Source: Nostoc sp. UHCC 0302
GTDB taxonomy: Bacteria > Cyanobacteriota > Cyanobacteriia > Cyanobacteriales > Nostocaceae
Direction of reading: 5' to 3'
Assembly: GCF_038096175.1 (NCBI RefSeq)
Contig: NZ_CP151099.1
Span: 2,730,501-2,794,500 of the forward strand
DNA length: 64,000 nt
The notes under the pieces were generated by a model. That model was not told where the DNA came from, did not search any database, and saw only the letters and a program-made list of their open reading frames with translations. The position numbers were made by a program, and so were the translations under genes. Of the stretch, positions 1 to 64,000 are shown in pieces. Within the stretch, counting starts at the first letter, position 1; each line of letters opens with the position of its first letter.

Positions 1-468
1 TTCTTTGAATACTTCAAGCACTGCCATGAGGTTAGCGCGGGTATTAACGTAGACTTGATCATAGGTAGTAAACTGTTTCGTCTGAGGATTCCAGAAGTCC
101 ACGTTGAGCGACCCAAAATCTACTGGAGCCATGTCAACCCGCAGCACTGGATCGTCATTCACTGCCAAGATGTGCCGGACGCGATCCTCTACCTGATTCT
201 GTGTAATGTAGCCAAGCGTCGGATGAATTAGGAGATCCGTCTGTTCGCGAATTCCCTGTATAACTTCGAGATAGAGTTCAACTTCGTTGCGCGGTTTTCC
301 ACTATCTGGGTCTCGCCCGTGCCAATGAAAAATTGAAGCCCCTGCTTCCCAGGCGCGAACTGCTTCGCGGATGATTTCTTTTGGAGAGTAGGGTAAAGCA
401 GGATTGTCTTCGCGATAAGCTATTTCGTTACAACGACACTCGATAATCAGGGGTAATTCGTCATTCAT
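1..468 (-). CDS. Beta-keto acid cleavage enzyme (BKACE/DUF849), 5' part
   Basis: The frame starts at ATG 468, six bases behind an AGGAAG ribosome-binding site, and runs off the left edge, so about 156 of the family's usual 270-300 residues are present. BKACE enzymes (Kce in lysine fermentation is the founding member) use Zn to react a beta-keto acid with acetyl-CoA, giving acetoacetate and a new CoA ester. Visible family marks are the N-terminal ECRCNE strand, the HWHGRDP motif whose two histidines bind Zn in the family, and SGKPRNE just after it. Family assignment is solid; the substrate cannot be told. It lies on the same strand as the amidohydrolase operon that ends at 1826 but is separated from it by a plus-strand gene and repeats. 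Confidence 0.85.
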   Translation of the reverse strand, partial: MNDELPLIIECRCNEIAYREDNPALPYSPKEIIREAVRAWEAGASIFHWHGRDPDSGKPRNEVELYLEVIQGIREQTDLLIHPTLGYITQNQVEDRVRHILAVNDDPVLRVDMAPVDFGSLNVDFWNPQTKQFTTYDQVYVNTRANLMAVLEVFKE

Positions 469-633
469 TGTCTTCTTCCTAAGTAGTCGTCATGAACTGC
501 GTACGCCAGAACGGATGAAAAAGGGGCTAGAGGCTAGTATTTTTTACTCAGTACGCTGCTCAACGTCCCGCTACCCCTAACAGAACTTTTTCAAGTCAGG
601 TACAGTATTGTCATATATACCTGGAGATACCTA

Positions 634-1095
634 ATGATTAGAACAAGTAATTTTTTTGGTATTCTTTGTGGATTAGCGGTTTCAGCTTTGATTTTACCAT
701 TAGCTGCTTTTTCACAGTTTGAAACCCTTGCAGTTTCAGCACAGCCTCTACCAAATAATCCGGCTACTACCCAATCTAAGAAAGCAGTCGCACGTATTTG
801 GCATGGTACAACCCTGACATCGAAAGCAGACGAATATTATGCTTATTTGTTAGAAGCTGGTATTAAAAAAATCCAATCAATTCCTGGTAATTTGGGAGTG
901 CAAGTACTTCGCCGTACTGATGGCGATAACACAGAATTTACTGTTATCTCTTACTGGGAATCACGCGATGCAATTCGCAAGTTTGCTGGTAATGATATTG
1001 AAAAAGTTAGTCCTCTTCCGAAAGATAACGAATATCTCATAAAACCGGAAACCAAAGTTAAACACTTTGATGTATTGTTCAGCGATCGCAAATAA
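634..1095 (+). CDS. Secreted antibiotic-biosynthesis-monooxygenase-fold protein
   Basis: The 153-residue protein opens with a Sec-type signal (positively charged start, hydrophobic stretch about residues 8-27, likely cleavage near AAFSQ). After a short linker, residues 50-150 look like one ABM/dimeric alpha-beta barrel unit: ARIWHG strand, a helix with YYAYLLEAGIKKI, then VLRRTDGDNTEFTVISYWES, the typical strand-turn-strand with a conserved Trp. Such domains act as cofactor-free monooxygenases or only as small-ligand binders, and sequence reading cannot separate these. Export to the periplasm is unusual for the fold. It sits alone between the BKACE gene and a tandem repeat. Confidence is good for the fold and low for activity. 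Confidence 0.7.
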   Translation: MIRTSNFFGILCGLAVSALILPLAAFSQFETLAVSAQPLPNNPATTQSKKAVARIWHGTTLTSKADEYYAYLLEAGIKKIQSIPGNLGVQVLRRTDGDNTEFTVISYWESRDAIRKFAGNDIEKVSPLPKDNEYLIKPETKVKHFDVLFSDRK

Positions 1096-1160
1096 TTTTA
1101 GATCAAAATGTAGGGTTCAGTTAAGCCTAAAACTCTTTGTTAATAGTCAATTTTACGAAC

Positions 1161-1205
1161 CGCATACTCCTACGGAGAAGCAAGCTATGCGTTAGCGTCT
1201 CGTTA
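1161..1205. repeat. Interspersed palindromic repeat, short copy
   Basis: The stretch reads as TCCTACGGAGAAGCAAGC followed by TATGCGTTAGCGTCTCG. These words recur, in the same or inverted order, in the repeat islands at 17.2-17.6 and 18.06-18.5 kb and near 44.17 and 44.38 kb. It is a short member of that family and encodes nothing. Confidence 0.5.
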
Positions 1206-1261
1206 GAGAAGGACGCTAAGGACGCAAAGAGAAGGAAGGAATGCTTAACTAAACTGTATTG

Positions 1262-1532
1262 GCTACAGCCTGCGCGAAACACGGAAACGTTAAGGCAGAA
1301 GCTCTTACAGTGAAGACGGAAGTTGCTACAGCTTGCGCGAAACACGGAAACGTTAAAGCAGAAGCTCTTGCAGGGAAGACGGAAGTCGTTACAGCTTGCG
1401 CGAAACACGGAAACGTTAAAGCAGAAGCTCTTGCAGGGAAGACGGAAGTCGCTACAGCCTGCGCGAAACACGGAAACGTTAAAGCAGAAGCTCTTGCAGG
1501 GAAGACGGAAGTTGCTACAGACTGCGCGAAAC
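1262..1532. repeat. 63-bp tandem repeat, four copies plus a partial fifth
   Basis: Units begin GCTACAGCYTGCGCGAAAC and start at 1262, 1325, 1388, 1451 and 1514, exactly 63 bp apart. The second to fourth units differ at only a few bases, the first is more diverged, and the fifth stops after 19 bases. Because 63 is a multiple of three and the unit has no stop in several frames, open frames with a 21-residue period appear on both strands (one plus-strand frame repeats ACAKHGNVKAEALAGKTEV). None has a convincing start site or known relative, so I call this a minisatellite rather than a gene. Confidence 0.85.
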
Positions 1533-1609
1533 TGACATACAAGGGTGTGTTGTCGCGTAACGCAACGCACCTTCAATAATTTCGTGTCTCTTGTAATACT
1601 TATTTAGCT

Positions 1610-1693
1610 AATACCAATTCAATTAATGATTGCAACACATCTTTGGGTGAAGACGCGATGAATCGCGTCTCTACAACATGGTTTATTTGTCAC
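1610..1693. repeat. Interspersed 84-bp repeat, copy 1 (inverted partner at 6270)
   Basis: The stretch from AATACCAATTCAATTAATG to TTTATTTGTCAC is repeated almost base for base, in reverse complement, at 6270-6352. Its centre is the palindrome AGACGCGATGAATCGCGTCT, able to fold as a hairpin. It lies just downstream of the minus-strand operon that ends at 1826. Confidence 0.8.
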
Positions 1694-1825
1694 ATTCTTT
1701 TTAAATGTGTATAAAATATAGCCATATTTATATAGATTAAGACAGTGTTTATTGCTAAAAGCCTTGAAGTAACTAGGTTTTTACTCAGAACTCAGCATTT
1801 ATTACTTAGTACTTTGCTATACTTA

Positions 1826-2641
1826 CTATTCTTCCAAAAAATCGACTACTACTTTTAATACTTCTTCCGGCATTTGATTGATCATCCAAAGGGTTCCACC
1901 TTCTAGTTCGACACTTTGGCTATCAGCAATTACTTCCCTGAGCCAAGATTGATTCTCAGCGTTGGCTAAACCAACTTTTTCTAAAGGTTCTAACGCTTTT
2001 TCCCCAGACAAAATCAAACTAGGACACTTAATTAACCGAAATCGTTGTTTAGCAGACAGACAATAGTTTGCTACAGCTAAACCAGGATATACAGGAGAGC
2101 CAAAGCACTTCAAATCATCTAAAACACAACGGTGATTTAACTCCCCCTTGCCGACGTAACTGACACGAGCTGACCATCTTTCTATCAGGTGAGAGCCACC
2201 TTCTTTTATTTGAAACCCTTGAGAATATGTCTTTAAAACCTTGTCTCTTTCTTCTTCGTCAAATCCAACTACATTGCAGAGGATGAGTTTTTCAACTCTT
2301 TCTGGGTAAGCTGCTGCCACTTCTCCTGCAATATAACCCCCTGTAAGGCTACCGAAAATGCTTGCCTTTTTTATGCCTAATTCGTCCAAAAGTGCGATCG
2401 CACTTTTGGCATAGTCTGCAACTGAATAAACTCTGGGGGGTTTGTCAGAATCACCTAATCCCATTAAATCCATTGCAATTACTAATTTTTTAGGAGCCAA
2501 AATAGGCATTAATTCTCGAAATTCATCACTACTGCGAGGAGTCATGTGCAATAAAAGTATGGGTTCACCTTCTCCACCTATACGGTAAAGAATTTGTCCA
2601 TCTTCTGTGTCTAAAAATGCTCTCTTGATACGTTGGCTCAT
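1826..2641 (-). CDS. Alpha/beta-hydrolase-fold protein lacking the usual nucleophile
   Basis: The 271-residue chain has the plan of an alpha/beta hydrolase: strand ending LLLLHMTPRS (oxyanion region, about residue 30), MDLMGLGDSDKP (about 58-68), the nucleophile-elbow region at 93-102, and a closing helix PEEVLKVVVDFLEE. The elbow reads FGSLTGGYIAGE, where ordinary members have G-x-S-x-G-G, so the nucleophile position (99) is Leu. The C-terminal region reads LEGGTLWM where the catalytic His is expected. The protein is therefore probably not a classical hydrolase; it may be a lyase- or binding-type member. It is the last gene of a minus-strand operon, 56 bp behind the reductase at 2698-3672. 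Fold assignment is firm and function unknown. Confidence 0.8.
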   Translation of the reverse strand: MSQRIKRAFLDTEDGQILYRIGGEGEPILLLHMTPRSSDEFRELMPILAPKKLVIAMDLMGLGDSDKPPRVYSVADYAKSAIALLDELGIKKASIFGSLTGGYIAGEVAAAYPERVEKLILCNVVGFDEEERDKVLKTYSQGFQIKEGGSHLIERWSARVSYVGKGELNHRCVLDDLKCFGSPVYPGLAVANYCLSAKQRFRLIKCPSLILSGEKALEPLEKVGLANAENQSWLREVIADSQSVELEGGTLWMINQMPEEVLKVVVDFLEE

Positions 2642-2697
2642 TTTCTTATACTTTCTTATACTCCTTACTTTACTGGAGTTTATATTTAGATTTCATA

Positions 2698-3672
2698 TTA
2701 CGGAACTACAATAATCTTTCCTATCAAATCTCGGTTTTCCATTCTCCTCAATGCCCCAGACACCCCTTTTAGACCAACTATCTCATCAATTGTTGGCTGT
2801 AACTTGCCCTGAGCAACTGCTGGAATAACTAAATCTCGAAGTGTCCCTAAACTTGACTGATAATCATTGTTATACCAGAGAGCGATGCCGTAAACTGTGG
2901 CATTGCGCCCCAGCAGTTTCGCAATAGGCAGGGCAGCATCCATGCCAGTCGTAGTGCCGTAGCTGACAATCCGACCATTATTGGCGATCGCTTCTAGGCA
3001 ATGAGCAAAGGTTACTTTTCCCGCACCATCAAGTGCCACCTGTACCCCTGAGTTCTCAGTAATTCGACTTACCTCGGAAGCTACATCTTGAATGCTATAG
3101 TCAATCCCCTGTAATGCACCTAACTGGAGTAATCGCTGTACCTTTGCCCCATTACCCGCGGTGGCAATAACTCGCCCTCCTAACAACTGAGCAAGTTGAA
3201 CTGCTGCGGTGCCAACGCCGCCACTACCTGGATGTACCAAAACCCACTCTCCACGCTGGATATTGGCTTTGTGGATCAGTGCCATCCCGGCAGTCAGATA
3301 AGCAATAGGCAAGCTGGCTGCTACTGCAAATGACACTTCATCGGCAAGAGGTAACAACTCGCTTGCAAAGCCAATTGCCATTTCTGCAAACGCACCCCTC
3401 ACGTGTCCAACTACACGCATTCCGGGCAGCAATTCTTTCACTCCTAATCCCACAGCATCAACTTCACCAGCAGCCTCCTGGCCCAGGATGTGAGGTAGTC
3501 CCTGATAGCCATATCCTCGATAGGTTCCATAGGTTGTCTGTAAGTCAGAATTATTAATTCCAGCAGCACCTACCCGAATTCTGACTTCACCAGGGCCGGG
3601 TTGCAAAACTTCTACCTCATCTACCCGTACAGCAGTCGGGCCACTGTAGTCATGAATACGTGCTACTTTCAT
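2698..3672 (-). CDS. Medium-chain quinone/NADPH oxidoreductase (MDR superfamily)
   Basis: The 324-residue protein is a zinc-free medium-chain reductase. The N-terminal GroES-like half carries GPGEVRIRVGAAGINNSDL (about 26-44) and ILGQEAAGEVDAVG (about 62-75). The Rossmann half carries HPGSGGVGTAAVQLAQLLGG (about 147-166), the NAD(P)H motif. Relatives reduce quinones or activated double bonds with NADPH. Its ATG overlaps the stop of the upstream amidohydrolase as ATGA, so the two are translationally coupled, and the hydrolase-fold gene follows after 56 bp. In this operon it may reduce an unsaturated product of the amidohydrolase, but that is inference. Confidence 0.88.
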   Translation of the reverse strand: MKVARIHDYSGPTAVRVDEVEVLQPGPGEVRIRVGAAGINNSDLQTTYGTYRGYGYQGLPHILGQEAAGEVDAVGLGVKELLPGMRVVGHVRGAFAEMAIGFASELLPLADEVSFAVAASLPIAYLTAGMALIHKANIQRGEWVLVHPGSGGVGTAAVQLAQLLGGRVIATAGNGAKVQRLLQLGALQGIDYSIQDVASEVSRITENSGVQVALDGAGKVTFAHCLEAIANNGRIVSYGTTTGMDAALPIAKLLGRNATVYGIALWYNNDYQSSLGTLRDLVIPAVAQGKLQPTIDEIVGLKGVSGALRRMENRDLIGKIIVVP

Positions 3673-5150
3673 CTGCGGTTTAAATAAAGCCCACTGGGAA
3701 CACCAAGTATCTGTCCGCGATCGTAAATTCTCCTCCCCCGCAAAAAGGTAGTTTTGACTCGTCCAGTTAACTCCATTCCTTCAAACGGCGTATAGCCTTG
3801 TTGCGACTCTGACTCAGCAGCACTTACTACAAAGGTTTCGTTTGGATTTACCAACACCAAATCAGCATCATAGCCAATAGCAATATCGCCTTTTGTTAAT
3901 AACCCAAAGCGCCGCGATGGGTTCCAAGATAGCAACTTAGCCATATGGTTGTAGGACATTCCTCGCTTGCTACCTTCACTCAATACCCCAGAAAGTAAAT
4001 ATTCTGTACCGCCAAAACCAGACTTTGCTAACCAAATATTATTCGGGTCTTTAGCACTTCTTTTTTGTTCGGCAGAACAGCAAGCATGGTCACTAACTAT
4101 CCAATCTACTTGATGATTGAGTACTGCCTGCCACAAGTATTCCACATCTGCACGGGGACGAATAGGGGGGTTGACTTTTGCCCAAGTACCATTGGGCGTA
4201 TCAATATCTAATAGTAAATGTCCGATAGTAACTTCGCGCCGAAAATTGATATGGGGAAAAGCAGTTTGCATAGTCAAAGCTGCTTCCATTGCCTTACGCG
4301 AACTCAGGTGTAACAAATTGATGTTTGCACAGTTAGTCTCATGTGCCAAATAGGAAGCAATGCAAATTGCTAACCCTTCAGAATGAGGCGGACGTGCTGC
4401 ACTGTAGGCGTTTAGTCCACTAAGACTAGAATCATTTTCAACTATTTTAGTGTACGCGTTGAGAATTTCTGCAACTTCACAATGCAAACTCAAGCTGATA
4501 GTATCTCGCGCTTCTGGATGTTTCTCCATTAAGCGAGTTAGACCACGCATAATAAATTCAAAATGAGCGAAATCGTAGCGTTCCTCTTTATTAATCATTA
4601 AAAAGAGGTTTTGCTGGTCTGACAAACCATGTAAGCCATAACCACCATAAAACATGAAAATTTTAAACGAAGATACACCATGTTCCTCAAACAGTAGAGG
4701 TATTTCGTCGATATGTTGACTGGCAATGGGTGCAACATGGTAGCTGTAATCTACAAAAAAATTACCTGCGGATAAAGCCAATACCTCTGGGAAAAAATCG
4801 CGGTAAGAACCGCCTTTGTTAAGATAATATTGCCCTGTACGGATGTAGTTGAGACTGGTTGTTACTCCTCCCATTGCCGCAGCTTTAGTTTCGGTAACTG
4901 CATCTTTGTCGAGGGGTTGATAGATACCGATGTGCATATGGGCATCCACAACACCAGGAAAACCTAGCAGGTTTTGGGCATCAAATAGCTCTTTACCTTG
5001 GTCTGGGCTAATATTTGGAGCAATATGAGCAAATTTTCCATCCTTAATTCCCAAATCCAGTAGTTCCACAGCATCATCATGGGGGCGAACTACCCGGACA
5101 TTTTTGATAATTTTATCTAAGAAAGGAGCCTCAGACACAGTAGACCTCAC
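3669..5150 (-). CDS. Dihydropyrimidinase/hydantoinase-like amidohydrolase
   Basis: The 493 residues match the cyclic-amidohydrolase family in length and layout. All expected binuclear metal ligands can be read: HMH (71, 73), the Lys to be carboxylated in SFKIFMFYGG (163), His in SLHCE (223), His in LLHLSS (281) and Asp in VSDHACC (354). Such enzymes hydrolyse cyclic amides or imides (dihydropyrimidines, hydantoins, allantoin). The active site looks intact, but the substrate cannot be chosen; pyrimidine genes are absent nearby, so a true pyrimidine role is doubtful. It is the first gene of a three-gene minus operon, overlapping the reductase by 4 bp, and is divergent from the oxygenase gene at 5386 across a 235-bp gap. 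Confidence 0.88.
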   Translation of the reverse strand: MRSTVSEAPFLDKIIKNVRVVRPHDDAVELLDLGIKDGKFAHIAPNISPDQGKELFDAQNLLGFPGVVDAHMHIGIYQPLDKDAVTETKAAAMGGVTTSLNYIRTGQYYLNKGGSYRDFFPEVLALSAGNFFVDYSYHVAPIASQHIDEIPLLFEEHGVSSFKIFMFYGGYGLHGLSDQQNLFLMINKEERYDFAHFEFIMRGLTRLMEKHPEARDTISLSLHCEVAEILNAYTKIVENDSSLSGLNAYSAARPPHSEGLAICIASYLAHETNCANINLLHLSSRKAMEAALTMQTAFPHINFRREVTIGHLLLDIDTPNGTWAKVNPPIRPRADVEYLWQAVLNHQVDWIVSDHACCSAEQKRSAKDPNNIWLAKSGFGGTEYLLSGVLSEGSKRGMSYNHMAKLLSWNPSRRFGLLTKGDIAIGYDADLVLVNPNETFVVSAAESESQQGYTPFEGMELTGRVKTTFLRGRRIYDRGQILGVPSGLYLNRR

Positions 5151-5385
5151 ACTACAATGAGTACAGAACCCAAAGTTTTAATGCTCAAAAATGATATCAA
5201 TACTGATGATATTATTCTATGCAACCATTGTACAAATTTAGACCCAGAACTTTAGGACTAGTCTTTTACTTAGTGATGGATGCATCACTTAATTTAGATA
5301 ATAATTCCCACATCGTACCAGGACGCAGATAAAATCCCATCCTATGTAACGGTTTTTTATGCAAATAATTTCAGGAGAAAAGACA

Positions 5386-6186
5386 ATGGAAACTTTTAAT
5401 GAGTATCATCTGAACCCAGAAAAATTTACTTTTCTCAAAAGTTTTCAAGAAAATTGGCGGGTAATTAGAGACGAGTTTACACACTTTATTGCTCATGCCT
5501 CTAATGAAGAGTTAAATTTCACTTATGATGTTTTGGGGCCGAAAAGTCAAACGATTAAAACCAAGGGCAATGCGAAATATAGTGCTTTTGGTATATTATT
5601 TCAAGGGATGTTTATTGAAGAATACATTCAATTACATCAAATACAATATCCTGATTATAGAACAGATGATGCATCACAAAAAGCCCTTAAATTAAGAGAA
5701 AAATATTTTCCAAACTTGGCTAATGTAATAGAAAAAGTGAAATTTCTTGATGATTCTGTTATCAGAAACGTCTATTTTGGTACATTTCGCCCTGGTTTGG
5801 ATGTCAAGCTCCACGTGAATTATAATCCTCATATGAATCGTGGCTATTTAGGATTGATTGTGCCAGAGGGGGATGTAGCTATGAAAATATGCCATGAGCA
5901 ACTTTATTGGCATGAAGGAGAATTCATGATTTTAGATCATAGCTTTCCACATTGTCCGCATAATTACACCAATTATGATAGAACTGTCTTGGTTGTAGAC
6001 TTTTTTAAACCGGATAAGCCTAGAGAGGAAATGATCCGATTTGAAAAAGAGCAAGTCACACAACGTATGCAAGATAATCCTTATAGCTTAGGTGTTTTTG
6101 GTAAAAACGATAAAGCTAAGGTAGAAGATTTTATCAAGTATGGTTTAGCTCATCAGTTAGAGTGGGATAAAGCTTTAAAAGCCTAG
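5386..6186 (+). CDS. Aspartyl/asparaginyl beta-hydroxylase-like Fe(II)/2-oxoglutarate oxygenase
   Basis: Residues ~130-220 carry the family core: VYFGTFRPGLDVKLHVNYN, then NRGYLGLIVPEG, and WHEGEFMILDHSFPHCPHNY followed by RTVLVVDFFKP. This gives the two metal His, the 2-oxoglutarate-binding Arg region and the jelly-roll strands. I chose ATG 5386 (266 residues) over ATG 5359 because AGGAG lies 8-9 bases in front of it. The N-terminal ~120 residues are not recognised. Members hydroxylate Asp/Asn side chains or small amino-acid-like compounds in secondary metabolism. It is divergent from the amidohydrolase operon, so shared control and a shared pathway are possible. Confidence 0.82.
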   Translation: METFNEYHLNPEKFTFLKSFQENWRVIRDEFTHFIAHASNEELNFTYDVLGPKSQTIKTKGNAKYSAFGILFQGMFIEEYIQLHQIQYPDYRTDDASQKALKLREKYFPNLANVIEKVKFLDDSVIRNVYFGTFRPGLDVKLHVNYNPHMNRGYLGLIVPEGDVAMKICHEQLYWHEGEFMILDHSFPHCPHNYTNYDRTVLVVDFFKPDKPREEMIRFEKEQVTQRMQDNPYSLGVFGKNDKAKVEDFIKYGLAHQLEWDKALKA

Positions 6187-6269
6187 AGGATGTCTGAGAA
6201 GCGACTAAATACCTGATACAGATACATAGTAAGGGCGTACAGTTGTACGCCCAGAGTGCCGATTCATTT

Positions 6270-6352
6270 GTTACAAATAGACCATCTGTAGAGACGCGAT
6301 TCATCGCGTCTTCACCCAAGGATATGTTGCAATCATTAATTGAATTAGTATT
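6270..6352. repeat. Interspersed 83-bp repeat, copy 2 (inverted partner at 1610)
   Basis: Read in reverse complement this is nearly the same as 1610-1693, including the palindrome AGACGCGATGAATCGCGTCT and the flanking AATTCAATTAATGATTGC. It fills the gap between the oxygenase gene and the next reductase gene and ends 18 bases before that gene's ATG. Confidence 0.8.
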
Positions 6353-6369
6353 AAACATAAAATTTAGAA

Positions 6370-7377
6370 ATGAATGCAGAAACCTATAGGAAGTTAATAG
6401 CAAAACAACTCAATCAAGATTTTAAATTTGCTGTAGAAATTGTTGAAATTCCTATTTCCAAACCTGATGCTAACCAACTTTTAATTCAAAATAAGTTCGC
6501 TGGTATTAACGGTGGATTTGACACTTTACTTTGTCGTGGTGAAGTGCCCTATGTTAACTTAACTCCTCCCTTTGATTTGGGTGTGGAAGTGGTGGGAAAA
6601 GTTGTCAGTATGGGCGAAAACGTCAAAGATTTTCAAATAGGAGATGCTGTTATAACTACAGCGCGTGGTGGCGGCTATCGAGAATATCAAGTTATTGATG
6701 CAAACTTAGTGGTGAAGGTGCGGGAAGCAACACCAGAGCTATTAACACTAATGCCTACAGGTGTATCAGCTTTAGTTGCATTAGAACAAGTCGGGGAAAT
6801 GAAAAGTAATGAAGTGGTTTTAGTGACAGCAGCAGCGGGGGGAACTGGTCATATTGCAGTGCAATTGGCGAAATTAGCAGGTAATCATGTAATTGGTACT
6901 TGTAGTTCTGAGGCGAAGGCAAAATTACTCAGAGAATTGGGATGCGATCGCATTATCAACTATCACACAGAAAATCTCAACCAAGTCCTCAAGCAAGAAT
7001 ACCCCGAAGGCATTAATTTGGTTTTTGACTGCGTAGGTAAACAGGTTTTCGATACCTGCGTTGAAAATTTAGCAGTGCGGGGACGTTTAGTAGTAGTCGG
7101 TTTCATCTCCGAATACGCGAAGAATGTAGAACAAATTACTCAACCCCGCATCTACCACCAACTATTTTGGAAAGCTGCTTCTGTTCGAGCTTTTCTCATG
7201 CCTCATTATAAAGAATATATACCAGAGGCACGCGATCGCCTGTTAAACCTACTCTACACCGACAAACTCAAAATTGCTGTAGACGCAACCCAGTTTCAAG
7301 GCATAGAATCAATCCCCGATGCTGTAGAATACCTCCTTAGCGGTCAAAATTGTGGCAAAGTAGTTGTCAGATTTTAA
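6370..7377 (+). CDS. Medium-chain reductase of the PTGR3/ZADH2 type
   Basis: The 335-residue protein shows the MDR plan: NQLLIQNKFAGINGGFDTL (about 37-55), FDLGVEVVGKVVSMGENVK, TARGGGYREYQV, then the Rossmann motif VTAAAGGTGHIAVQLAKLAG (about 156-175). INGGFDTL with AAAGGTG resembles the prostaglandin-reductase-3/ZADH2 branch, which reduces alpha,beta-unsaturated ketones with NADPH. No catalytic zinc ligands are seen. The start follows a short purine-poor gap and has no strong ribosome-binding site. It is a second reductase in the same neighbourhood, not a close duplicate of the one at 2698. Confidence 0.85.
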   Translation: MNAETYRKLIAKQLNQDFKFAVEIVEIPISKPDANQLLIQNKFAGINGGFDTLLCRGEVPYVNLTPPFDLGVEVVGKVVSMGENVKDFQIGDAVITTARGGGYREYQVIDANLVVKVREATPELLTLMPTGVSALVALEQVGEMKSNEVVLVTAAAGGTGHIAVQLAKLAGNHVIGTCSSEAKAKLLRELGCDRIINYHTENLNQVLKQEYPEGINLVFDCVGKQVFDTCVENLAVRGRLVVVGFISEYAKNVEQITQPRIYHQLFWKAASVRAFLMPHYKEYIPEARDRLLNLLYTDKLKIAVDATQFQGIESIPDAVEYLLSGQNCGKVVVRF

Positions 7378-7510
7378 GGGTCAAAGAATAGGAATTAAAA
7401 TCTTTACACAAAGCGCTGTAATTACGAATTACGCTAGTGAGTCTTGTCTGCGACACGCTGTTCGCGTTCGAGCAGAATTACGAATTACGAATTATTAGAG
7501 GGTATTGACA

Positions 7511-7909
7511 GTGACAGCAGAATCAGAAAATACTTTAAAAGTCGCTCAGCAAGCATTTGAGAATCTCACTCATGGAATGGCAACTGGAGAGTGGCAAGCA
7601 TTACTAGATATGCTCACAGAAGATTTTACTCTTTGGTTTCCAATGGGTAAATTTCACGGTTTAAATGTAGGAAAAGAGCAAGCTAGTGAGTTTTTTCACT
7701 ATGTTTCTGAAGCTTTCACTCCAGGACTAACACTAACTGCTTTAGACCGTGTTACTAGTAATGAAACGACTGCTGTATTTGAGTTTCGGGATGAGGGGCT
7801 TTTGTTTGGGGAACCTTATAAGAATCGGGTAGCAGTTTCTTTTGATGTGCGTGGAGACAAAATTTGTGGTTATCGCGAATACTTTGGTAGTGATGGAAAA
7901 TCTTATTAA
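7511..7909 (+). CDS. SnoaL-like / NTF2-fold small protein
   Basis: About 132 residues with the cone-shaped NTF2 fold: an N-terminal helix pair ending ATGEWQALLDMLTEDFTLWFPMGKFHG, then VGKEQASEFFHYVSEAF and strands FEFRDEGLLFGEPYKNRVAVSFDVRGDKI ending YREYFGSD. Members include polyketide cyclases, ketosteroid-isomerase-like enzymes and ligand-binding proteins. I prefer GTG 7511 because AGAGG ends 8 bases upstream; TTG 7505 is too close to it. It closes the 1-8 kb metabolic neighbourhood, where an isomerase or binding role would fit. Confidence 0.75.
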   Translation: MTAESENTLKVAQQAFENLTHGMATGEWQALLDMLTEDFTLWFPMGKFHGLNVGKEQASEFFHYVSEAFTPGLTLTALDRVTSNETTAVFEFRDEGLLFGEPYKNRVAVSFDVRGDKICGYREYFGSDGKSY

Positions 7910-7996
7910 TTAGGGTTGGTCATTTGTCATTTGTCATTTGTATTTACAAATAACTAATGACCCTTACGCCAATTTCCTTATTAACTTTATACTTAG

Positions 7997-8461
7997 TTAG
8001 TTCCTATCAGCATTGGGGTTGTTAATTTCCTTGCATTTAGCCTCAGCGGCTTGATATGCTGTTAAATAGTCTTGACCACCCAACATCACGTCACCGTAAT
8101 ATTCATAAGGTGGGTCGCCATAAACTGGCAGCGGCTCGTCTTCTGGATAATCTTCTTTTGATTCTTCGATTATTGCTTTCAGTTTCTTTACAGTTAGGCT
8201 TTGTGCTGGAAAATACCATAGTTCCTGGGGATTTTTTTGCAGTTGCGGTAATGTAGGATCGATAATGCGCTCGTCAAGCTCAATCCAACTGTGTTCAATC
8301 GGTCGATACGGCTTCCCTGGAGAAACTAAAAATCCCTGAACATACGTTGCTCCCTTAGTTGCTAATGCTGCTTTGAAAGCATTCTCAAAAGGGGTACTAG
8401 CTTTGCTGTTTACGCGTTCTGCGATTTCGATTGACAGCGGTTCATCCAATAGTTTTTTCAT
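7997..8461 (-). CDS. Conserved hypothetical protein with H-x-W...DPT motif
   Basis: About 154 residues from ATG 8461; an in-frame TTG at 8470 is a weaker start. The centre reads TYVQGFLVSPGKPYRPIEHSWIELDERIIDPTL, a pattern of exported-lysate or transglutaminase-like small proteins in which His and Asp sit on neighbouring strands, but no catalytic Cys is visible ahead of it. The rest is acidic (EESKEDYPEDEP) with a C-terminal Ala/Glu helix. There is no signal peptide. I do not assign a function. It stands between the SnoaL-like gene and the hybrid kinase. Confidence 0.6.
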   Translation of the reverse strand: MKKLLDEPLSIEIAERVNSKASTPFENAFKAALATKGATYVQGFLVSPGKPYRPIEHSWIELDERIIDPTLPQLQKNPQELWYFPAQSLTVKKLKAIIEESKEDYPEDEPLPVYGDPPYEYYGDVMLGGQDYLTAYQAAEAKCKEINNPNADRN

Positions 8462-8591
8462 TAATAGCAAGGATTAAAGCAGTCACAAAAACATCCTATC
8501 ATCGCTCATCACCGTCTTGCCTGGCGATTAGGGGAGATAAAGGAGATCAGGAAGTCATATTCTTTCCCTGCTTCCCCTAGTCTCCTGTCTT

Positions 8592-11366
8592 CTATTTTGC
8601 ATTAATCACCATCTGTAAGTTTTTCAACAAGTCATTTGATGTATAAGGCTTGGATAAAAACTTTTTAACTTTATTACTAAGGTTTTTCATCATTTGATGA
8701 TTTGATGCTAATCCAGTGACACCAATAATTTTGATGTCTGGGTTAATTTTTTCCAAAACACTAATAGCTGTTGGCCCATCCATAGATGGCATCATCATAT
8801 CAATTAAGACAACACTAATCTCTTGTTGATGTTTTGTATATAAAGCGATCGCCTCCATTCCATCACCAGCTACTAATACTTTGTAAGCATTTGTTTCTAA
8901 CCAACTTTTAGTAATTTCCCGAATGTAATCTTCATCATCAACTACGAGAATCAATTCTCCATTTCCTGTGGGTAATTCATTATATACACCTGCTACTTTA
9001 CTATCTAACTCACTTGTTTGTGTAACAGGTAAGCATACTTGAAATTCTGTTCCTTGCCCCACTTCACTAACTACATTTACGAAACCACCGTGGCTTTTAA
9101 CAATACCAAGCACCGTTGAAAGACCAAGCCCTGTGCCTTTACCTACTTCTTTCGTTGTGAAAAATGGCTCAAAAATTCTATCTATTATTTTCTTAGAAAT
9201 TCCTGTGCCTGTATCGGAGACGCTAATCATTACGTAAGAACCCACTTCAGCATCAAGATTCAAACGGGCATAGTCACTATCAACCCAAAAATTCTTTGCA
9301 GAAATACTCAGAATGCCGCCATTAGGCATGGCATCGCGAGCATTAATGCAGAGGTTCATCAGTACTTGGTGCAACTGAGTAGTATCGCCAAAAATATGCC
9401 ACAAGTTTTGCTTGGGAATATTAATACGGACTTCAATAGCTCTAGAGAATGTTTGTTTAACAATCTTTTTAATTTCTGATATTAAATCCTGCACTTGTAA
9501 AGTTTTAAAATTTCCTTCAGCGCCGCGTGAAAACCATAAAACTTGTTTGACTAAATCTGCCGCACGTTTAATACTTGATTCCATGATTGACAGCCATTGC
9601 TGACTTTTCTCATCAGAATTTTTTGTCTCTAAAAGTTGCACAGTCATCATCATTGGTGTCAACGCATTGTTGAGGTCGTGAGCAATACCGCTTGCTAAAG
9701 TGCCGAGACTCTCCATGCGTTGGGCGCGGAGAAACTGCGCTTCGAGTTGTTTTTTCTCTGTAATATCAGAGTTGACACTGAGGATAGATTTAGGTTTTCC
9801 CTGCTCATCGTGTACTACTGTCCAGCAACTAGCAACAATAATTTCCTTACCTTGTTTAGTAATCTGATGTAATTCACCTTCCCAAGAACCAGTCTCAGCT
9901 ATACTTTTCTGGATGTTTTCGATTTGAGCTAAAGTTTTTTTACGATATAATAATTGATTAGCATTCTTACCCAACACTTCTTCTGCCATCCAACCATATA
10001 AACATTCAGCGCCTTTGTTCCAAAATTGAATTTGGTTATGCAAGTCTCGCACCAGAATTGCATCTCTAGTAATGTTGAGCAAAGCAGCTTGTTCGCGAAT
10101 TTTCTGTTCTGCTTGCTTGCGTTCAGTAATATCGAGAACAAAACCGACAGTAGTCGGTTGAGACTGTTCTACAAGCGCACAACCAACTACAACCGGAACA
10201 CGGCTACCATCTTTGCAAATGTATTCTTTCTCGTAGGGAGTAGAAACTCCAGCACTGATTAATTCTGCGATCGCCTTTTCATCCAATCTGTGATATTCTG
10301 ACGGCGTGATGTCTTGCCAAAGCAGTTTTCCTGAGTGCAGTGCTTCCCGGTTATATCCCAGCATCTTCAGAAACGCATCGTTAGCTTCTGTAATCTTGCC
10401 ATTCAGGTCTGTCAAAGTAATGCCAATGATATTCGATTCCACCAGCCGCCGAAATCGGGCTTCACTTTGCTGAAGTGCAACAAAAGCTTTTTCTCGTTCT
10501 GTTTGTGCTTGTTTGCGATCGCTAATATCAATCACAAAACCTGCAATTCGAGCAACTTTGCTTGTAGAGTCTAAAAAGAAATATCCATTGTCTTCAACTG
10601 TGATGTAAGTTCCATCTTTGCAACATACACGAAATTCTAAATGAAATCGCTCTTTTGTGGATAAAACGCGGTTAAATTCCTCATTAAACAGGTTTCTATC
10701 ATCAGGATGAATCAACTCTAACCAACGGTTCACACCTCCTGACATTTCAGGCATGGAGTAACCTAATATTTTTTCTACATTGCCAGCATAGTTGATATTG
10801 TTTGTATGTGGATTCCAATCGTAGAGAATCTGGCCACTCGCTTGAATTAATGCTTGATAACGATTATTCCACTCAGATAATGCAGCTGAGTGACACCGCA
10901 GTTCTTCTTCTACTCGCTTGCGTTCAAAGATTTCCATCTCCAAATGTTCTTTTTGCTCTGTGAGCTTTTTTGTGAGGTTTCGCATTCGGAGATGGATGTT
11001 TAGCCTAGCTATAACCTCTTCATGTTCTAAGGGTTTGGTGATGAAATCTACTGCTCCAAGTTTCAATCCTTTGACTTTATCTACTTTCTCACTCAGTGCA
11101 GTCATAAAAATTATCGGAATATCTTGAGTTGCTAAATTGCTTTTTAACCGTCTACAAGTTTCAAAACCGTCGATTTTCGGCATTAATACATCTAGCAAAA
11201 TCAGGTCTGGCAGGGCATATTCTGCCATTTTAACTGCCATTTCTCCATCTTCAGCCCCTAAAACTTTAAAGTCAAAATCTTCTAAAAAATTGAATAATAC
11301 TTCTAAATTAGTTGGAGTGTCATCAACTATTAAAATGACATCTTTTTCAAGTTTGTTAAAACTCAT
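8592..11366 (-). CDS. Soluble hybrid histidine kinase: REC-PAS-PAS-PAS-HisKA-HATPase-REC
   Basis: The 924-residue protein begins with a receiver domain (phospho-Asp 59 in LLDVLMPKIDG, Lys in TKPLE). A coiled linker and three PAS units follow (about 165-285, 300-415, 425-540), each ending in a DI-x-(D/E)-(R/K)-K PAC-like motif. The kinase core has His 563 in SGIAHDLNN, the N box NLCINARDAMPNGG (about 671), DTGTGIS and FFTTKEVGKGTGLGLS. A second receiver closes the chain (phospho-Asp 856 in VVLIDMMMPSMDG). All key residues are present, so it should be active. No membrane segment is seen, so it senses cytoplasmic signals, probably redox or small ligands through PAS. No partner regulator is adjacent. 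Confidence 0.92.
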   Translation of the reverse strand: MSFNKLEKDVILIVDDTPTNLEVLFNFLEDFDFKVLGAEDGEMAVKMAEYALPDLILLDVLMPKIDGFETCRRLKSNLATQDIPIIFMTALSEKVDKVKGLKLGAVDFITKPLEHEEVIARLNIHLRMRNLTKKLTEQKEHLEMEIFERKRVEEELRCHSAALSEWNNRYQALIQASGQILYDWNPHTNNINYAGNVEKILGYSMPEMSGGVNRWLELIHPDDRNLFNEEFNRVLSTKERFHLEFRVCCKDGTYITVEDNGYFFLDSTSKVARIAGFVIDISDRKQAQTEREKAFVALQQSEARFRRLVESNIIGITLTDLNGKITEANDAFLKMLGYNREALHSGKLLWQDITPSEYHRLDEKAIAELISAGVSTPYEKEYICKDGSRVPVVVGCALVEQSQPTTVGFVLDITERKQAEQKIREQAALLNITRDAILVRDLHNQIQFWNKGAECLYGWMAEEVLGKNANQLLYRKKTLAQIENIQKSIAETGSWEGELHQITKQGKEIIVASCWTVVHDEQGKPKSILSVNSDITEKKQLEAQFLRAQRMESLGTLASGIAHDLNNALTPMMMTVQLLETKNSDEKSQQWLSIMESSIKRAADLVKQVLWFSRGAEGNFKTLQVQDLISEIKKIVKQTFSRAIEVRINIPKQNLWHIFGDTTQLHQVLMNLCINARDAMPNGGILSISAKNFWVDSDYARLNLDAEVGSYVMISVSDTGTGISKKIIDRIFEPFFTTKEVGKGTGLGLSTVLGIVKSHGGFVNVVSEVGQGTEFQVCLPVTQTSELDSKVAGVYNELPTGNGELILVVDDEDYIREITKSWLETNAYKVLVAGDGMEAIALYTKHQQEISVVLIDMMMPSMDGPTAISVLEKINPDIKIIGVTGLASNHQMMKNLSNKVKKFLSKPYTSNDLLKNLQMVINAK

Positions 11367-11463
11367 TATTACCTCTATTAAAATTCTAAAAAATTATTGA
11401 AATTATTTACTTTTAAAATTTTTGGCAAGTCAACAAGGATGGGCGACGTTTACCACCCATAAC

Positions 11464-11590
11464 TTATCCCACACTTTTAGTTTTGTAGCCTGCCAAAGCA
11501 ATAGCTCTAAAGTCACCCCTCATAGCCAAATCTAGCAAAATAGCAATCTCTTCCGCAGGATGAGCAATAAATTTTAGATTTTTAGCAAAG
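11464..11590 (-). pseudogene. Remnant of the C-terminal tail of another sensor kinase
   Basis: In the 378-bp gap behind the hybrid kinase, the minus strand encodes about 42 residues ending at TAA 11464: FIAHPAEEIAILLDLAMRG then DFRAIAL. Eight of these positions follow the helical tail common at the C-terminus of cyanobacterial hybrid kinases (P-x-EE-x-x-x-LLDLAMRGD-x-x-x-I). There is no start codon and the upstream part is lost. It is the leftover of a deleted kinase gene, or a displaced end. Confidence 0.4.
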
Positions 11591-11744
11591 CCGGAAACGC
11601 TCCCTGTTCGGCGAAAACCGTAGACGCTTGTGTAGCTTCAGCACAGTATCTTGCTTGTTCCTATGCTTTTGAGTCTCTCGGTAACAAATCCGAATGGCAC
11701 TAAGAAAAAGTGAAATCCTTGCTATGAATGTGTTTAGAGATAAA

Positions 11745-12065
11745 TCAGCGGCGACCTTTAAACGGATTGATATAAAGTTCATCTTGACACTCTACACCTA
11801 CTTCCAACTTGCAATCTGAGTAGGGATGAGCAATACACAATAAAACGTAACCCATTGCTGACTGTGTAGGTTTGAGCGCAACTGCTTGAGATTGATGTAT
11901 TTCGCCTTCAATTAAACGTGCTGCACAGGTAATGCAAGCACCGTATCGACAACCTACGGGTAAACACAATCCTACTGCTTCCACAGCGTCTAAGATATAT
12001 TGATTTTCCGCCACTTCCACAACAAAGTTATCGCGATTGACGAGTTCAACCTTATAGGTTTTCAT
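11745..12065 (-). CDS. Plant-type 2Fe-2S ferredoxin
   Basis: From ATG 12065 the protein has 106 residues. The 2Fe-2S motif is plain: GCRYGACITCAAR (C-x4-C-x2-C) and, about 30 residues on, LLCIAHP with the fourth Cys. The fold strands VELVNRDNFVVEVAENQYILDA fit a photosynthetic-type ferredoxin, with a longer, basic C-terminal tail (INPFKGRR) than the photosystem ferredoxin. An upstream in-frame ATG at 12101 would add 12 unrelated residues. It lies 48 bp downstream of the methanethiol oxidase gene on the same strand, so it is probably cotranscribed and may serve as its electron partner. Confidence 0.9.
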   Translation of the reverse strand: MKTYKVELVNRDNFVVEVAENQYILDAVEAVGLCLPVGCRYGACITCAARLIEGEIHQSQAVALKPTQSAMGYVLLCIAHPYSDCKLEVGVECQDELYINPFKGRR

Positions 12066-12113
12066 ATTATTTTTGATTGGGTGAGCAGACAAGCTCACCA
12101 TTAGTATAGATAT

Positions 12114-13466
12114 TTACACCCAAATATCCGAGGTGCAATCACCGCCAGGATAACGCATCTCATGGGCGCGAGAGGGGCCGGCTGGTTCTTTGCCAAAATC
12201 AACGTAGAAATTTTCGTTGATTTTTAGTCCACCATTTTCAGTATCGCAGTCAATTTGCAACAGATATGAACCAGTCTTAGACAAGTCAGGGTAAAACTGA
12301 TTATCCCAAGTGCTAAATAGGGAATTCGTCACATAAAGCCGCTTACCATCGAGACTCAATTGAAGCATTTGTGGCCCGCCAACCAATTTATGACCTTGAA
12401 CTTCGCCACTGTTACCTAGTAAACCACCGCACCAAACTTGACCAGTGAGTTTGGGTTGAGCAGGATCACTGATATCATATTGACGAATATCTCCATGCAG
12501 CCAGTTGGAAAAATAAACATAGCGATCGCATATTGAAATCAAGATATCAGTAATTAGCGATGGCACAGGAATCGGCCAGCCTTCCAGCTCCACCGATGGC
12601 ACATCAATTACTTTCTCAATTTCCCATTGGCCGTTAGACTTGTGCCAATGCCAAACATTGCTGCTGAGTGCGGCGGCAACAAACCCATGAGTACTATCGG
12701 GGTTATGGTGAAAGCGCAGTTCTAGAGGAATTAATCCTTCTTGTCCTAAATCAAAACTCTGGATAATCTCACGTTTTGACCAATCCCAGAAATGTATTTG
12801 ATGACCATAGTTGTCAGCTGCTATATCGTTGAGGTCAAAGCCAGGATAATAGGTTTTGGGTGCGCCCCATTCACTACTCACCATGACGTTATGACGTGGC
12901 TGATACCAAAAGTCATAGTTGAACCGCATAGCGTCGGTATTGCGTTCCCAGCGTCCAGCAATGTCAAAATTTTCATCTAGTAACAAAAAACCACCGGGGC
13001 CATTTCCCTCGCTATCGCCCAGCATGGAAATCATTACATGACCATCTGCTAAGCAGTGTACTGTGTGGGGCGCAGTTAAATTGGTCTTTTGTTTAATTTC
13101 TTCTGGTTCAATAACTTTGTGTAGTTTTGGTGCTTTCGTCTCTGCTGTATCAACAATATAAATCCGACTAGAACGTTGTCCAGGTATGACAGTGAACCGC
13201 CGGGATTTACTAGCATCGCCATGACACGAACTACACGCATTCCAGCCGAAGTGGTGTAATTCATCACCAATGTAGGGCATAGGTAAGCGATGAATTACTT
13301 GGGAGTAAGTTGGAGAAGTGGGATCAACGTCTACGGTGGCAAGGTAATCTGGTTCTTCAATACCTGTACCAGTATAAAGTGCGATCGCATAAAGCACTTT
13401 TTCCCGTTCTGCATTAATGGCTGCTTCGGGAGTTGCGTAACCAGGGCCGCAGCAAGCATGAGTCAT
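12114..13466 (-). CDS. Methanethiol oxidase / selenium-binding protein (SBP56 family)
   Basis: The 450-residue chain matches SBP56 in length and motifs: THACCGPGY at the N-terminus, NACSSCHGD with Cys 78 and 81 (the Cys pair tied to selenium or copper binding), TAPHTVHCL and [16 protein letters not shown] in the middle, and [15 protein letters not shown] at the end. The family folds as a seven-bladed propeller, and characterised bacterial and human members oxidise methanethiol to formaldehyde, H2S and H2O2 with copper. It lacks the twin-arginine signal of periplasmic members and so is probably cytoplasmic. It leads a minus-strand unit with the ferredoxin at 11745. Confidence 0.9.
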
Positions 13467-13556
13467 AGTTTTACACCTTCAACAAGCTCTAAAAAATTAC
13501 AATTACTATGAATTCTTGCACGTTCTGCGATTGCTGATTACACTATTACTTAATAG

Positions 13557-14171
13557 TTACAACCAAATTTGTAAGCCTAATTGTTTCAAATACCTCAATC
13601 CTAAGACAATTTGCTGCGAATTTCCCCAAATTTCCAAATCAAACCAACCTTCATCTTTCGTATTAGTATTTAACGAAGCTCCAACAATATTTACAGTTAA
13701 TCCACAGCATGAAATTAACCCAGCAATTACCGGCGAATAACGGTAGTTTTTGGGAATACAGACATGAAACTTGGCTCGATTTGTTTGTCTTTGTACTACA
13801 TTCCAATCCAAGTCTTCTTCATCAGTTTGCATTTTGGTATTTGCGTGAAATCCAGCACAGTAACTACTTAAACATAAACTATTTAACGTCTTTCTATCTT
13901 CTTCAAGACTTTTTAAATTTAGTTGGTGAATTTCTATATTTAACCCTTGTATATAGCTAATACCTGCTTCTACCTGTTGATAACTACCTTGAATTTCTAG
14001 ATTAAACCAACCGTCTTTCCTGGTGTCGGTTTCTAAAAGAGCCGCAGCGATATTAACTGTTAAGGCGTAACGAGAGATTAATCTCGATAGCACAGGTTGG
14101 CGATGATAGTGCTGAGGAATACGAATGCAGATGTCACCAAGGGTGGAATTAACGATTGTAGATATAGCCAT
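13557..14171 (-). CDS. Double NIL-domain protein
   Basis: The 204 residues contain two copies of the ~75-residue NIL domain. The first (about 10-85) reads DICIRIPQHYHRQPVLSRLI, ALTVNIAAALLET and GWFNLEIQGSYQQVEAGISY. The second (about 130-204) reads FHVCIPKNYRYSPVIAGLI, GLTVNIVGASLNT and GWFDLEIWGNSQQIVLGLRY. NIL domains usually close the MetN ATPase of methionine importers, where they bind methionine and inhibit transport. Here there is no ATPase. Standing upstream of, and on the same strand as, methanethiol oxidase, it may be a sensor of methionine or a sulfur compound; that is inference. Confidence 0.85.
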   Translation of the reverse strand: MAISTIVNSTLGDICIRIPQHYHRQPVLSRLISRYALTVNIAAALLETDTRKDGWFNLEIQGSYQQVEAGISYIQGLNIEIHQLNLKSLEEDRKTLNSLCLSSYCAGFHANTKMQTDEEDLDWNVVQRQTNRAKFHVCIPKNYRYSPVIAGLISCCGLTVNIVGASLNTNTKDEGWFDLEIWGNSQQIVLGLRYLKQLGLQIWL

Positions 14172-14455
14172 TACTCTAATGCCTCAAATTATCAGAAGTT
14201 CACTCTCAACTGATACAAAAAGTAAAGATCCACTTGATAAATTCCAGCGCCAATTAAAACTATTTAATGAGCCGATAACAATATTAATAGTCGTATTTCT
14301 TATATACTATAAACTTACGGGTCTACCGGAGTTTTTTTAATTAAGTTTTATTCTCAAGATGTCGCCTGTTATATATATTTCTTTCACCTATGTTTTCCTA
14401 ACAATATAATTTTTTATAAATTATTTATATACAAATAGATGAAACACGGCATTTA

Positions 14456-15055
14456 CTAAGCAGATCGGCTTGTTCCCGTGTCTTGATACCGCTGTTGCAA
14501 TTGGTGCATATGGTTAAATAAATTCCAGCAATATTCTTCTGGCAGTCCGCAGGTGACAGCGCCTCGTAGCACAATATTAAAGTACCAGTCGTTTGGTGCG
14601 ACTTCTTCTGCTAGCTTGTTAACCACTACATAAGTGCGAACATTTTTATAAATTTGATCTTGACAGTGAATATCTACTAATTCCTGTCGATACACACCCT
14701 GCGAAACACCTTCACGTATATCCAGAGCTTCACTTAATCGCCAAGGTAGCTGATAAAGTACACCTTTGACGCTGGTTCTAGGGTCTTTGACTATATCCAA
14801 AACCCCAGATTGCCGCATATGATAATACAAATAAAACCCAAGCTTATAACCTTTGAGGATTCCAGGACTAATGATGTAAGGGTGGGTGTTTTCCCCTAGC
14901 GATCGCTTCAAATCCACTGGACACATACACGAGCCATAAGCAAAATAGTAAAACATCGGCTCTTTCTGTGGCTTTTGTAGCAATTTCAACTCTGACTTTG
15001 GAGGATTATGAGATTGCACCCAACGGTGGTGTGAGTGGCTACTTTGATGACTCAT
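14456..15055 (-). CDS. Gamma-glutamylcyclotransferase-fold (GGCT/AIG2-like) protein
   Basis: The 199 residues have a His-rich, unconserved N-terminus (about 33 residues) followed by FYYFAYGSCMCPVDLKR, the Y-G-S nucleotide-like loop of the GGCT fold, then GYKLGFYLYY and VKGVLYQLPWRLSEALDIREG. The Glu of DIREG is where the catalytic Glu sits in GGCT-type enzymes. The usual YGS-N-L reads YGSCM, so substrate preference may differ. Family members cyclise gamma-glutamyl peptides or amines. A start at the internal Met (PMFYYFAYGS) is also possible. It stands alone, with 280 bp of AT-rich sequence downstream. Confidence 0.78.
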   Translation of the reverse strand: MSHQSSHSHHRWVQSHNPPKSELKLLQKPQKEPMFYYFAYGSCMCPVDLKRSLGENTHPYIISPGILKGYKLGFYLYYHMRQSGVLDIVKDPRTSVKGVLYQLPWRLSEALDIREGVSQGVYRQELVDIHCQDQIYKNVRTYVVVNKLAEEVAPNDWYFNIVLRGAVTCGLPEEYCWNLFNHMHQLQQRYQDTGTSRSA

Positions 15056-15721
15056 TTATCCTTGGAAGTATACACTACAAGCGTAATCATAACATGAAAT
15101 ATTTAGAAATACAATCATATCCCGATAGACAAATCGGAGATTAAGCTTTAGCTTTCAGGACTTACGCACTCAAATCCCCTAACGCCCTTAAAAAGCAGGC
15201 TTTAGAAATTTCCTCTTTTTTAAGGAGTGGCTAGAGCATTGATTCAGTAATTAAAAATCTAACCTCCAGCCTCCATTCCCTTGTAGGTAAGACAGGGTGG
15301 TTTCATACAACCGTAGAAAAATCAAAATACTCATAAGGGTATTTAAGGATCTATGGTTGGTTGGAAACAATATGAATCTCATTGAGCAGTTACAAAAAAT
15401 TCTGGTTTATGCCATACAAAAGGACAGAGGTATGAATTTTTATACTATAGTAATTATACTCAGTTATGTATAAAAAGAATAGTTGATGTCAGTAAAGACA
15501 GCATTCGAGTTGTCGTAACTCCTTTGTTAGGATCTGTCAGCAGTGTTGGAAGTCTGATTTTTTGTTCTCCAACAAGTGCCATTTAGTGCTTTACAGCACT
15601 TTCAGCAGCTATGAGGTACATCCTAAAAGCTGAAAGCGATGATAGCAGAGGGGTAAGGAGAAAAATATATTGCATAATAGCCGGAAGCGCTGTAAGAGAC
15701 ACAAAGAATAGAGAACCAAAG
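15056..15721. other. Gene-poor gap before the truncated dehydratase
   Basis: These ~660 bp hold no convincing gene. A short stretch (about 15.18-15.25 kb) resembles the degraded non-coding repeats frequent in Nostoc, and a 33-codon frame at 15371 has no ribosome-binding site or recognisable product. The last 60 bp are the leader of the truncated frame at 15722. Confidence 0.4.
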
Positions 15722-15955
15722 ATGACTAAGACGGCCCTAATTACAGGAATTACTGGTCAAGATAGCTACTATCTTAGCCATTTGCTGCTCAACCAAGGTT
15801 ACCGAGTTGTGGGATTAGTGTCTCCACACCGACAACCTAATCTGACAAAATTAGGAACTCTTGCAAACCAAGTAGATATTTACACAGTTGATTTGCGAGA
15901 CAGTATGGCCAGCGTCCCTTCGACAATTAACTTTACAGCACTGAAGACTTTTTGA
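15722..15955 (+). pseudogene. 5' fragment of a GDP-mannose 4,6-dehydratase-like gene
   Basis: From ATG 15722 the frame encodes TKTALITGITGQDSYYLSHL, NQGYRVVGLV and then DIYTVDLRDS, which is the start of an extended SDR of the GDP-mannose dehydratase type (NAD-binding TGITGQD). After about 60 residues the similarity stops and the frame ends at 15955, whereas the enzyme needs ~340 residues including the YxxxK site. It is therefore non-functional. It precedes a glycosyltransferase, so a sugar-nucleotide/glycan operon probably once stood here. A longer start at 15611 would add 37 residues unrelated to the family. Confidence 0.75.
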
Positions 15956-16022
15956 AGAAAGTTTAAGAGCAATAGCGCAGCATGACCGCGAACCTAAATA
16001 ACCCAACATACTGAGCATTACA

Positions 16023-17171
16023 GTGGTAGAAAACCTAAATTTAGGTAATAAATCTCACAAAAAAGTTAACCATGTCTTCGTGTTCTTAGAAATTTTCGCT
16101 CGCGAAGGTGGTATTCAATCCTACGTCAAAGATATTTTTCGCGCATATCAAGGAGTGAACCCAACCTACAAGGCGGAAGTCTTTTTGCTCAGAGATAGTC
16201 CTGACTGCTCAAATCTTTTTGAGTCCCAAAATTTAAAATTTCATTACTTTCAACATCAGTCTCCCCAACTGGGTAGACTCAAAATGGCAGCGGCTTTGCT
16301 CAAATGTCTGTTACAAAGCCGTCCTCAGCAAGTTTTTTGCGGTCATATTAACCTAGCAGTCTTAATACAAACCCTCTGCCAGCCTTTGGGTATTCCCTAC
16401 ACCGTGCTAACTTACGGCAAGGAAGTCTGGGAACCGCTCAAAAAACAAGAATGTCGGGCATTGAGATCAGCATCAGCAATTTGGGTAATTAGTCGTTACA
16501 GTCGCGATCGCGCTTGTGCTGTCAATGGTCTAGACCCCAAGATTATACAGATGGTTCCTTGTGCTATTGATGGAGATAAATTTACTCCAGGTTCTAAGCA
16601 GCCAGAATTAGTTGAGAAGTATGGTTTAACTGATGCCAAGGTGTTAATGACAGTAGCGCGGCTGTGGTCAGGGGATATCTACAAGGGTGTAGATATGACA
16701 ATTCGGGCTTTACCAAAAATCGCCCAGTTTTTTCCAGAAGTAAAATACTTGGTAATTGGTCGCGGTGATGATCAACCGCGATTAGCTCAACTAGCTGCAT
16801 ATTTAGGTGTAAGCGATCGCGTTGTCTTCGCTGGTTTCGTTCCTACAGAAAAATTGATGGAACATTATCGCCTTGCTGATGCCTATATTATGCCTTCTCA
16901 AGAAGGCTTCGGCATTGTATATCTAGAAGCGATGGCTTGCCAAGTGCCTGTGTTATCAGGTGATGACGATGGTTCTGCTGACCCCTTACAGGATGGTAAA
17001 CTAGGATGGCGAGTACCACACCGCGATCCTGATGCTGTAGCAGCAGCTTGTATTGAAATACTCAAAGGAGATGACCAGCGTTGTGATGGACAGTGGCTAC
17101 GAGAGCAGGCGATCGCACTCTTCGGTATGGACGCTTTCCAAAAGCGTTTACAAAAGCTGCTTTTGTCCTAA
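16023..17171 (+). CDS. Family 4 glycosyltransferase
   Basis: The 382-residue protein (GTG start) has the GT-B plan. The N-terminal half reads FVFLEIFAREGGIQSYVKDI, with the glycine-rich acceptor loop, and ends HINLAVLI. The C-terminal half has VPCAIDGDKF, LMTVARL and YKGVDMTIRALP, then GFVPTEKLMEHYRLADAYIMP and the E-x7-E motif EGFGIVYLE, which binds the sugar nucleotide. Such enzymes build surface or heterocyst-envelope polysaccharide. The sugar cannot be named. The truncated dehydratase just upstream suggests GDP-sugar context. Sequence quality looks intact. Confidence 0.88.
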   Translation: MVENLNLGNKSHKKVNHVFVFLEIFAREGGIQSYVKDIFRAYQGVNPTYKAEVFLLRDSPDCSNLFESQNLKFHYFQHQSPQLGRLKMAAALLKCLLQSRPQQVFCGHINLAVLIQTLCQPLGIPYTVLTYGKEVWEPLKKQECRALRSASAIWVISRYSRDRACAVNGLDPKIIQMVPCAIDGDKFTPGSKQPELVEKYGLTDAKVLMTVARLWSGDIYKGVDMTIRALPKIAQFFPEVKYLVIGRGDDQPRLAQLAAYLGVSDRVVFAGFVPTEKLMEHYRLADAYIMPSQEGFGIVYLEAMACQVPVLSGDDDGSADPLQDGKLGWRVPHRDPDAVAAACIEILKGDDQRCDGQWLREQAIALFGMDAFQKRLQKLLLS

Positions 17172-17199
17172 GTCTAGAGTAATATTTCTTGACTCTTGT

Positions 17200-17640
17200 A
17201 CAGACGCGACGCCAGTTGCTACAACGGGGAGCCACTGCGTTGGACGGGGAGTGCAGCCACACGTGCGGTGAAGCAGCCCGATCTTGGGGTCTCCCTAAGT
17301 AGAGGGACTGCTGTTAGCGCAGCGTAAAGCCTTCGGCATAGCTTCTCTACGAGACGCTAACGCGAACGCTTAGAGCGAGGCACGAGCGTCACCCGTAAGG
17401 GCTTTGTCGCCGTTAGCATCAGCGGTAGCGACGGAGGAGCGTCGTGGACTGCCGTTAGCGTAGCGTAAAGCCTTCGGCATGGCTTCTCTACGAGACGCTA
17501 ACGCGAACGCTTAGAGCGAGCTTGCGTTCGCGCAGCGTCTCGCAGAGAGCGTCACCCGGAGCGGTTCCCCGGCTTAAAGCAAGTGGCGTGGGAACCCCCA
17601 CAACGCACTGGCTGATTAATAGCGTCTCTACTGTTGGCTA
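17200..17640. repeat. Repeat island with two copies of a 66-bp palindromic unit
   Basis: Almost the whole gap is interspersed repeats. Two 66-bp units (17313-17378 and 17454-17519) run from GTTAGCG through AAGCCTTCGGCAT and CTTCTCTACGAGACGC to TTAGAGCGA and differ at a few bases. Between and around them are shorter words (AGCGTCACCCG, GCGAACGC, GGGGAGCCACTGCG) that recur at 18.1-18.5 kb. GC is clearly higher than in the neighbouring genes. No coding frame is credible. Confidence 0.8.
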
Positions 17641-17681
17641 AACTCGCTATCCTAGAGGGAAAGCAGGACGATATTTAAAAA

Positions 17682-18053
17682 ATGAGCCTTAAGTCATTTC
17701 AATTGAATCTTTTGAATCTCCGCCCTTGGCTCACCCTGCTGGCAGTTATTTGGTTGCTGGCTTCATTGGGCTTGGGTTGGTTAGTTAATTCGTTATTAAT
17801 TATTGTCGGGTTATTGTTGTTAGCACCCGTGATTGCCTTTTTTGGGTTTCGTTGGTGGTTACAACGCAACTTGGTTGCTGATCAATGTCCCGTTTGTACA
17901 TATGAATTTACAGGTTTAAATAACACTCAGTTACAATGTCCAAGCTGTGGGGAGTCGCTATTAGTAAAAAATAGTCATTTTCAGCGCTTCGCGCCAGAAG
18001 GCACAATTGACATCAAAGCAGTCGAAGTGCCAGCAAAATCACTGGAAGATTAG
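17682..18053 (+). CDS. Small membrane protein with C-terminal zinc ribbon
   Basis: The 123 residues contain two hydrophobic segments (about 16-35 and 37-57), a basic turn RWWLQRN and a C-terminal zinc ribbon with CPVC and, 17 residues on, CPSC. The plan, two membrane helices with a cytoplasmic treble-clef, is known from conserved cyanobacterial proteins without assigned role. It may tether a zinc-dependent or nucleic-acid-binding module to the membrane. Both flanks are repeat islands, so it has no operon partner. Confidence 0.7.
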   Translation: MSLKSFQLNLLNLRPWLTLLAVIWLLASLGLGWLVNSLLIIVGLLLLAPVIAFFGFRWWLQRNLVADQCPVCTYEFTGLNNTQLQCPSCGESLLVKNSHFQRFAPEGTIDIKAVEVPAKSLED

Positions 18054-18060
18054 TCAAAAG

Positions 18061-18500
18061 TCAAGGTGAGCCACTGCGGTCTTCTCCCAAAGGGAGAGGC
18101 TAGCGCCTGCCGTAGGATGCCCGTTCGCCTTGGTCTCCTTTAGGAGAAGGGCTGTAGAGGTCTCCCCAAGTGGAGCAAGTGGCGTCAGGCAACTGGCGTT
18201 AGCGCAGCGTAAAGCCTTCGGCATAGCTTCTCTACGAGACGCTAACGCGAACGCTTAGAGCGACGCAGGAGCGTCACCCGAAGGGTCTTCTCCTCACGGG
18301 AGACGAGACGCCAAAGATGATAGTCGTTTGCCTGGGAAGCGCGAAGGAGCGTCTGGCGTTTCCCTAAGTAGAAGAGCCAGCCGCGTGGGCGGTGAGTCCA
18401 GTGCTGCGGGAGGGTTTCCCGGAGTAGGCAACTGGCGTTAGCGCAGCGTTAGCGAGCGTCACCCGAAGGGGTCTCCCGATTTGAGTGGACTGGCGTCAAG
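18061..18500. repeat. Second repeat island with a third 66-bp unit
   Basis: A third copy of the 66-bp unit lies at 18198-18263, almost identical to those at 17313 and 17454. Around it are multiple runs of CTTCTCCCAAAGGGAGAGGC-type and GCGTCACCCGAAGGG words and AACTGGCGTTAGCGCAGCG repeated at about 18190 and 18428. It is a mirror of the island on the other side of the zinc-ribbon gene. No gene is seen. Confidence 0.8.
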
Positions 18501-18547
18501 TAGCTTTTAAGAGTCAAGATTTGCACATTAGAATTTGGACTTATTAA

Positions 18548-18976
18548 CTATTCTCTTTGTTGCGAAATTGAGAGTTTATAGCTATGCTGTCCTTGGGAAT
18601 TACCAACAAATAACAAATATTTTCCAGCTTTCCAGTAACCCGAAAGTTCGGGCTTACTTCCAGAGTATTTATCTGCCAGTACGCAGAAGCGTCCACCAGG
18701 GCCGTCTATTAATAAAGTTGGCTGTCCCTGACTCTCAACAGTTAATCGTAAGTAAGGTAGTGACTCTGTAACCTGGATAACTTCATTGGGTACAGCAGTA
18801 ATATTGCCACAGCTACTTTCAACTGATCCCCCAGACATACCAGCTAAGACCAAGGGATCGGGTTTAAAACTACGATTAATTTGTACAGTTGATTTCTGTG
18901 CTAGGTTAGCTTCTGTGAGAAGTAAACTAATCACCAAAGTCACGGGAACAAATGTAAATAGCCTCAGCGCCTTCAT
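18548..18976 (-). CDS. Exported protein of unknown function with one disulfide pair
   Basis: The 142 residues start with a signal peptide (hydrophobic 8-22, likely cut near NLAQ). The mature part reads GGSVESSCGN, LPYLRLTVESQGQPTLLIDG, GRFCVLADKYSG and GYWKAGKYLLFVGN, a beta-rich single domain in which the two Cys may form a disulfide. This looks like a family of secreted cyanobacterial proteins, but I cannot name a function. It is convergent with nothing and is preceded by an AT-rich 377-bp gap. Confidence 0.65.
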   Translation of the reverse strand: MKALRLFTFVPVTLVISLLLTEANLAQKSTVQINRSFKPDPLVLAGMSGGSVESSCGNITAVPNEVIQVTESLPYLRLTVESQGQPTLLIDGPGGRFCVLADKYSGSKPELSGYWKAGKYLLFVGNSQGQHSYKLSISQQRE

Positions 18977-19353
18977 TTTAATTAATGCTCCCGACTGTTT
19001 CTAGAGCAATCATAATTGTTATATATAGTTATAAATTTATAGACGACATCAATCCGGCTTTGTTCCGAAAGGTATCGTATATATCTTTATTGTTTTTACT
19101 TAATCGCCATATGAGTAAATATTAAAAAATATCGGGCTGAGAATAAGGACAAATGTCATCCCAGTTTTCTATGCTTGATCACCATTAGGCGATCGCGACC
19201 TTTGAAAGACAACAAAATAAAAACATGATTTTTCCTTGCCTACAAAGGTTTCGTACAGCTATGAATTAGCTAAAATCACTAAGACAAGCGTCAAAAATAC
19301 GATTTGGCTAGCCTGTTATTGAATAAGTGTTCTAGCAGAGGTAGAAAAGATTA
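18977..19353. other. AT-rich divergent promoter gap
   Basis: The gap separates two divergent genes. It holds a HIP1 site near 19190 and AT-rich tracts, and no open frame. I see no operator I could name. Confidence 0.35.
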
Positions 19354-19698
19354 ATGAATCCCCAAAGAGAAGAAGACTTGCAGCGTCGCCTCCAAAAGCT
19401 AGAGGCAGAGATTAATACCTCGCCTGGGGAGGTTTCTCAAGCACAAGAACAAAAACAGACACCCCAGTCGGGGTTTGCTGACTTTAACTTGCACTTAGAG
19501 CGAGTTCGGCTTTGGTTCAACAGCTTATCTGGAACGAAAAAGCTGGTGTTTTCTGGTGTGGCAGTAATATTGGGGTTTGCGATCCTGCAAGCAGTCTTTA
19601 AACTGGTTGCATCTGTTATTAGTCTGGCAGTGTTGGCATTGTTAGTGTATCTTGGATACAAATTTTTAGTGTCTAATAAGATTCAACGTAAGCAATAG
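19354..19698 (+). CDS. Small membrane protein with N-terminal coiled segment
   Basis: The 114 residues begin with a charged heptad-like stretch (EEDLQRRLQKLEAEI, residues 5-20), a Gln-rich linker and an amphipathic helix LERVRLWFNSLS. A long hydrophobic region (about 62-105) is probably two membrane helices. The function is not recognised. It sits 57 bp upstream of the RDD-pentapeptide gene on the same strand and may form an operon with it. Confidence 0.6.
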   Translation: MNPQREEDLQRRLQKLEAEINTSPGEVSQAQEQKQTPQSGFADFNLHLERVRLWFNSLSGTKKLVFSGVAVILGFAILQAVFKLVASVISLAVLALLVYLGYKFLVSNKIQRKQ

Positions 19699-19755
19699 TC
19701 TAATTTTTTAACAACGCCAATAGGTATAGAAATTAAAGTCAAAGGAAAGTATGCG

Positions 19756-21930
19756 ATGACGACCCCAATTGTGAGGAGAGGTAGCGATGATTCTAGTCGG
19801 TCAAAAGAAACAGGAACAACCAAATCGCTGCCGTTAGCAACTAGGCGATTTGCTGCTTGGGCAGCTGAAATTACACTAGTGGTTACCAGTGGATTGATTC
19901 CTTTTGGGCTTGGTGTATATGCCAATTCTAGAAGCGATCTCAACCGCGTACCGCTAAACCCCATGCTAGTAGTAGCAGAAAGAGCGATCGCTAGACCTTT
20001 GGCTGTACCTGTCAGCTATGGCATCCGTTACGTGGCATGGCCGACTAATATCTTGTGGACAGTAGCTCTATTTGCACCTGTAACTCTTTCATGGTGGCAA
20101 TTATATTTACTAGCTAAAACTGGTAGCACAATTCCCAAGCGTCGGTTTCGTGTCCGGGTTGTGAATGAACAAGGAAAACCGCCTGGTTTGGGTGCAGCGG
20201 TGGTGCGAGAAGGAGTTGGTCGTTGGAGTGTGCCAATCTCCATCGCCTATCTGCTGTGGCGCTACAGCTTTGCTTTTCCTAATCTAGAGTTGTTCACATT
20301 TCTCGCCGTGCTGATGGTACTGGGAGAAAGTATCGGCTCGCAGTCGCGTCGAGGGCGACGTGCACTGCACGATCACTTGGCAGGGACTTACGCCATAGAT
20401 GCAACTCGCCCCTTAGCGTCCTCAGCTTTGGGTGGTGACAGGCAAAGTCAGCCTAATAGAAGTAATCAACCAGAGGAATGGCAGGAAGGAAATGAGGAAC
20501 TAGCTACCGCACCAACAGCCACAGAAACCTCCCCATCCCCGAACCTCTGGCGGCGGATACAGCAAAATCCGAATCTAACCTTGTTTGGCGTAGCCTTGGT
20601 GAGTATGACTGCTGTGTTAGCTACTTTAATAGGCACTCAAGTGTACATTCAAACCCAGCAAACCCAGCGGACAACCAAGCAAATTCACAGCCAACAGTTT
20701 CTCGCACTTGTAAAACAGTTAAGTCCCAACTCTGGCGCTACTAATGAGGAACGCCAGGGTGCAATTCTGGCTATGGGCAGTCTCGATGACCCACAAGCAA
20801 TCCAGTTTCTTGCGGATCTCCAAGTTAGTGAAACTAACCCTACCCTCCAGGATACAATTCAACAAGCTTTGGCAAGTGCTGGGCCTAAAGCCATCCCAGA
20901 ATTAAAAAACAAGAATCAGTTTCTCGTTGGTGAACTGGAATCTGCGGGAAGCAAGGCATCCCCAGAACGGGAAGTGCGGCAAAAGCGGCTACAAATGAAC
21001 CAGCAGACAATCAATAAGATTCTGTCTGTTCATAGCAGTAAAACTAACGAGGGTATTGATCTCAGTCGCGTTCAATTAGGTCAAAGCGGCACAACAGGAA
21101 ATTCCTTATTCAACTTGGTACTAGACAACGTTGACTTATCAGGAATTAAGTTCAAGTCTGCTAATCTCAACCAAGGCAGTTTTAAAGGTAGCCGCTTCCG
21201 TAGTGTGGGTGAAGATGGACGCTGGGATACCTTCGACGATGTAACCGCTGATTTGAGCCAAGCTCAGTTGCAGCAAGCTAATCTCACTGATGCTAACTTG
21301 AGCCGCGTCTTAATGAACCGTACCGATTTGAGTCGTGCTACCCTCAACAGAGCCAACTTAGCTGATGCACGTCTATTTGGTGCTAACCTCAGCAGCGCCC
21401 AGCTAGTCGGAGCCGATATGCGTGGCGCAGTCTTGGAAAATGCCAGCTTAACAGGAGCTGATTTAGGTGATGCCAAATTGAACGAAGCCAATCTGTATGC
21501 TGCTCGTTTAGGTCGTGTGATTGCCATAGGAACACAATTGTCCTATGCCAACTTAACTAAAACCGATTGGCAAGGAGCAGACCTCTCAGGAGCGGATTTA
21601 GAACACGCCAATCTCAGCAATGTTAACCTGAGCGCCACTCGTCTGACTGGTGCTGTTTTGCGCTCAGCCCAACTGGAAAATGCCAACTTGCGGAATGCCG
21701 ACCTCAGCCTAGCAGATTTACGGGGGGCAAATGTAGCAGGAGCTGATTTTCAGGGGACAATTCTCGCCCCTAGCAAACAAGATCCAGCGGATCAATTTGT
21801 CCAAACGCCAGATACAGGTTCACAGTCTGCTGTAGTACAAGGAGTTGATTTTTCTCAAGCCAAAAATTTAGATGCCAAACAATTGGCTTACATTTGTACT
21901 CAAGGAGGCATTCATCGCCGTTGCCCGTAG
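19756..21930 (+). CDS. RDD-family membrane protein fused to pentapeptide repeats
   Basis: The 724-residue protein has an N-terminal RDD domain (about 25-215) with RRFAAWAAEI, three to four membrane helices and RRGRRALHDHLAGTYAI, the family's conserved Asp/Arg loop. A polar linker follows, then one more membrane helix (about 275-298) and a helical segment. About residues 435-690 are pentapeptide repeats (A-[N/D]-L-x-x), interrupted once by GEDGRWDTFDDVTADL. The ATG at 19756 has AAAGGAAAG 6 bases upstream; the nearer ATG 19751 stops at once. The repeats form a right-handed beta-helix, probably facing the cytoplasm. Role unknown; scaffold or ion-transport-related by RDD analogy. Confidence 0.82.
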   Translation: MTTPIVRRGSDDSSRSKETGTTKSLPLATRRFAAWAAEITLVVTSGLIPFGLGVYANSRSDLNRVPLNPMLVVAERAIARPLAVPVSYGIRYVAWPTNILWTVALFAPVTLSWWQLYLLAKTGSTIPKRRFRVRVVNEQGKPPGLGAAVVREGVGRWSVPISIAYLLWRYSFAFPNLELFTFLAVLMVLGESIGSQSRRGRRALHDHLAGTYAIDATRPLASSALGGDRQSQPNRSNQPEEWQEGNEELATAPTATETSPSPNLWRRIQQNPNLTLFGVALVSMTAVLATLIGTQVYIQTQQTQRTTKQIHSQQFLALVKQLSPNSGATNEERQGAILAMGSLDDPQAIQFLADLQVSETNPTLQDTIQQALASAGPKAIPELKNKNQFLVGELESAGSKASPEREVRQKRLQMNQQTINKILSVHSSKTNEGIDLSRVQLGQSGTTGNSLFNLVLDNVDLSGIKFKSANLNQGSFKGSRFRSVGEDGRWDTFDDVTADLSQAQLQQANLTDANLSRVLMNRTDLSRATLNRANLADARLFGANLSSAQLVGADMRGAVLENASLTGADLGDAKLNEANLYAARLGRVIAIGTQLSYANLTKTDWQGADLSGADLEHANLSNVNLSATRLTGAVLRSAQLENANLRNADLSLADLRGANVAGADFQGTILAPSKQDPADQFVQTPDTGSQSAVVQGVDFSQAKNLDAKQLAYICTQGGIHRRCP

Positions 21931-22087
21931 AATGGGAGGAGAGCAGGGGGCAGGGGAGCAGGGGGACAAGGAGACAAGGGGGAGATTAACAAAATAATTA
22001 CTATCTTCTGATTTCTGACTTCTGACTTCTGACTCTCAATCCCTAATGATAAATGACAAAATCTAAGATGGTGTGAGGAGTCGGGTA

Positions 22088-22579
22088 ATGAAACATCTTT
22101 TGTATTTGGCTTCAGTGCTAGGAGCTAGTTCAGTTCTGTGTATGGCTATGACTCAAGCAGCACAAGCTCAAGTAGCATATGGTAGCTATATTGGTATAGG
22201 GCCAACAGTTGGTATTACTGACGGTATCCAAATCGGGGGGGTTTTAGCCGCCCGCTACAAGGTTCTAGAATCACCGATTTCTTTCCGCGCTCAAGCGTTA
22301 ATAGGTCGGAATACGGCAGTTGTACCAACGGTTTCTTATGATGTTCCCCTCAACTGGCAAACTGATGCCTACTTGGGAGCTGGGTTGGTATTAGCTGGTG
22401 GTGGTGACTCTTCTCCTGTAGGCGACAAAATTAGTTTTGCCTTACAACCCGGAGTTGACTATATAGTGCCAAATAGCAATACGGTTATTTTTGGCAACGC
22501 TATCATTGCTTTTGATGCTTACCGTGATAGTGGTAGTACAGCTATTTCTGTGCAAGGTGGTGTTGGTTTGAGATTTTAA
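22088..22579 (+). CDS. Predicted outer-membrane beta-barrel-like exported protein
   Basis: From ATG 22088 (behind GAGGAG) the protein has 163 residues: a signal peptide ending AQAAQAQ, then alternating strands such as GSYIGIGPTVGIT, GGVLAARYKV, FRAQALIGR, DAYLGAGLVLAGGG and FALQPGVDYIV, ending in SVQGGVGLRF. The terminal Phe and paired strands are marks of small outer-membrane barrels. No enzyme motif is seen. It is preceded by a purine-rich AGGGGAGCAGGGGG tract and a short CTTCTGACTTCTGACT repeat. Confidence 0.68.
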   Translation: MKHLLYLASVLGASSVLCMAMTQAAQAQVAYGSYIGIGPTVGITDGIQIGGVLAARYKVLESPISFRAQALIGRNTAVVPTVSYDVPLNWQTDAYLGAGLVLAGGGDSSPVGDKISFALQPGVDYIVPNSNTVIFGNAIIAFDAYRDSGSTAISVQGGVGLRF

Positions 22580-22803
22580 TTACTGTTTGGCAAGGGTCAA
22601 GAATTTTTTACAGTCGATTCCTACTTATCTCAAAATAGGGATTAAGAAGTGGGGAAAAAGATTTTCATGCTTTGTTTTGTCGAAATGGACAGCGACAGTT
22701 GTTAAGCAAGGCTGAGGCAAAATTTCCCCATATACTTAATATTCAATATTGTTTAGATTCACCTCTCTTTAGCAGCAAATCCTTGGGGAGTTTATTAGCT
22801 ATT

Positions 22804-23568
22804 ATGCTCAATTTCAATTTTCCAGGAAAAACTGTGTTGGTTACAGGTGCTTCGCGAGGAATCGGAAAAGCGATCGCAACTGCTTTTGCCCAAGCTGGTG
22901 CTACTGTTGCAGTTCATTACCATCAGCAGCAGCAAGTTGCTGAGGAAGTGAGGGAATCTTTGGCAGGTAAAGGTCACATTTTGGTGCAGGCTGATCTTGC
23001 TGATGCTTTTGCTGTGGAGCAACTGGTACAGCAAGCGATCGCTCAATTAAAAAAAATAGATGTTTTAGTGAATAACGCTGGTATTTATCAAGAGCATCCC
23101 CTTAATCAAACCAGTTATCAAGACTGGCAAGCCGCTTGGCAACAGACTATTGATGTAAACTTACTCGGTGCAGTCAATGTATCTTACTGTGTTGCGAAAC
23201 ACATGATTGAACGCCGTAGCGGACGAATTATTAATGTGACTTCTCGTGGTGCATTTCGGGGCGAGCCTACAGCTACAGCTTACGCAGCTAGTAAAGCCGG
23301 TCTGAATGCCTTTAGCCAGTCTCTCGCGCAGCATTTAGCTCCCCATAACATTTTTGTGACGGCCGTAGCTCCTGGTTGGGTAGCAACTGATATGACTCGT
23401 GCTATTTTGGAAAGTCCTGCGGGTGAAGCAATTCGTCAGCAAAGCCCTTTAAATCGTGTAGCTTCTCCAGAGGATGTGGCGCATACCGTTCTTTTCCTAG
23501 CTTCTGAGGGTGCTGAATATCTCACGGGTACTATTGTAGATGTGAATGGAGCCAGTTATTTGCGGTGA
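22804..23568 (+). CDS. Short-chain dehydrogenase/reductase, FabG-like
   Basis: From ATG 22804 the protein has 254 residues, the classical SDR size. TGASRGIGKAIA (about 12-23) binds NADPH, NNAGIY lies near residue 87, and the catalytic set reads Ser in INVTSRGAF and YAASK (about 158-162). The C-terminus has GTIVDVNG, as in 3-oxoacyl-ACP reductases. An upstream frame back to 22672 exists but is not SDR-like. Substrate is open; it may be a fatty-acid or secondary-metabolite ketoreductase. No operon partner is seen. Confidence 0.87.
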   Translation: MLNFNFPGKTVLVTGASRGIGKAIATAFAQAGATVAVHYHQQQQVAEEVRESLAGKGHILVQADLADAFAVEQLVQQAIAQLKKIDVLVNNAGIYQEHPLNQTSYQDWQAAWQQTIDVNLLGAVNVSYCVAKHMIERRSGRIINVTSRGAFRGEPTATAYAASKAGLNAFSQSLAQHLAPHNIFVTAVAPGWVATDMTRAILESPAGEAIRQQSPLNRVASPEDVAHTVLFLASEGAEYLTGTIVDVNGASYLR

Positions 23569-23749
23569 AGAGGACGTGGGACGCAAAGAGAGGAAGGCAG
23601 GGGAGCAGGAGGAGCAGGGGAAGCAGAGGGAGCAGGGGAAGCAGGAGAGAGAGGGATAATAACTACTGACAAATGACCGATGACCGATGACAAATAACCA
23701 ATTCCCAATGACTCAACTCTTCCTAGAAGACACTAGTGTATGATCAAAA

Positions 23750-24015
23750 AGGTTATTCGGTTCTGGTGGGGATCAGCCACTAGAGGTAACGGGGAAAGTT
23801 CGGTGTGAATCCGGCGCTGTCCCGCAACTGTGAACCATTTTGAGATTTGAGTTAGCGAAATAATATCAATTCTCTATGAAAATGCACTTAGATATTTATT
23901 AAACGAAGCGTAAAATACGCCAAGGAAGAAGAGTAATAATTAAGTGCAATTTTACGGAAAATTGGTAGAAGTAATTCAAAATCTTAAATTGAGTGAGTCA
24001 GGATGCCCACCGAAG
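23750..24015 (+). ncRNA. Cobalamin riboswitch with long internal insertion
   Basis: Conserved blocks can be read in order: GATCAGCCACTAGAGGTAAC (23771), GGGGAAAGTTCGGTGTGAAT and CCGGCGCTGTCCCGCAACTG (23792-23830), and the 3' GAGTCAGGATGCCCACCG (23995-24012). These are the core of the B12 element that binds adenosylcobalamin and switches off the gene downstream. About 165 bases separate the CGCAACTGTGAA block from GAGTCAGGATG, longer than usual, so one peripheral stem is expanded. The start codon of the DUF1636 gene follows 36 bases later, so translational control is likely. Confidence 0.9.
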
Positions 24016-24051
24016 TAGACTGAATCGGTTTTACATATCTGCGAGGTACAG

Positions 24052-24477
24052 ATGACTGCTCTTAATTCCTTTAGTATCGCCGCTCATACTCTATTTGTTT
24101 GTAAAACCTGTGCTAGCGTTTGGCAAGATGGAAAACGCTTAGGTGAAAGTGGTGGTGAAAAATTACTACAGCAGCTTCAGCACCTTGCACAAGATTGGGA
24201 GTTAAGAGAAGAATTCCCAATTCAGGAAGTTGAATGTATGAGTGCTTGTAATCGTTCATGTGTCGTCGCCTTTGCTGCTAAAGGTAAATTAACATATCTC
24301 TTTGGCGATTTAGCTGTTGATTGCAGTGCAGCTGCTGTGCTGGAGTGTGCTAGTAAATACTATGCCCACTCTGATGGTTTACTGCCTTGGTCAGAGCGAC
24401 CTGAACCTCTGAAAAAGGGGATTTTGGCAAAGATTCCATCTTTATCTGTAGAGAAAGTTAGCACGATAGAAATTTAA
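24052..24477 (+). CDS. DUF1636 metal-binding protein under riboswitch control
   Basis: The 141-residue protein has FVCKTCASVWQDGKRLGESGG at 14-34, then VECMSACNRSCVVAFAAKGK (about 62-81) and YLFGDL, giving four Cys in C-x2-C and C-x3-C-x3-C spacing. This is the DUF1636 family, a thioredoxin-fold 2Fe-2S-type or metal-binding protein often found by cobalamin genes. It follows a B12 riboswitch at once and is 75 bp upstream of cobK, so it probably serves in cobalamin synthesis or cobalt handling. The exact chemistry is unknown. Confidence 0.82.
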   Translation: MTALNSFSIAAHTLFVCKTCASVWQDGKRLGESGGEKLLQQLQHLAQDWELREEFPIQEVECMSACNRSCVVAFAAKGKLTYLFGDLAVDCSAAAVLECASKYYAHSDGLLPWSERPEPLKKGILAKIPSLSVEKVSTIEI

Positions 24478-24552
24478 TCATCCGTCAAGGAAGCAGAGAG
24501 AAATCTAAGCTAAGGCTTTTGCATAGCTTTAGTAGAACGCAGAGAAAACATT

Positions 24553-25299
24553 ATGATGCGTGTGTTGATTCTGGGTGGGACGGGAGATGCCGCAGAACTG
24601 GCTGCCAGAGTGGCGACTATCCAAGGAGTAGAGGCAATCACATCTTTAGCAGGCCGCACCAGCGAGCCATCACTGCCGCTAGGCGATCTGCGAATTGGAA
24701 GCTTCGGTGGTGTCGCTGGACTGGCTAACTACCTTCATCAAATGAAAATCGACTTACTAATTGATGCTACCCATCCTTTTGCTAGCCAGATTTCTTTCAA
24801 CGCAGCAGCTGCTGCCACCAAAGCCGGAGTATCCCGCCTGATGTTGATCCGTCCCACTTGGGAGAAATCCAGTGACGATCGCTGGATTGAAGTTGACAGT
24901 GTTGCAGCCGCAGCCGCAGTTTTGCAAAAAGAGTCACAACGGGTGTTTTTGACAATTGGTAGGCAAGAACTTGCCGCCTTCGCACACTTAAAGGAAATTT
25001 GGTTTCTGATGCGGATGATTGAACCGCCTGATCATGATGCTTTGGTTCCACCAGGGATAATATTGTGCGATCGCGGCCCTTTTTCCCTGAACAATGAGCG
25101 AGAAATCCTGATTCACCACAAAATTGACACCATTGTCAGCAAAAATAGTGGCGGTGATGCAACTTATGCCAAGATTCTTGCGGCGCGGGAACTTGGAATG
25201 CAAGTTGTAATGGTAAGTCGTCCCGCGACACCAGAAGGAGAGCAAGTCACAGATATTAATGCTGCTTTAGCATGGTTAGTTAAAAAATTGCATACATAA
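24553..25299 (+). CDS. cobK: Precorrin-6A reductase
   Basis: The 248 residues show the CobK/CbiJ pattern: VLILGGTGDAAELAAR at the N-terminus, SLAGRTSEP, GSFGGVAGLANYL, DLLIDATHPFASQIS, and near the C-terminus TIVSKNSGGDATYAKILAAR followed by VVMVSRP. The enzyme reduces the precorrin-6A (or cobalt-precorrin-6A) macrocycle with NADPH. It is in the transcript headed by the cobalamin riboswitch and DUF1636, which fits end-product control. ATG 24553 or 24556 are equally possible starts. No other cob gene is within the window. Confidence 0.9.
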   Translation: MMRVLILGGTGDAAELAARVATIQGVEAITSLAGRTSEPSLPLGDLRIGSFGGVAGLANYLHQMKIDLLIDATHPFASQISFNAAAAATKAGVSRLMLIRPTWEKSSDDRWIEVDSVAAAAAVLQKESQRVFLTIGRQELAAFAHLKEIWFLMRMIEPPDHDALVPPGIILCDRGPFSLNNEREILIHHKIDTIVSKNSGGDATYAKILAARELGMQVVMVSRPATPEGEQVTDINAALAWLVKKLHT

Positions 25300-25344
25300 A
25301 TCCGACTTTTTATTTTATTTGTTATAAATATTTATAAAAATGGT

Positions 25345-25455
25345 GGCGTTGCTGAATTTGAGTATGAAAGTCAAAAATTCAATCTCTCAAACTCTTATTC
25401 TCTGTGCCTCTGCGGCTCTGCGTGATACAAATTCATATCTTTACCCAGCAATGCC
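25345..25455. mobile_element. 111-bp MITE-like element, copy 1
   Basis: The element starts GGCGTTGCTGAATTTGAG and ends TTTACCCAGCAATGCC, giving imperfect terminal inverted repeats (GGCGTTGCTG / GGCATTGCTG). Its whole sequence matches 53235-53345 base for base as read here. The flanks AAAATGGT and AAAATGCC agree at 6 of 8 bases, as expected for an 8-bp target duplication. It has no coding capacity. Confidence 0.85.
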
Positions 25456-25598
25456 AAAATGCCATAACCTACGGTTATTGAGAATGATGCAAGATATTAG
25501 TAGACCATCTCTAAGCTCTCGTTAAATTAGAATTTTTATCGATTCAAAAGTTGATTATCAATTATTGCAAAGTATAAATAAATTTATACAAATAACTT

Positions 25599-26525
25599 AT
25601 GAGACCTGAAGTTGCTATTCATTTGTGGGAATTGCTTTGGCAAGAATACAGCGCCAGAGTCAGCCATGCCCGTACCTATCAGCAAATGATTAATCTTGCG
25701 GGTGGGACTGTCGCTAATGACCACATTGCCTTCCGCTCTTTGCGTCTATTAGTAGATAGCCCACAGGACCAACTTAGCTTGGGAATTGATTACCTTGGAC
25801 AACTTGTTGAAGCTTTGGGTTACGTGGTGGCCGGAGAGTATACTTTTGCTCAAACGCATCTGTACGCCCGTCATTATCGTCATCCTCAGCAAGAAGAATT
25901 TAACTTGCCAAAGTTGTTTATCAGCGAGTTGATTGTAGATGAATTACCTGCTAGGGTTGTCGAACTGATTTCTAAAACCGTATCTTTAAACAGATGCGAA
26001 TTAACCTATCCCCTAACTTCGCTTTTAAAACAAGAGGGGAACACTCAAAGTATTGCTCAACAGCTCCAAAAAGTCTTCACCCGCCCTTGGCAACCTCCAC
26101 AGCATTCTGTAGTCGAAGAGGTAAATCAGGTGACTCAGTATGGTGCTTGGGTATTGCTGCATGGTTACGCAGTCAACCACTTCACCGGCTATGTCAACCG
26201 CCAAAACACATCCGCGTACCCAGATATAGATACTACTGCTCGTGGTTTGGCTAACCTGGGTGTACCGATGAAAGTAGAAATCGAAGGAAATGTGGCTTGT
26301 GGTTTGCGTCAAACAGCAACTCAAGCAGTAACCGAGATGGTAATAGTTTTAGATGATATTACTGGCGCAGAAATTCAAATTCCTTGGACTTACGCCTATT
26401 ATGAAATTGCCCAGCGCTATCAAGTGGAAGTAGTACCAGGAAAGCAGATGCTTTTTGATGCTTTTTTAGGAAGTAATGCCCAACAATTATTTGAAATGAC
26501 TCGTATATCTAATATCAATTCGTAA
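25599..26525 (+). CDS. DUF1338 (HglS-like) putative Fe(II) 2-oxoacid dioxygenase/decarboxylase
   Basis: The 308 residues fit the DUF1338 family: NDHIAFRSL (His about 42) near the N-terminus, ARHYRHP, LPKLFISEL, and YGAWVLLHGYAVNHFTGYVN (about 184-203) with the second His, then a C-terminal YAYYEIAQRY with the likely Glu ligand. The characterised relative HglS converts 2-oxoadipate to 2-hydroxyglutarate in lysine breakdown, using Fe(II) held by His-His-Glu in a vicinal-oxygen-chelate-like fold. This protein is shorter than HglS (~460). Its substrate is therefore uncertain. It stands alone behind the MITE. Confidence 0.8.
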   Translation: MRPEVAIHLWELLWQEYSARVSHARTYQQMINLAGGTVANDHIAFRSLRLLVDSPQDQLSLGIDYLGQLVEALGYVVAGEYTFAQTHLYARHYRHPQQEEFNLPKLFISELIVDELPARVVELISKTVSLNRCELTYPLTSLLKQEGNTQSIAQQLQKVFTRPWQPPQHSVVEEVNQVTQYGAWVLLHGYAVNHFTGYVNRQNTSAYPDIDTTARGLANLGVPMKVEIEGNVACGLRQTATQAVTEMVIVLDDITGAEIQIPWTYAYYEIAQRYQVEVVPGKQMLFDAFLGSNAQQLFEMTRISNINS

Positions 26526-27071
26526 TTCTTGAGGCAGTAAGGTCTTCCCAAAGGGAGAGGGGGCCTCACCAGACTTTCTTCTCCTGGCAAAGACCAAGGC
26601 AAACCGATTCACAGTCGTCTGACGTTACTTTTTAAGGGCGGGGGAACCCTCCGAAATTCTGATTCGAGGCTAACAGGACTCAGCGCGATCGCACATCTTT
26701 GTGTTGCAGAAAAAAAATCAACTTGATTTACGTAAGATGTAAAAATTAGGGCGATTTAGACTAATTCATCCATTAGGTAGATTTGGAGATTGGAGATGTC
26801 GCCCCGTAAGTCAGAGGACACGAAATTTGTAACTTTCTAAGATCAGTCCAGAAGAGTAAAAAAGTGGCAAAAATTGATTACTGAGATTAATAGACTTCTT
26901 GCACCAATAACTTTTGCAATCTTTTTGAGAATGGGCTAATGAAAAATTCTATACCCTTGCTTTGATCTCCAATCTCCAGAAGGTAGGGTCTTTGAGTTTA
27001 TCTTTTTACTTCTTCTGCAAAAAGTTTAGTGACCAGAACAAGTCAAACATCAAGACAAATCTGGAGGAAAA
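26526..27071. other. 546-bp gap with repeat words and a 13-bp inverted repeat
   Basis: No gene is seen. The first 60 bp carry the CTTCCCAAAGGGAGAGG word shared with the 18.1-kb repeat island. GGAGATTGGAGAT at 26785-26797 and its reverse complement at 26965-26977 frame about 190 bp that might be a degenerate insertion. The last 50 bp are AT-rich with a GGAGG ribosome-binding site for the gene at 27072. Confidence 0.45.
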
Positions 27072-27479
27072 ATGCAACACGATGAGTTTATTGGACAGGT
27101 GCAAAATCGCGCTCACCTGAGTTCACGGGGAGATGCAGAAGTTGCAACCCGTGCGACTTTAGAAACCCTAGCTGAACGCCTAGCCGGACGTGAGCCTTTC
27201 AACGCCGCTGCTCAGCTTCCAAGAGGCATTGCACAATATTTACAACACGAATACGCAGGCTCTGGAACACGTTTCTCACTAGATGAATTTTTTCAGCTAG
27301 TTAGTCAACGAGAAGGTATAGAGCTTCCAGATGCTATTCATCATGCTCGTGTGGTCATTGAGGTATTAACTGAGGCAGTTAGCCCTGGTGAAATTAGTGA
27401 TATTCGCTCTCAATTGCCATCAGACTTTGATCCATTGTTTGAGGCAGGAAGCCAAGGGCGAATGCGTGTAAATACTTAA
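27072..27479 (+). CDS. DUF2267 protein
   Basis: The 135-residue protein is all helical: DEFIGQVQNRAHLSSRGDAEVATRATLETLAERLAGREPFNAAAQLP is the DUF2267 start, followed by FSLDEFFQLVSQREG and HARVVIEVLTEAVSPGEISDI and ending SDFDPLF. The family has two tandem similar helical hairpins and no assigned biochemical role. GGAGG lies 7 bases before the ATG. It is 32 bp upstream of a phosphoribosyltransferase gene, a pairing often seen with stress and general maintenance genes, so cotranscription is likely. Confidence 0.85.
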   Translation: MQHDEFIGQVQNRAHLSSRGDAEVATRATLETLAERLAGREPFNAAAQLPRGIAQYLQHEYAGSGTRFSLDEFFQLVSQREGIELPDAIHHARVVIEVLTEAVSPGEISDIRSQLPSDFDPLFEAGSQGRMRVNT

Positions 27480-27511
27480 TTTTTCTGAGAAACTATCAGG
27501 AGCGTCACACC

Positions 27512-28177
27512 ATGCGATTTAAAAACCGAAGTTTAGCGGGTCAATCTTTGGCTAAGGAGTTAGAAACTTATGCTAATCGTTCAGATGTGTTGGTATTAGG
27601 GCTGCCAAGAGGTGGCGTACCCGTAGCCTTTGAAGTTGCCAAAGCGCTAAATGCTCCCTTAAATATTCTTGTGGTACGTAAACTGGGTGTACCCGATCAA
27701 GAAGAGTTAGCAATGGGAGCGATCGCCTCCGGTGGTGTGCGGATACTCAATGAAAGTATTATTAGCGAGATCAATATCTCCGATGAAGTCATTGCCAGGA
27801 TTGCAGTTCAGGAAGAACGGGAACTAGAGCGACGGGAACGGCTGTATCGGGGCGATCGCCCTGATACAGATTTACAGGGACGCACCGTAATCTTGGTAGA
27901 TGATGGTTTGGCAACAGGTGCAACTATGTGGGCTGCTGTGGTAGCTGTGCAAAAACAGCAACCTGCTCGGATTGTTATTGCTGTACCAATCGCCGCACCC
28001 GAAACTTGCAAACTGTTGGCAAATGAGGTAGATGAAGTCGTTTGTATTTCGACACCCAGCCCCTTCTATAGTGTCGGTTCCTGGTATGAAGATTTTCCTC
28101 AAACCACTGATGAAGAAGTTCACAACCTACTTGCAAAAGCTGCAAATAACTATCAACCATTATCCCTTGGCATTTAG
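27512..28177 (+). CDS. Type I phosphoribosyltransferase-domain protein
   Basis: The 221 residues carry VLVLGLPRGGVPVAFEVA (about 25-42), ILVVRKLGVPDQEELAMGAIASGG, and the PRPP-binding loop VILVDDGLATGATMWAA (about 130-146). The two acidic residues and T-G-A-T of the loop are intact. This branch of free-standing proteins with VRKLG-P-EELA lacks a known acceptor base and may be a phosphoribosyl hydrolase or regulator. It follows the DUF2267 gene in the same operon; a small helical protein gene follows after 130 bp. Confidence 0.85.
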   Translation: MRFKNRSLAGQSLAKELETYANRSDVLVLGLPRGGVPVAFEVAKALNAPLNILVVRKLGVPDQEELAMGAIASGGVRILNESIISEINISDEVIARIAVQEERELERRERLYRGDRPDTDLQGRTVILVDDGLATGATMWAAVVAVQKQQPARIVIAVPIAAPETCKLLANEVDEVVCISTPSPFYSVGSWYEDFPQTTDEEVHNLLAKAANNYQPLSLGI

Positions 28178-28306
28178 AACTACCAAGATTGATTTTTTAC
28201 AGCAGATTTCAAGTTGGTGCAGTACACAAACTAGCTCTCAAAGCTAGGTAGAAAGATTGTTTTACTTCTGAATTCTGCTGTATGTTGAATTGGAGGAAGT
28301 AGCTCC

Positions 28307-28525
28307 ATGAATCTACAAGTCTATGAATTGAAACAAACTGCATCCCAACTACTGGCTGCGATGCTATCTAACCCTCACATTTATGCCCAAGTCAGTAGTG
28401 AGGGGGGTTACGGACAGATGGAACAGCAACTGATTATTGTGGCTGTTGAGATGGCTGAAAGCTTAATTGAGCATATCGAAAATGCTCATCCGCAGAGTGA
28501 ACGGGAAGTGAATGAGAAGAATTGA
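28307..28525 (+). CDS. Small helical hypothetical protein
   Basis: The 72 residues have a good start: TTGGAGGAAGTAGCTCCATG gives GGAGG ten bases ahead. The chain is helical and mildly acidic (MEQQLIIVAVEMAESLIEHIE). I recognise no domain. It is the third gene of the 27-28.5 kb set and overlaps, tail to tail, the antisense end of a broken kinase gene. Confidence 0.55.
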   Translation: MNLQVYELKQTASQLLAAMLSNPHIYAQVSSEGGYGQMEQQLIIVAVEMAESLIEHIENAHPQSEREVNEKN

Positions 28526-29325
28526 TGCAAATTGCTGTAATTAAGCAATAACCTTTGACAGGTATGAAAATCGTAAATTCTGTGCATTGACCAATCTCAG
28601 ATTCCACAATGATTTGACCACCATGTTTTTCTACCACAATTTGACGAGCGATCGCGAGTCCCAAACCCGTACCTTTACCTACACTTTTGGTCGTAAATAG
28701 ATGGTCGAAAACTCTCTGTTTTACAGCTTCAGTTATCCCCATACTATTATCAGCAATACAAATTCTGACGTGGCTATCTTCCAGAGCCATTCTAACTGTG
28801 ATCCAATTAGGATTAGCTTGAATCTGTAGAAAAGTACGTCCCTGATTGGATTCTTCCAGTGCATCAATAGCATTAGCTAGCAGATTCATAAATACTTGAT
28901 TTAGTTGTCCTGGGAAGCATTCAACCTGGGGTAAATTACCCTATTCAGTAATCACTTCAATTGCCGGACGGGTTTCATTTGGTTTGAGGCGATGCTTCAA
29001 AATTAAGATGGCGCTATCAATACCGTCGTGAATATTAAAAGCTACTTTGTAGTCTTGATCTGCCCGTGAAAATGTTCTTAAGCTGGTGCTAATATCACGG
29101 ATGTGGTTAATTCCCAATTTCATTGATGCAATTAGCTTTGGCAAATCTTCCTTTACATATTCTAAATCAATTGTTTCTATTTCATCTGCAATAATTGCAC
29201 CTGGCTGAGGATATTGTTGTTGATATAAATCAAGTAAATTAAATATGTCTTGGAGGTAATCTAATGCTGGAAAAATATTTCCGGCAATAAAGCCTACAGG
29301 ATTATTAATGGGAGCATCCCAGTTT
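28434..29325 (-). pseudogene. Histidine kinase pseudogene with in-frame TAG and lost 5' half
   Basis: Translated through a TAG near 28942, one minus-strand frame reads INNPVGFIAGNIFPALDYL, then SMKLGINHIRDISTSLRTF, HDGIDSAILILKHRLKPNE, LPQVECFPGQLNQVFMNLL, ADNSMGITEAV and LFTTKSVGKGTGLGLAIARQ: the HisKA tail and HATPase of a cyanobacterial sensor kinase. The stop sits where relatives have Tyr-Gly (EYG-LP), so one base change explains it. The H box is cut (only INNPV remains) where the ISKra4-like fragment begins, so no phospho-His is left. The frame also runs past the normal C-terminus into the antisense of the 28307 gene. It cannot be functional. Confidence 0.8.
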
Positions 29326-29670
29326 TTTGCAAAGAGGGCGAAAATCAGTCAGGATAATTAAGATGAGTGTATTTACCTACCAATGACCCTAGAACAAAAG
29401 CAAGCCCTCCAAGAACATATTCAAGCGATCGCTAAAATATTGTACGAAGACACGTCACCAGAAAGGCTAACCAGTCTTGCAGGAATAAAACAAGCAGTGC
29501 GGAGTCAAATGCTTTGATCACGTAATGCCAGAAGTAGGGGTTTTTTTATCGAAACGGTTACAGGCACAAGTGCAGGGTATCGACGACGAATGAAAAGTAT
29601 TTTGGGAGAATTGTCAATCACAAGTAAAAGCGCAGAAATTGGAAGTCCCTTCTAGCAATCAATGTATGTT
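29326..29670 (+). mobile_element. ISKra4-like insertion sequence remnant
   Basis: ATG 29383 opens TLEQKQALQEHIQAIAKILY then EDTSPERLTSLAGIKQAVRS, the helical N-terminus of ISKra4-family transposases. After QML an extra base shifts the frame; the next frame continues HVMPEVGVFLSKRLQAQVQG until a stop. The catalytic DDE part is absent, and the sequence 29326-29382 is probably the element's left end. It directly abuts the truncated kinase gene, so its insertion, followed by deletion, probably removed the kinase 5' half. Confidence 0.65.
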
Positions 29671-30031
29671 TTACTAACTATTTGGTCTGCATCATAAGAC
29701 TTGCAGTTTCACAGCCTCCCCATCCGGCGTATAAAAATTTCTGCCCGACATTGCAACCACAATTTTCTCTTTCCTTGTCTATTCAAATGGTGCAATTACA
29801 TAACTATTTCACCTGTGCCACAAGAGGCTTTAGTAACAAATACTCCCTTTGGTACTTTATTCTTACTTGTTTGGAGTGCTTCGCTGCGTTAATCTGACGG
29901 CGATGCACTGAGTCGGTCGTTGTGTTGCGCTCCCATTCAATTCTGGCTCCTGACTCACCTCGGCTATGCTCGGTGACCACCTGACGAATGTATTCTTTAT
30001 TATTAAAGAAGTAGAGCCATTTTATTAGCCA
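29671..30031. other. Unassigned gap
   Basis: Plus-strand frames are short. A minus-strand frame of about 76 codons (to 29804) continues the antisense of the zinc-ribbon gene, and I do not recognise it. I see no start site or repeat that I could support. Confidence 0.3.
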
Positions 30032-30283
30032 ATGCCCAGCAAGATAATTGAAGTCCGAGAGTACACCGTCAGAGCGCATAAGCGTGAGATCCACACCCGC
30101 GTTTTTAACTTTATTTGCCAGCAGTGCCAAGAACCAACGCAAAGAGAAACCTTTGGCCCGCGACCGCTCTACTGTGAAAAATGCCGCGCACCCCATTCCC
30201 CCAAGAAATCAACAGTAGTGCCGATCCAGAAACGAAAGCCCAGAGCGATGAACTACAAAAGTGGGAAAGGTATAGCGGGGTAA
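30032..30283 (+). CDS. Small zinc-ribbon protein
   Basis: The 83 residues read [40 protein letters not shown] and YCEKCRAPH, followed by a basic tail ([14 protein letters not shown]). Two C-x2-C pairs 18 residues apart make a zinc ribbon, and the basic ends suggest nucleic-acid binding. It looks like a conserved small cyanobacterial protein. No clear ribosome-binding site is seen, and it lacks operon partners. Confidence 0.6.
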
Positions 30284-30751
30284 TTTCTTGTTTTGAGATA
30301 GGGGCGATAAGCTCTCGCTTAAGCATAAAGGCGATCGCTTGGAACTATGTGACTAAATCCTTGCTCAAGTGCTGTTGTTGCGTTGTGTTTGATTACCAAC
30401 ATCATTTATTTTGAAGATTCTGTTCCTGAAAAATCTGCTGTGCCTCTTAGCCAATAAGGGAAGAAGGCAATTACAGTTTTTTTTGACCCAGCAGTGTCAA
30501 AGTAGCTGAGTCAACTAGTGCTGGAGAAAGACACTACAGTTCCGGCTCTACTGGCGGGAGCTTTAAATAAATTATTTGAGGAATAGGGAAAAGTCCGCTC
30601 GCTTAATTAATCCTCGGCTGTGTGCCAATTAATTTATTTAGGCTAACTTTTCTGTAATTAATTAGGGTATTTTAGTAAAATCGTCCCATTTGGGGAATTT
30701 TACTAACTCTTGCTGTATCTCTTACAGGTACTTCTCCCTCATATTAATTAA
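30284..30751. other. Leader region before the protease-TPR gene
   Basis: No gene is seen in these ~470 bp. There is a HIP1 site near 30332 and an AT-rich last 150 bp, likely the promoter zone of the gene at 30752, but I cannot point to specific -10/-35 boxes. Confidence 0.3.
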
Positions 30752-33424
30752 ATGAAATTTTATTATTCACTTGTGCCAGCGTTAATTGGTGTGTCAGTTG
30801 CTTTTGTGCAACCCCAAAACGCTTTTGCACTTTCCTCAGTAGAAGTTGGGAAAGTTGCCAAAGCTATTACTGTAGAAATTTCTAATCCTAATGGCTCAGG
30901 CACTGGAGTCATTATTAAACGAGAAGGTAATACTTACACCATTCTCACTGCCAAGCACGTTGTCGAAGCTCAAGCTCAATACGAAATCGTGACTCCAGAG
31001 GGAACGCATTACCCACTTAATTACAGCACTGTTAAAAAGCTGCCTTCGGTTGATTTAGCTGTTATGCAATTTACCAGTAACCAAAGTTATCCTGTTGCCA
31101 AAGTCGGCAACTCCGACTCGTCAACAGAAGGTGCAACTGTTTATGTAGCTGGTTTTCCACAAATCAGTGCTGCCATTTCTACCTCAATTTATAACTTCAC
31201 TGATGGGCGGATTACAGCTAATGCCTCCAAACCTCTGCGTGATGGCTATGCATTGGTCTACAGTAATGACACGTTGGCAGGGATGAGTGGCGGCCCGGTG
31301 TTGAATGACCAAGGGGAACTTATAGGAATTCATGGTCGAAGCGACACGACAGAGAACTATAAAATCTCTGATAAAAATCCCAACGTGATTATCAAGACTG
31401 GCTTTAATTTAGGCATTCCAATTAATACCTTTTTAAGAGTTTCATCTCAAGCTGAAGTAAATGTAGGCGTTAATCCTCCTAGCAAACCCATAGCTACAGC
31501 ACCGAAAGCTGACGACTTCTTTATTCAGGGTGTAGATAAATATTTACAAGCAGATTATCAAGGAGCTAGTGCAGATTTTACTCAAGCAATTCGCCTCAAT
31601 GCTAACTATGCTTCTGCTTACCTGTGGCGTGGAGATGCCAGAAATAATCTTAGAGAGAAAGACGAGGCAATCGCAGCAGATTACCAAAAAGCCGCAAACC
31701 TGTTTTTTGCTCAAGGAAATAAAGCTGATGGCTACAGAAGCAAAGGTGATGCTCTGCGAATTTTAAAAAACTATCAAGCAGCAATTACTGCTTTCACTGA
31801 AGCAATTAAACTCAATAGTAAAAATGCTATAGCTTACAATGAGAGGGGACTGGCCCGTTGGGACTTGAATGATCTACAGGGAGCAATTGCTGATTTCACT
31901 CAAACTATTCAAATTAATCCTAAATATATTGATGCTTATGATAGCCGAGGGTTAGCCCGTAGAGAATTGGGAGACTTCCAGGGAGCAATTGAAGACTTAA
32001 ACCAAAGTCTCCGCCTCGCTCCCAACAATGCTTATGCCTATAGAGGTTTGGGAGTCATCTATAGTGAATTAGGACAGCAGGAGAAAGCCGCCGCAAATTT
32101 ACAAAAGGCTGCTGACCTATATCTTAAACAAGGCAATAAATTTGAGGCTTACCAGAGCCAAGCCGGTATTCGTTTATTGATGAAAGATTATTCAGGAGCA
32201 ATTGCCCTGTATACACAAGTTATTCAACTTCGCCCCCCAAAGGCTGGAGATTACATAAACAGAGCTGATGCTCGTTTACAGTCAGGAGACAAACAAGGGG
32301 CGATTAGTGATTGTAACCAAGCTATAAAGATTAACCCTAATTTTGCCATAGCCTACAACTACCGGGGAAATGCCCGCTCTGAATTGGGTGACAAGCAAGC
32401 GGCAATTAATGATTACAATCAAGCTATAAAGATTAACTCTAATTATGCCATAGCCTACAACAACCGGGGAAATGCCCGCTCTGAATTGGGTGACAAACAA
32501 GCGGCAATTGATGATTACAATCAAGCTATAAAGATTAACCATAATTATGCCGATGCCTACAACAGCCGGGGACTTATTCGTGCTGAATTGGGTGACAAAC
32601 AAGCGGCAATTGATGATTACAACCAAGCTATAAAGATTGATCCTAACTTAGCCGAAGCTTACTACAGCCGAGGACTTACCCGTGCTGCTTTGGGTGACAA
32701 ACAAGCGGCAATTAATGACTACAGCCAAGCTATAAAAATTAATCCTAACTTAGCTATAGCATATGTAGGACGAGGAAATGCCCGCTCTACCTTGGGTGAC
32801 AAACAAGCGGCAATTGATGATTACAACCAAGCCATCAAGATTAATCCCAATTATGCCCTCGCTTACAACAATCGAGGATTTACTCGCTCTACCTTGGGTG
32901 ACAAACAAGCGGCAATTGATGATTACAACCAAGCCATCAAGATTAATCCCAATTATGCCGTCGCTTACTACGGTCGAGGATTTACCCGCGGTGAATTGGG
33001 TGACAAGCAAGGGGCAATTAATGATTACAGCCGAGCTATAAAAATTAATCCTAATTATGCCGAAGCCTACACCAACAGGGGAACTAGCCGTGCTGAATTG
33101 GGTGACAAGCAAGGGGCAATTAATGATTACAGCCGAGCTATAAAAATTAATCCTAATTATGCCGAAGCCTACACCAACAGGGGAACTAGCCGTGCTGAAT
33201 TGGGTGACAAGCAAGGGGCAATTAATGATTACAACCAAGCTATAAAGATTAGTCCTAATGATGCCGCCGTAGCTTACTACAGCCTGGGAAATATCCGTGC
33301 TGAGTTAGGTGACAACCAAGAGGCGCTCGCAGACTATCAAAAAGCTGCTAACCTCTTTCAAAAAGAAGGAAATACAGATTTATACCAAAGAGTGATGGAG
33401 TTAATCAAAAAGCTTCAGCAGTAG
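30752..33424 (+). CDS. Exported trypsin-like serine protease with TPR array
   Basis: The 890-residue protein has a signal peptide (cut near NAFA), then a chymotrypsin-fold protease: His 69 in LTAKHVVEA, Asp 101 in SVDLAVM and Ser 179 in AGMSGGPVLND, a complete triad of the HhoA/Trypsin_2 type. From about residue 260 to 885 come some 17 TPR units of 34 residues (YNNRGNARSELGDKQAAI), several encoded by nearly identical 102-bp DNA repeats. The protein probably acts in the periplasm, with the TPR arm binding partners or substrates. No PDZ domain is seen. Cyanobacteria have many such caspase- or trypsin-TPR fusions without known targets. Confidence 0.9.
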   Translation: MKFYYSLVPALIGVSVAFVQPQNAFALSSVEVGKVAKAITVEISNPNGSGTGVIIKREGNTYTILTAKHVVEAQAQYEIVTPEGTHYPLNYSTVKKLPSVDLAVMQFTSNQSYPVAKVGNSDSSTEGATVYVAGFPQISAAISTSIYNFTDGRITANASKPLRDGYALVYSNDTLAGMSGGPVLNDQGELIGIHGRSDTTENYKISDKNPNVIIKTGFNLGIPINTFLRVSSQAEVNVGVNPPSKPIATAPKADDFFIQGVDKYLQADYQGASADFTQAIRLNANYASAYLWRGDARNNLREKDEAIAADYQKAANLFFAQGNKADGYRSKGDALRILKNYQAAITAFTEAIKLNSKNAIAYNERGLARWDLNDLQGAIADFTQTIQINPKYIDAYDSRGLARRELGDFQGAIEDLNQSLRLAPNNAYAYRGLGVIYSELGQQEKAAANLQKAADLYLKQGNKFEAYQSQAGIRLLMKDYSGAIALYTQVIQLRPPKAGDYINRADARLQSGDKQGAISDCNQAIKINPNFAIAYNYRGNARSELGDKQAAINDYNQAIKINSNYAIAYNNRGNARSELGDKQAAIDDYNQAIKINHNYADAYNSRGLIRAELGDKQAAIDDYNQAIKIDPNLAEAYYSRGLTRAALGDKQAAINDYSQAIKINPNLAIAYVGRGNARSTLGDKQAAIDDYNQAIKINPNYALAYNNRGFTRSTLGDKQAAIDDYNQAIKINPNYAVAYYGRGFTRGELGDKQGAINDYSRAIKINPNYAEAYTNRGTSRAELGDKQGAINDYSRAIKINPNYAEAYTNRGTSRAELGDKQGAINDYNQAIKISPNDAAVAYYSLGNIRAELGDNQEALADYQKAANLFQKEGNTDLYQRVMELIKKLQQ

Positions 33425-33470
33425 TCAATGTTAGAGATTGTGAATATTCACAGGTTTGGCAATTAAAAAT

Positions 33471-33590
33471 AAATTGCTAAAGCACTGGAAAATTACCTCT
33501 ACGTCAATAACCTGATCATCCAGTGCAAACAAGTATCTGTGCAGGTGTCTGGGCAAATCTCGCTATCCCACCCGGAAAGCGTGTACCGCG
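33471..33590 (+). pseudogene. Remnant of a NACHT-protein C-terminus
   Basis: A short plus-strand frame reads IAKALENYLYVNNLIIQCKQ then VSVQVSGQIS. This follows the closing helix of cyanobacterial NACHT ATPases (YL-x-x-N-x-L-x-x-x-CK-x-x-x-VRVS). There is no start, the end degenerates, and a stop lies just upstream, so only this tail is left. Recognition rests on about 25 residues. Confidence 0.35.
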
Positions 33591-33781
33591 CAGAATAGCA
33601 CGTTGCCCCTATACTCAACTCTATGATAGCTAGTGCAATCGATGCAACCTATTACCTAAATTAACTTATGTTCATGATGGGAGGTCTGGATTACCAAATG
33701 TTCTTAGTCATAAAAAGGAGTACATCTGGTAACAATTCGATTATTAATAAATAATGAATATCGTTCAATATTGATATATAT

Positions 33782-33994
33782 TTATTCTGGTTTATTTGCC
33801 AAATGAGAATTTTTTTCTAGCCAGTCATTAATATTAACAATCCCACTGCGAACCATATCACTTGCCCATATATAAGAATAAAAAATTTCTAAGGATTCAA
33901 ACGTTTCAGAAAAATATTTTTTGCTAAAATCTCTCTATGATTCTGGAATTTCAAGCAGGCGTTTCACAAAAGTGTACAGCCAATACCTTTTCAT
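33782..33994 (-). pseudogene. Small unknown gene with an in-frame TAG
   Basis: From ATG 33994 the minus strand reads KRYWLYTFVKRLLEIPES, a TAG, and then RDFSKKYFSETFESLEIFYS, IWASDMVRSGIVNINDWLEK and NSHLANKPE before TAA 33782. The 50 codons after the TAG are helix-like, charged and free of stops, so this looks like a 70-residue gene broken by a single base change. I do not recognise the family. A further coding-like fragment (34030-34230) lies 36 bp upstream on the same strand. Confidence 0.45.
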
Positions 33995-34029
33995 ATTATT
34001 ACTTATATTTGTCACTGATAATTATAGAG

Positions 34030-34230
34030 TTATGCTAGCTCTAAAGCTGCAAAATTTCTTAGAGCCTTGATAGCTTCTCCGTTTTTTAAAACATCGCACA
34101 CACCTTGAGCAATCCACTCTAGATTTTCTGCTGTACCGACTTTCTCGTACTTGTTAAGACTCAAAAACAAAAATTGATAGATTAAACATAAGTTGATTTC
34201 TCCAAATCTGATGAAGTAGGGATTAACCTA
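34030..34230 (-). pseudogene. 3' fragment of an unknown gene
   Basis: The minus-strand frame, open after a TAG near 34230, reads NPYFIRFGEINLCLIYQFLF, LSLNKYEKVGTAENLEWIAQ, GVCDVLKNGEAIKALRNFAA and LELA before TAA 34030. It has helix-rich, protein-like composition but no start codon, so the 5' part is lost. No family is recognised. It could have been the first gene of a pair with the frame at 33782. Confidence 0.35.
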
Positions 34231-34299
34231 AGTAGGCAAAATTTAATTTGTAAGGATAAAGTTTTAATGTGGGAAAAAGTATTGTTTAACCCTTACAAA

Positions 34300-34530
34300 T
34301 TAAGGTGTTCGGTCAGTAGAAAACAAACAACTCCACAATTGATCAGTCTGCTGACATTGGGTAAACTCTCGCTTCATTTGCTCAACTGTAACACACAGCA
34401 AAGCTACAACTAAAACCAACAGCAATAGATTGTTTTTTGCAACCCCTAACCACCAACGCCATTCAACAAAATGCAATTGTAATAACGAGAATTTTGGTAA
34501 TGAGAAAAACCGTGGAAACCAAGAAGGCAT
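34300..34530 (-). CDS. Possible small single-span membrane protein
   Basis: The 76-codon frame has one strongly hydrophobic segment (NNLLLLVLVVALLCVTV, about residues 33-49) after an aromatic, basic N-terminus, and a polar C-terminus. It lies 18 bp downstream of another minus-strand frame (34549-34863). There is no recognisable family and no clear ribosome-binding site, so it may not be a gene. Confidence 0.35.
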   Translation of the reverse strand: MPSWFPRFFSLPKFSLLQLHFVEWRWWLGVAKNNLLLLVLVVALLCVTVEQMKREFTQCQQTDQLWSCLFSTDRTP

Positions 34531-34548
34531 AATTTTATTCCCTGGTAA

Positions 34549-34863
34549 CTATTCCTCTTCGAGATTCACGAAGATGACACTAATCCTTGGGTCTTGTTCA
34601 ACCATCGAAGCAGTCTTGAGGGCAGATGGTTGCGCCTTAGCATCAGGCGTAAGAAAACCCATGACAATGAGCTTATGGGTTGAGGGGGCGACAATAATTG
34701 TCAAAGCCTTACAGGTAGAGGGCTTGAAGTAAAAGACCCTCTCCAAAAAATGGAACTTATTGACAATGAACTGTGCAGTTATTAAACACCTATTTATGGA
34801 GTACAGTTTGATGGTAAGCGCTCTTTCATCACTCTCATGAGAGAATGCCAAAACAATTCGCAA
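34549..34863 (-). CDS. Possible small gene of unknown function
   Basis: The frame is open for 104 codons, but only the last ~50 look protein-like: ALTIIVAPSTHKLIVMGFLT then SALKTASMVEQDPRISVIFV, with a GGAGAGGG purine run about 50 bases before a TTG near 34700 that could be the true start. Paired with the frame at 34300 it could form a two-gene unit. Support is weak. Confidence 0.3.
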   Translation of the reverse strand: MRIVLAFSHESDERALTIKLYSINRCLITAQFIVNKFHFLERVFYFKPSTCKALTIIVAPSTHKLIVMGFLTPDAKAQPSALKTASMVEQDPRISVIFVNLEEE

Positions 34864-35063
34864 TTAAATCACTAATAACTTAAAATTATCACCTGATAAA
34901 TAATATATCAAGAATTAGTATATTAGCTTTGTACTCCAACAGTTTAATTTCTAATTTCGTCCGCAAATTGCGAATTGCGAATTACGAATTGCTTGGACGA
35001 GGTTTTTACCTCCAGAGATGCGATCGCGCGAGTGACCGACTACGATTTGGAGCGGGTACGATT

Positions 35064-35378
35064 ATGACAGTGTACACCTCATATTACCGTGGCGAAATCC
35101 TCTTCGTGGGCATCTCAATCTCGCTGTACCCTCCCAAAAACTGGAAAGGCAAGCACCTTCCTCTGTTCGCCCCAACTCCAGAACTGCTCAAATGGTGGAA
35201 GTCATCAGCCCAGGATGCTGAAGCTGAACTTGAATACGAGCGTCAGTTCTTGCTGGTTCTTCAGAAGTGGCAGCAGTTGATTGACTTTGAGTGCGGAAAC
35301 AGTAACTTTCCCAGTGCAGATATTACAAACTTTTTTCTATCAATAGAACGATGGCTAGCTTTCAATTTACAAACATAA
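35064..35378 (+). CDS. DUF488-like protein with altered C-terminus (copy 1)
   Basis: From ATG 35064 the protein reads VYTSYYRGEILFVGISISL, FAPTPELLKWWKSSAQDAEA and YERQFLLVLQKWQQLI, the N-terminal half of DUF488. The family ends with a strand LLC, then FCHR and a W-x-GEV tail. Here the chain instead goes SADITNFFLSIERWLAFNLQT and stops, so the conserved Cys-His part is missing. A homologous stretch with that missing part lies at 37637-37885. The gene is probably inactive. It precedes the DUF2945 and DUF3140 genes on the same strand. Confidence 0.65.
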   Translation: MTVYTSYYRGEILFVGISISLYPPKNWKGKHLPLFAPTPELLKWWKSSAQDAEAELEYERQFLLVLQKWQQLIDFECGNSNFPSADITNFFLSIERWLAFNLQT

Positions 35379-35418
35379 TGTGACTTGAGAAGGTATAAAC
35401 GTTAATTAGGAGACAATT

Positions 35419-35634
35419 GTGACTGAGCAATTCAAAAAAGGTGATAAGGTTGAATGGAAAACTTCACAAGGCGTGACATCCGGCAAAGTGGTTAAGAAAC
35501 TCTCCTCACCTACAGATATTAAAGGACACCATGTTGCCGCAAGTGTTGATAATCCAGAATACCTGGTTGAAAGTGACAAGACAGGAAAACAGGCTGCTCA
35601 TAAGCCTGATACTTTGAAAAAAGTAGAGGAGTAA
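35419..35634 (+). CDS. DUF2945 / HVA1-family small protein
   Basis: The 71 residues begin QFKKGDKVEWKTSQGVTSGK and contain VVKKLSSPTDIKGHHVAAS and NPEYLVESDKTGKQAAHKP, the standard layout of the HVA1/DUF2945 family, a single small SH3/Tudor-like barrel. The function is unknown; relatives are linked to stress. AGGAG lies 7 bases before the GTG/ATG start region, with the first codon GTG. It is followed after 9 bp by the DUF3140 gene, so they form one operon. Confidence 0.88.
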   Translation: MTEQFKKGDKVEWKTSQGVTSGKVVKKLSSPTDIKGHHVAASVDNPEYLVESDKTGKQAAHKPDTLKKVEE

Positions 35635-35643
35635 AGCTCAGTC

Positions 35644-35970
35644 ATGAGTAACTCTGTTGAATCAACGATTGCCGAGTTTCGTCAAGTCGTGAATATGACT
35701 TCCAAAGAATTAGATTCTTGGCTAGATACAGATGAGTCTAAAGAAGTAGGGCAGTTTGATGAAGAAAACGAGTCTATTGGTCACAAGTCCGGGCAACGCA
35801 TTGTGCAGCTGTTGCAAAAAAAAGATGACTACACCGAAGACGAACTATCGCACATGAAGAAAGTTATCAGTTACGTTCATCGCCATACAGCACAAAGACC
35901 GTCCGGCGATATCGAACATACTCGCTGGCGCTACTCTTTAAAAAATTGGGGACACGATCCGCTCAAATAA
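35644..35970 (+). CDS. DUF3140 small protein
   Basis: The 108 residues show the DUF3140 pattern: EFRQVVNMTSKELDSWLDTD, HKSGQRIVQLLQKKDDYTED, HMKKVISYVHRHTAQRP and the end RWRYSLKNWGHDPLK. It is acidic-helical and probably DNA- or protein-associated; the family often lies by DUF2945. It is the second gene of a two-gene unit. No catalytic motif is seen. Confidence 0.85.
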   Translation: MSNSVESTIAEFRQVVNMTSKELDSWLDTDESKEVGQFDEENESIGHKSGQRIVQLLQKKDDYTEDELSHMKKVISYVHRHTAQRPSGDIEHTRWRYSLKNWGHDPLK

Positions 35971-36154
35971 AGTTGCTCTGAGAGCAAGAAAGCATAGGTA
36001 ATAAACTAACTCTTGAAGTAACACCAGTAAGGTTTTATAACCCATTGCAACATATTTTATCTAATATTTGATTTTGCTCCCCTAATGGTTTTCATAGCGC
36101 GTCTATTACCCGACAATCCAATACTATTAAGGTGAAATTGCTCGTTAAAATCAA

Positions 36155-37210
36155 TTAAAATCTTGCTTCTTTTTTTAATAAATCAGGAATTGTCAAGTTG
36201 GTTGCAGTTTGTCCTTGAAATACTGTTCCTACTTTTCCAGTATAAAAATGAATATAGTTAAGATGATAGCATTCCTCTGATAAAGGTATATATTTGACAG
36301 TGTTTATTACTTCTGGTACTTTCGCAATATAAAAATCTATAAATTTATATAATACTATTTTACTACCAGAAAAGCGGGGATTAATATAGATAAATAAAGG
36401 TCTAGAAAATGGTTGATACTCGCCTTGCTTTACACTTTGTACTGATGGGAATACTGCCCCTTGACCCCGATCAACTGCTAAGGCTTTAAGCTTATTTATA
36501 TATTTTTCGTAATATGCATAGCCAAAGTACCCCAAGGCGTTTGGGTCTTTACTTATACTATCTACTAATACCTCATCATCTTCATTGGCTGTATAATCAC
36601 TGCGGCTAGCTCTAATTTTACCTACAGCTACTTGTGTAAAGTAGTCGAAAGTACCAGATTTTTTATCAGCACCATACAAGTTGAGTGGGCGATCTGGCCA
36701 AGATGCACGTACTTGGTTCCATCGGGTGATTTTTCCTTGTGCTGATGGCTCCCAAATCTTTTTCAATTCTGCTACTGTAATATCTTTTGCCCAGTTGTTT
36801 TGCGGATTAACTGCGATAGTTAAAGCATCAAAAGCAATAGGTAACTCCATGTACACAATCCCATTTTTTTTACAAGCTTCCATTTCTAACGAGAGAATTG
36901 GTCGTGAAGCATTATTAATATCTGTCTCTCCCGCACAAAATTTTGTAAACCCAGCCGTAGTACCTGAAATCTTTACTTGAATTTGTGCTGGATACGCTGA
37001 CGAACTTTGAAATTTGTTAGCAATCAATTGTGTAATGGGATAAGCTGTGCTAGAACCATCAATTTTGATTGTTGTCGTTTTGTTTTCAGAATTTATTACT
37101 TTAGCTGCTTGCTTTAATTGCTGAGTTTGAGCAGATGAGTTGTTTTTTACTCCACAGCTACTTGCCGAAAATAATACACAAAGCGCGAAAGCTAATTTTT
37201 TTATATTCAT
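36155..37210 (-). CDS. PstS-family phosphate-binding lipoprotein
   Basis: The 351 residues start with a lipoprotein signal (lipobox SASSC, Cys about 19). The mature part reads IKIDGSSTAYPITQLIANKF, KISGTTAGFTKFCAGETDIN and NASRPI, the phosphate-cradle loops of SphX/PstS-like proteins, and continues YGADKKSGTFDYF and NALGYFGYAYY. It should bind phosphate at the outer face of the cytoplasmic membrane for an ABC importer. No pstCAB genes are adjacent, so it is an orphan binding protein, perhaps inserted between the two DUF488 parts. Confidence 0.88.
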   Translation of the reverse strand: MNIKKLAFALCVLFSASSCGVKNNSSAQTQQLKQAAKVINSENKTTTIKIDGSSTAYPITQLIANKFQSSSAYPAQIQVKISGTTAGFTKFCAGETDINNASRPILSLEMEACKKNGIVYMELPIAFDALTIAVNPQNNWAKDITVAELKKIWEPSAQGKITRWNQVRASWPDRPLNLYGADKKSGTFDYFTQVAVGKIRASRSDYTANEDDEVLVDSISKDPNALGYFGYAYYEKYINKLKALAVDRGQGAVFPSVQSVKQGEYQPFSRPLFIYINPRFSGSKIVLYKFIDFYIAKVPEVINTVKYIPLSEECYHLNYIHFYTGKVGTVFQGQTATNLTIPDLLKKEARF

Positions 37211-37636
37211 TTATCTCACTCTTAACAATTATCCATAGAATATTTAAAGGCTCATCGTATTAACATCGACCGTGTTAATATCTGAAATCATTTGATAGTT
37301 TAAACATCAAGTACTATTGGTAATTTTATTTACAATAAAAATTTTTAGATAAAAACTTTATTTAGTTAAGCCTACAGCAAAGTTGGTATAGAGTCTCGGA
37401 GTGTTAGCAAAATCATCGATTGAGATGTTGAAAACCGCTTGAGTGAAATTTTTGTTCCGACACTACTATTTTCAGGCAGGTATAATGAAGTAACCCCAGC
37501 TTGTATAGAAAAATTAAAGAAGGGTATGTTTGTTTGTGAGTAAGTGCTATTTGAAAACAGTTCACATATGCCTCATTTGGAAGAAATAGAAAGATTTATA
37601 TAAGTATTATCCAAATTCGTGAATCGAGTAGAACGT
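37211..37636. other. Promoter-side gap of the PstS-like gene
   Basis: These ~430 bp hold no coding frame. They are AT-rich near 37.3 kb. I looked for Pho-box-like direct repeats and saw none I could support. Confidence 0.3.
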
Positions 37637-37885
37637 AATCAGACTTGAATACGAGCGCCGATTTCTGTTGATTCTCCAATCCCAGCACAGTTGATTAACC
37701 TTTGGATGCGGAAACAGCAGCTTTTCTAGTGCAGATATTACACTGTGTTGTTCCTTTGAAATCGAGGATTTCTGCCACAGGCATATCGCCCTTGCGGGAG
37801 GTGATTGGGCGTTCGTCCTTGACGCTACCAGAATTGTGGGGCGGGGAAGTTGGATTAGCGAATGCTCAAATGTCTACAATTTGTG
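37637..37885 (+). pseudogene. 3' part of a second DUF488 gene, frameshifted
   Basis: The DNA from CTTGAATACGAGCGCCG resembles 35229-35330 in the first DUF488 gene, including GATGCGGAAACAGCAGC and AGTGCAGATATTACA. It then continues where that copy fails: one frame reads SADITLCCSFEIEDFCHRHI, with the conserved C-H-R. A one-base shift restores REVIGRSSLTLPELWGGEVG, the DUF488 tail. At least two frameshifts and the missing 5' half make it a pseudogene. The open frame 37702-38112 crosses it in another phase. Confidence 0.65.
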
Positions 37886-38108
37886 GGCAAAATAAGGGTA
37901 ACGGTTTAACCGATACCCAAGTTCCTGATAGCTTACTAAGTAAAGAGTTTTACACTCGTAACCCCACCAAGTCAATCACATCACAATCCAGCAGTGATAA
38001 AGGTGCAATTACCCAAACTATTGTCCTTTCAAGGGAACAATCTACAGTTGAATCTTTTGGTACTCATAATGAGAGTACCCTTCTACCAGTCAAATCTACA
38101 CCGAACAC

Positions 38109-38369
38109 TTGACCATTCCTGAACTGCTTGGTGGTGTCAAGAGTTACGACTACCTTCCTCCCGCCTGGGAGAATGTGGAGGTTATTGCAGATTTAGCAAT
38201 CGGAACTCCAGTAGAAGTCTACAACCTCGTCTCCCGGCAGTGGCAACCTGGGGTAGTGAAGGACTACTGGGAGCTAGGGGGCTTTCTGGTGGTGCGCTGT
38301 GGGAGACGGGTACAGAAGGTCTTCAGTGGGGAGTGTGTGGCGGTGTTTGTGGGGGAGAGAAGGCTGTAG
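38109..38369 (+). CDS. Unknown protein with SH3-like C-terminal domain, possibly a fragment
   Basis: The frame starts at TTG 38109, overlapping the end of the longer frame before it. It reads TIPELLGGVKSYDYLPPAWE then IGTPVEVYNLVSRQWQPGVV, GGFLVVRCGRRVQKVFSGEC and VAVF, a beta-rich small domain. KSYDYLP followed by a V-I pair also occurs in the protein at 48872-49753. There is no proper start site, so it is probably the C-terminal piece of a larger accessory gene. Function unknown. Confidence 0.45.
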   Translation: MTIPELLGGVKSYDYLPPAWENVEVIADLAIGTPVEVYNLVSRQWQPGVVKDYWELGGFLVVRCGRRVQKVFSGECVAVFVGERRL

Positions 38370-38408
38370 CAAACTCTACTGTGCAGTAGTAAAAATTACG
38401 AAAATTAT

Positions 38409-40463
38409 CTACTCGCCACGCAACTTCTTGAGTTCTGCATCTGTAAACGGATTTTTGCCAACCCGTAACTCTTTCACCCAGCTTTGACGCTGTACTTTTT
38501 TAGCTTTAAGTGATTCAAGCTTATATCCTTGAGATAATTTAATTTTTTTATCAAGCTGAACAATATATGCTTCAAAGTCTGCAATTGCTCCTTTGAAATC
38601 CCCTGTCAACGCTCTGGCTAACCCATGGCTGTGTTGCATACTGTGATCATCTGGCGAAAGTGCAACGGCTTTATCGCAGGCAGGCAACACAATGTTGGCT
38701 TGTCTTTTTAAGCTACCTTGCTTACACAGAGAATGCCAATTTTCAGCAGAGACTTTCATCTTACTATTAAATGCTTGGGCTTTACTATAAGCTTCTAACG
38801 CTTCTTTAAATTTCTCCTGTATAACAAGGCTTGTACCTTCGTCAATCAAAATCGAGACAGCTTTCGCCTTTGGTTCAATCTCTAATTTGGAATCTAGTTT
38901 CAAAGCTTTTTGAAAATTAACAACTGCACTCTCAAGATTGCCTGCTTGTGCTAACTCTTCACCCTGAGCAACTAGAGAAGAAGAATCAGCTAATTGCTGC
39001 GCTTTTTTGCTTGGGTCAGTTGGGTCAAGTTTTAAATCAACATCCCACTCCTGTGCTTTGTGAAACTTAGTAACAGCAGCTTGGATATTACCCTTGCGTG
39101 CTAAGTTTTCACCTTGAGCAACTAACGCACTAGCCGCTTGTTTTTTGATTTCTGAAATCTGGCAAGCTGATAATTCTTCCAAGATATCAGGATGAATAGC
39201 GAGATAATTATTCAGCCAACTACAACCATCTTTTAATAAATTATCTAAATTTAAATCCCAAAGTTTTACTGTCTTGTCATAACTTGCAGTGGCGATGGTC
39301 TGGTTATCCGGACTGAAACTTACACTATTGACTTCACCGCTATGCCCCTCTAAACGGTTACGTTCTCTAAATTGATTTTCGCCTAATTGTAAATAGCTCG
39401 CCTCCCGTAGCGCTACAATTGTCTCCATCCTGATATTATTTGATTTTGAAGCTTCTGTATTCTTCAGATTTCCCCCTGCTTTTAAGGATTGTATTAAAGC
39501 ATCAAAGTTTTGTTCTGAAAGCAAAAGTGCTTCACTAGAATTAACTAATGCTTTAATTTCGTTAATTGTGGCTTGATTTCTTTGTTCTTGAGCTTGCTGT
39601 GTTTGAAAGAACGCTGTAACTGCCAGTACAGCTAAAACTACTCCGGCTGCAACTGAACCAAACAGAGCGCGTTTCAAAAAACTATTAAGTTTAGCTTCAC
39701 CAAGTTTTCTTTGTTCTTCACTGAGTTTTCTTTGCTCTTCACTGAGTCTTCTTTGTTCTTCACTGAGTTTTCTTTGCTGCTTTTCTTGTTCTAGTTGAGC
39801 CATCAACTGATTTAGCTTCGGCTCCTGCTGCTGGCGAACAAGCACAGCGATGTAATCATGTACTAGCTGATAACGATCAAGCGGATTCTCTGGTAACAAA
39901 ATTACTAAGCCAGATTTGACTAAAATCTCTAACACCAAATCTAAATTACTACTGCCGGTAGCTAAATCTGCTGTCAAGACTTGCAGTTCCCGCTCTAATT
40001 CTACAAGAGTCTTTAGTGGACGTGTCCCTTTCTCATCGGTAAGTAAGTACAACAAAAACTCGGCTGTCTGCTGATTCTCGACACCGCAATCATTAACGAC
40101 TTCAGCCAAATAGCCTTTAACTAGTTCTTCTCTCCTACCACGCTCCTGATATTTTGCCAGAGTCGTTATGTTCTCAGTTTGTAATTGCGCTCCCACTATC
40201 TGCAACTCAATTGGACGTACCTCACCTAGTTCACTAGCTAAATCATTTACTAATTGTTCAATTAAAGCTTGTTCTAATTGAAAACTAGTAGTCTGGGTCA
40301 AACGCTGGATGATTGACTTGGTATCTTCAGGTGAAAAATTACCTAACTCATAAAGAACATTGTTACTAAGAAGATCATTCCCAATAATTGCCATACTAGA
40401 CAAGCGATTACATTCCAGCAAATAATGCAGGTAATCCACTCGCAATGACAAAATTACTTTCAC
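38409..40463 (-). pseudogene. nSTAND-TPR-WD40 protein, C-terminal part
   Basis: This is in frame with the part at 40494-42221 across a single TAA. The 684 residues continue KVILSLRVDYLHYLLE (end of the NTPase), then a winged-helix/helical arm, a heptad repeat KLSEEQRRLSEEQRKLSEEQ, one membrane helix (about 268-286), just one WD40 unit (GHSGEVNSVSFSPDN to TVKLWDL), the GCSWLNNYL tail module and a C-terminal TPR region. Relatives carry many WD40 units, so the propeller seems collapsed to one. If translated alone it would start at ATG 40463 but lack the P-loop. Confidence 0.75.
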
Positions 40464-40493
40464 TGACAGAATATTTAAGCATTCTCCCAGAAA

Positions 40494-42221
40494 TTAAAAA
40501 AACTGCTGTCTTTGATGCAGTTTAGTATAAACAAAGAAAAACTCTTCAAACTGGTCAAAAATCAGCACTGTTCTGAGATTGTGCTGTTCATTTTCCCGCA
40601 GTTGGGTAATTAAAGCAGAACTTTGAAATTCTGAACTGACAACTTCAAGTTTCAAAGATTCTTCATTCTTAGCTCTCCCTTTCTGTTCTAATGTCTCCCG
40701 CATTAGCTTTCCTAGTTCTTCTACCCAATTGGTATAAACTCGCATTGCTACGGGTAGATAGTCTTGAATGCCTACGCTTTTATTCTTTAAAGCTGGAACT
40801 AACCCAGCATTTACCAGCGAACTTTTACCTACACCAGACTGCCCATGAATGACTATTAGTTTGTGATCATGCCGTCCTAAACGTTCAACCAATCGTTCAA
40901 TATCTAGTAACCGACCTGATGCAGCGATTTCAGGGGCAATGCTTTCTTGAATGTCAGTTTTGCTTAGTGCTACTTGAGCCTGCTTTGTTGACTGTAATCT
41001 TCCTGCACCAATAAACGCTCGTAAACCAAACTGCTGTTCAATAGACCTCTGCTGCTGTTTGGTTTCATAAGCTTTGAGATATTCTTTCTTCTCAAAGTAG
41101 AGTATTTGCAAGTAACTAAGAATATCGAGATGAAGCTGTAAATCTTTTATAGAGCTGCTAGGATCTCTTGCAGCTTCTAAGTTGACAATTGCCTCTTGGG
41201 GTGAGCCTAATTCATATTCAGCCTGTGCCAAAATAAAGTGATACAGGCTTAAATCGTATGGAATAGTTGGTTTTTCTGGACTGCCAGACACTACCCCTGA
41301 ACTATCTGTTACTTCTGTGCCAGAAATTACTGGTAAGATATCTTTTGCTTTTTGTGCTAATTCTTTAGCTTCGCTCCAGCGCGATTGAGCCAGTGCAACC
41401 TGGGCTAAAAAACCGTAATCTTTCGCTAACTTTATAAGCTGAATGTTAGCTTGATGTACTTCTAAAGCAAGTGAAGCTAAATATTTGAGTTGCTCCCACT
41501 CTTTTAAATCACGTAGGATATTACCAAATTTGGTAATAGAGCTAGCAATTAAATCTTGACTATTAGCTTCGTTAAGATATGTAATATATTCTTGCGTATA
41601 TTGGCGCGTTACTTGCCAATCTAGATGACTGGTATCTTTTATTTTAAAAGCTTTGAGATAATAACAGTAAGCTATCTCACCTAGAATCTTTCCCTGTCTT
41701 TGGGTATTATTCAGTTGTTGCCATAGCAATAAGGCTTTTTGGTAATACTTTAAAGCTTCGTCTATTTTCTTATTAGTTTGTTTTACAAAACCTAGCACAG
41801 AGGCTAAATTAGCTTCTGTTTCCTGGTCATTAGACCGCAATTCTCTCTGTGCTGCCTCTAATTCTAATTCTAGTATAGAGTATTTATTTATACTTAAATT
41901 ACTGCCAAAATATTCATCAGCAAGTTGTTTAATGAATTGGCTTAAATCAGGCTGCGCGATCGCAAAACTTCTGCTAGTTCCCCAGCTTTCCAGATCAGGG
42001 GCAATCTCCATGATCGTGTGGTGGATTTCTTCACTAATCCACACGACTACGGGAATAGACAAGTTTTTGCGAAATTCTTCGCGTACCTGATTAGCACTTG
42101 TCAACATCTGCGGTAAATCCTGCAATGATTCCCAGCCGACAATCATCAAAGCTTGGGTATCTGGCTGTAATTCTTCACGGATTGCAGTGTAGAGAGTTCT
42201 TTCCGATTCTTTAAGTTGCAA
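40494..42221 (-). pseudogene. nSTAND-TPR NTPase, N-terminal part ending in premature TAA
   Basis: The 575 residues open at TTG 42221 with LKESERTLYTAIREELQP and GWESLQDLPQMLTSANQVRE, already inside the family's N-terminal module, so the first segment is missing. A TPR array follows (about 135-400), then the NTPase: Walker A GQSGVGKSSLV (460-470) and Walker B VLIFDQFEEFFFV (about 545-557). The frame ends QRQQFF-TAA and reads on without shift as FLGECLNILSVKVILSLR. Relatives have a Glu-type codon at the stop, so a single nonsense change broke it. Such proteins are candidate NLR-like immune or signalling ATPases. Confidence 0.8.
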
Positions 42222-42231
42222 TACCTGAATT

Positions 42232-42720
42232 TTACACCACCAATCCCTTCTTACCCTGCTGCTTTAACTTGGCGATCGCCGGCTCTAGCAGCTCTCGGTT
42301 AATCGCTTCCAGCAGTCTGGTCTTCTGTGGCCCCAGGTACTGGTTCAGTTTCTCCCGCAGTTGAGGGTTACTCTTTGTCTTCGCTGTGATTTCCCCGATA
42401 CCCAACGCTAGGGAGAACTTCTCTTTTTCTGTAGACAAGCCAACATCGCCAACTGGTGTTTTTACCTTGAACCCCGTCACCTCGGAGTCTAGCGCCCTCA
42501 ATGCCCCTTGCAGCAGTTCATGGAATTTGTTCGGTTCAGAGAGCGTGATTTTCTCCAGGCTTTGGCTTACACAATGCGCGATCGCGAGTAACACATCAGT
42601 CATTTCTAAGTCTTCGCTGGATTCAAAATACACCACATGAAAGTCCAGCGCTTCGAGTTCCACCTGTACGGTTGCCGTAGGCATCGCTTGGTTTGTGGGT
42701 GTTACCGGGTATCTCTGCAT
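42232..42720 (-). pseudogene. Internal fragment of another P-loop ATPase gene
   Basis: From VQVELEALDFHVVYFESSED the frame matches the middle of cyanobacterial ATPases with a KSTEL Walker A upstream and a DNLDR Walker B downstream. It includes DVLLAIAHCVSQSLEKI, GFKVKTPVGDVGLSTEKEKF and KTRLLEAINRELLEPAIAKL and stops at KKGLVV just before the Walker B. Both conserved ATP motifs are thus cut off. The first ~15 residues (QRYPVTPTNQAMPTA) are junction sequence. It abuts the 5'-truncated nSTAND gene with 10 bp between, consistent with recombination between two ATPase genes. Confidence 0.65.
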
Positions 42721-42819
42721 GGCGAAGATTTGGGGGATTGGTCGGAGCTTGGAGTACTGGGGGTGCTGTCTCTTTTACAGCAGGAGTTCTATCGGGGGCG
42801 GTTGGTGGCGACGGTGGGG

Positions 42820-43413
42820 TCAGGTTGAGGGTGGAGTGTCTTGTGGGGGCGATGAGTGGGTAGTTAAGTTTAATTGGAAAAGCAATTTTTTTGGTACGTT
42901 TCGTGCTTTTTCTAATCCTCGCACGTTATCCCAGTTTGTATCTTCATCCCAAATAATATTGAGAAGGTCAGCGTCATAGAGGTAAGCGCCAGAGAGGTAA
43001 GCGCCAGAGAGGTAAGCGCCCAAGAGGTTAGCACCATTGAGGTAAGCGCCATCGAGGTTCGCACCATCAAGGTTAGCACTATTGAGGTTAACGCCATCGA
43101 GGTTCGCACCATCAAGGTTAGCGCCAGAGAGGTATGCGCGTGAGAAGTTAACGCCATCAAGGTAAGTGCCAGAGAGGTTAGCACCATCGAGGTTCGCACC
43201 ATCAAGGTTAGCACCAGAGAGGTAAGCGCCATTGAGGTTAGCACTATCAAGGTTAGCGCCAGAGAGGTTGGCACGTGAAAGGTTAGCGCTATTGAGGTTA
43301 GCCCCGCTAAAATCTGTATTTTGGATATCTGCATAACTAAAGTTTGCCCCAGTCAAGTCTTGACCTTTGAAAGAATGACCTATTAGATTTTGACCGGAGT
43401 AGTCAAGGAGCAT
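42820..43413 (-). CDS. Pentapeptide-repeat protein
   Basis: The 197 residues contain a short N-cap (LLDYSGQNLIGHSFKGQDL) and about 25 pentapeptide repeats (A-N-L-D-G, A-Y-L-S-G) to about residue 150, forming a right-handed beta-helix. A cap WDEDTNWDNVRGLEKARNVP follows, with a Pro/Ser tail. The DNA is a run of 15-bp units such as AGGTTAGCACCATCG, prone to slippage. Past the stop the same strand encodes a proline-rich stretch in another frame (PPSPPTAPDRTP), suggesting it was once longer and joined to the ATPase downstream. Confidence 0.85.
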   Translation of the reverse strand: MLLDYSGQNLIGHSFKGQDLTGANFSYADIQNTDFSGANLNSANLSRANLSGANLDSANLNGAYLSGANLDGANLDGANLSGTYLDGVNFSRAYLSGANLDGANLDGVNLNSANLDGANLDGAYLNGANLLGAYLSGAYLSGAYLYDADLLNIIWDEDTNWDNVRGLEKARNVPKKLLFQLNLTTHSSPPQDTPPST

Positions 43414-43570
43414 AACAACTGCTGTTAAATATAAAGGTTTATGCTTGCTACAATTGAGGTTAACGCTTTTACGGACTGTAGCGCAATAGTCCGGCTACAG
43501 CGAGTAAACAACACACTGCACGAGAATTTCAATTGCTGACAATGGGTGCAGGCTCTCTTGAAGCCACTGT

Positions 43571-43608
43571 AATAAAAAACTGCCCAGGAGTAGAACCGGA
43601 GCAGTTTT
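43571..43608 (-). terminator. Likely intrinsic terminator (minus strand)
   Basis: Read on the minus strand, AAAACTGC and GCAGTTTT form an 8-bp stem with a ~17-base loop, followed by TTATT. It lies 128 bp downstream of the small frame ending at 43736 and would end that transcript, separating it from the pentapeptide gene. Confidence 0.5.
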
Positions 43609-43735
43609 AAGCAGTGGAATTTATATAAGGGACTTTTAGGCTGTTGTCCCTGGCTTTATATATAAGAGATTCGGTATGTAATATTCTTCAGCTAGAGTTT
43701 TGGACTTTCCAGAAAGACACAAAACAAGGCAGTTA

Positions 43736-43867
43736 TTATTCCAATTTGATATCAGGTGCTTTTACTTGACGAGTTGCCCCTCCTTGTCGATTATCAGGAA
43801 AGCCTACTTTAGGTGGTTTAAAATTACCTTGATTTTTTAACAATTGTTCTTGTTTAGCTTTTACCAC
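43736..43867 (-). CDS. Small basic protein of unknown function
   Basis: GTG 43867 has GGGAGAAGG five bases upstream, a strong ribosome-binding site. The 43-residue product reads VKAKQEQLLKNQGNFKPPKV, GFPDNRQGGATRQ and VKAPDIKLE. PP-x-x-G-x-P-x-NR-x-GGATR resembles the start of secreted cyanobacterial DUF928 proteins, but the rest of that family and any signal peptide are missing. It could be a genuine small protein or a mis-placed fragment. Confidence 0.45.
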   Translation of the reverse strand: MVKAKQEQLLKNQGNFKPPKVGFPDNRQGGATRQVKAPDIKLE

Positions 43868-44991
43868 TTTCCTTCTCCCTTGTATTTACTTAGAGTCTAG
43901 AATTAAGCTTACTTAAGGCTACAACACAAAAGCAATGTCTTATATAGAGTTATCTAGGTTGTTGTCAAGTTTTACGCAAAAGAACCAAAAACTTTGAAAG
44001 TGTCATTGCATAAGGATTTGTCGCTCTTAACCCAAGGAATGGGAACAACACCATCGGCCGAATACATGACACCCATTAGTTGTCACACATTTAGACAAGC
44101 TCTACTGTATAATTACACTGCTCTGTTGCCCCACCTAAGCCGCAATGTTCAAGCTATGTCTGGCGATCGCCGTACTCCTTCGGAGAAGCAAGCTACGTGC
44201 TAGCATCTCCATTAACGTAGCCTCTCACGAGTGGGAGAAGTCCAAGGCTTAAGAACAGCTTATCGCCATTGCAACCGTGTTTCGAGGGAGCAGCGTACAG
44301 AGCATAAATGATTAAACGCAGATAAAATCGAGAGTATAGAGATACTGCTGGGCGTTCGCCCAGGCGCATTGGCATTCGCAGAGCGTCTCGTAGAGAAGCC
44401 ATCACTCCCTTATGCATGAGAACTGCGTTGCCTTCCGGTTTAAATCACTCTGCCAGCTTTGATATGATGAGTTAGTTAGACCGAATCGCTTTCCTATGTT
44501 CACCTGAAGTACCTACATAAGCGACGCCGGACAATCAACTAATCGCCTCGACAGAATTGAGAGAAAAAAGCGAGCAAGTTGCTGCTAATCTCTAAGCAGA
44601 ATATCGCTCGTATCTGCGTACTCATCACCTTTCATCCATGAGCAATTCCAGTCTTGTCTATAATGCCGTTACCACAGTACACTCAAGAGCGATCGCTTAG
44701 GAGCGTTTCTTTTATAGCAGCGAAGATTCGGTATTTTGTTCCAACTGCTTGAGCAAAATGTATCATATTTTAATTGTTCCTTGTGAGCGCCGCTCATGGA
44801 GTCTCTTGCAAAAGTAACTTTTGCACTCTTGTGGGAAAAGGGTAAAGGTTTTTTCTTATTCCTTTCCGCCTTCCCCCTGCCCTTTTCCCCACAAGTGCCA
44901 AGAAGTCTACTGGAGACTGTTGCTAAAATAACGTGCAATCATCAGTCACAACTTTATATAATCCCTATAGAGGACTAAGCTGAAAGCAAAA
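43868..44991. other. 1.1-kb gap with repeats and a long hairpin
   Basis: No supported gene is seen. Short members of the palindromic repeat family lie near 44170-44208 (TACTCCTTCGGAGAAGCAAG) and 44350-44402 (GCAGAGCGTCTCGTAGAGAAG). At 44824-44898 CTTGTGGGAAAAGGG and CCCTTTTCCCCACAAG face each other around a 30-base loop, a long imperfect hairpin. A minus frame at 43972-44076 (MGVMYSADGVVPIPWVKSDK start) is coding-like but lacks a ribosome-binding site. Confidence 0.5.
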
Positions 44992-45339
44992 ATGACTGAC
45001 ACGCCTGAGTACTTCCCCAACAGACTAGACCGCATTGAACAAATAATGCTAGGGCTTGCCGAACGACAAGCCAATACTCAAGTGCAGTTAGATAACCTAG
45101 CGCTTAGACAAGCTACCTCCCAGATCCAACTCGATGAGCTAAAACGGGAAATGCGAGAACTGACTAGCAACGTTGACCGTGTGCTAAGTCGTAGTGCAAT
45201 TTTAGATGATGTACTACTTGAGTTACGTGAAAGCCACGAGATACACCAGCGTAACTTTGAAGAACACCAACGCACTACAAACGCAGCACTACAGAGTCTT
45301 GAGGCCATCTTGTTGCAGTTGACGAGAAATCATTCTTGA
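44992..45339 (+). CDS. Small coiled-coil protein
   Basis: The 115 residues are almost entirely heptad-like: LDRIEQIMLGLAERQANTQV, LDELKREMRELTSNVDRVLS and LRESHEIHQRNFEEHQRTT. This predicts a parallel coiled coil with no catalytic domain. Similar small proteins are frequent in Nostocales and may act as scaffolds. The start has no strong ribosome-binding site, and no partner gene is adjacent. Confidence 0.6.
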   Translation: MTDTPEYFPNRLDRIEQIMLGLAERQANTQVQLDNLALRQATSQIQLDELKREMRELTSNVDRVLSRSAILDDVLLELRESHEIHQRNFEEHQRTTNAALQSLEAILLQLTRNHS

Positions 45340-46022
45340 GGCGCGATCCTTGAGTTAAAGTTTTGTGTTTTATGCAGAAATCACGAAAAATCTTGAAACT
45401 GCCGTCACACAAGAGTTAAGCGTCAGTATCAACACCACCACCCATGTAACCCAGTCAGATGTATGACAACCATTGGTTTACATTCGTCACTCTGTGGCAT
45501 ACCATCATCAGCCTCGGATAACTCCGGGACTATTGTGTACGCTCGCTCCCAAGAGTAAAGTGCGCTATTCATCCAGCGAAGCGGTCACCTGCTCCAGAAT
45601 CCAGTTGTTTAACCTCAGATAACCCAAGGCAGTAGCACGCAGCCTGAAATAGTACATATACACTTATAATAAGCGAAAATTATCCTAAAATGGTGGTTAG
45701 AGCCAGTACAATGCTATGAATTCTACTTTTCTATTTTTTATTCTGGTCAAAATCTCATTTTTAAAATTTTGCTTTCTCGGAGCGCTTAATTGGTTTTTTA
45801 GTAAAAGTTCAAGCATTACTATTGACCTTTTTCTGATTTTCAGATGGCTAAGTAAAATTAAAATCTATTAACTTTAGTATCTATAAGTTTATGTACTAGT
45901 TTATACATTCCAATGGAAACCTCTAGTTATTTTTTTAATAGATATTAGCTATCTAGTAACTTGATAATAGCTATCTTGATTTGATAAGTGGTGTGATCTT
46001 AATCACAAGAAATAGCTTCGAA
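45340..46022. other. 680-bp gap, partly decayed sequence
   Basis: No intact gene is seen. The minus strand near 45.36-45.47 kb carries LLCDGSFKIFRDF-like coding traces related to the frame at 43972-44076. The 45.66-46.0 kb part is very AT-rich and leads into the transposase remnant. Confidence 0.35.
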
Positions 46023-46620
46023 TAGTACGGAAGGTGGAAAATATTTTGATTAAGTCAGGAGCATTCCGACTGCCTGGGAAAAAAGAGCTTTATCAACCAG
46101 CATATGAATGGAAAGTATTGGTAATAGATGTGACTGAAACACATGTGGAACGTCCAAAAAAAAACAGCGTCACTACAACAGCGGCAAGAAAAAACGTCAT
46201 ACTTTGAAAGCGCAATTGGTAGTTGACCAAGCCAGTGGCTTTCATCATCTGTACCGCTTATGGAACTGGTCGCATTCATGACTTTTGCTTACTGAAAAAC
46301 ACAAAAGTCAGATTTCATACTTCACAGTTGTGTTTAGCCGACAAAGGCTATCAAGGAATTGCTAAACTCCATACTCATAGCTGTATTCCCACGCTTATTA
46401 CCTCGTGCTACTGATTTATCGACTCCTGAACGCCACCACAATCGCAATTTAGCTCAACTGCGTGTTATTGGCGAACACATTAACCGCAGATTGAAAATTT
46501 TTCGCATTCTTAAAGAACAATATCGTAACCGCAGAAGACGCTTTGCCTTACGTTGCAATTTGATTGCTGGACTTCTCAATTATGAACTTGCTCTGTTTTC
46601 TTGATTCGTGCAAGAGGTCT
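46023..46620 (+). mobile_element. IS5-family transposase pseudogene
   Basis: Joining frames gives VENILIKSGAFRLPGKKEL, YEWKVLVIDVTETHVERPKK, SGKKKRHTLKAQLVVDQASG, TAYGTGRIHDFCLLKNTKVR, LADKGYQGI and LRVIGEHINRRLKIFRILKE ending LNYELALFS at 46604. This is the DDE core and tail of an IS5-type (DDE_4) transposase, with Asp in VIDVTET and the final Glu in VIGEH. At least three frame shifts (one in the A-run at 46155) and a missing N-terminus make it inactive. GTGCAAGAGGTCT at 46608-46620 is probably the right terminal repeat. Confidence 0.75.
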
Positions 46621-47428
46621 AATATTTAACTCTATTCCACCACGGATTACTGAGATTTTGCTGTCCGTCCATACCCCCCCAATTATTACTTCCATCTTTA
46701 TTAGTGGGGGGTGTGGACGGGAGATTAGATGACGGTCTATCTATTTCAATACCATACTGAGCCTGCATCATAGCAGCATAAGCAGCGTGACGCTCTTGCT
46801 CTTCTTGGCGTTTGCTTTCTCTCTGTTCTCGCTGCTGCTGACGATACTCTAAAACTTGTTGCACAAACGCGACAGCAAGAGTATTGAGCCGATAATACCT
46901 AACCCGTTTCCCGTCTTCCACAGGCTGCCGCGATTCGGTAGATAAACCAAGTTGCTCTAAATACTGACCCAAAACCCAGATTGGGGACTCATCAAGCGGT
47001 ATGGTGAGATTCAAAATACCCTTGATGTGCGGTGCATTGCGTTTTGAGAAATCCGCGATAAGCCTAACGGCATGGCTAACGCTTACCGCTTGAATAACTG
47101 CCTCAGTTCCCGTTACCTCAACCCCAGCGAACAAATCCATCAACACTGGCCTCAACCCCAGTCGGTGACGCATCAACCATGAGGTAGAATAATTTGTTTT
47201 GATACATTCGAGGCGCGGGACGGGCATAGTTTTACCGACCATCCTGATGTAATTCTGTTGCCACTCTAGTTTCAAACAGTGTTGGTAAAGTTCAGAGGCT
47301 TGCTGCCTTTCTAAGAAATCGAGATAGTAGGTGACTGGGAAATACCCGTACCAAATCCTTCTCTTGTACAAAAGCCAGTCGGTCATCCAAAGTAGTGGCT
47401 TCTTCCAGTGCAGGGGGCATCCACTCAA
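46619..47428 (-). CDS. Chimeric frame: AlkB-like start joined to a replication-protein-like tail
   Basis: Residues ~30-68 (VTYYLDFLERQQASELYQHC, MVGKTMPVPRLECIKT) look like the N-terminus of AlkB-type 2-oxoglutarate oxygenases. After NYSTS the resemblance ends, and from about residue 90 (LRPVLMDLFAGVEV, IKGILNLTIPLDESPIWVLG, LEQLGLS, DGKRVRYYRLNTLA, then a Gln/Arg-rich tail) it resembles the C-terminal region of cyanobacterial plasmid replication proteins. The metal-binding HxD of AlkB and any helicase part are absent. It overlaps the upstream gene by 137 bp. A deletion fusion is the simplest explanation. Confidence 0.5.
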   Translation of the reverse strand: MSGCPLHWKKPLLWMTDWLLYKRRIWYGYFPVTYYLDFLERQQASELYQHCLKLEWQQNYIRMVGKTMPVPRLECIKTNYSTSWLMRHRLGLRPVLMDLFAGVEVTGTEAVIQAVSVSHAVRLIADFSKRNAPHIKGILNLTIPLDESPIWVLGQYLEQLGLSTESRQPVEDGKRVRYYRLNTLAVAFVQQVLEYRQQQREQRESKRQEEQERHAAYAAMMQAQYGIEIDRPSSNLPSTPPTNKDGSNNWGGMDGQQNLSNPWWNRVKY

Positions 47429-47792
47429 CGTAATAGAACCAAGACCTGTTCAGTAATTGAATCCCCAGAATTAGCCGCTGCTTTGTCCACTCGTCATCGG
47501 AACGGAGTATTACGTGATCGCCTAAAACAAAAGTGGGTTTTTCAAGTGCAGCCAGTTGCATTTCCCCAGTGCCGATGATTTCATGTTCTGTGGTGTAGAT
47601 AATCTCACCAGCAGAAGCAATTGCATAAATCCATCGGTCTTGTTTCCACTGCACCCCGCAGCAGTAGCCGAATGTTCTCGAAGCTCCGACGTAGACTCGC
47701 TCCAGCAGATTGACTTCAACTGGTGGAATGCGATCGCCCCAAGGTGGGGCGATGTACCAGCACAAATAAAGTGAATTGATTTGGTCAATCAT
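47292..47792 (-). CDS. DUF1392-like cyanobacterial protein
   Basis: The 166 residues read SLYLCWYIAPPWGDRIPPVE, GASRTFGYCCGVQWKQDRWI, YAIASAGEIIYTTEHEIIGT and FVLGDHVILR, a beta-rich small protein that I place, with reserve, in the Nostoc-specific DUF1392 family common on plasmids and genomic islands. The last ~25 residues overlap the AlkB-like frame, so the natural C-terminus may be lost. Its ATG overlaps the stop of the upstream DNA-binding gene by 4 bp, giving translational coupling. Confidence 0.6.
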   Translation of the reverse strand: MIDQINSLYLCWYIAPPWGDRIPPVEVNLLERVYVGASRTFGYCCGVQWKQDRWIYAIASAGEIIYTTEHEIIGTGEMQLAALEKPTFVLGDHVILRSDDEWTKQRLILGIQLLNRSWFYYVEWMPPALEEATTLDDRLAFVQEKDLVRVFPSHLLSRFLRKAASL

Positions 47793-48199
47793 GATGCTCG
47801 TCTCCCTAACAAGTAGTTAATGGCTTCTGGGTCAATTTCGGCAATGCGCTTTTTAAGATGCTGTGGTGGGTTATCAAAAAACCTTTTAAGATGCCATTTA
47901 CGAATCTGATAATATCTAACAGAATGTCTACCATTAGATAGCCAACCGCGCCTTACCCAACCAGAAACTGTAGTACGGTGAACACAAAGAATACGCGCAA
48001 TTTCAGCAGCACTGTAGTTATCAAGAAATGGGCGTGTGGAGTAACCCAAACTCCAGAGTTTAGTAGAAATAGCATCAGGAGTGCGGAAATAGCCATGTCT
48101 TTTGAGAATTGAGGCAATTTGTTTAGGGGTATAAAGTTCAGCCTTTGCCTCAAGAATTGTGAGTTCTGCTTCAGTCCATTTTGTAGTCTTGATAATCAT
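47789..48199 (-). CDS. DNA-binding protein with two HTH-like segments
   Basis: ATG 48199 has GGAGAG 6 bases upstream, so I prefer it to the longer frame from 48301. The 136 residues read TKWTEAELTILEAKAELYTP with KQIASILKRHGYFRTPDAIS (a SANT/HTH-like start), then YSAAEIARILCVHRTTVSGW and VRRGWLSNGRHSVRYYQIRK, an excisionase/MerR-type winged HTH. A regulator or excisionase-like role in a mobile module fits. It is between the two-repeat gene and the DUF1392-like gene in one minus-strand operon. Confidence 0.7.
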   Translation of the reverse strand: MIIKTTKWTEAELTILEAKAELYTPKQIASILKRHGYFRTPDAISTKLWSLGYSTRPFLDNYSAAEIARILCVHRTTVSGWVRRGWLSNGRHSVRYYQIRKWHLKRFFDNPPQHLKKRIAEIDPEAINYLLGRRAS

Positions 48200-48216
48200 A
48201 TATAACTCTCCGAAAT

Positions 48217-48900
48217 TCATGCAGAGATAGAAGTCTTCGGAAACTGTTCTTGCACAGGTAACGTGCCTTGGTAGTACTGCTGCTTGATGTATTCGTAGCA
48301 AAGCGCGGGTGTAATGTCTCGGTAAATCTCTTGGGCGTTAATCATCACTCGCCAGTATAAATCTTCGTAGTTGTCGTAGTCGAAGCTGATACTGGCTACC
48401 AGATAACTATCAGTATGATAATCACCAATATGTACTTCTTGGTCGTAATACGAGATTTCTAAAAATGTAAGTTCTTGTACTTGTGGGATTGGTAGTGTGT
48501 TGAGTGTGCCTTGTTTGTGATGCCAAGTTATGAAGCGATGGCATCTTGCCCAAGTATTAGCGCGAAATTTCTCTACACCCTCCACCATGACTACCCAGCG
48601 TTGTGTTAAGTGGTCGTCGTCATGGGCGATGCTGGCTATCAGTTGGCTACCAGCGTAATATTCGTGATGATCAAAAGATATTTCTACAAGGGTGAGTGCT
48701 ACGGGTGCAACGGCTTGGGCTGTGGCTTGTTCGTCAGGGGTAGCTGGAGCAATCTTCTGAGCCTGGGTGGATTGATAATCAGTGATCGCGCTAATCCAAG
48801 AATCTTTGCAGCGTTTGTCGCTTACCTCCACTGTGCAGCCGATTTTGCTGTAGATTTGCTTGAGACGGGCGATGGATTTCAGTTGCAATAGTGACAACAC
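48217..48900 (-). CDS. Protein with N-terminal helix-extension-helix-like unit and two ~70-residue repeats
   Basis: GTG 48900 opens LSLLQLKSIARLKQIYSKIG then CKDSWISAITDYQ, a short helical DNA-binding-like unit seen in Nostoc island proteins. After a linker come two diverged copies: LTLVEISFDHHEYYAGSQLI to WHHKQGTL (about 72-137), and LTFLEISYYDQEVHIGDYHT to QQYYQGTLP (about 145-217). Each is a beta-meander plus a helix. I know no function for the repeats. Its first codons overlap the start of the divergent gene at 48872, an unusual arrangement. Confidence 0.65.
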   Translation of the reverse strand: MLSLLQLKSIARLKQIYSKIGCTVEVSDKRCKDSWISAITDYQSTQAQKIAPATPDEQATAQAVAPVALTLVEISFDHHEYYAGSQLIASIAHDDDHLTQRWVVMVEGVEKFRANTWARCHRFITWHHKQGTLNTLPIPQVQELTFLEISYYDQEVHIGDYHTDSYLVASISFDYDNYEDLYWRVMINAQEIYRDITPALCYEYIKQQYYQGTLPVQEQFPKTSISA

Positions 48901-49753
48901 GCCACCTGCTAGTTCTGCGGAGGATATCTTTGAGGCAGAAAACCCAGCTACAGCAACAATTACGGTTACCGCTGTTGAAATTCCAGAGTTAACCGAGCAA
49001 GAGATTCGCGATCGCCTGCATTGGAGCGAAAGGTGGAACGAGCATTTTTTGAGGCAGGAAAAGCGCTGGCAGAGTTACGCGATGGGCTTACGCCCCGCCG
49101 TAGGCGATCGCAGACTCTATCGTTCCACCCACCGCACATTTGAGGAATATTGCCGTGATAGGTTTGGTCACAGCCGCCGCCAGTCTTATCTTTTAATGGA
49201 TGCGGCTGTTGTTTTCGATAATTTGATAGAAAAATGTGATCAATTTGATCACATTTTGCCGGCAGCAGAGGGACAAGTTCGACCAATGACAAAGCTTGAA
49301 CCCCAGCAACAGCAGGAAGTGTGGCTAAAAGCGGTAGAGCAGGCAGGGGGTAAAGTGCCACCAGCTAGAATTGTTAAAAACGTAGTGCAGCAAATAATGG
49401 AACGCACCCAAGTCCCTAACAGCTACCAGCTAGGTGAAGTCTGTCAAATTCTTGCAAAGGATAATCCCGAACTCAGGGGCAAGAGCGGCTGCTGGGCGAT
49501 TGTTAGCCAAGTAAACGACTTTAGTTGTACTGTGAGAACCTGGGATGGTGAATTGACGGTTGGGGTGCAGCATTTGAAGTCTTATGATTACTTGCCGAAC
49601 GAGTGTGAGCAGATGCAGGTGATTTGCGATGGCGGAACGCCCAGCTTCGCTGATCGCATCAATCGGGTGTATTCTAGTGGGTTGGAAGAATCGGTGCAGA
49701 AGTTTTTGGAATCGTTGGGTAAGCTGAAGCGGGCTTATTTAACTGGACTGTAG
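48872..49753 (+). CDS. Cyanobacterial island/plasmid DNA-binding-like protein
   Basis: From ATG 48872 the protein has 293 residues. The central part reads WSERWNEHFLRQEKRWQSYA, RRLYRSTHRTFEEYCRDRFG and HSRRQSYLLMDAAVVFDNLI, a helical unit like that of island proteins related to ParB/phage regulators, then KVPPARIVKNVVQQIMERTQ. The C-terminal part (GEVCQILAKDNPELRGKSGC, VGVQHLKSYDYLPNE) looks like an SH3-type beta domain. It probably binds DNA and helps maintain or regulate a mobile module. It is divergent from the operon 48900-46619. Function is inferred from composition and context only. Confidence 0.6.
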   Translation: MDFSCNSDNTPPASSAEDIFEAENPATATITVTAVEIPELTEQEIRDRLHWSERWNEHFLRQEKRWQSYAMGLRPAVGDRRLYRSTHRTFEEYCRDRFGHSRRQSYLLMDAAVVFDNLIEKCDQFDHILPAAEGQVRPMTKLEPQQQQEVWLKAVEQAGGKVPPARIVKNVVQQIMERTQVPNSYQLGEVCQILAKDNPELRGKSGCWAIVSQVNDFSCTVRTWDGELTVGVQHLKSYDYLPNECEQMQVICDGGTPSFADRINRVYSSGLEESVQKFLESLGKLKRAYLTGL

Positions 49754-49911
49754 GAAAAATTGTTGAGTGTTTTAAAGTCTGAAATCAGAGTTTAGTCATC
49801 TATTTTTTTATCAAATTTATTCTCGATTACCAAACAATAAGTAATTATTTTCGGAATGAGAATTACTGTATAGTTTGAGGTATTCCAGATCAAACTCTCA
49901 AGAGTTGCTCT

Positions 49912-51888
49912 ATGATTGCTCTACCTGGTATTGCTATCCAAAGCAAAATATACGAAAGTTCTAATTCTTTGGTTTATCGGGGCATTAGAGACGATGGAGT
50001 AGCGATTGTAGTAAAAATACTAAAGCTTGATTATCCCTCACCTCAAGAACTGACCCGCTACAGACAGGAATATAAAATTACCCGTTTCCTTAACCTGGAA
50101 GGAGTGGTCAAGGCATACAGCCAGCAGGACTATCAAAGGACTCTGGCGATTCTCTTAGAAGATTTTGGGGGAGAGTCCTTAGAGCAATGGATGCACAAGC
50201 GCCCAGACATTTTCTGCCCAATGCCTTTATCGGCTTTTCTTGGTCTTGCGATCGCTAGTTGCGACATTTTGGGCAGAATTCATGCAGCTAATGTCATTCA
50301 TAAAGATATCAACCCTGGAAACATAGTCTTTAATCTGGATACTGGGGTTGTCAAAATTATTGATTTTGGGATTGCCACCCAATTTAACCGCACGAATCCG
50401 ACTTTCAAGAACCATTATGTTTTAGAAGGGACACTCGCCTACCTTTCTCCAGAGCAAACAGGACGAATGAACCGTTTGCTCGATTACCGCAGCGATTTTT
50501 ACTCGCTTGGGGTGACGTTCTACGAACTGCTAACCGGACATCTGCCGTTTAAAACAACGGACATTCTTGAGCTAGTTCATTGTCATATTGCCAAACAGCC
50601 ACCTTCACCTCATGAAATAAATACAAAGATTCCCAAACTCGTTTCAGATATCATTCTTAAACTGATGGCGAAAAATGCAGAAGATCGCTATCAGAGCGCT
50701 TGGGGAATCAAAGCGGATTTAGAACTGTGTGCTTACCAGCTAGCAGACATCGGTCAAATTAATAGCATTAAATTGGGTCAGCAAGATGTTTGGGATCAGT
50801 TTCAAATTCCCCAAAAACTATATGGAAGAGACAAAGAAGTTGCAATGTTAATGGCGGCTTTTGACCGCGTTGCTTCTTCACAAAGTTATGCAGGAAAAAC
50901 TTTAGAACAGGAACAAAATAGCAACTCAACATTCTTTGTTGAAATGATGCTGGTATCCGGCTATGCCGGAATTGGAAAATCAGCATTAGTGCAGGAGATT
51001 TATAAACCAATCACCCAAAAGCGCGGCTATTTTATCTCTGGGAAATTTGACCAATTTGGGCGCAATATTCCCTATAGCGCGATCGCAGATGCTTTGCAAA
51101 AATTGATGCAGCAACTGCTTGGTGAACCAGACGACCAGTTACAACAGTGGCGATCGCGCCTACTGACAGCTTTGGGAAGCAACGGACAAATCATCATTGA
51201 TGTGATCCCTGAAGTTGAACTGATTATTGGCAAGCAGCCGCCTGTACCAGGCGTTGGAGCTACTGAAGCTCAAAATCGCTTTAATCGTGTCTTTGGGCAT
51301 TTTGTGCGGGTGTTTTGCTCAGAGTCACACCCGTTTGTGATCTTTTTAGACGATTTGCAGTGGATAGACTCAGCGACACTTAACTTAATCGAGTTGATGC
51401 TGCTTGATGAGCAAACCCAATCGCTATTTTTGATTGGAGCCTATCGAGATAATGAGGTAAATTCAACCCATCCGTTGATGTTAACGCTAGAGAAACTCCA
51501 AAAACAAGGGGCAGTGCTTCAGGAGATAATCCTCTCACCATTAACGCTTGAGCCACTGATTCAGTTGATTTCCGAGACACTACATCAGAATGCAGACACA
51601 GTTCTTTCCTTGGCCGAGTTAGTACTGCATAAAACTGAGGGCAATCCTTTCTTTGTCGGTGAGTTTTTGAGAATGCTGCATAGCGAAAACCTGCTGACCT
51701 TTGATGCACAACACTTATGCTGGGAATGGAACATTGCTGATATTCAAGCCCAGGATATTACCGATAATGTGGTAGAGTTGCTACTGATCCAGTTAAAGAA
51801 ATTACCAGAAAATACACAGCAAATTCTCCAGTTAGCAGCTTGTATCGGTGCTGAATTTAATTTAGATACGTTAGCGATTCTATCCTAG
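49912..51888 (+). CDS. Serine/threonine kinase-AAA protein, truncated by internal deletion
   Basis: The 658 residues begin with a protein kinase: VVKILKL (Lys 35), HKDINPGN (130-137), IDFGIA (Asp 151) and EGTLAYLSPEQTGRMN. An AAA/STAND ATPase follows: Walker A SGYAGIGKSALV (349-360), FDQFGRNIPYSAIADAL and Walker B FVIFLDDLQWID (about 483). Relatives (HstK type) run to ~1800 residues with a helical region, GAF and a histidine kinase. Here the frame stops 12 bp before a histidine-kinase core in another phase. The kinase and ATPase parts look intact, but the link to the output domain is lost. Confidence 0.88.
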   Translation: MIALPGIAIQSKIYESSNSLVYRGIRDDGVAIVVKILKLDYPSPQELTRYRQEYKITRFLNLEGVVKAYSQQDYQRTLAILLEDFGGESLEQWMHKRPDIFCPMPLSAFLGLAIASCDILGRIHAANVIHKDINPGNIVFNLDTGVVKIIDFGIATQFNRTNPTFKNHYVLEGTLAYLSPEQTGRMNRLLDYRSDFYSLGVTFYELLTGHLPFKTTDILELVHCHIAKQPPSPHEINTKIPKLVSDIILKLMAKNAEDRYQSAWGIKADLELCAYQLADIGQINSIKLGQQDVWDQFQIPQKLYGRDKEVAMLMAAFDRVASSQSYAGKTLEQEQNSNSTFFVEMMLVSGYAGIGKSALVQEIYKPITQKRGYFISGKFDQFGRNIPYSAIADALQKLMQQLLGEPDDQLQQWRSRLLTALGSNGQIIIDVIPEVELIIGKQPPVPGVGATEAQNRFNRVFGHFVRVFCSESHPFVIFLDDLQWIDSATLNLIELMLLDEQTQSLFLIGAYRDNEVNSTHPLMLTLEKLQKQGAVLQEIILSPLTLEPLIQLISETLHQNADTVLSLAELVLHKTEGNPFFVGEFLRMLHSENLLTFDAQHLCWEWNIADIQAQDITDNVVELLLIQLKKLPENTQQILQLAACIGAEFNLDTLAILS

Positions 51889-51902
51889 AAGAACGCAATC
51901 GC

Positions 51903-52505
51903 ATGGCGCGAGAAATTCACGATACACTAGCCCAGTCATTCACGGGTGTTATCATTCACGCCAGAACTGCTGCGAACAAGATAACAGTAAACCCTCAAAA
52001 AGCTCAGGCTCACCTAGCTCAAGTCCAGAACTTAGCCCAAACTGGACTCTCGGAAGCACGCCGCTCTGTAGAGGCGCTACGCCGTCCCTACTTGTTAGAA
52101 AATAGTGATTTACTCAGCGCTTTCAAACATCTGACAAGTCAGCTAGAATCATCCACTGGTATAAAAATTATGTGTGAAGCCATCGGCATCCCCTATCCGC
52201 TACCCTCTGAGGTGGAAAATAATCTTCTTAGAATTGGACAGGAAGCGTTGACGAATGCACTCAAGTATGCACAAGCAACTGAAATTCGTGTTGAACTAAT
52301 CTATCAGTCCACGCAGTGCATATTACGAATTAAGGACGATGGACAGGGATTTGCAATTGATCGTTCTTTTAGTCACAATGGCTTTGGTTTATTAGGGATG
52401 GCAGAACGTGCCGAACTCATTGGAGCACAGATCCAGATCCAGAGTGCCCCCGGACAAGGAACAGAAATTGCGGTGTCCGTGAATCAGCAAGAAAAACCAT
52501 CATGA
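51903..52505 (+). CDS. NarL-type histidine kinase core (detached output domain)
   Basis: The 200 residues start at once with MAREIHDTLAQSFTGVIIH, the HisKA_3 box with the phospho-His, then GLSEARRSVEALRRPYL and the HATPase: RIGQEALTNALKYAQA, RIKDDGQGF and GFGLLGMAERAELIGAQIQI. No sensor domain precedes it. The codons just upstream (LEERNR in the same phase) belong to the same protein family, so it is the tail of the kinase gene at 49912, put out of frame by a deletion. It may still be translated from ATG 51903. It overlaps the response regulator gene by 4 bp. Confidence 0.85.
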   Translation: MAREIHDTLAQSFTGVIIHARTAANKITVNPQKAQAHLAQVQNLAQTGLSEARRSVEALRRPYLLENSDLLSAFKHLTSQLESSTGIKIMCEAIGIPYPLPSEVENNLLRIGQEALTNALKYAQATEIRVELIYQSTQCILRIKDDGQGFAIDRSFSHNGFGLLGMAERAELIGAQIQIQSAPGQGTEIAVSVNQQEKPS

Positions 52506-53131
52506 GTCAACTTAATACCATTCATGTTTTGGTTGTAGACGATCACCCCGTTGTACGTCAGGGTTTGGTTGCGATGCTGGAAGAAGCGCCAGATATCCTT
52601 GTTGTTGGACAAGCTGGGAATGGTCAGGAGGCACTCGCTGTCTTTCGTCAAGAACAGCCAGATGTAACTTTAATGGACTTGCGAATGCCCCAGATGGATG
52701 GAGTCGCTGCGATTACTGCCATCTGCACCGAGTTTCCTGCTGCTCGGATCATCGTATTGACGACTTACGAGGGCGATGAAGACATTTATCAGGGATTGCG
52801 AGCAGGGGCTAAAGGGTATTTACTCAAGGATGCCGAGCCAAAAGAATTGCTGTCCGCGATTCGTGCCGTTCACAAAGGACAGAAGCACATTCCACCCCGC
52901 GTCGGTGCCAAACTTTTAGAGCGCATGGCAAGTCCAGAATTGAGCGATCGCGAGTTAGAGGTGCTTCAACTCATTACAACGGGCAAGAGTACCCAAGCCA
53001 TTAGCAAGGCTCTATATATTACTGAACGCACTGTCAACTTTCATGTCAATCATATTTTAAGTAAGCTGGGCGTGGAGGATCGCACTCAGGCTGTAATCGT
53101 TGCGTTAAGGCGTGGCATTGTTAACTTATAG
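52502..53131 (+). CDS. NarL/FixJ-family response regulator
   Basis: The 209 residues have a receiver domain (VLVVDDHPVVRQGL, phospho-Asp in LMDLRMPQMDG about residue 58, Lys in YLLKDAEP) and a LuxR-type HTH (LSDRELEVLQLITTGKSTQA, TERTVNFHVNHILSKLGVED). All key residues are present. ATGA coupling to the HisKA_3 kinase makes them a two-component pair. The first genes it could control are the redox/detoxification genes that follow from 53461. Confidence 0.92.
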   Translation: MSQLNTIHVLVVDDHPVVRQGLVAMLEEAPDILVVGQAGNGQEALAVFRQEQPDVTLMDLRMPQMDGVAAITAICTEFPAARIIVLTTYEGDEDIYQGLRAGAKGYLLKDAEPKELLSAIRAVHKGQKHIPPRVGAKLLERMASPELSDRELEVLQLITTGKSTQAISKALYITERTVNFHVNHILSKLGVEDRTQAVIVALRRGIVNL

Positions 53132-53234
53132 CGTCATACCTGTCAAATTTGTCAGTTTATTAGCTGTCTAAATTGTCAGCTTATCAACTGAAGTTTTTCT
53201 CAGCGACAAAATCGAGTGAACCCTCTAAATTGAG

Positions 53235-53345
53235 GGCGTTGCTGAATTTGAGTATGAAAGTCAAAAATTCAATCTCTCAAACTCTTATTCTCTGTGCCTC
53301 TGCGGCTCTGCGTGATACAAATTCATATCTTTACCCAGCAATGCC
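53235..53345. mobile_element. 111-bp MITE-like element, copy 2, with 8-bp target duplication
   Basis: The sequence equals 25345-25455 over all 111 bp as read. It is flanked directly by AAATTGAG on both sides, a perfect 8-bp target-site duplication, which fixes the element's ends at GGCGTTGCTG and CAGCAATGCC. It lies between the response regulator and the DsbA-like gene. Confidence 0.92.
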
Positions 53346-53460
53346 AAATTGAGTTTATGCAACAGATAACAGAGCCAAATCAATCTGTCCAATTTTGAAA
53401 AAGGTTTCATAGCAATCATCTGTCTTTACCTGCTGCACTCCTTTCCTTAGAGGTGCTTTC

Positions 53461-53997
53461 ATGAGTCTTGGTGATTATAATCGGTTACTTGTGCCGATTT
53501 TAGAACAAGATCATATTCAGGGATTGGTAAGTACTTCAGTAGTACTCGTAGAATATGGTGACTACCAGTGTCCCACTTGCGGCGAAGCTCACCAATTAAT
53601 CAAAGCAATCCAGCAACAGGTCAATGACTTGTGTTTTGTATTTCGCCACTTTCCACAGCCGCAAATACATCCTTATGCTCAACGTGCAGCTGAAGCAGCC
53701 CAAGCGGCAGCCACCCAAGGCCAGTTTTGGCAGATGCACGACATTTTGTTTACCCATCAACAAGAGTTAGGAAACGATTATCTTGTGGAGTATGCCAATA
53801 ATCTAGGACTCGATATTCCCCAATTTCTGCAAGATATATCCAGCCAAGTACACATAGCGCACATTAATCAAGATATAGAAAGTGGATTACACAGTGGAGT
53901 AACGGCTGCCCCAGCTTTATTTATTAATGGAATTCGATATAGCGATCGCTGGAACAGTGAGCAGTTGATGGCAGCCATTGCCACTGCAAGTCATTAA
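53461..53997 (+). CDS. DsbA-family thioredoxin-fold protein
   Basis: The 178 residues have VLVEYGDYQCPTCGEAHQLI with the C-P-T-C active site (about 36-39), FVFRHFPQPQIHPYAQRAAE, a helical insert, and the cis-Pro loop GVTAAPALFINGIRY. There is no signal peptide, so it is probably cytosolic, like the bacterial DSBA/FrnE-type oxidoreductases of stress islands. AGGAGG-like bases (TTAGAGG) precede the ATG. It opens the enzyme island that runs to 63.7 kb. Confidence 0.88.
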   Translation: MSLGDYNRLLVPILEQDHIQGLVSTSVVLVEYGDYQCPTCGEAHQLIKAIQQQVNDLCFVFRHFPQPQIHPYAQRAAEAAQAAATQGQFWQMHDILFTHQQELGNDYLVEYANNLGLDIPQFLQDISSQVHIAHINQDIESGLHSGVTAAPALFINGIRYSDRWNSEQLMAAIATASH

Positions 53998-54044
53998 TGT
54001 TTCTGGTCTTTAAACCCCAACTAAAAAACATAGGGTAAGCAGCT

Positions 54045-54950
54045 ATGCAAAGAAGAACCACTTTTGAAAGTAAAGGCCTAAAGTGTTCCGTCACCTTTTA
54101 CACTCCAGATCAAGTCGTATCCGGCAATCGCTTTCCGGCCATTGTCATGGCTCATGGAATTGGCTTGACCAAAGAAATGGGATTGCCGCAGTTTGCCGAG
54201 AAATTCGCTCAAGCTGGGTTTGTCGTTTCGCTGTTCGATTATCGCTACCTTGGTGCTAGTGAGGGAGAACCTCGCGGACAAATGCTTCCTACAGAGCAGC
54301 ATGAAGACTTTCGTAATGCTATTACCTGGACTCAACTACAAAGCGAAGTTGATCCTGAGCGCATAGGTCTGTGGGGCTTTTCTTATAGCGGCGGTCACGC
54401 GCTGCATCTGGCTGCATTCGATCCGCGCGTGAAAGCGATCGTAGCACAGATGCCTACGGTGAATGCGTTTCTCATCTCCCGCCGTCTGGTTTCCCCACTT
54501 CAGATGGAAGAACTCACAAAGATGGTTTCACTTGACCGGATAAAACGGTATCAAACCAAAGAGGTGAGTTACCTTCCTTTGGTTGCCCCGCTTGGTGAAC
54601 CCAGTTTCCTGGCGACACCCGACGCATTCAATTGGGTTGAATCGAACAAAAGCGCAAGTGAAGGAAGATGGGAGAATCGAATCTCCTTTGAATCAATTGA
54701 ACATTGTCTATATTACGAACCGATTCCTCACATTGAGGCGATTTTTCCCACCCCGCTATGCTTGATTACAGGCGAGAAAGACTTTCTTTCACCTGCGGAC
54801 TTGACCGCCTCTGTCCATGCGCGGGCGATGGAGCCGAAGTCTCTCACAATCTTGAAGGGCGGACACTTTGACGGTTTCCAAGGTGAGGGCTTTGAGATTG
54901 CCAGTTCAACGCAGTTGTACTGGTTTGAGAAGTATTTGAAGCAGGGATGA
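54045..54950 (+). CDS. Alpha/beta hydrolase (dienelactone-hydrolase-like)
   Basis: The 301 residues show [20 protein letters not shown] (oxyanion region), [16 protein letters not shown], and the nucleophile elbow [16 protein letters not shown] (Ser about 111). A C-terminal [16 protein letters not shown] carries the Asp, and KGGHFDGF the His. The set of catalytic residues is complete, so it should be an active esterase or lactonase. Its last codon overlaps the frame opening at 54947. Confidence 0.88.
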
Positions 54951-55078
54951 CAGAACTCGACCTACAAAGCAGGCGATGGCGCGGAGCGATCGCACCTTTG
55001 CAGCAATTGACCACTCTGATTAGTACAGCAATTAAACATCAACTTTATACCTATCAAAAAGGAGAAAGCAGCAATCTC

Positions 55079-55528
55079 ATGTCACAATCACTCTGGTTGT
55101 TTGGTTCTCGCCTTACCATCGTTGCCGATCACACAACTACCGCAGGTCAGTACGATCTGATCGAAGAATACTCCCTTCCTGGCTCACAGACACCCCTTCA
55201 TCGCCACACGCGTTATTCCCAACAACTATATGTGCTGTCCGGGGAGTTCACGGTCTTTGTTGGTGAGAAAGAGGTCGTGCTGAGCGCTGGTGAAAACATC
55301 TTGATTCCTATTGGCACACCACACATGGTCGCCGTGTTCAGCGATCAGCCAGCACACGGGTTAGTCATTAACGCACCAAGCGGGCCTGCTCGGCTGATTG
55401 CAGAAATGGGGATGCAGGATGAGACAGAAACACTGGATATGGCACTGCTTGCGCGCATTTCTGCCCAGATGGGCGATGAAACCCTTGGCCCGCCTGGAAC
55501 CCTACCCTCAGCTGCTACGAGAACATAG
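55079..55528 (+). CDS. Cupin-domain protein
   Basis: From ATG 55079 (AAGGAG about 14 bases upstream) the protein has 149 residues with one cupin barrel: [20 protein letters not shown] (His 49, His 51 and Tyr/Gln ligands), [20 protein letters not shown] and [13 protein letters not shown] (third His). An open frame extends upstream to 54947 with ATGA coupling to the hydrolase, but those 44 residues are not cupin-like. Relatives include quercetinase-like dioxygenases, though the second Glu ligand is not clear. Confidence 0.75.
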
Positions 55529-55562
55529 CAAATCCATTCCAGGCACAGGGGAAGAGAATTTT

Positions 55563-56510
55563 ATGACTCACTATGACTACGTTGTGATTGGTGCAGGTTC
55601 GGCAGGATGCCTTGTCGCCAACCGTCTGACCGAAGACAGTAAAACAACTGTATTATTACTCGAAGCGGGTACCCCTGATACGAAACCAGAGATTCACATC
55701 CCGGCGGAATGTCTCAGTCTACTAGGTTCTGAGGTGGACTGGGCATATTTCTCCCAACCAGAACCCTACCTGAATAACCGCAAAATCTTTTGTCCCCGTG
55801 GCAAAGTTCTGGGGGGCAGCAGTTCGATTAATTTTATGATTTATTTGCGAGGTAATCCTCACGATTATGACCATTGGCAGTCATTGGGAAATCCTGGCTG
55901 GAGTTACCAAGATATTTTGCCCTACTTCAAGAAATCGGAACACTCCTCACGAGGCGCGTCCGAGTACCACGGGGTTGATGGAGAGTTGAGCGTCACCGAT
56001 CTGATTGCGCCTGCTGTGGTATCCCAACGCTTTGTAGACGCAGCAGTGGCACTAGGATATGACCATAATCCTGATGTTAATGGAAAGCAGCAGTCAGGAG
56101 CAGGACTTTATCAGTTGACCATTAAGGATGGTAAGCGGCATAGTGCTGCTGCTGCCTTCCTTATGCCCATTCTCCAGCGTCCCAATTTGACTGTAACTAC
56201 AGGAGCGTTAGTAACTCGCTTGTTGTTTGAAGGCACTCACACGGTTGGGGTGGAATATCTGCACGAGGACACACTGCACCAGGTCAGGGTTAACTCTGAA
56301 GTGATTTTGGCAGTTGTAGACCCCCAACTGCGGGTGCATGGGGTTGAGGGGTTGCGTGTTGTGGATGCCTCCATCATGCCAACGATCACCACAGGCAATA
56401 CGAACGCACCGACGATCATGATTGGCGAAAAAGCAGCCGATTTAATCAAAGCCGCAGGCTACCTTTCACAACCAGTAGCTTCAGTCATAATTCCACTGGT
56501 GAAAAACTAG
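55563..56510 (+). pseudogene. GMC oxidoreductase with large in-frame internal deletion
   Basis: From ATG 55563 the frame encodes [20 protein letters not shown] (FAD motif), [20 protein letters not shown] and [20 protein letters not shown]: the first ~250 residues of a choline-dehydrogenase-like flavoenzyme. At VNSEVILA it jumps to [20 protein letters not shown] and [18 protein letters not shown], the last ~70. About 200 residues that hold the substrate cap and the catalytic His (H-x-x-GT-x-x-MG) are missing, so 315 instead of ~520 residues remain. It is in frame but almost surely inactive. Confidence 0.82.
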
Positions 56511-56636
56511 ATTTTTTCCCTCAAAACATTCTATTAGTAGGTGCCTTGGCAAGAAAATTCTTGCTCAATTTGAATCACTGTTACCGTTTCCGTAATAGAA
56601 ATTGTTGCGGCGCAATAGTATACCTGATATAGAACT

Positions 56637-57662
56637 ATGAAAGCTGCTGTAATCAGAAAATTTGGTGAACCGGATGTCTTTGACTATGTTGATGTTGATA
56701 CGCCTGAGCCTAAAGTCGGTGAGGTTCGTATCAAAATTCTTGCAACTGGTCTCAATCGTATCGATCACTACCTGCGTTTGGGTGGTGTGAATCCAAATAT
56801 GAGTTTCCCTCATATTTTAGGCTCGGATGCAGTCGGTGTGATTGAGGCAAATGGGCTGGGTTCGAGCCGTTTTCAGATTGGAGAACGGGTGATTCCAATG
56901 CCAGGATATCCTTTGGATTCTAAAGACGATGATTTTAAGCCAATGAGCGCTGCCCCCAGCTACCTAATTCGCGGTGTTGCTGAATGGGGAACCTATGCCG
57001 AATACATGGTGGTGCCTGAGAAATGGCTGGTTAAGGATGAAACAGGTTTGGCAGATGAGCTTGTGGCAACGTTGCCAATGCCATTGGTTACCTGTGTTAA
57101 GGCAATTAAAGTTGTTGGCGAAGTCAAAAAAGGGGACACAGTTGTTATCCACGGTGCAGCGTCCGGGACAGGATCTATTGGTGTTCAAATAGCCAAGGCA
57201 CTTGGGGCTAAGGTAGCAGCAACGATTAGAACGCCAGAGAAAGAAGCATTCGTGAAAAGTTTAGGCGCTGATCTCGTCATTAAAACTGAGTCGGAAAATT
57301 TTGTTGAACGAGTAAACGCCTGGACAGAAGGACAGGGAGCTGATATGATTCTAGATAATTTGGGCGGGCGTTTTCTATCCGATTCCCTGAAAGCTTTAAG
57401 ACCTCTTGGCGTTTTGGTTTCTATGGGTATGGTAACGGGGATGGAAACCACCATTGAGATATTTCCGTTCTTTTTTGCTCAACAGCAAATTCGAGGCTCT
57501 TTAATGGGTGATATCGATGACTTACGTTGGGGCTTAGAACAAGTAAAAGCGGGTAAGATTAAACCCACTCTCGATAGAGTTTATGAGTTGTATGAAACCC
57601 GTGATGCCCATGCTCGTTTGGCTGCAGGCGTTGCCGTTGGCACGATTGTGCTAAAGCCCTAG
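56637..57662 (+). CDS. NADPH:quinone reductase-like MDR protein
   Basis: The 341 residues follow the MDR plan: EPKVGEVRIKILATGLNRID (about 24-43), FPHILGSDAVGVIEANGLG, WGTYAEYMVV, and the Rossmann motif VIHGAASGTGSIGVQIAKAL (about 169-188), then RSPEK-like TIRTPEKEAFVKSLGAD. No zinc ligands of alcohol dehydrogenases are seen. It should reduce quinones or enals with NADPH. It follows the broken GMC gene after 126 bp and precedes the RidA-like gene by 34 bp, so these last two may form an operon. Confidence 0.88.
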   Translation: MKAAVIRKFGEPDVFDYVDVDTPEPKVGEVRIKILATGLNRIDHYLRLGGVNPNMSFPHILGSDAVGVIEANGLGSSRFQIGERVIPMPGYPLDSKDDDFKPMSAAPSYLIRGVAEWGTYAEYMVVPEKWLVKDETGLADELVATLPMPLVTCVKAIKVVGEVKKGDTVVIHGAASGTGSIGVQIAKALGAKVAATIRTPEKEAFVKSLGADLVIKTESENFVERVNAWTEGQGADMILDNLGGRFLSDSLKALRPLGVLVSMGMVTGMETTIEIFPFFFAQQQIRGSLMGDIDDLRWGLEQVKAGKIKPTLDRVYELYETRDAHARLAAGVAVGTIVLKP

Positions 57663-57696
57663 AGCTTATGAAACCTACTGCAACAACAATGGTGCT

Positions 57697-58200
57697 ATGT
57701 CTATCACACAACGTTTAGCGGACTTAGGACTGACCTTACCTCAGCCTCCACAGGCATTGGGACAGTATCATCCTTGGGTCAGAACTGGGGATCTCATCTT
57801 TGTGTCAGGGCAAATTCCTCTGCTTAATGGCGTATTGAAGTATGCAGGCAAATTAGGAGCAGATTTGGATGATGCAGACGGTTATCAAGCCGCCAAGTTA
57901 GCAGGACTGAATGTGTTGGCTCAACTGCACGCTGCAACCCAACAGTTTGAAACGCTAAATAGTATTGTGCGCCTGGATGGACATATCCAATGTGTACCGA
58001 ACTGGTATAACCATGCCGGGGTACTAGATGGAGCATCGGATTTATTTGCACAAGTTTTGAACAATCGGGCGGGTCACGCACGGACAGTCTTTGGACAAAC
58101 AACCTTACCACTCAATGCTGCGGTGGAATTGGTCGTCATTGCATCGGTGCGATCGCCTACAAAATCATTTGCAGCTGGCGAAGGCTCTCACTTCAGTTGA
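57697..58200 (+). CDS. RidA/YjgF-family protein
   Basis: The 167 residues match the YjgF-like-2 subgroup: LGQYHPWVRTGDLIFVSGQI, GADLDDADGYQAAKLAGLNV, IVRLDGHIQCVPNWYNHAGV and RTVFGQTTLPLNAAVELVVI. Classical RidA hydrolyses reactive enamine/imine intermediates; its Arg (R105) is matched by the Arg of HARTVFG. The long HIQC segment marks the subgroup. It is next to a quinone reductase and probably acts in detoxification of reactive metabolites. Confidence 0.88.
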   Translation: MSITQRLADLGLTLPQPPQALGQYHPWVRTGDLIFVSGQIPLLNGVLKYAGKLGADLDDADGYQAAKLAGLNVLAQLHAATQQFETLNSIVRLDGHIQCVPNWYNHAGVLDGASDLFAQVLNNRAGHARTVFGQTTLPLNAAVELVVIASVRSPTKSFAAGEGSHFS

Positions 58201-58321
58201 ACCATTCAATGGAGGAGGATTTCTCGTGAGGGATCAACCCTTTGCATCCGGTTTTCAACAGATGTTTGCTAAATATTACCCGACAGTTTAAGTATACCAA
58301 ACGAACGGTACAAAACAAAAG

Positions 58322-58864
58322 TTGAAGCGATTACGACAAATACTGAACCCAAATGGAAAAAGCTTTTTTGCCACTGAGTTTTTGAAGATTATGCTGAAGA
58401 CAGACGACAATACCGAAGGGGTCGATCGCACTGTCTTCGACGGAATTATGAAGAGTATCGTAGATGATCGCCCAGCTTATCTGTCCACATTTTTCAAAGA
58501 CTTCTACAACGTGGATGTGTTTCTCGGTGATTCTCGTTCCGAGAGGCTTCGCCAACGTATTAGCGACGATGCTATCCGACTGAGCTGGAATGTTGCAGCA
58601 GGAGCTTCCGCTAAGGGAACTCTGGACTGTGTACCATCGTGGTTGACCGATTTTCGTGATGATCTGCCACGCATCGACGTGCCAACTCTAATTATTCATG
58701 GAGATAGCGATCGCATCCTTCCATTTGAGTCTACCGCAAAGAGGCTGCCGCAGCTAATTAAAGACAGCCGCCTTGTAGTGATACCTGGTGGCCCGCATGC
58801 CATAAACTGGACTCATGCAGATCAAGTAAATCCTGTGTTGCTGGACTTTCTTAAAGAAAATTAG
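58322..58864 (+). pseudogene. 3' part of a non-heme haloperoxidase-like alpha/beta hydrolase
   Basis: From about KTDDNTEGVDRTVFDGIMKS the frame matches the second half of haloperoxidase-type hydrolases: FFKDFYNVDVFLG, LSWNVAAGASAKGTLDCVPS, IDVPTLIIHGDSDRILPFES (Asp) and GGPHAINWTHADQVN (His). The first half with the nucleophile Ser is missing, giving ~165 instead of ~275 residues. The first 20 codons are unrelated. A short GTG frame at 58226 behind GGAGGAGG might be a leftover of something else. It is a broken gene. Confidence 0.75.
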
Positions 58865-58889
58865 GCGTTGCTGAATCAAGGTATGAATT
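58864..58889. mobile_element. Solo end of the 111-bp MITE-like family
   Basis: GGCGTTGCTGAATCAAGG continues TATGAATT, the terminal-repeat sequence of the elements at 25345, 53235 and 62026. No opposite end is found 111 bp away, so only one end is left, immediately after the truncated hydrolase stop. Confidence 0.5.
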
Positions 58890-59070
58890 ACTGAGGAACT
58901 GGAACATCCCAGAATTTGAGATAGTGAAGTAACAGTCGAATGGAGTGCCTATCTCTTCATCTCCTGTATCTCACATGAGTGAAAAACGCTGCCTATCGAG
59001 GGTAAATTCTCGTGTTGAAAGCAACCTACTGCGGACGACTCTTTCAAACTCAACAACCAGAGGACTCATC

Positions 59071-59820
59071 ATGAAAAAACTAGAAGGAAAAGTCGCTCTT
59101 GTCACCGGCGGTACCAGCGGCATCGGTCTTGCCACTGCCAAGCGCTTTGTCGCCGAAGGAGCGTATGTCTTCATCACGGGTCGTCGTCAAACTGAACTTG
59201 ATGCTGCCGTGAAAGCGATTGGTGAAAACGTTACGGGCGTTCAAAGCGATGTCTCCAATCTGGCAGACCTAGATCGCCTGTTCGCCACGATTAAGCAAGA
59301 GCAAGGACACCTCGATGTGCTATTCGCCAATGCTGGTGGTGGAGCGATTTCTCCACTCGGCGAAATCACCGAAGAACACTTTGACAAAACGTTCAACACT
59401 AACGTCAAAGGTCTGCTGTTCACCGTGCAGAAGGCACTGCCTCTGTTACCAGAGGGCGCTTCTATCATTCTGAACGCCTCGACTGCTTCTACCGTCGGCA
59501 CCCCAGCCTTCAGCGTTTACAGCGCAACCAAAGCCGCTGTGCGATCGTTTGCCCGTAATTGGACACTCGACCTCAAAGAGCGCAAGATCCGGGTTAATGC
59601 CATTAGTCCTGGTGTGGTTCCTACTCCTGGCTACAATCACTTGGGACTGAGTGATAAGCAGGTGCAGGAATTCGTGGATAGCCAAGCCAGCACCATCCCA
59701 CTGGGTAGAGTAGGCACACCGGATGAGATTGCCAAAGCCGTTGTCTTTCTCGCTTGTGACGACAGCAGCTTTGTCAACGGCATCGAGCTGTTTGTCGATG
59801 GCGGTATGGCACAGATTTGA
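59071..59820 (+). CDS. Short-chain dehydrogenase/reductase
   Basis: From ATG 59071 (AGAGG about 8 bases upstream) the protein has 249 residues. It reads [19 protein letters not shown] (NAD(P) motif), [20 protein letters not shown], Ser in [15 protein letters not shown] (Tyr-Lys pair) and [12 protein letters not shown] at the end. The YSATK site is complete. This branch is common in stress islands as an NAD(P)H-dependent carbonyl reductase of unknown substrate. A longer frame back to 58945 is not SDR-like. Confidence 0.88.
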
Positions 59821-59868
59821 AGTTGACTTTTGTAAGAAGTCTATTGATATTGCTATGAGAAAAATGCC

Positions 59869-60864
59869 ATGAAACTGACAAAGCAAAATCTCTCAGAACG
59901 TATTGATTATATTTACGACGCGATCGTGGTTGGTGGTGGAGCAGGTGGTTTGTCTGCCGGAATTTATCTGCAACGCTATCTTCTTTCCAGTTTAATTATC
60001 GATAAAGGCAAAGCCCGCTCTTTCTGGATGCAAGAACTGCATAACTATCTTGGATTACCGCCAGATACACCGGGGCGATCGCTCCTGCGACAAGGCAAGG
60101 AGCACTACCTTACTCTAGGTGGTGATATGCTCGATGCCTTTGTGGAAGAGATTGTGGATCAGGGAGAAACCTTTGCCATAAAAGTCAAAATTGGTCGGCA
60201 AGATAGCTTGCATCAAACGTTTCATGCCAGATATCTGATTGCTGCCAGTGGCATTATTGATTACTTGCCTAATTTGGATAATATGCGAAACGTGTTTGAC
60301 TATGCCGGGTACAACCTGCACGTTTGTTTAATCTGTGATGGCTACGAAATGACAGACAAAAAAGTAGGCGTGTTTGCCAACACTGCCAGCAACGCGGAGG
60401 TTGTTTTTTCTCTAGGTTGGTTTACACCTCACATCACCCTATTCACGCAAGGAATGTTTGAAGTCGATGGTGAGTTACGCCAGAAATTGCAAGAGAAGGG
60501 TTATCAAATAATCGAAACGCCAATTCAACAATTCCTGGGCGAAGACCATCAGATGAATGGAGTGGAACTGGAAGATGGCACGATAATTAAGCTAGAAGCT
60601 GGTCTGATCTCAATGGGGTCGAAGTATCACGCCGATTATCTGGAAAAGTTTGATTTGGAAAAGCAGGGCGAAAACTTAGTCACCGATAAGATGGCGCGGA
60701 CTTCCCATCCCCGCATTTTTGCGATTGGGGATCTCAAAGTTGGACTGAATCAAGTTGTAGTTGCCGCCGCAGATGGGGCATTAGCAGCTACCCAAATCTG
60801 GCGAGACTTGCGTCGCAGTCGTCCAATGGCTGGTAGTAGCTCAGAGATGTTGAGCGGTCGTTAA
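59869..60864 (+). CDS. Thioredoxin-reductase-like FAD/NAD(P) protein
   Basis: The 331 residues have the FAD dinucleotide fold AIVVGGGAGGLSAGIYLQR (about 18-36), LIIDKGKARSFW, and a redox motif in HVCLICDGYEM (C-L-I-C-D about 153). KKVGVFANTASNAEVV, TSHPRIFAIGDLKVG and AAADGALAATQIW complete the fold. The C-x2-C-D layout suggests a disulfide reductase, but GGxGxx spacing in the NADPH domain is weak (GVFANTASNAE), so its electron donor may differ. It starts 48 bp after the SDR and is probably cotranscribed. Confidence 0.84.
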   Translation: MKLTKQNLSERIDYIYDAIVVGGGAGGLSAGIYLQRYLLSSLIIDKGKARSFWMQELHNYLGLPPDTPGRSLLRQGKEHYLTLGGDMLDAFVEEIVDQGETFAIKVKIGRQDSLHQTFHARYLIAASGIIDYLPNLDNMRNVFDYAGYNLHVCLICDGYEMTDKKVGVFANTASNAEVVFSLGWFTPHITLFTQGMFEVDGELRQKLQEKGYQIIETPIQQFLGEDHQMNGVELEDGTIIKLEAGLISMGSKYHADYLEKFDLEKQGENLVTDKMARTSHPRIFAIGDLKVGLNQVVVAAADGALAATQIWRDLRRSRPMAGSSSEMLSGR

Positions 60865-61032
60865 ATTAGCAGTCCACGCCTCGTAGATTTTCAAAGCAGG
60901 TCTAATAAACAACTATTTCCTGCGGTAGCGTGTCCTCATCTAAACTCAGTGCGCGATCAAGATTGCAACAGAACTGTGTACCATCACTAACACTGATTTA
61001 CGAATAAACAACTTGTTTGCTTGGAGACGACA

Positions 61033-61524
61033 ATGACAATCAACCAAAACGGACTTTTCGTTGAATCAGGTGGGGGTTATTCTTACTACTTTGGCCAAGA
61101 CCTTTATACCTTCAAAGCAATTGGTGAAGAGACAGGTGAAGCTTACGCGCTTTGTGAGGTAATCGTTGCACCTGGTGGTGGTACTCCTCCCCATCGACAC
61201 AGCCGAGAAAATGAATCATTCTATGTGCAAGACGGAGAGATTGAATTCCAGCTTGATGATCGCACCCTTGCCGCAACGGCTGGAACCTTCCTCCATTCGC
61301 CCAAAGGTCAGCTTCATCGATTTACCAATACTACCTCTGTACCGGCCAAAATGTTGGTTTGGGTGACACCCGCAGGATTTGAGAAATTTATTGCCGAAGT
61401 CGGAAAGACGGTGAATGGTCAAATTACATCTGCCCCACCATTGAGTTCTGAAGACTTAGATAAAATCCTCAGCACTGCACCTAAGTACGGCATCGAGATT
61501 ATTCCCCCGCCTCCTGAGCAATGA
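61033..61524 (+). CDS. Cupin-domain protein
   Basis: ATG 61033 has GGAGACGA six bases upstream, so I use it (163 residues) and not TTG 61021. One cupin barrel reads GGTPPHRHSRENESFYVQDG (His, His, Glu ligands), EIEFQLDDRTLAATAGTFLH and PKGQLHRFTNTT (third His), a full metal site. The Pro-rich C-terminus (EIIPPPPEQ) is a short extension. Such small cupins include quercetinase-like dioxygenases and isomerases; the substrate is unknown. Confidence 0.82.
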   Translation: MTINQNGLFVESGGGYSYYFGQDLYTFKAIGEETGEAYALCEVIVAPGGGTPPHRHSRENESFYVQDGEIEFQLDDRTLAATAGTFLHSPKGQLHRFTNTTSVPAKMLVWVTPAGFEKFIAEVGKTVNGQITSAPPLSSEDLDKILSTAPKYGIEIIPPPPEQ

Positions 61525-61663
61525 CAACACGAAGACTCACCGTACAACTTCCAGGACTTACACAAAGCAACAAGTTTTAATTGTGGGAAATCAGTAAAAA
61601 GGTCTACTGGCGACTGGAAAGACGTTGAGTTTAATACTAGAGATCATTGGAGAATTTTCAACT

Positions 61664-62014
61664 ATGAACTTATCTGGCACTTTTGTTTCTGGCGAACATC
61701 CTACTGAAGGAACAGTTCAGATTGTAGTAGAGTCCGAGCAACGATTCGTCGAGTTACAACCAGACTTCAAAACTTCCCATCTTGGCCCTGACTTACGAGT
61801 GGTTCTCCATCGCCTTGAAGACGTTATTGGTTCAACCACTCCCCCAGATTTTCCAATTAAAGAGCAAGAAATTTTCCTGCTTGACCGCTTACAAAGCTTT
61901 ACTGGAAAGCAACGTTACCCCATCCCATCCTGGCTAGATTTAGCAAATTATCAGTCTGTTGCTATTTGGTGTTATGCGTTCAACGCTACTTTTGGCGCTG
62001 CCAAACTTAATTAA
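61664..62014 (+). CDS. DM13-domain protein
   Basis: From ATG 61664 (GGAGAA about 9 bases upstream) the 116 residues read NLSGTFVSGEHPTEGTVQI, QRFVELQPDFKTSHLGPDLR and VVLHRLEDVIGS, then a C-terminal YQSVAIWCYAFNATFGAA. This is the DM13 pattern (G-x-F, DF-x-T-x-x-GPDL, W-C), a small beta-sandwich thought to act in electron transfer with its conserved Cys. It lacks a signal peptide in this frame. It lies just before MITE copy 3. Confidence 0.8.
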   Translation: MNLSGTFVSGEHPTEGTVQIVVESEQRFVELQPDFKTSHLGPDLRVVLHRLEDVIGSTTPPDFPIKEQEIFLLDRLQSFTGKQRYPIPSWLDLANYQSVAIWCYAFNATFGAAKLN

Positions 62015-62025
62015 CAGAAAAATCA

Positions 62026-62136
62026 GGCATTGCTGAATTCAGGTATGAAAATGATTTTGGGTGATTTCAAAGCCTTTGTAGGGACTAGCAATTGCTAGTC
62101 TCTGTACCCAGATTCATACATTAAATCAGCAATCCC
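62026..62136. mobile_element. 111-bp MITE-like element, copy 3 (diverged inside)
   Basis: The ends match the family (GGCATTGCTGAATTCAGG ... AAATCAGCAATCCC) and the length is exactly 111 bp, but the interior differs and contains the palindrome GACTAGCAATTGCTAGTC. The flanks AAAAATCA and AGGAATCA agree at 6 of 8 bases. It follows the DM13 gene by 12 bp. Confidence 0.75.
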
Positions 62137-62361
62137 AGGAATCAAAATGCTACACAAACACAACCTCAATCAGATTGTTAAGTTTCAAGAGAATACTGTT
62201 GTAGAGATACTTCACCTTCAACTCCCCCCTGGAATTGATCGTTGAAGTTAATAAACTTTGATAAAAATAAAATGCTGATTACTGTTTTCGATATACAGTA
62301 TCTCAGATTGGTACAGCTTAACTGCTGTTCAGTAACTATCAGTTCTTTGAAAAGATGCAAT

Positions 62362-62694
62362 ATGACTATGAGTAATCTTTTGTGCTGGGTTAAAGGTTTA
62401 GGAGTCGTAATAGGTGGTGTAATAGCTTTTTCTGGGAACTCTGCTATTACCAAAATTAGCCAGAATTTTACTCTACCTAATAATGATCTGAATACATCTA
62501 AATTTGACTCTAGCATGGCGCTTGAAAAGCATAATATCTCAGAGGACAATGCTCTAAAGTTTAATTACAGTAACGACCAAACTCAAATTCAAGATAAAAA
62601 TACTGTAGAGAAGCAAAAAGATTATAACCTTACAAAAGTAATTTCAGGTAAGAAGAATATTTTGCTAGCAGGTTGCTACCCTCGCTGTTTCTAA
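62362..62694 (+). CDS. Small exported protein with Cys-rich C-terminus
   Basis: From ATG 62362 the 110-residue protein opens with a hydrophobic stretch (LLCWVKGLGVVIGGVIAFSG), probably a signal or anchor, then a long Asn/Asp/Lys-rich, low-complexity middle and the end ILLAGCYPRCF with two Cys. I recognise no family. The C-terminal Cys pair could form a small disulfide or metal site, or be a modified-peptide core, but no maturation enzymes adjoin. Confidence 0.45.
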   Translation: MTMSNLLCWVKGLGVVIGGVIAFSGNSAITKISQNFTLPNNDLNTSKFDSSMALEKHNISEDNALKFNYSNDQTQIQDKNTVEKQKDYNLTKVISGKKNILLAGCYPRCF

Positions 62695-62860
62695 TTGAGA
62701 CTGGGAGTTGGGATCTGTACAACCATTACTGCGTGTTATATACCGATGCGAAACGCCGCAAGTTAATAGTTCAAGGATCATCAACTCACCCCCATAAATT
62801 GGCGTTTGCGTAGCGTGTCCTAAAGGACAAGGTATTAATAAACCGACAAGGAGTAATCTT

Positions 62861-63730
62861 ATGGCTACATTTCGCACGATCGCAATCGATGGTTTAGATA
62901 TCTTTTATCGAGAAGCTGGAGAGCGCGATAATCCAACTATTTTGCTGTTGCATGGCTTCCCGACCTCATCTCACATGTTTCGTAATCTGATACCTGCGCT
63001 TGCCGATCGCTTCCATCTCGTTGCTCCCGATTATCCCGGTTTTGGTAACAGTTCAATGCCAACTGTGAATGAGTTTGACTACACATTTGATCACCTGGCC
63101 CAGATTGTGGAGAAGTTTATTACTGCGCTCGACCTCAAAAAATACAGTCTTTACGTGATGGATTATGGTGCGCCTGTTGGCTATCGAATAGCTACTAAAT
63201 ACCCAGAGCGAGTGCAAGCCCTGATTGTGCAAAACGGGAATGCCTATGAGGAGGGGCTGCGGGAGTTTACCGAACCCATGAAGACATACTGGCAAGATCC
63301 TTCTTCTCTTAATGCTCAAAAGCTGAGAGACTTTCTCGGACTGGAAGGAACGAAGTGGCAATACATCAACGGCGCTCGCAATCCTGAAGCGATCAGCCCT
63401 GACACCTGGAACATGGATCAACTCTTCCTTGATCGCCCTGGAAATGCTGAGATTCAAATGGCGCTTTTTTATGACTATAGAACTAATCCACCGCTCTATC
63501 CAAAATGGCAGGAGTATTTCCGCAAACATCAACCTCCCACCCTAATTGTTTGGGGTAAGAACGACGACATATTCCCTGCCGAAGGCGCTTATGCCTACCA
63601 GCGCGACCTGAAAGACGTTGAGTTCCATTTACTCGATACTGGACATTTTGCGCTGGAGGAAGATGGGGATGCGATCGCAAACTACATACGTCAATTTCTC
63701 ACGTCACGGCTGCAACCCATCTCTGCCTAA
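62861..63730 (+). CDS. Haloalkane-dehalogenase/epoxide-hydrolase-like alpha/beta hydrolase
   Basis: ATG 62861 has AAGGAG 7 bases upstream. The 289 residues show [20 protein letters not shown] (oxyanion His-Gly), [11 protein letters not shown], and a nucleophile elbow [13 protein letters not shown] in which the nucleophile is Asp (about 107), as in haloalkane dehalogenases and epoxide hydrolases. The C-terminal [14 protein letters not shown] and [11 protein letters not shown] supply the acid and the His. It is close to families annotated as alpha/beta hydrolases of unknown substrate, and dehalogenation is not proved. Confidence 0.87.
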
Positions 63731-64000
63731 TCAGTGCAAGGTTTAGTTACTAGCTTGACAACAATTGGACGCACTAAGCACACATCTCCATGAAAGAGGG
63801 TTCGGAATTCGTTTGAGGAATAGCTCGCTTCTAGGAGTTGTCAAATTTTGATTTCCGACGCCCTTAATGAAACGTTGTACTAAGGAGAGCAGAATCGTGT
63901 ACCAGTTGCTTTATCTTCTTGGTGTCCATTTCAACCATGCTGATGGCACTGGCGATGGACAAAGCCCCGCTGGGTACGGCGATCGCTTCATACTTGCATT
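63731..64000. other. Unresolved right-hand edge
   Basis: No complete gene is seen. A plus-strand frame from GTG 63898 behind AAGGAG runs off the edge, and another plus frame (VSISTMLMALAMDK, APLGTAIASYL) looks membrane-like. One of these may be the 5' end of a gene beyond the window, but I cannot choose. Confidence 0.3.

Follow-up and report, generated by a model that had tools for sequence, protein, structure and literature searches.

A probable eroded core of a large Nostoc plasmid in the chromosome of Nostoc sp. UHCC 0302

The window, i.e. the whole 64,000-nt stretch of Nostoc sp. UHCC 0302 DNA analysed here, contains four tightly packed minus-strand reading frames followed by a divergent plus-strand gene that we call ParB-like (Table 1). 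The minus-strand frames code for proteins of 269 residues (from a TTG codon), 166 residues, 170 residues (47789-48301) and 227 residues (48217-48900), and the plus-strand frame for a protein of 297 residues. All five frames are located where the initial annotation had placed them, and their overlaps are present in the sequence. The similarity of the locus to other regions of the same genome is far beyond chance, with 54 matches (the window itself counted) and an E value of 5e-306 for the best match elsewhere. These strong, ordered homologues rule out a chance overlap of frames.

Table 1. Features of the locus and of the DNA downstream of it (positions in the window; joints are named after the pieces that they connect)
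Feature	Position	Strand	Description
IS remnant	46019..46627	+	Transposase fragments; DDE_Tnp_4 similarity, 29.8 bits (cut-off 24.8); IS5 family according to the annotation of relatives
Chimeric frame	46619..47428	-	Starts in out-of-frame DUF1392 DNA, continues with AlkB and CyRepA1 fragments; its stop lies where the IS remnant begins to overlap
Piece A, CyRepA1 residues 931-1105	46620..47194	-	89% identical DNA at C2:168813-169387; tblastn E 2e-79
Joint A/B	47195..47201	.	6-7 nt of unplaced filler; 4.05 kb (vs L009) or 5.9 kb (vs C2) missing
Piece B, AlkB residues ~15-59 of 197-199	47202..47341	-	94% identical DNA in L009; tblastn from residue 14 onward, E 4e-26
DUF1392 gene	47292..47792	-	PF07154 positions 1-150 of 150, 209 bits
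Joint B/C	47342..47351	.	1.27-1.54 kb missing: AlkB start and KilA-N or hypothetical gene
HTH gene	47789..48199	-	Apparently intact; 136 aa from the likely start, ATG 48197-48199; a plasmid relative of 132 aa is matched by tblastn over its residues 3-132
Two-repeat protein gene	48217..48888	-	Start codon and ~10 N-terminal residues lost
Joint C/D	48234..48251	.	~13 nt shared by the two sides; loss of 2.38-2.60 kb carrying several small genes
ParB-like gene, pseudogene	48860..49753	+	Premature stop, two insertions, one frameshifted block and a replaced 5' end (alignment with four copies)
Joint E/F	48887..48889	.	Direct junction of the two ends (0-1 nt); loss of 0.68-0.89 kb
Kinase-ATPase/histidine-kinase gene, two halves	49912..52505	+	One gene of ~2000 codons with 3.4 kb missing at 51879; long-frame paralogues L078 and L079
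Response regulator and DsbA genes	52502..53997	+	Follow the kinase in the same order on three Nostoc plasmids

The 269-aa frame had been described as a chimera of an AlkB-like start and a replication-protein-like end, and the tblastn matches bear this out, the replication protein being CyRepA1. The frame runs through 269 codons without an internal stop and its AlkB-CyRepA1 joint is in frame, but its native start codon is absent. Relative to the reference, a 1163-aa CyRepA1 copy on contig C2, both ends of the gene are absent from the window, and the right end of the IS remnant, of which a 610-bp copy with 98.9% identity is found at C1:3749134-3749743, cuts the CyRepA1 fragment. The chimera scores 14.1 bits against the CyRepA1 family NF042913, vs a curated cut-off of 200, and the match covers positions 528-595 of the 595 of the profile, i.e. 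the C-terminal part of the family. Pfam profile searches detected neither DUF3854 nor PF13532 (AlkB 2OG-Fe(II) dioxygenase) in the chimera; on C2, the former domain is found in the CyRepA1 copy and the AlkB copy scores 104 bits with the latter. The chimera also weakly matches the phage replication family phrog_4913 (E 8e-6). No match spans the AlkB-CyRepA1 joint among those listed from 59 related genomes, and no other copy of the exact joint string was found in the genome contig collection.

The DUF1392-like assignment of the second frame proved to be a true PF07154 match, far above the cut-off of 25 bits. The 150-residue domain is complete, with its natural end swapped for ~16 foreign residues. 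We know of no role for this family, and DUF1392 is not named in the open-licence papers searched. The structure model is of middling quality (pLDDT 68, pTM 0.57; 38-55 for the four other models) and predicts, with middling confidence, two SH3-like barrels. Foldseek returned nothing for this model at E 0.001, its top rows being mostly Tudor, Agenet and KOW-type barrels, and the best VIA-align Z score, 8.5 over 58 residues with a chromo-barrel, may reflect merely a common arrangement. The best E value in a sequence search of solved structures was 0.6. The HTH label of the next gene stands as a similarity to HTH_17, whose score of 26.7 bits is just below the cut-off of 27. This gene likely starts at the ATG 48197-48199 rather than at the TTG 48301, because its relatives start there. 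By eye, its product has N where three other copies have T, despite a count of zero replacements in the codon comparison below. As had been noted, the 227-aa protein shows two copies of one unit, which are visible on inspection and give two separate stretches in tblastn.

We take 'ParB-like' as a working label for the 297-aa protein and its 33 relatives; the 15 Pfam families reported for the latter include no ParB family. The frameshifted block of the gene, at ~49021-49103, includes a 25-nt insertion, and the second insertion comprises 24 nt (~49628-49651). The structure model is too poor to judge the fold (pLDDT 46, pTM 0.26), one of the 33 alignment rows (L155) having a foreign AIPR end, and the best E value in a sequence search of solved structures was 0.19. 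The AIPR segment at the end of L155 (E 3e-18) looks like another fused end. Altogether, three of the five genes (chimera, two-repeat and ParB-like) are broken, the tail of the DUF1392 gene is replaced, and only the HTH gene looks intact.

Within the same genome, the pieces of the locus align to contigs C2 (383 kb), C4 (283 kb) and partly C3 (358 kb), as well as to a longer copy in the chromosome (L009), with kb-scale gaps between them. C2 carries full frames of AlkB (197 aa) and CyRepA1, and other genomes also have the long form. Because AlkB and CyRepA1 are fragments in the window and full frames elsewhere, the remnant is a deletion derivative, and an insertion in the plasmids is ruled out. 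Comparison with the longer copies mapped the joints to a few bases. The loss at joint E/F comprises the start codons of both divergent genes, the DNA between these genes and, in the copies that have one, an XRE gene. The packing had implied design; in fact the overlaps, the compactness and the chimera all sit at deletion joints. A second remnant, which has shrunken differently, is located at C1:879-885 kb, where pieces of the DUF1392 and ParB-like genes lie next to a paralogue of the kinase.

We defined the order of the plasmid core from named Nostoc plasmids and from the flanks of DUF1392 loci. It consists of the divergent ParB-like gene, and of two-repeat, small, HTH, DUF1392, KilA-N or hypothetical, AlkB and CyRepA1 genes, and is found on plasmid-sized contigs of the same genome and on named Nostoc plasmids. 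Other genomes provided 53 DUF1392 loci with sufficient flank, and in 46 of these the two-repeat gene and the divergent ParB-like gene are both present. The pieces in the window (ParB-like, two-repeat, HTH, DUF1392, AlkB and CyRepA1) follow this order and orientation, but the core is not intact, as only part of CyRepA1 remains and DNA is gone between the divergent genes. The initial annotation had called the locus a compact plasmid-like module and proposed a search for the same gene order on plasmids. Related genes do travel together, being clustered on Nostoc plasmids in the order given above, and the plasmid-like part of the description is retained; its functional compactness is not, given the loss of ~8-11 kb at four joints. 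The two kinase halves further downstream belong to the same plasmid-derived block, judging from sequence comparisons: on pNsp_a, pn2 and p057_G, kinase genes with 80-86% protein identity come after the ParB-like gene. pNsp_a is typed as conjugative.

Taken together, these data make a plasmid origin of the locus clear and a working module unlikely. We consider, with a probability of roughly 0.93, that the locus is the eroded core of a common type of large Nostoc plasmid in the chromosome, and that the remnant is probably no working module. A large plasmid of this kind, or a big part of it, would have entered the chromosome, and its core would then have lost at least four internal blocks by ordinary illegitimate recombination, as the joints show little homology or none. 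An IS element would have cut the left end of the core. The AlkB-CyRepA1 joint would have stayed in frame by chance, yielding the chimera, and the joint of the divergent genes would have removed their start codons and the intervening DNA, the presumed site of both promoters. The homology, the gene order, the missing DNA and the broken genes are direct observations; the direction from plasmid to chromosome, the deletion mechanism and the lack of function are inferred.

Four window fragments carry 18 replacement and 21 silent private codon changes, compared with 7 and 24 for a single C2 copy (Fisher p 0.048). This difference favours decay, but the test is weak, given its marginal p value, a comparator picked by ourselves and a window branch most of which may predate decay. 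The other copies have too few changes or, for the HTH gene on C1 (28 : 24), represent a more distant version. By fragment, replacement and silent changes number 0 and 1 for HTH, 1 and 2 for AlkB, and 11 and 14 for CyRepA1. None of the window fragments is visibly free of constraint, which, like the lack of an internal stop in the chimera, we count against decay. Selection might have kept the HTH, DUF1392, two-repeat and chimeric genes as a streamlined functional module that, for instance, regulates or excludes related plasmids. The apparently intact HTH gene, the full-length DUF1392 domain, the in-frame AlkB-CyRepA1 joint and the three related plasmid-sized contigs of the same genome, which are possible targets, are in keeping with such a module. 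Nevertheless, we regard it as very unlikely, as the start codons of the divergent genes and the DNA between them are gone, the ParB-like gene is frameshifted and shortened, the chimera lacks DUF3854 and most of AlkB, and no other copies of its joint were found. Still less probable is a domesticated plasmid-control locus, in which the HTH and DUF1392 proteins and the C-terminal CyRepA1 fragment would act on the replication region of related plasmids, resident or incoming, and thereby reduce their copy number or keep them out.

The many near copies in the genome might have caused false joints by collapse of paralogous plasmid copies during assembly. Yet the contig measures 8.39 Mb, every piece differs by at least ~6% from its best other copy, so that the pieces are not misplaced copies, and one joint with filler and one abutting without homology are unlike collapse; we hold an artefact to be highly improbable. 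The phage-like character proposed initially is rejected on the two proteins tried, as neither DUF1392 nor the ParB-like protein matched any of 50,697 phage records; DUF1392 had no match in viral contigs either. An anti-phage defence or toxin-antitoxin module, as the clustering of unnamed small genes might suggest, is the least probable reading, and the proposed defence role is rejected: none of the five window proteins matches a PADLOC family at E 0.001 (best values 0.015 and 0.019). Three of 10 intact plasmid relatives do so, namely AlkB, which matches CARF_2OG in its 2OG part (E 3e-35), the hypothetical protein with an HTH model (7e-15) and partially with BstA (1e-5), and the KilA-N protein with PDC-S22 (9e-4), and L155 has its AIPR segment. 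However, the former matches correspond to shared domains and the latter segment to an apparent fused end; moreover, the hypothetical and KilA-N genes are absent from the window, AlkB is a fragment, and the gene context is the one seen around a plasmid replication gene.

Read as erosion of a plasmid within a chromosome, the puzzling chimera becomes a clear example whose steps are legible at base level. The locus is thus largely ordinary, its tight packing and fused gene being deletion scars. The gene neighbourhoods indicate that DUF1392 belongs to the conserved core of large Nostoc plasmids, beside CyRepA1 or, on some of them, beside a block of DnaB type. This setting is a lead for its function, in replication, copy control or maintenance. 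We found no description of this core in the open-licence papers searched.

The order and orientation of genes in the window are those of pC052_D (NZ_CP040276), which carries CyRepA1, AlkB, hypothetical, DUF1392, HTH, small and two-repeat genes and the divergent XRE and ParB-like genes. Unlike such large plasmid cores, the window lacks at least four blocks, its CyRepA1 and AlkB genes are just fragments, and the DNA between the divergent genes is gone. CyRepA1 is the replication protein of pSYSA in Synechocystis 6803 (PMC10899382); piece A derives from the C-terminal part of this family, and the window fragment lacks the DUF3854 part. DUF1392 had no match within the examined part of pNsp_a (Nostoc sp. 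ATCC 53789, NZ_CP046704). This plasmid and pn2 (Nostoc sp. UHCC 0926, NZ_CP117770) share with the window the order of the two-repeat and ParB-like, kinase, response regulator and DsbA genes. The oxidoreductase genes after DsbA match those of the window in part, GMC on both plasmids and SDR on pNsp_a only. On both, the kinase is a single long frame, whereas in the window it is split into two halves.

All five frames of the initial annotation were found in the sequence, within the 8.39 Mb contig (C1) of a 9.59 Mb genome of nine contigs. Judged by its relatives, the genome would be that of a Nostoc-type cyanobacterium. In family searches, the DUF1392 frame matched PF07154 (209 bits), the HTH frame gave an HTH match near threshold, and the chimera weakly matched both the C-terminal part of CyRepA1 (14.1 bits) and the phage replication family phrog_4913 (E 8e-6; profile positions 1122-1192 of 1290). 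The two-repeat and ParB-like frames, the latter a working label, matched no Pfam family at E 1. Compared with its own genome, window 46600-49800 yielded 54 matches, the window itself counted, and comparison with fetched stretches of that genome set the borders of the pieces.

Table. Frames, pieces and joints of the collage
Feature	Position (strand)	Missing DNA	Remark
IS remnant	46019-46627		98.9% identical to C1:3749134-3749743
Chimera	46619-47428 (-)		269 aa
DUF1392	47292-47792 (-)		
HTH	47789-48199 (-)		
Two-repeat	48217-48900 (-)		
ParB-like	48860-49753 (+)		
Piece A	46620-47194		
Piece B	47202-47345		
Piece C	47344-48243		
Piece D/E	48234-48887		
Piece F	from 48889 or 48937 to about 49794		start depends on the copy
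Joint A/B		4.05 kb (vs L009) or 5.9 kb (vs C2)	6-7 nt filler
Joint B/C		1.27-1.54 kb (five copies)	0-2 nt overlap in best copies
Joint C/D		2.38-2.60 kb (three copies)	about 13 nt common to both sides
Joint E/F		0.68-0.89 kb (three copies)	ends abut within one base

The region is a collage with DNA missing at its joints. The pieces keep their order and orientation, with larger spacing, on the plasmid-sized contigs C2 (383 kb) and C4 (283 kb) and in a longer chromosomal copy at C1:3.10 Mb (L009); those on C3 (358 kb) lack A and have D/E only partially. The joints resemble the products of illegitimate recombination and would be unlike those of one site-specific process. None of the matches listed for 59 relatives spans the A/B joint (in 15 of them, other parts of the query did match), and the exact 29-base string of the joint is absent from a genome-contig collection that may omit the genome itself.

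The chimera, initially described as an AlkB-like start joined to a replication-protein-like end, coincides with these joints. Piece B encodes AlkB from about residue 15 to 59 and piece A residues 931-1105 of CyRepA1 (numbered on the 1163-residue C2 copy), both in their native frames, an outcome with a one in three chance for such a joint. The DNA 5' of the AlkB part is DUF1392 DNA read in another frame, and the TTG start of the chimera is therefore non-native. Plasmid copies of CyRepA1 continue past residue 1105, where the window frame stops at the border of the IS remnant. The coding pieces contain short insertions (about 47055-47091; 49079-49103; 49628-49651) that leave the reading frame unchanged or re-establish it. 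The first of these places VSVSHAVRL within CyRepA1, and its DNA is found again in relatives, in matches 23-42 nt long.

In longer copies, the divergent two-repeat and ParB-like genes lie several hundred bases apart, some copies having an XRE regulator gene in between. The window lacks the start codons of both genes and the DNA that separated them; that the two frames now overlap by 41 nt is the scar of this loss. The ParB-like gene has also lost 1 nt and gained a 25-nt insertion ~60 nt further, the block between being frameshifted, followed by a 24-nt insertion and an early stop. The DUF1392 gene retains a full domain with a replaced tail, and the HTH gene is apparently undamaged. Summed over four fragments, the window has 18 : 21 private codon changes (replacement : silent; DUF1392 6:4, HTH 0:1, AlkB 1:2, CyRepA1 11:14) versus 7 : 24 in copy C2a (p 0.048), which may reflect relaxed constraint; the test is weak because we chose the comparator ourselves and the decay may be younger than most of the branch. 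Other copies gave 1:4 (C2b, two fragments), 0:5 (C3, three), 2:3 (C4, three) and 1:1 (C2c, one), and the C1 copy 3:4 without its more distant HTH version or 31:28 with it.

Intact proteins were searched by tblastn against 72,556 plasmid records, with matches in 26 for DUF1392, 18 for HTH and 33 for the two-repeat protein, all named for genera that we take to be Nostocales, and in 85 for AlkB and 86 for the ParB-like protein. DUF1392 and two-repeat genes lay within 10 kb, always on the same strand, in 13 of the 25 records having both. Two-repeat and ParB-like genes did so, always on opposite strands, in 17 of 28 (29 of the 86 ParB-like records compared), or 17 of 31 with three further records where they are ~30 kb apart. 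Distances used the best place per record alone, and with several places per record these pair counts are lower bounds.

A DUF1392 alignment searched against GTDB genomes found 124 relatives, and the 80 best were retained; the following counts thus describe companions of DUF1392, by which the loci were picked, rather than how common the core is. In 53 of these loci at least 5 kb is available on the relevant side; the two-repeat gene is present in 52 of them, a divergent ParB-like gene in 47 and the pair in 46, with HTH in 39, a 272-aa hypothetical gene in 33 and XRE in 18. On the other side (56 loci with at least 4 kb), a KilA-N or hypothetical gene (54), AlkB (47) and CyRepA1 (38) follow, and some of the others carry an HTH-DnaB block. 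Part of the family (L025, L026, several of L088-L167) thus has an HTH protein plus DnaB helicase at the place occupied elsewhere by CyRepA1. In plasmid p057_A, genes annotated as TnsA, transposase, ATP-binding protein and TniQ lie between DnaB parts, like a Tn7-type insertion. DUF1392 occurs in 75 of 217 genomes of the same taxonomic family, including this one with 14 matches, and in none of 14 control genomes. This conserved core supplies a context for DUF1392, of modest interest; searches of open-licence papers turned up no account of it. Within the chromosome, L009 (C1:3098000-3117000) is a longer core whose CyRepA1 frame changes near residue 492, and L016 (C1:878000-890000) another remnant, shrunken in a different way, with DUF1392 and ParB-like pieces ~430 bp apart and a kinase paralogue adjoining.

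The proposed mobile origin holds for a plasmid and is unsupported for a phage. A working compact module is unlikely, as both the tight packing and the chimera coincide with joints of missing DNA. A defence role is likewise unsupported: the five window proteins had no PADLOC match at E 0.001. Among ten intact plasmid relatives, three gave matches over shared domains, namely AlkB (CARF_2OG, 3e-35), the hypothetical gene (HTH, 7e-15; BstA, 1e-5) and the KilA-N gene (PDC-S22, 9e-4), genes that are missing or cut in the window, which is thus no defence module on these matches. One of 33 ParB-like relatives (L155, 1396-2343) has a C-terminus that matches the beginning of AIPR (E 3e-18), apparently a further case of a fused gene end among these plasmids.

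As for the flanks, window 43436-44590 matches C4:134.9-137.2 kb in order, with gaps between, and a 149-aa frame at 1127-1576 (-) consists, judged by eye, of near-identical short repeats. To the right, 49912-51888 and 51903-52505 are halves of one kinase-ATPase-histidine kinase gene of about 2000 codons, as long-frame paralogues (L078, L079) show, with 3.4 kb missing at 51879 (site 51864-51903). At other places the chromosome carries three paralogous blocks of kinase, regulator and DsbA genes (L078, L079, L084). Plasmids pNsp_a, pn2 and p057_G match the oxidoreductase genes further right only partially. All three carry the ParB-like gene followed by kinase, response regulator and DsbA in the very order of the window, and the plasmid-derived block therefore reaches at least to about 54 kb.
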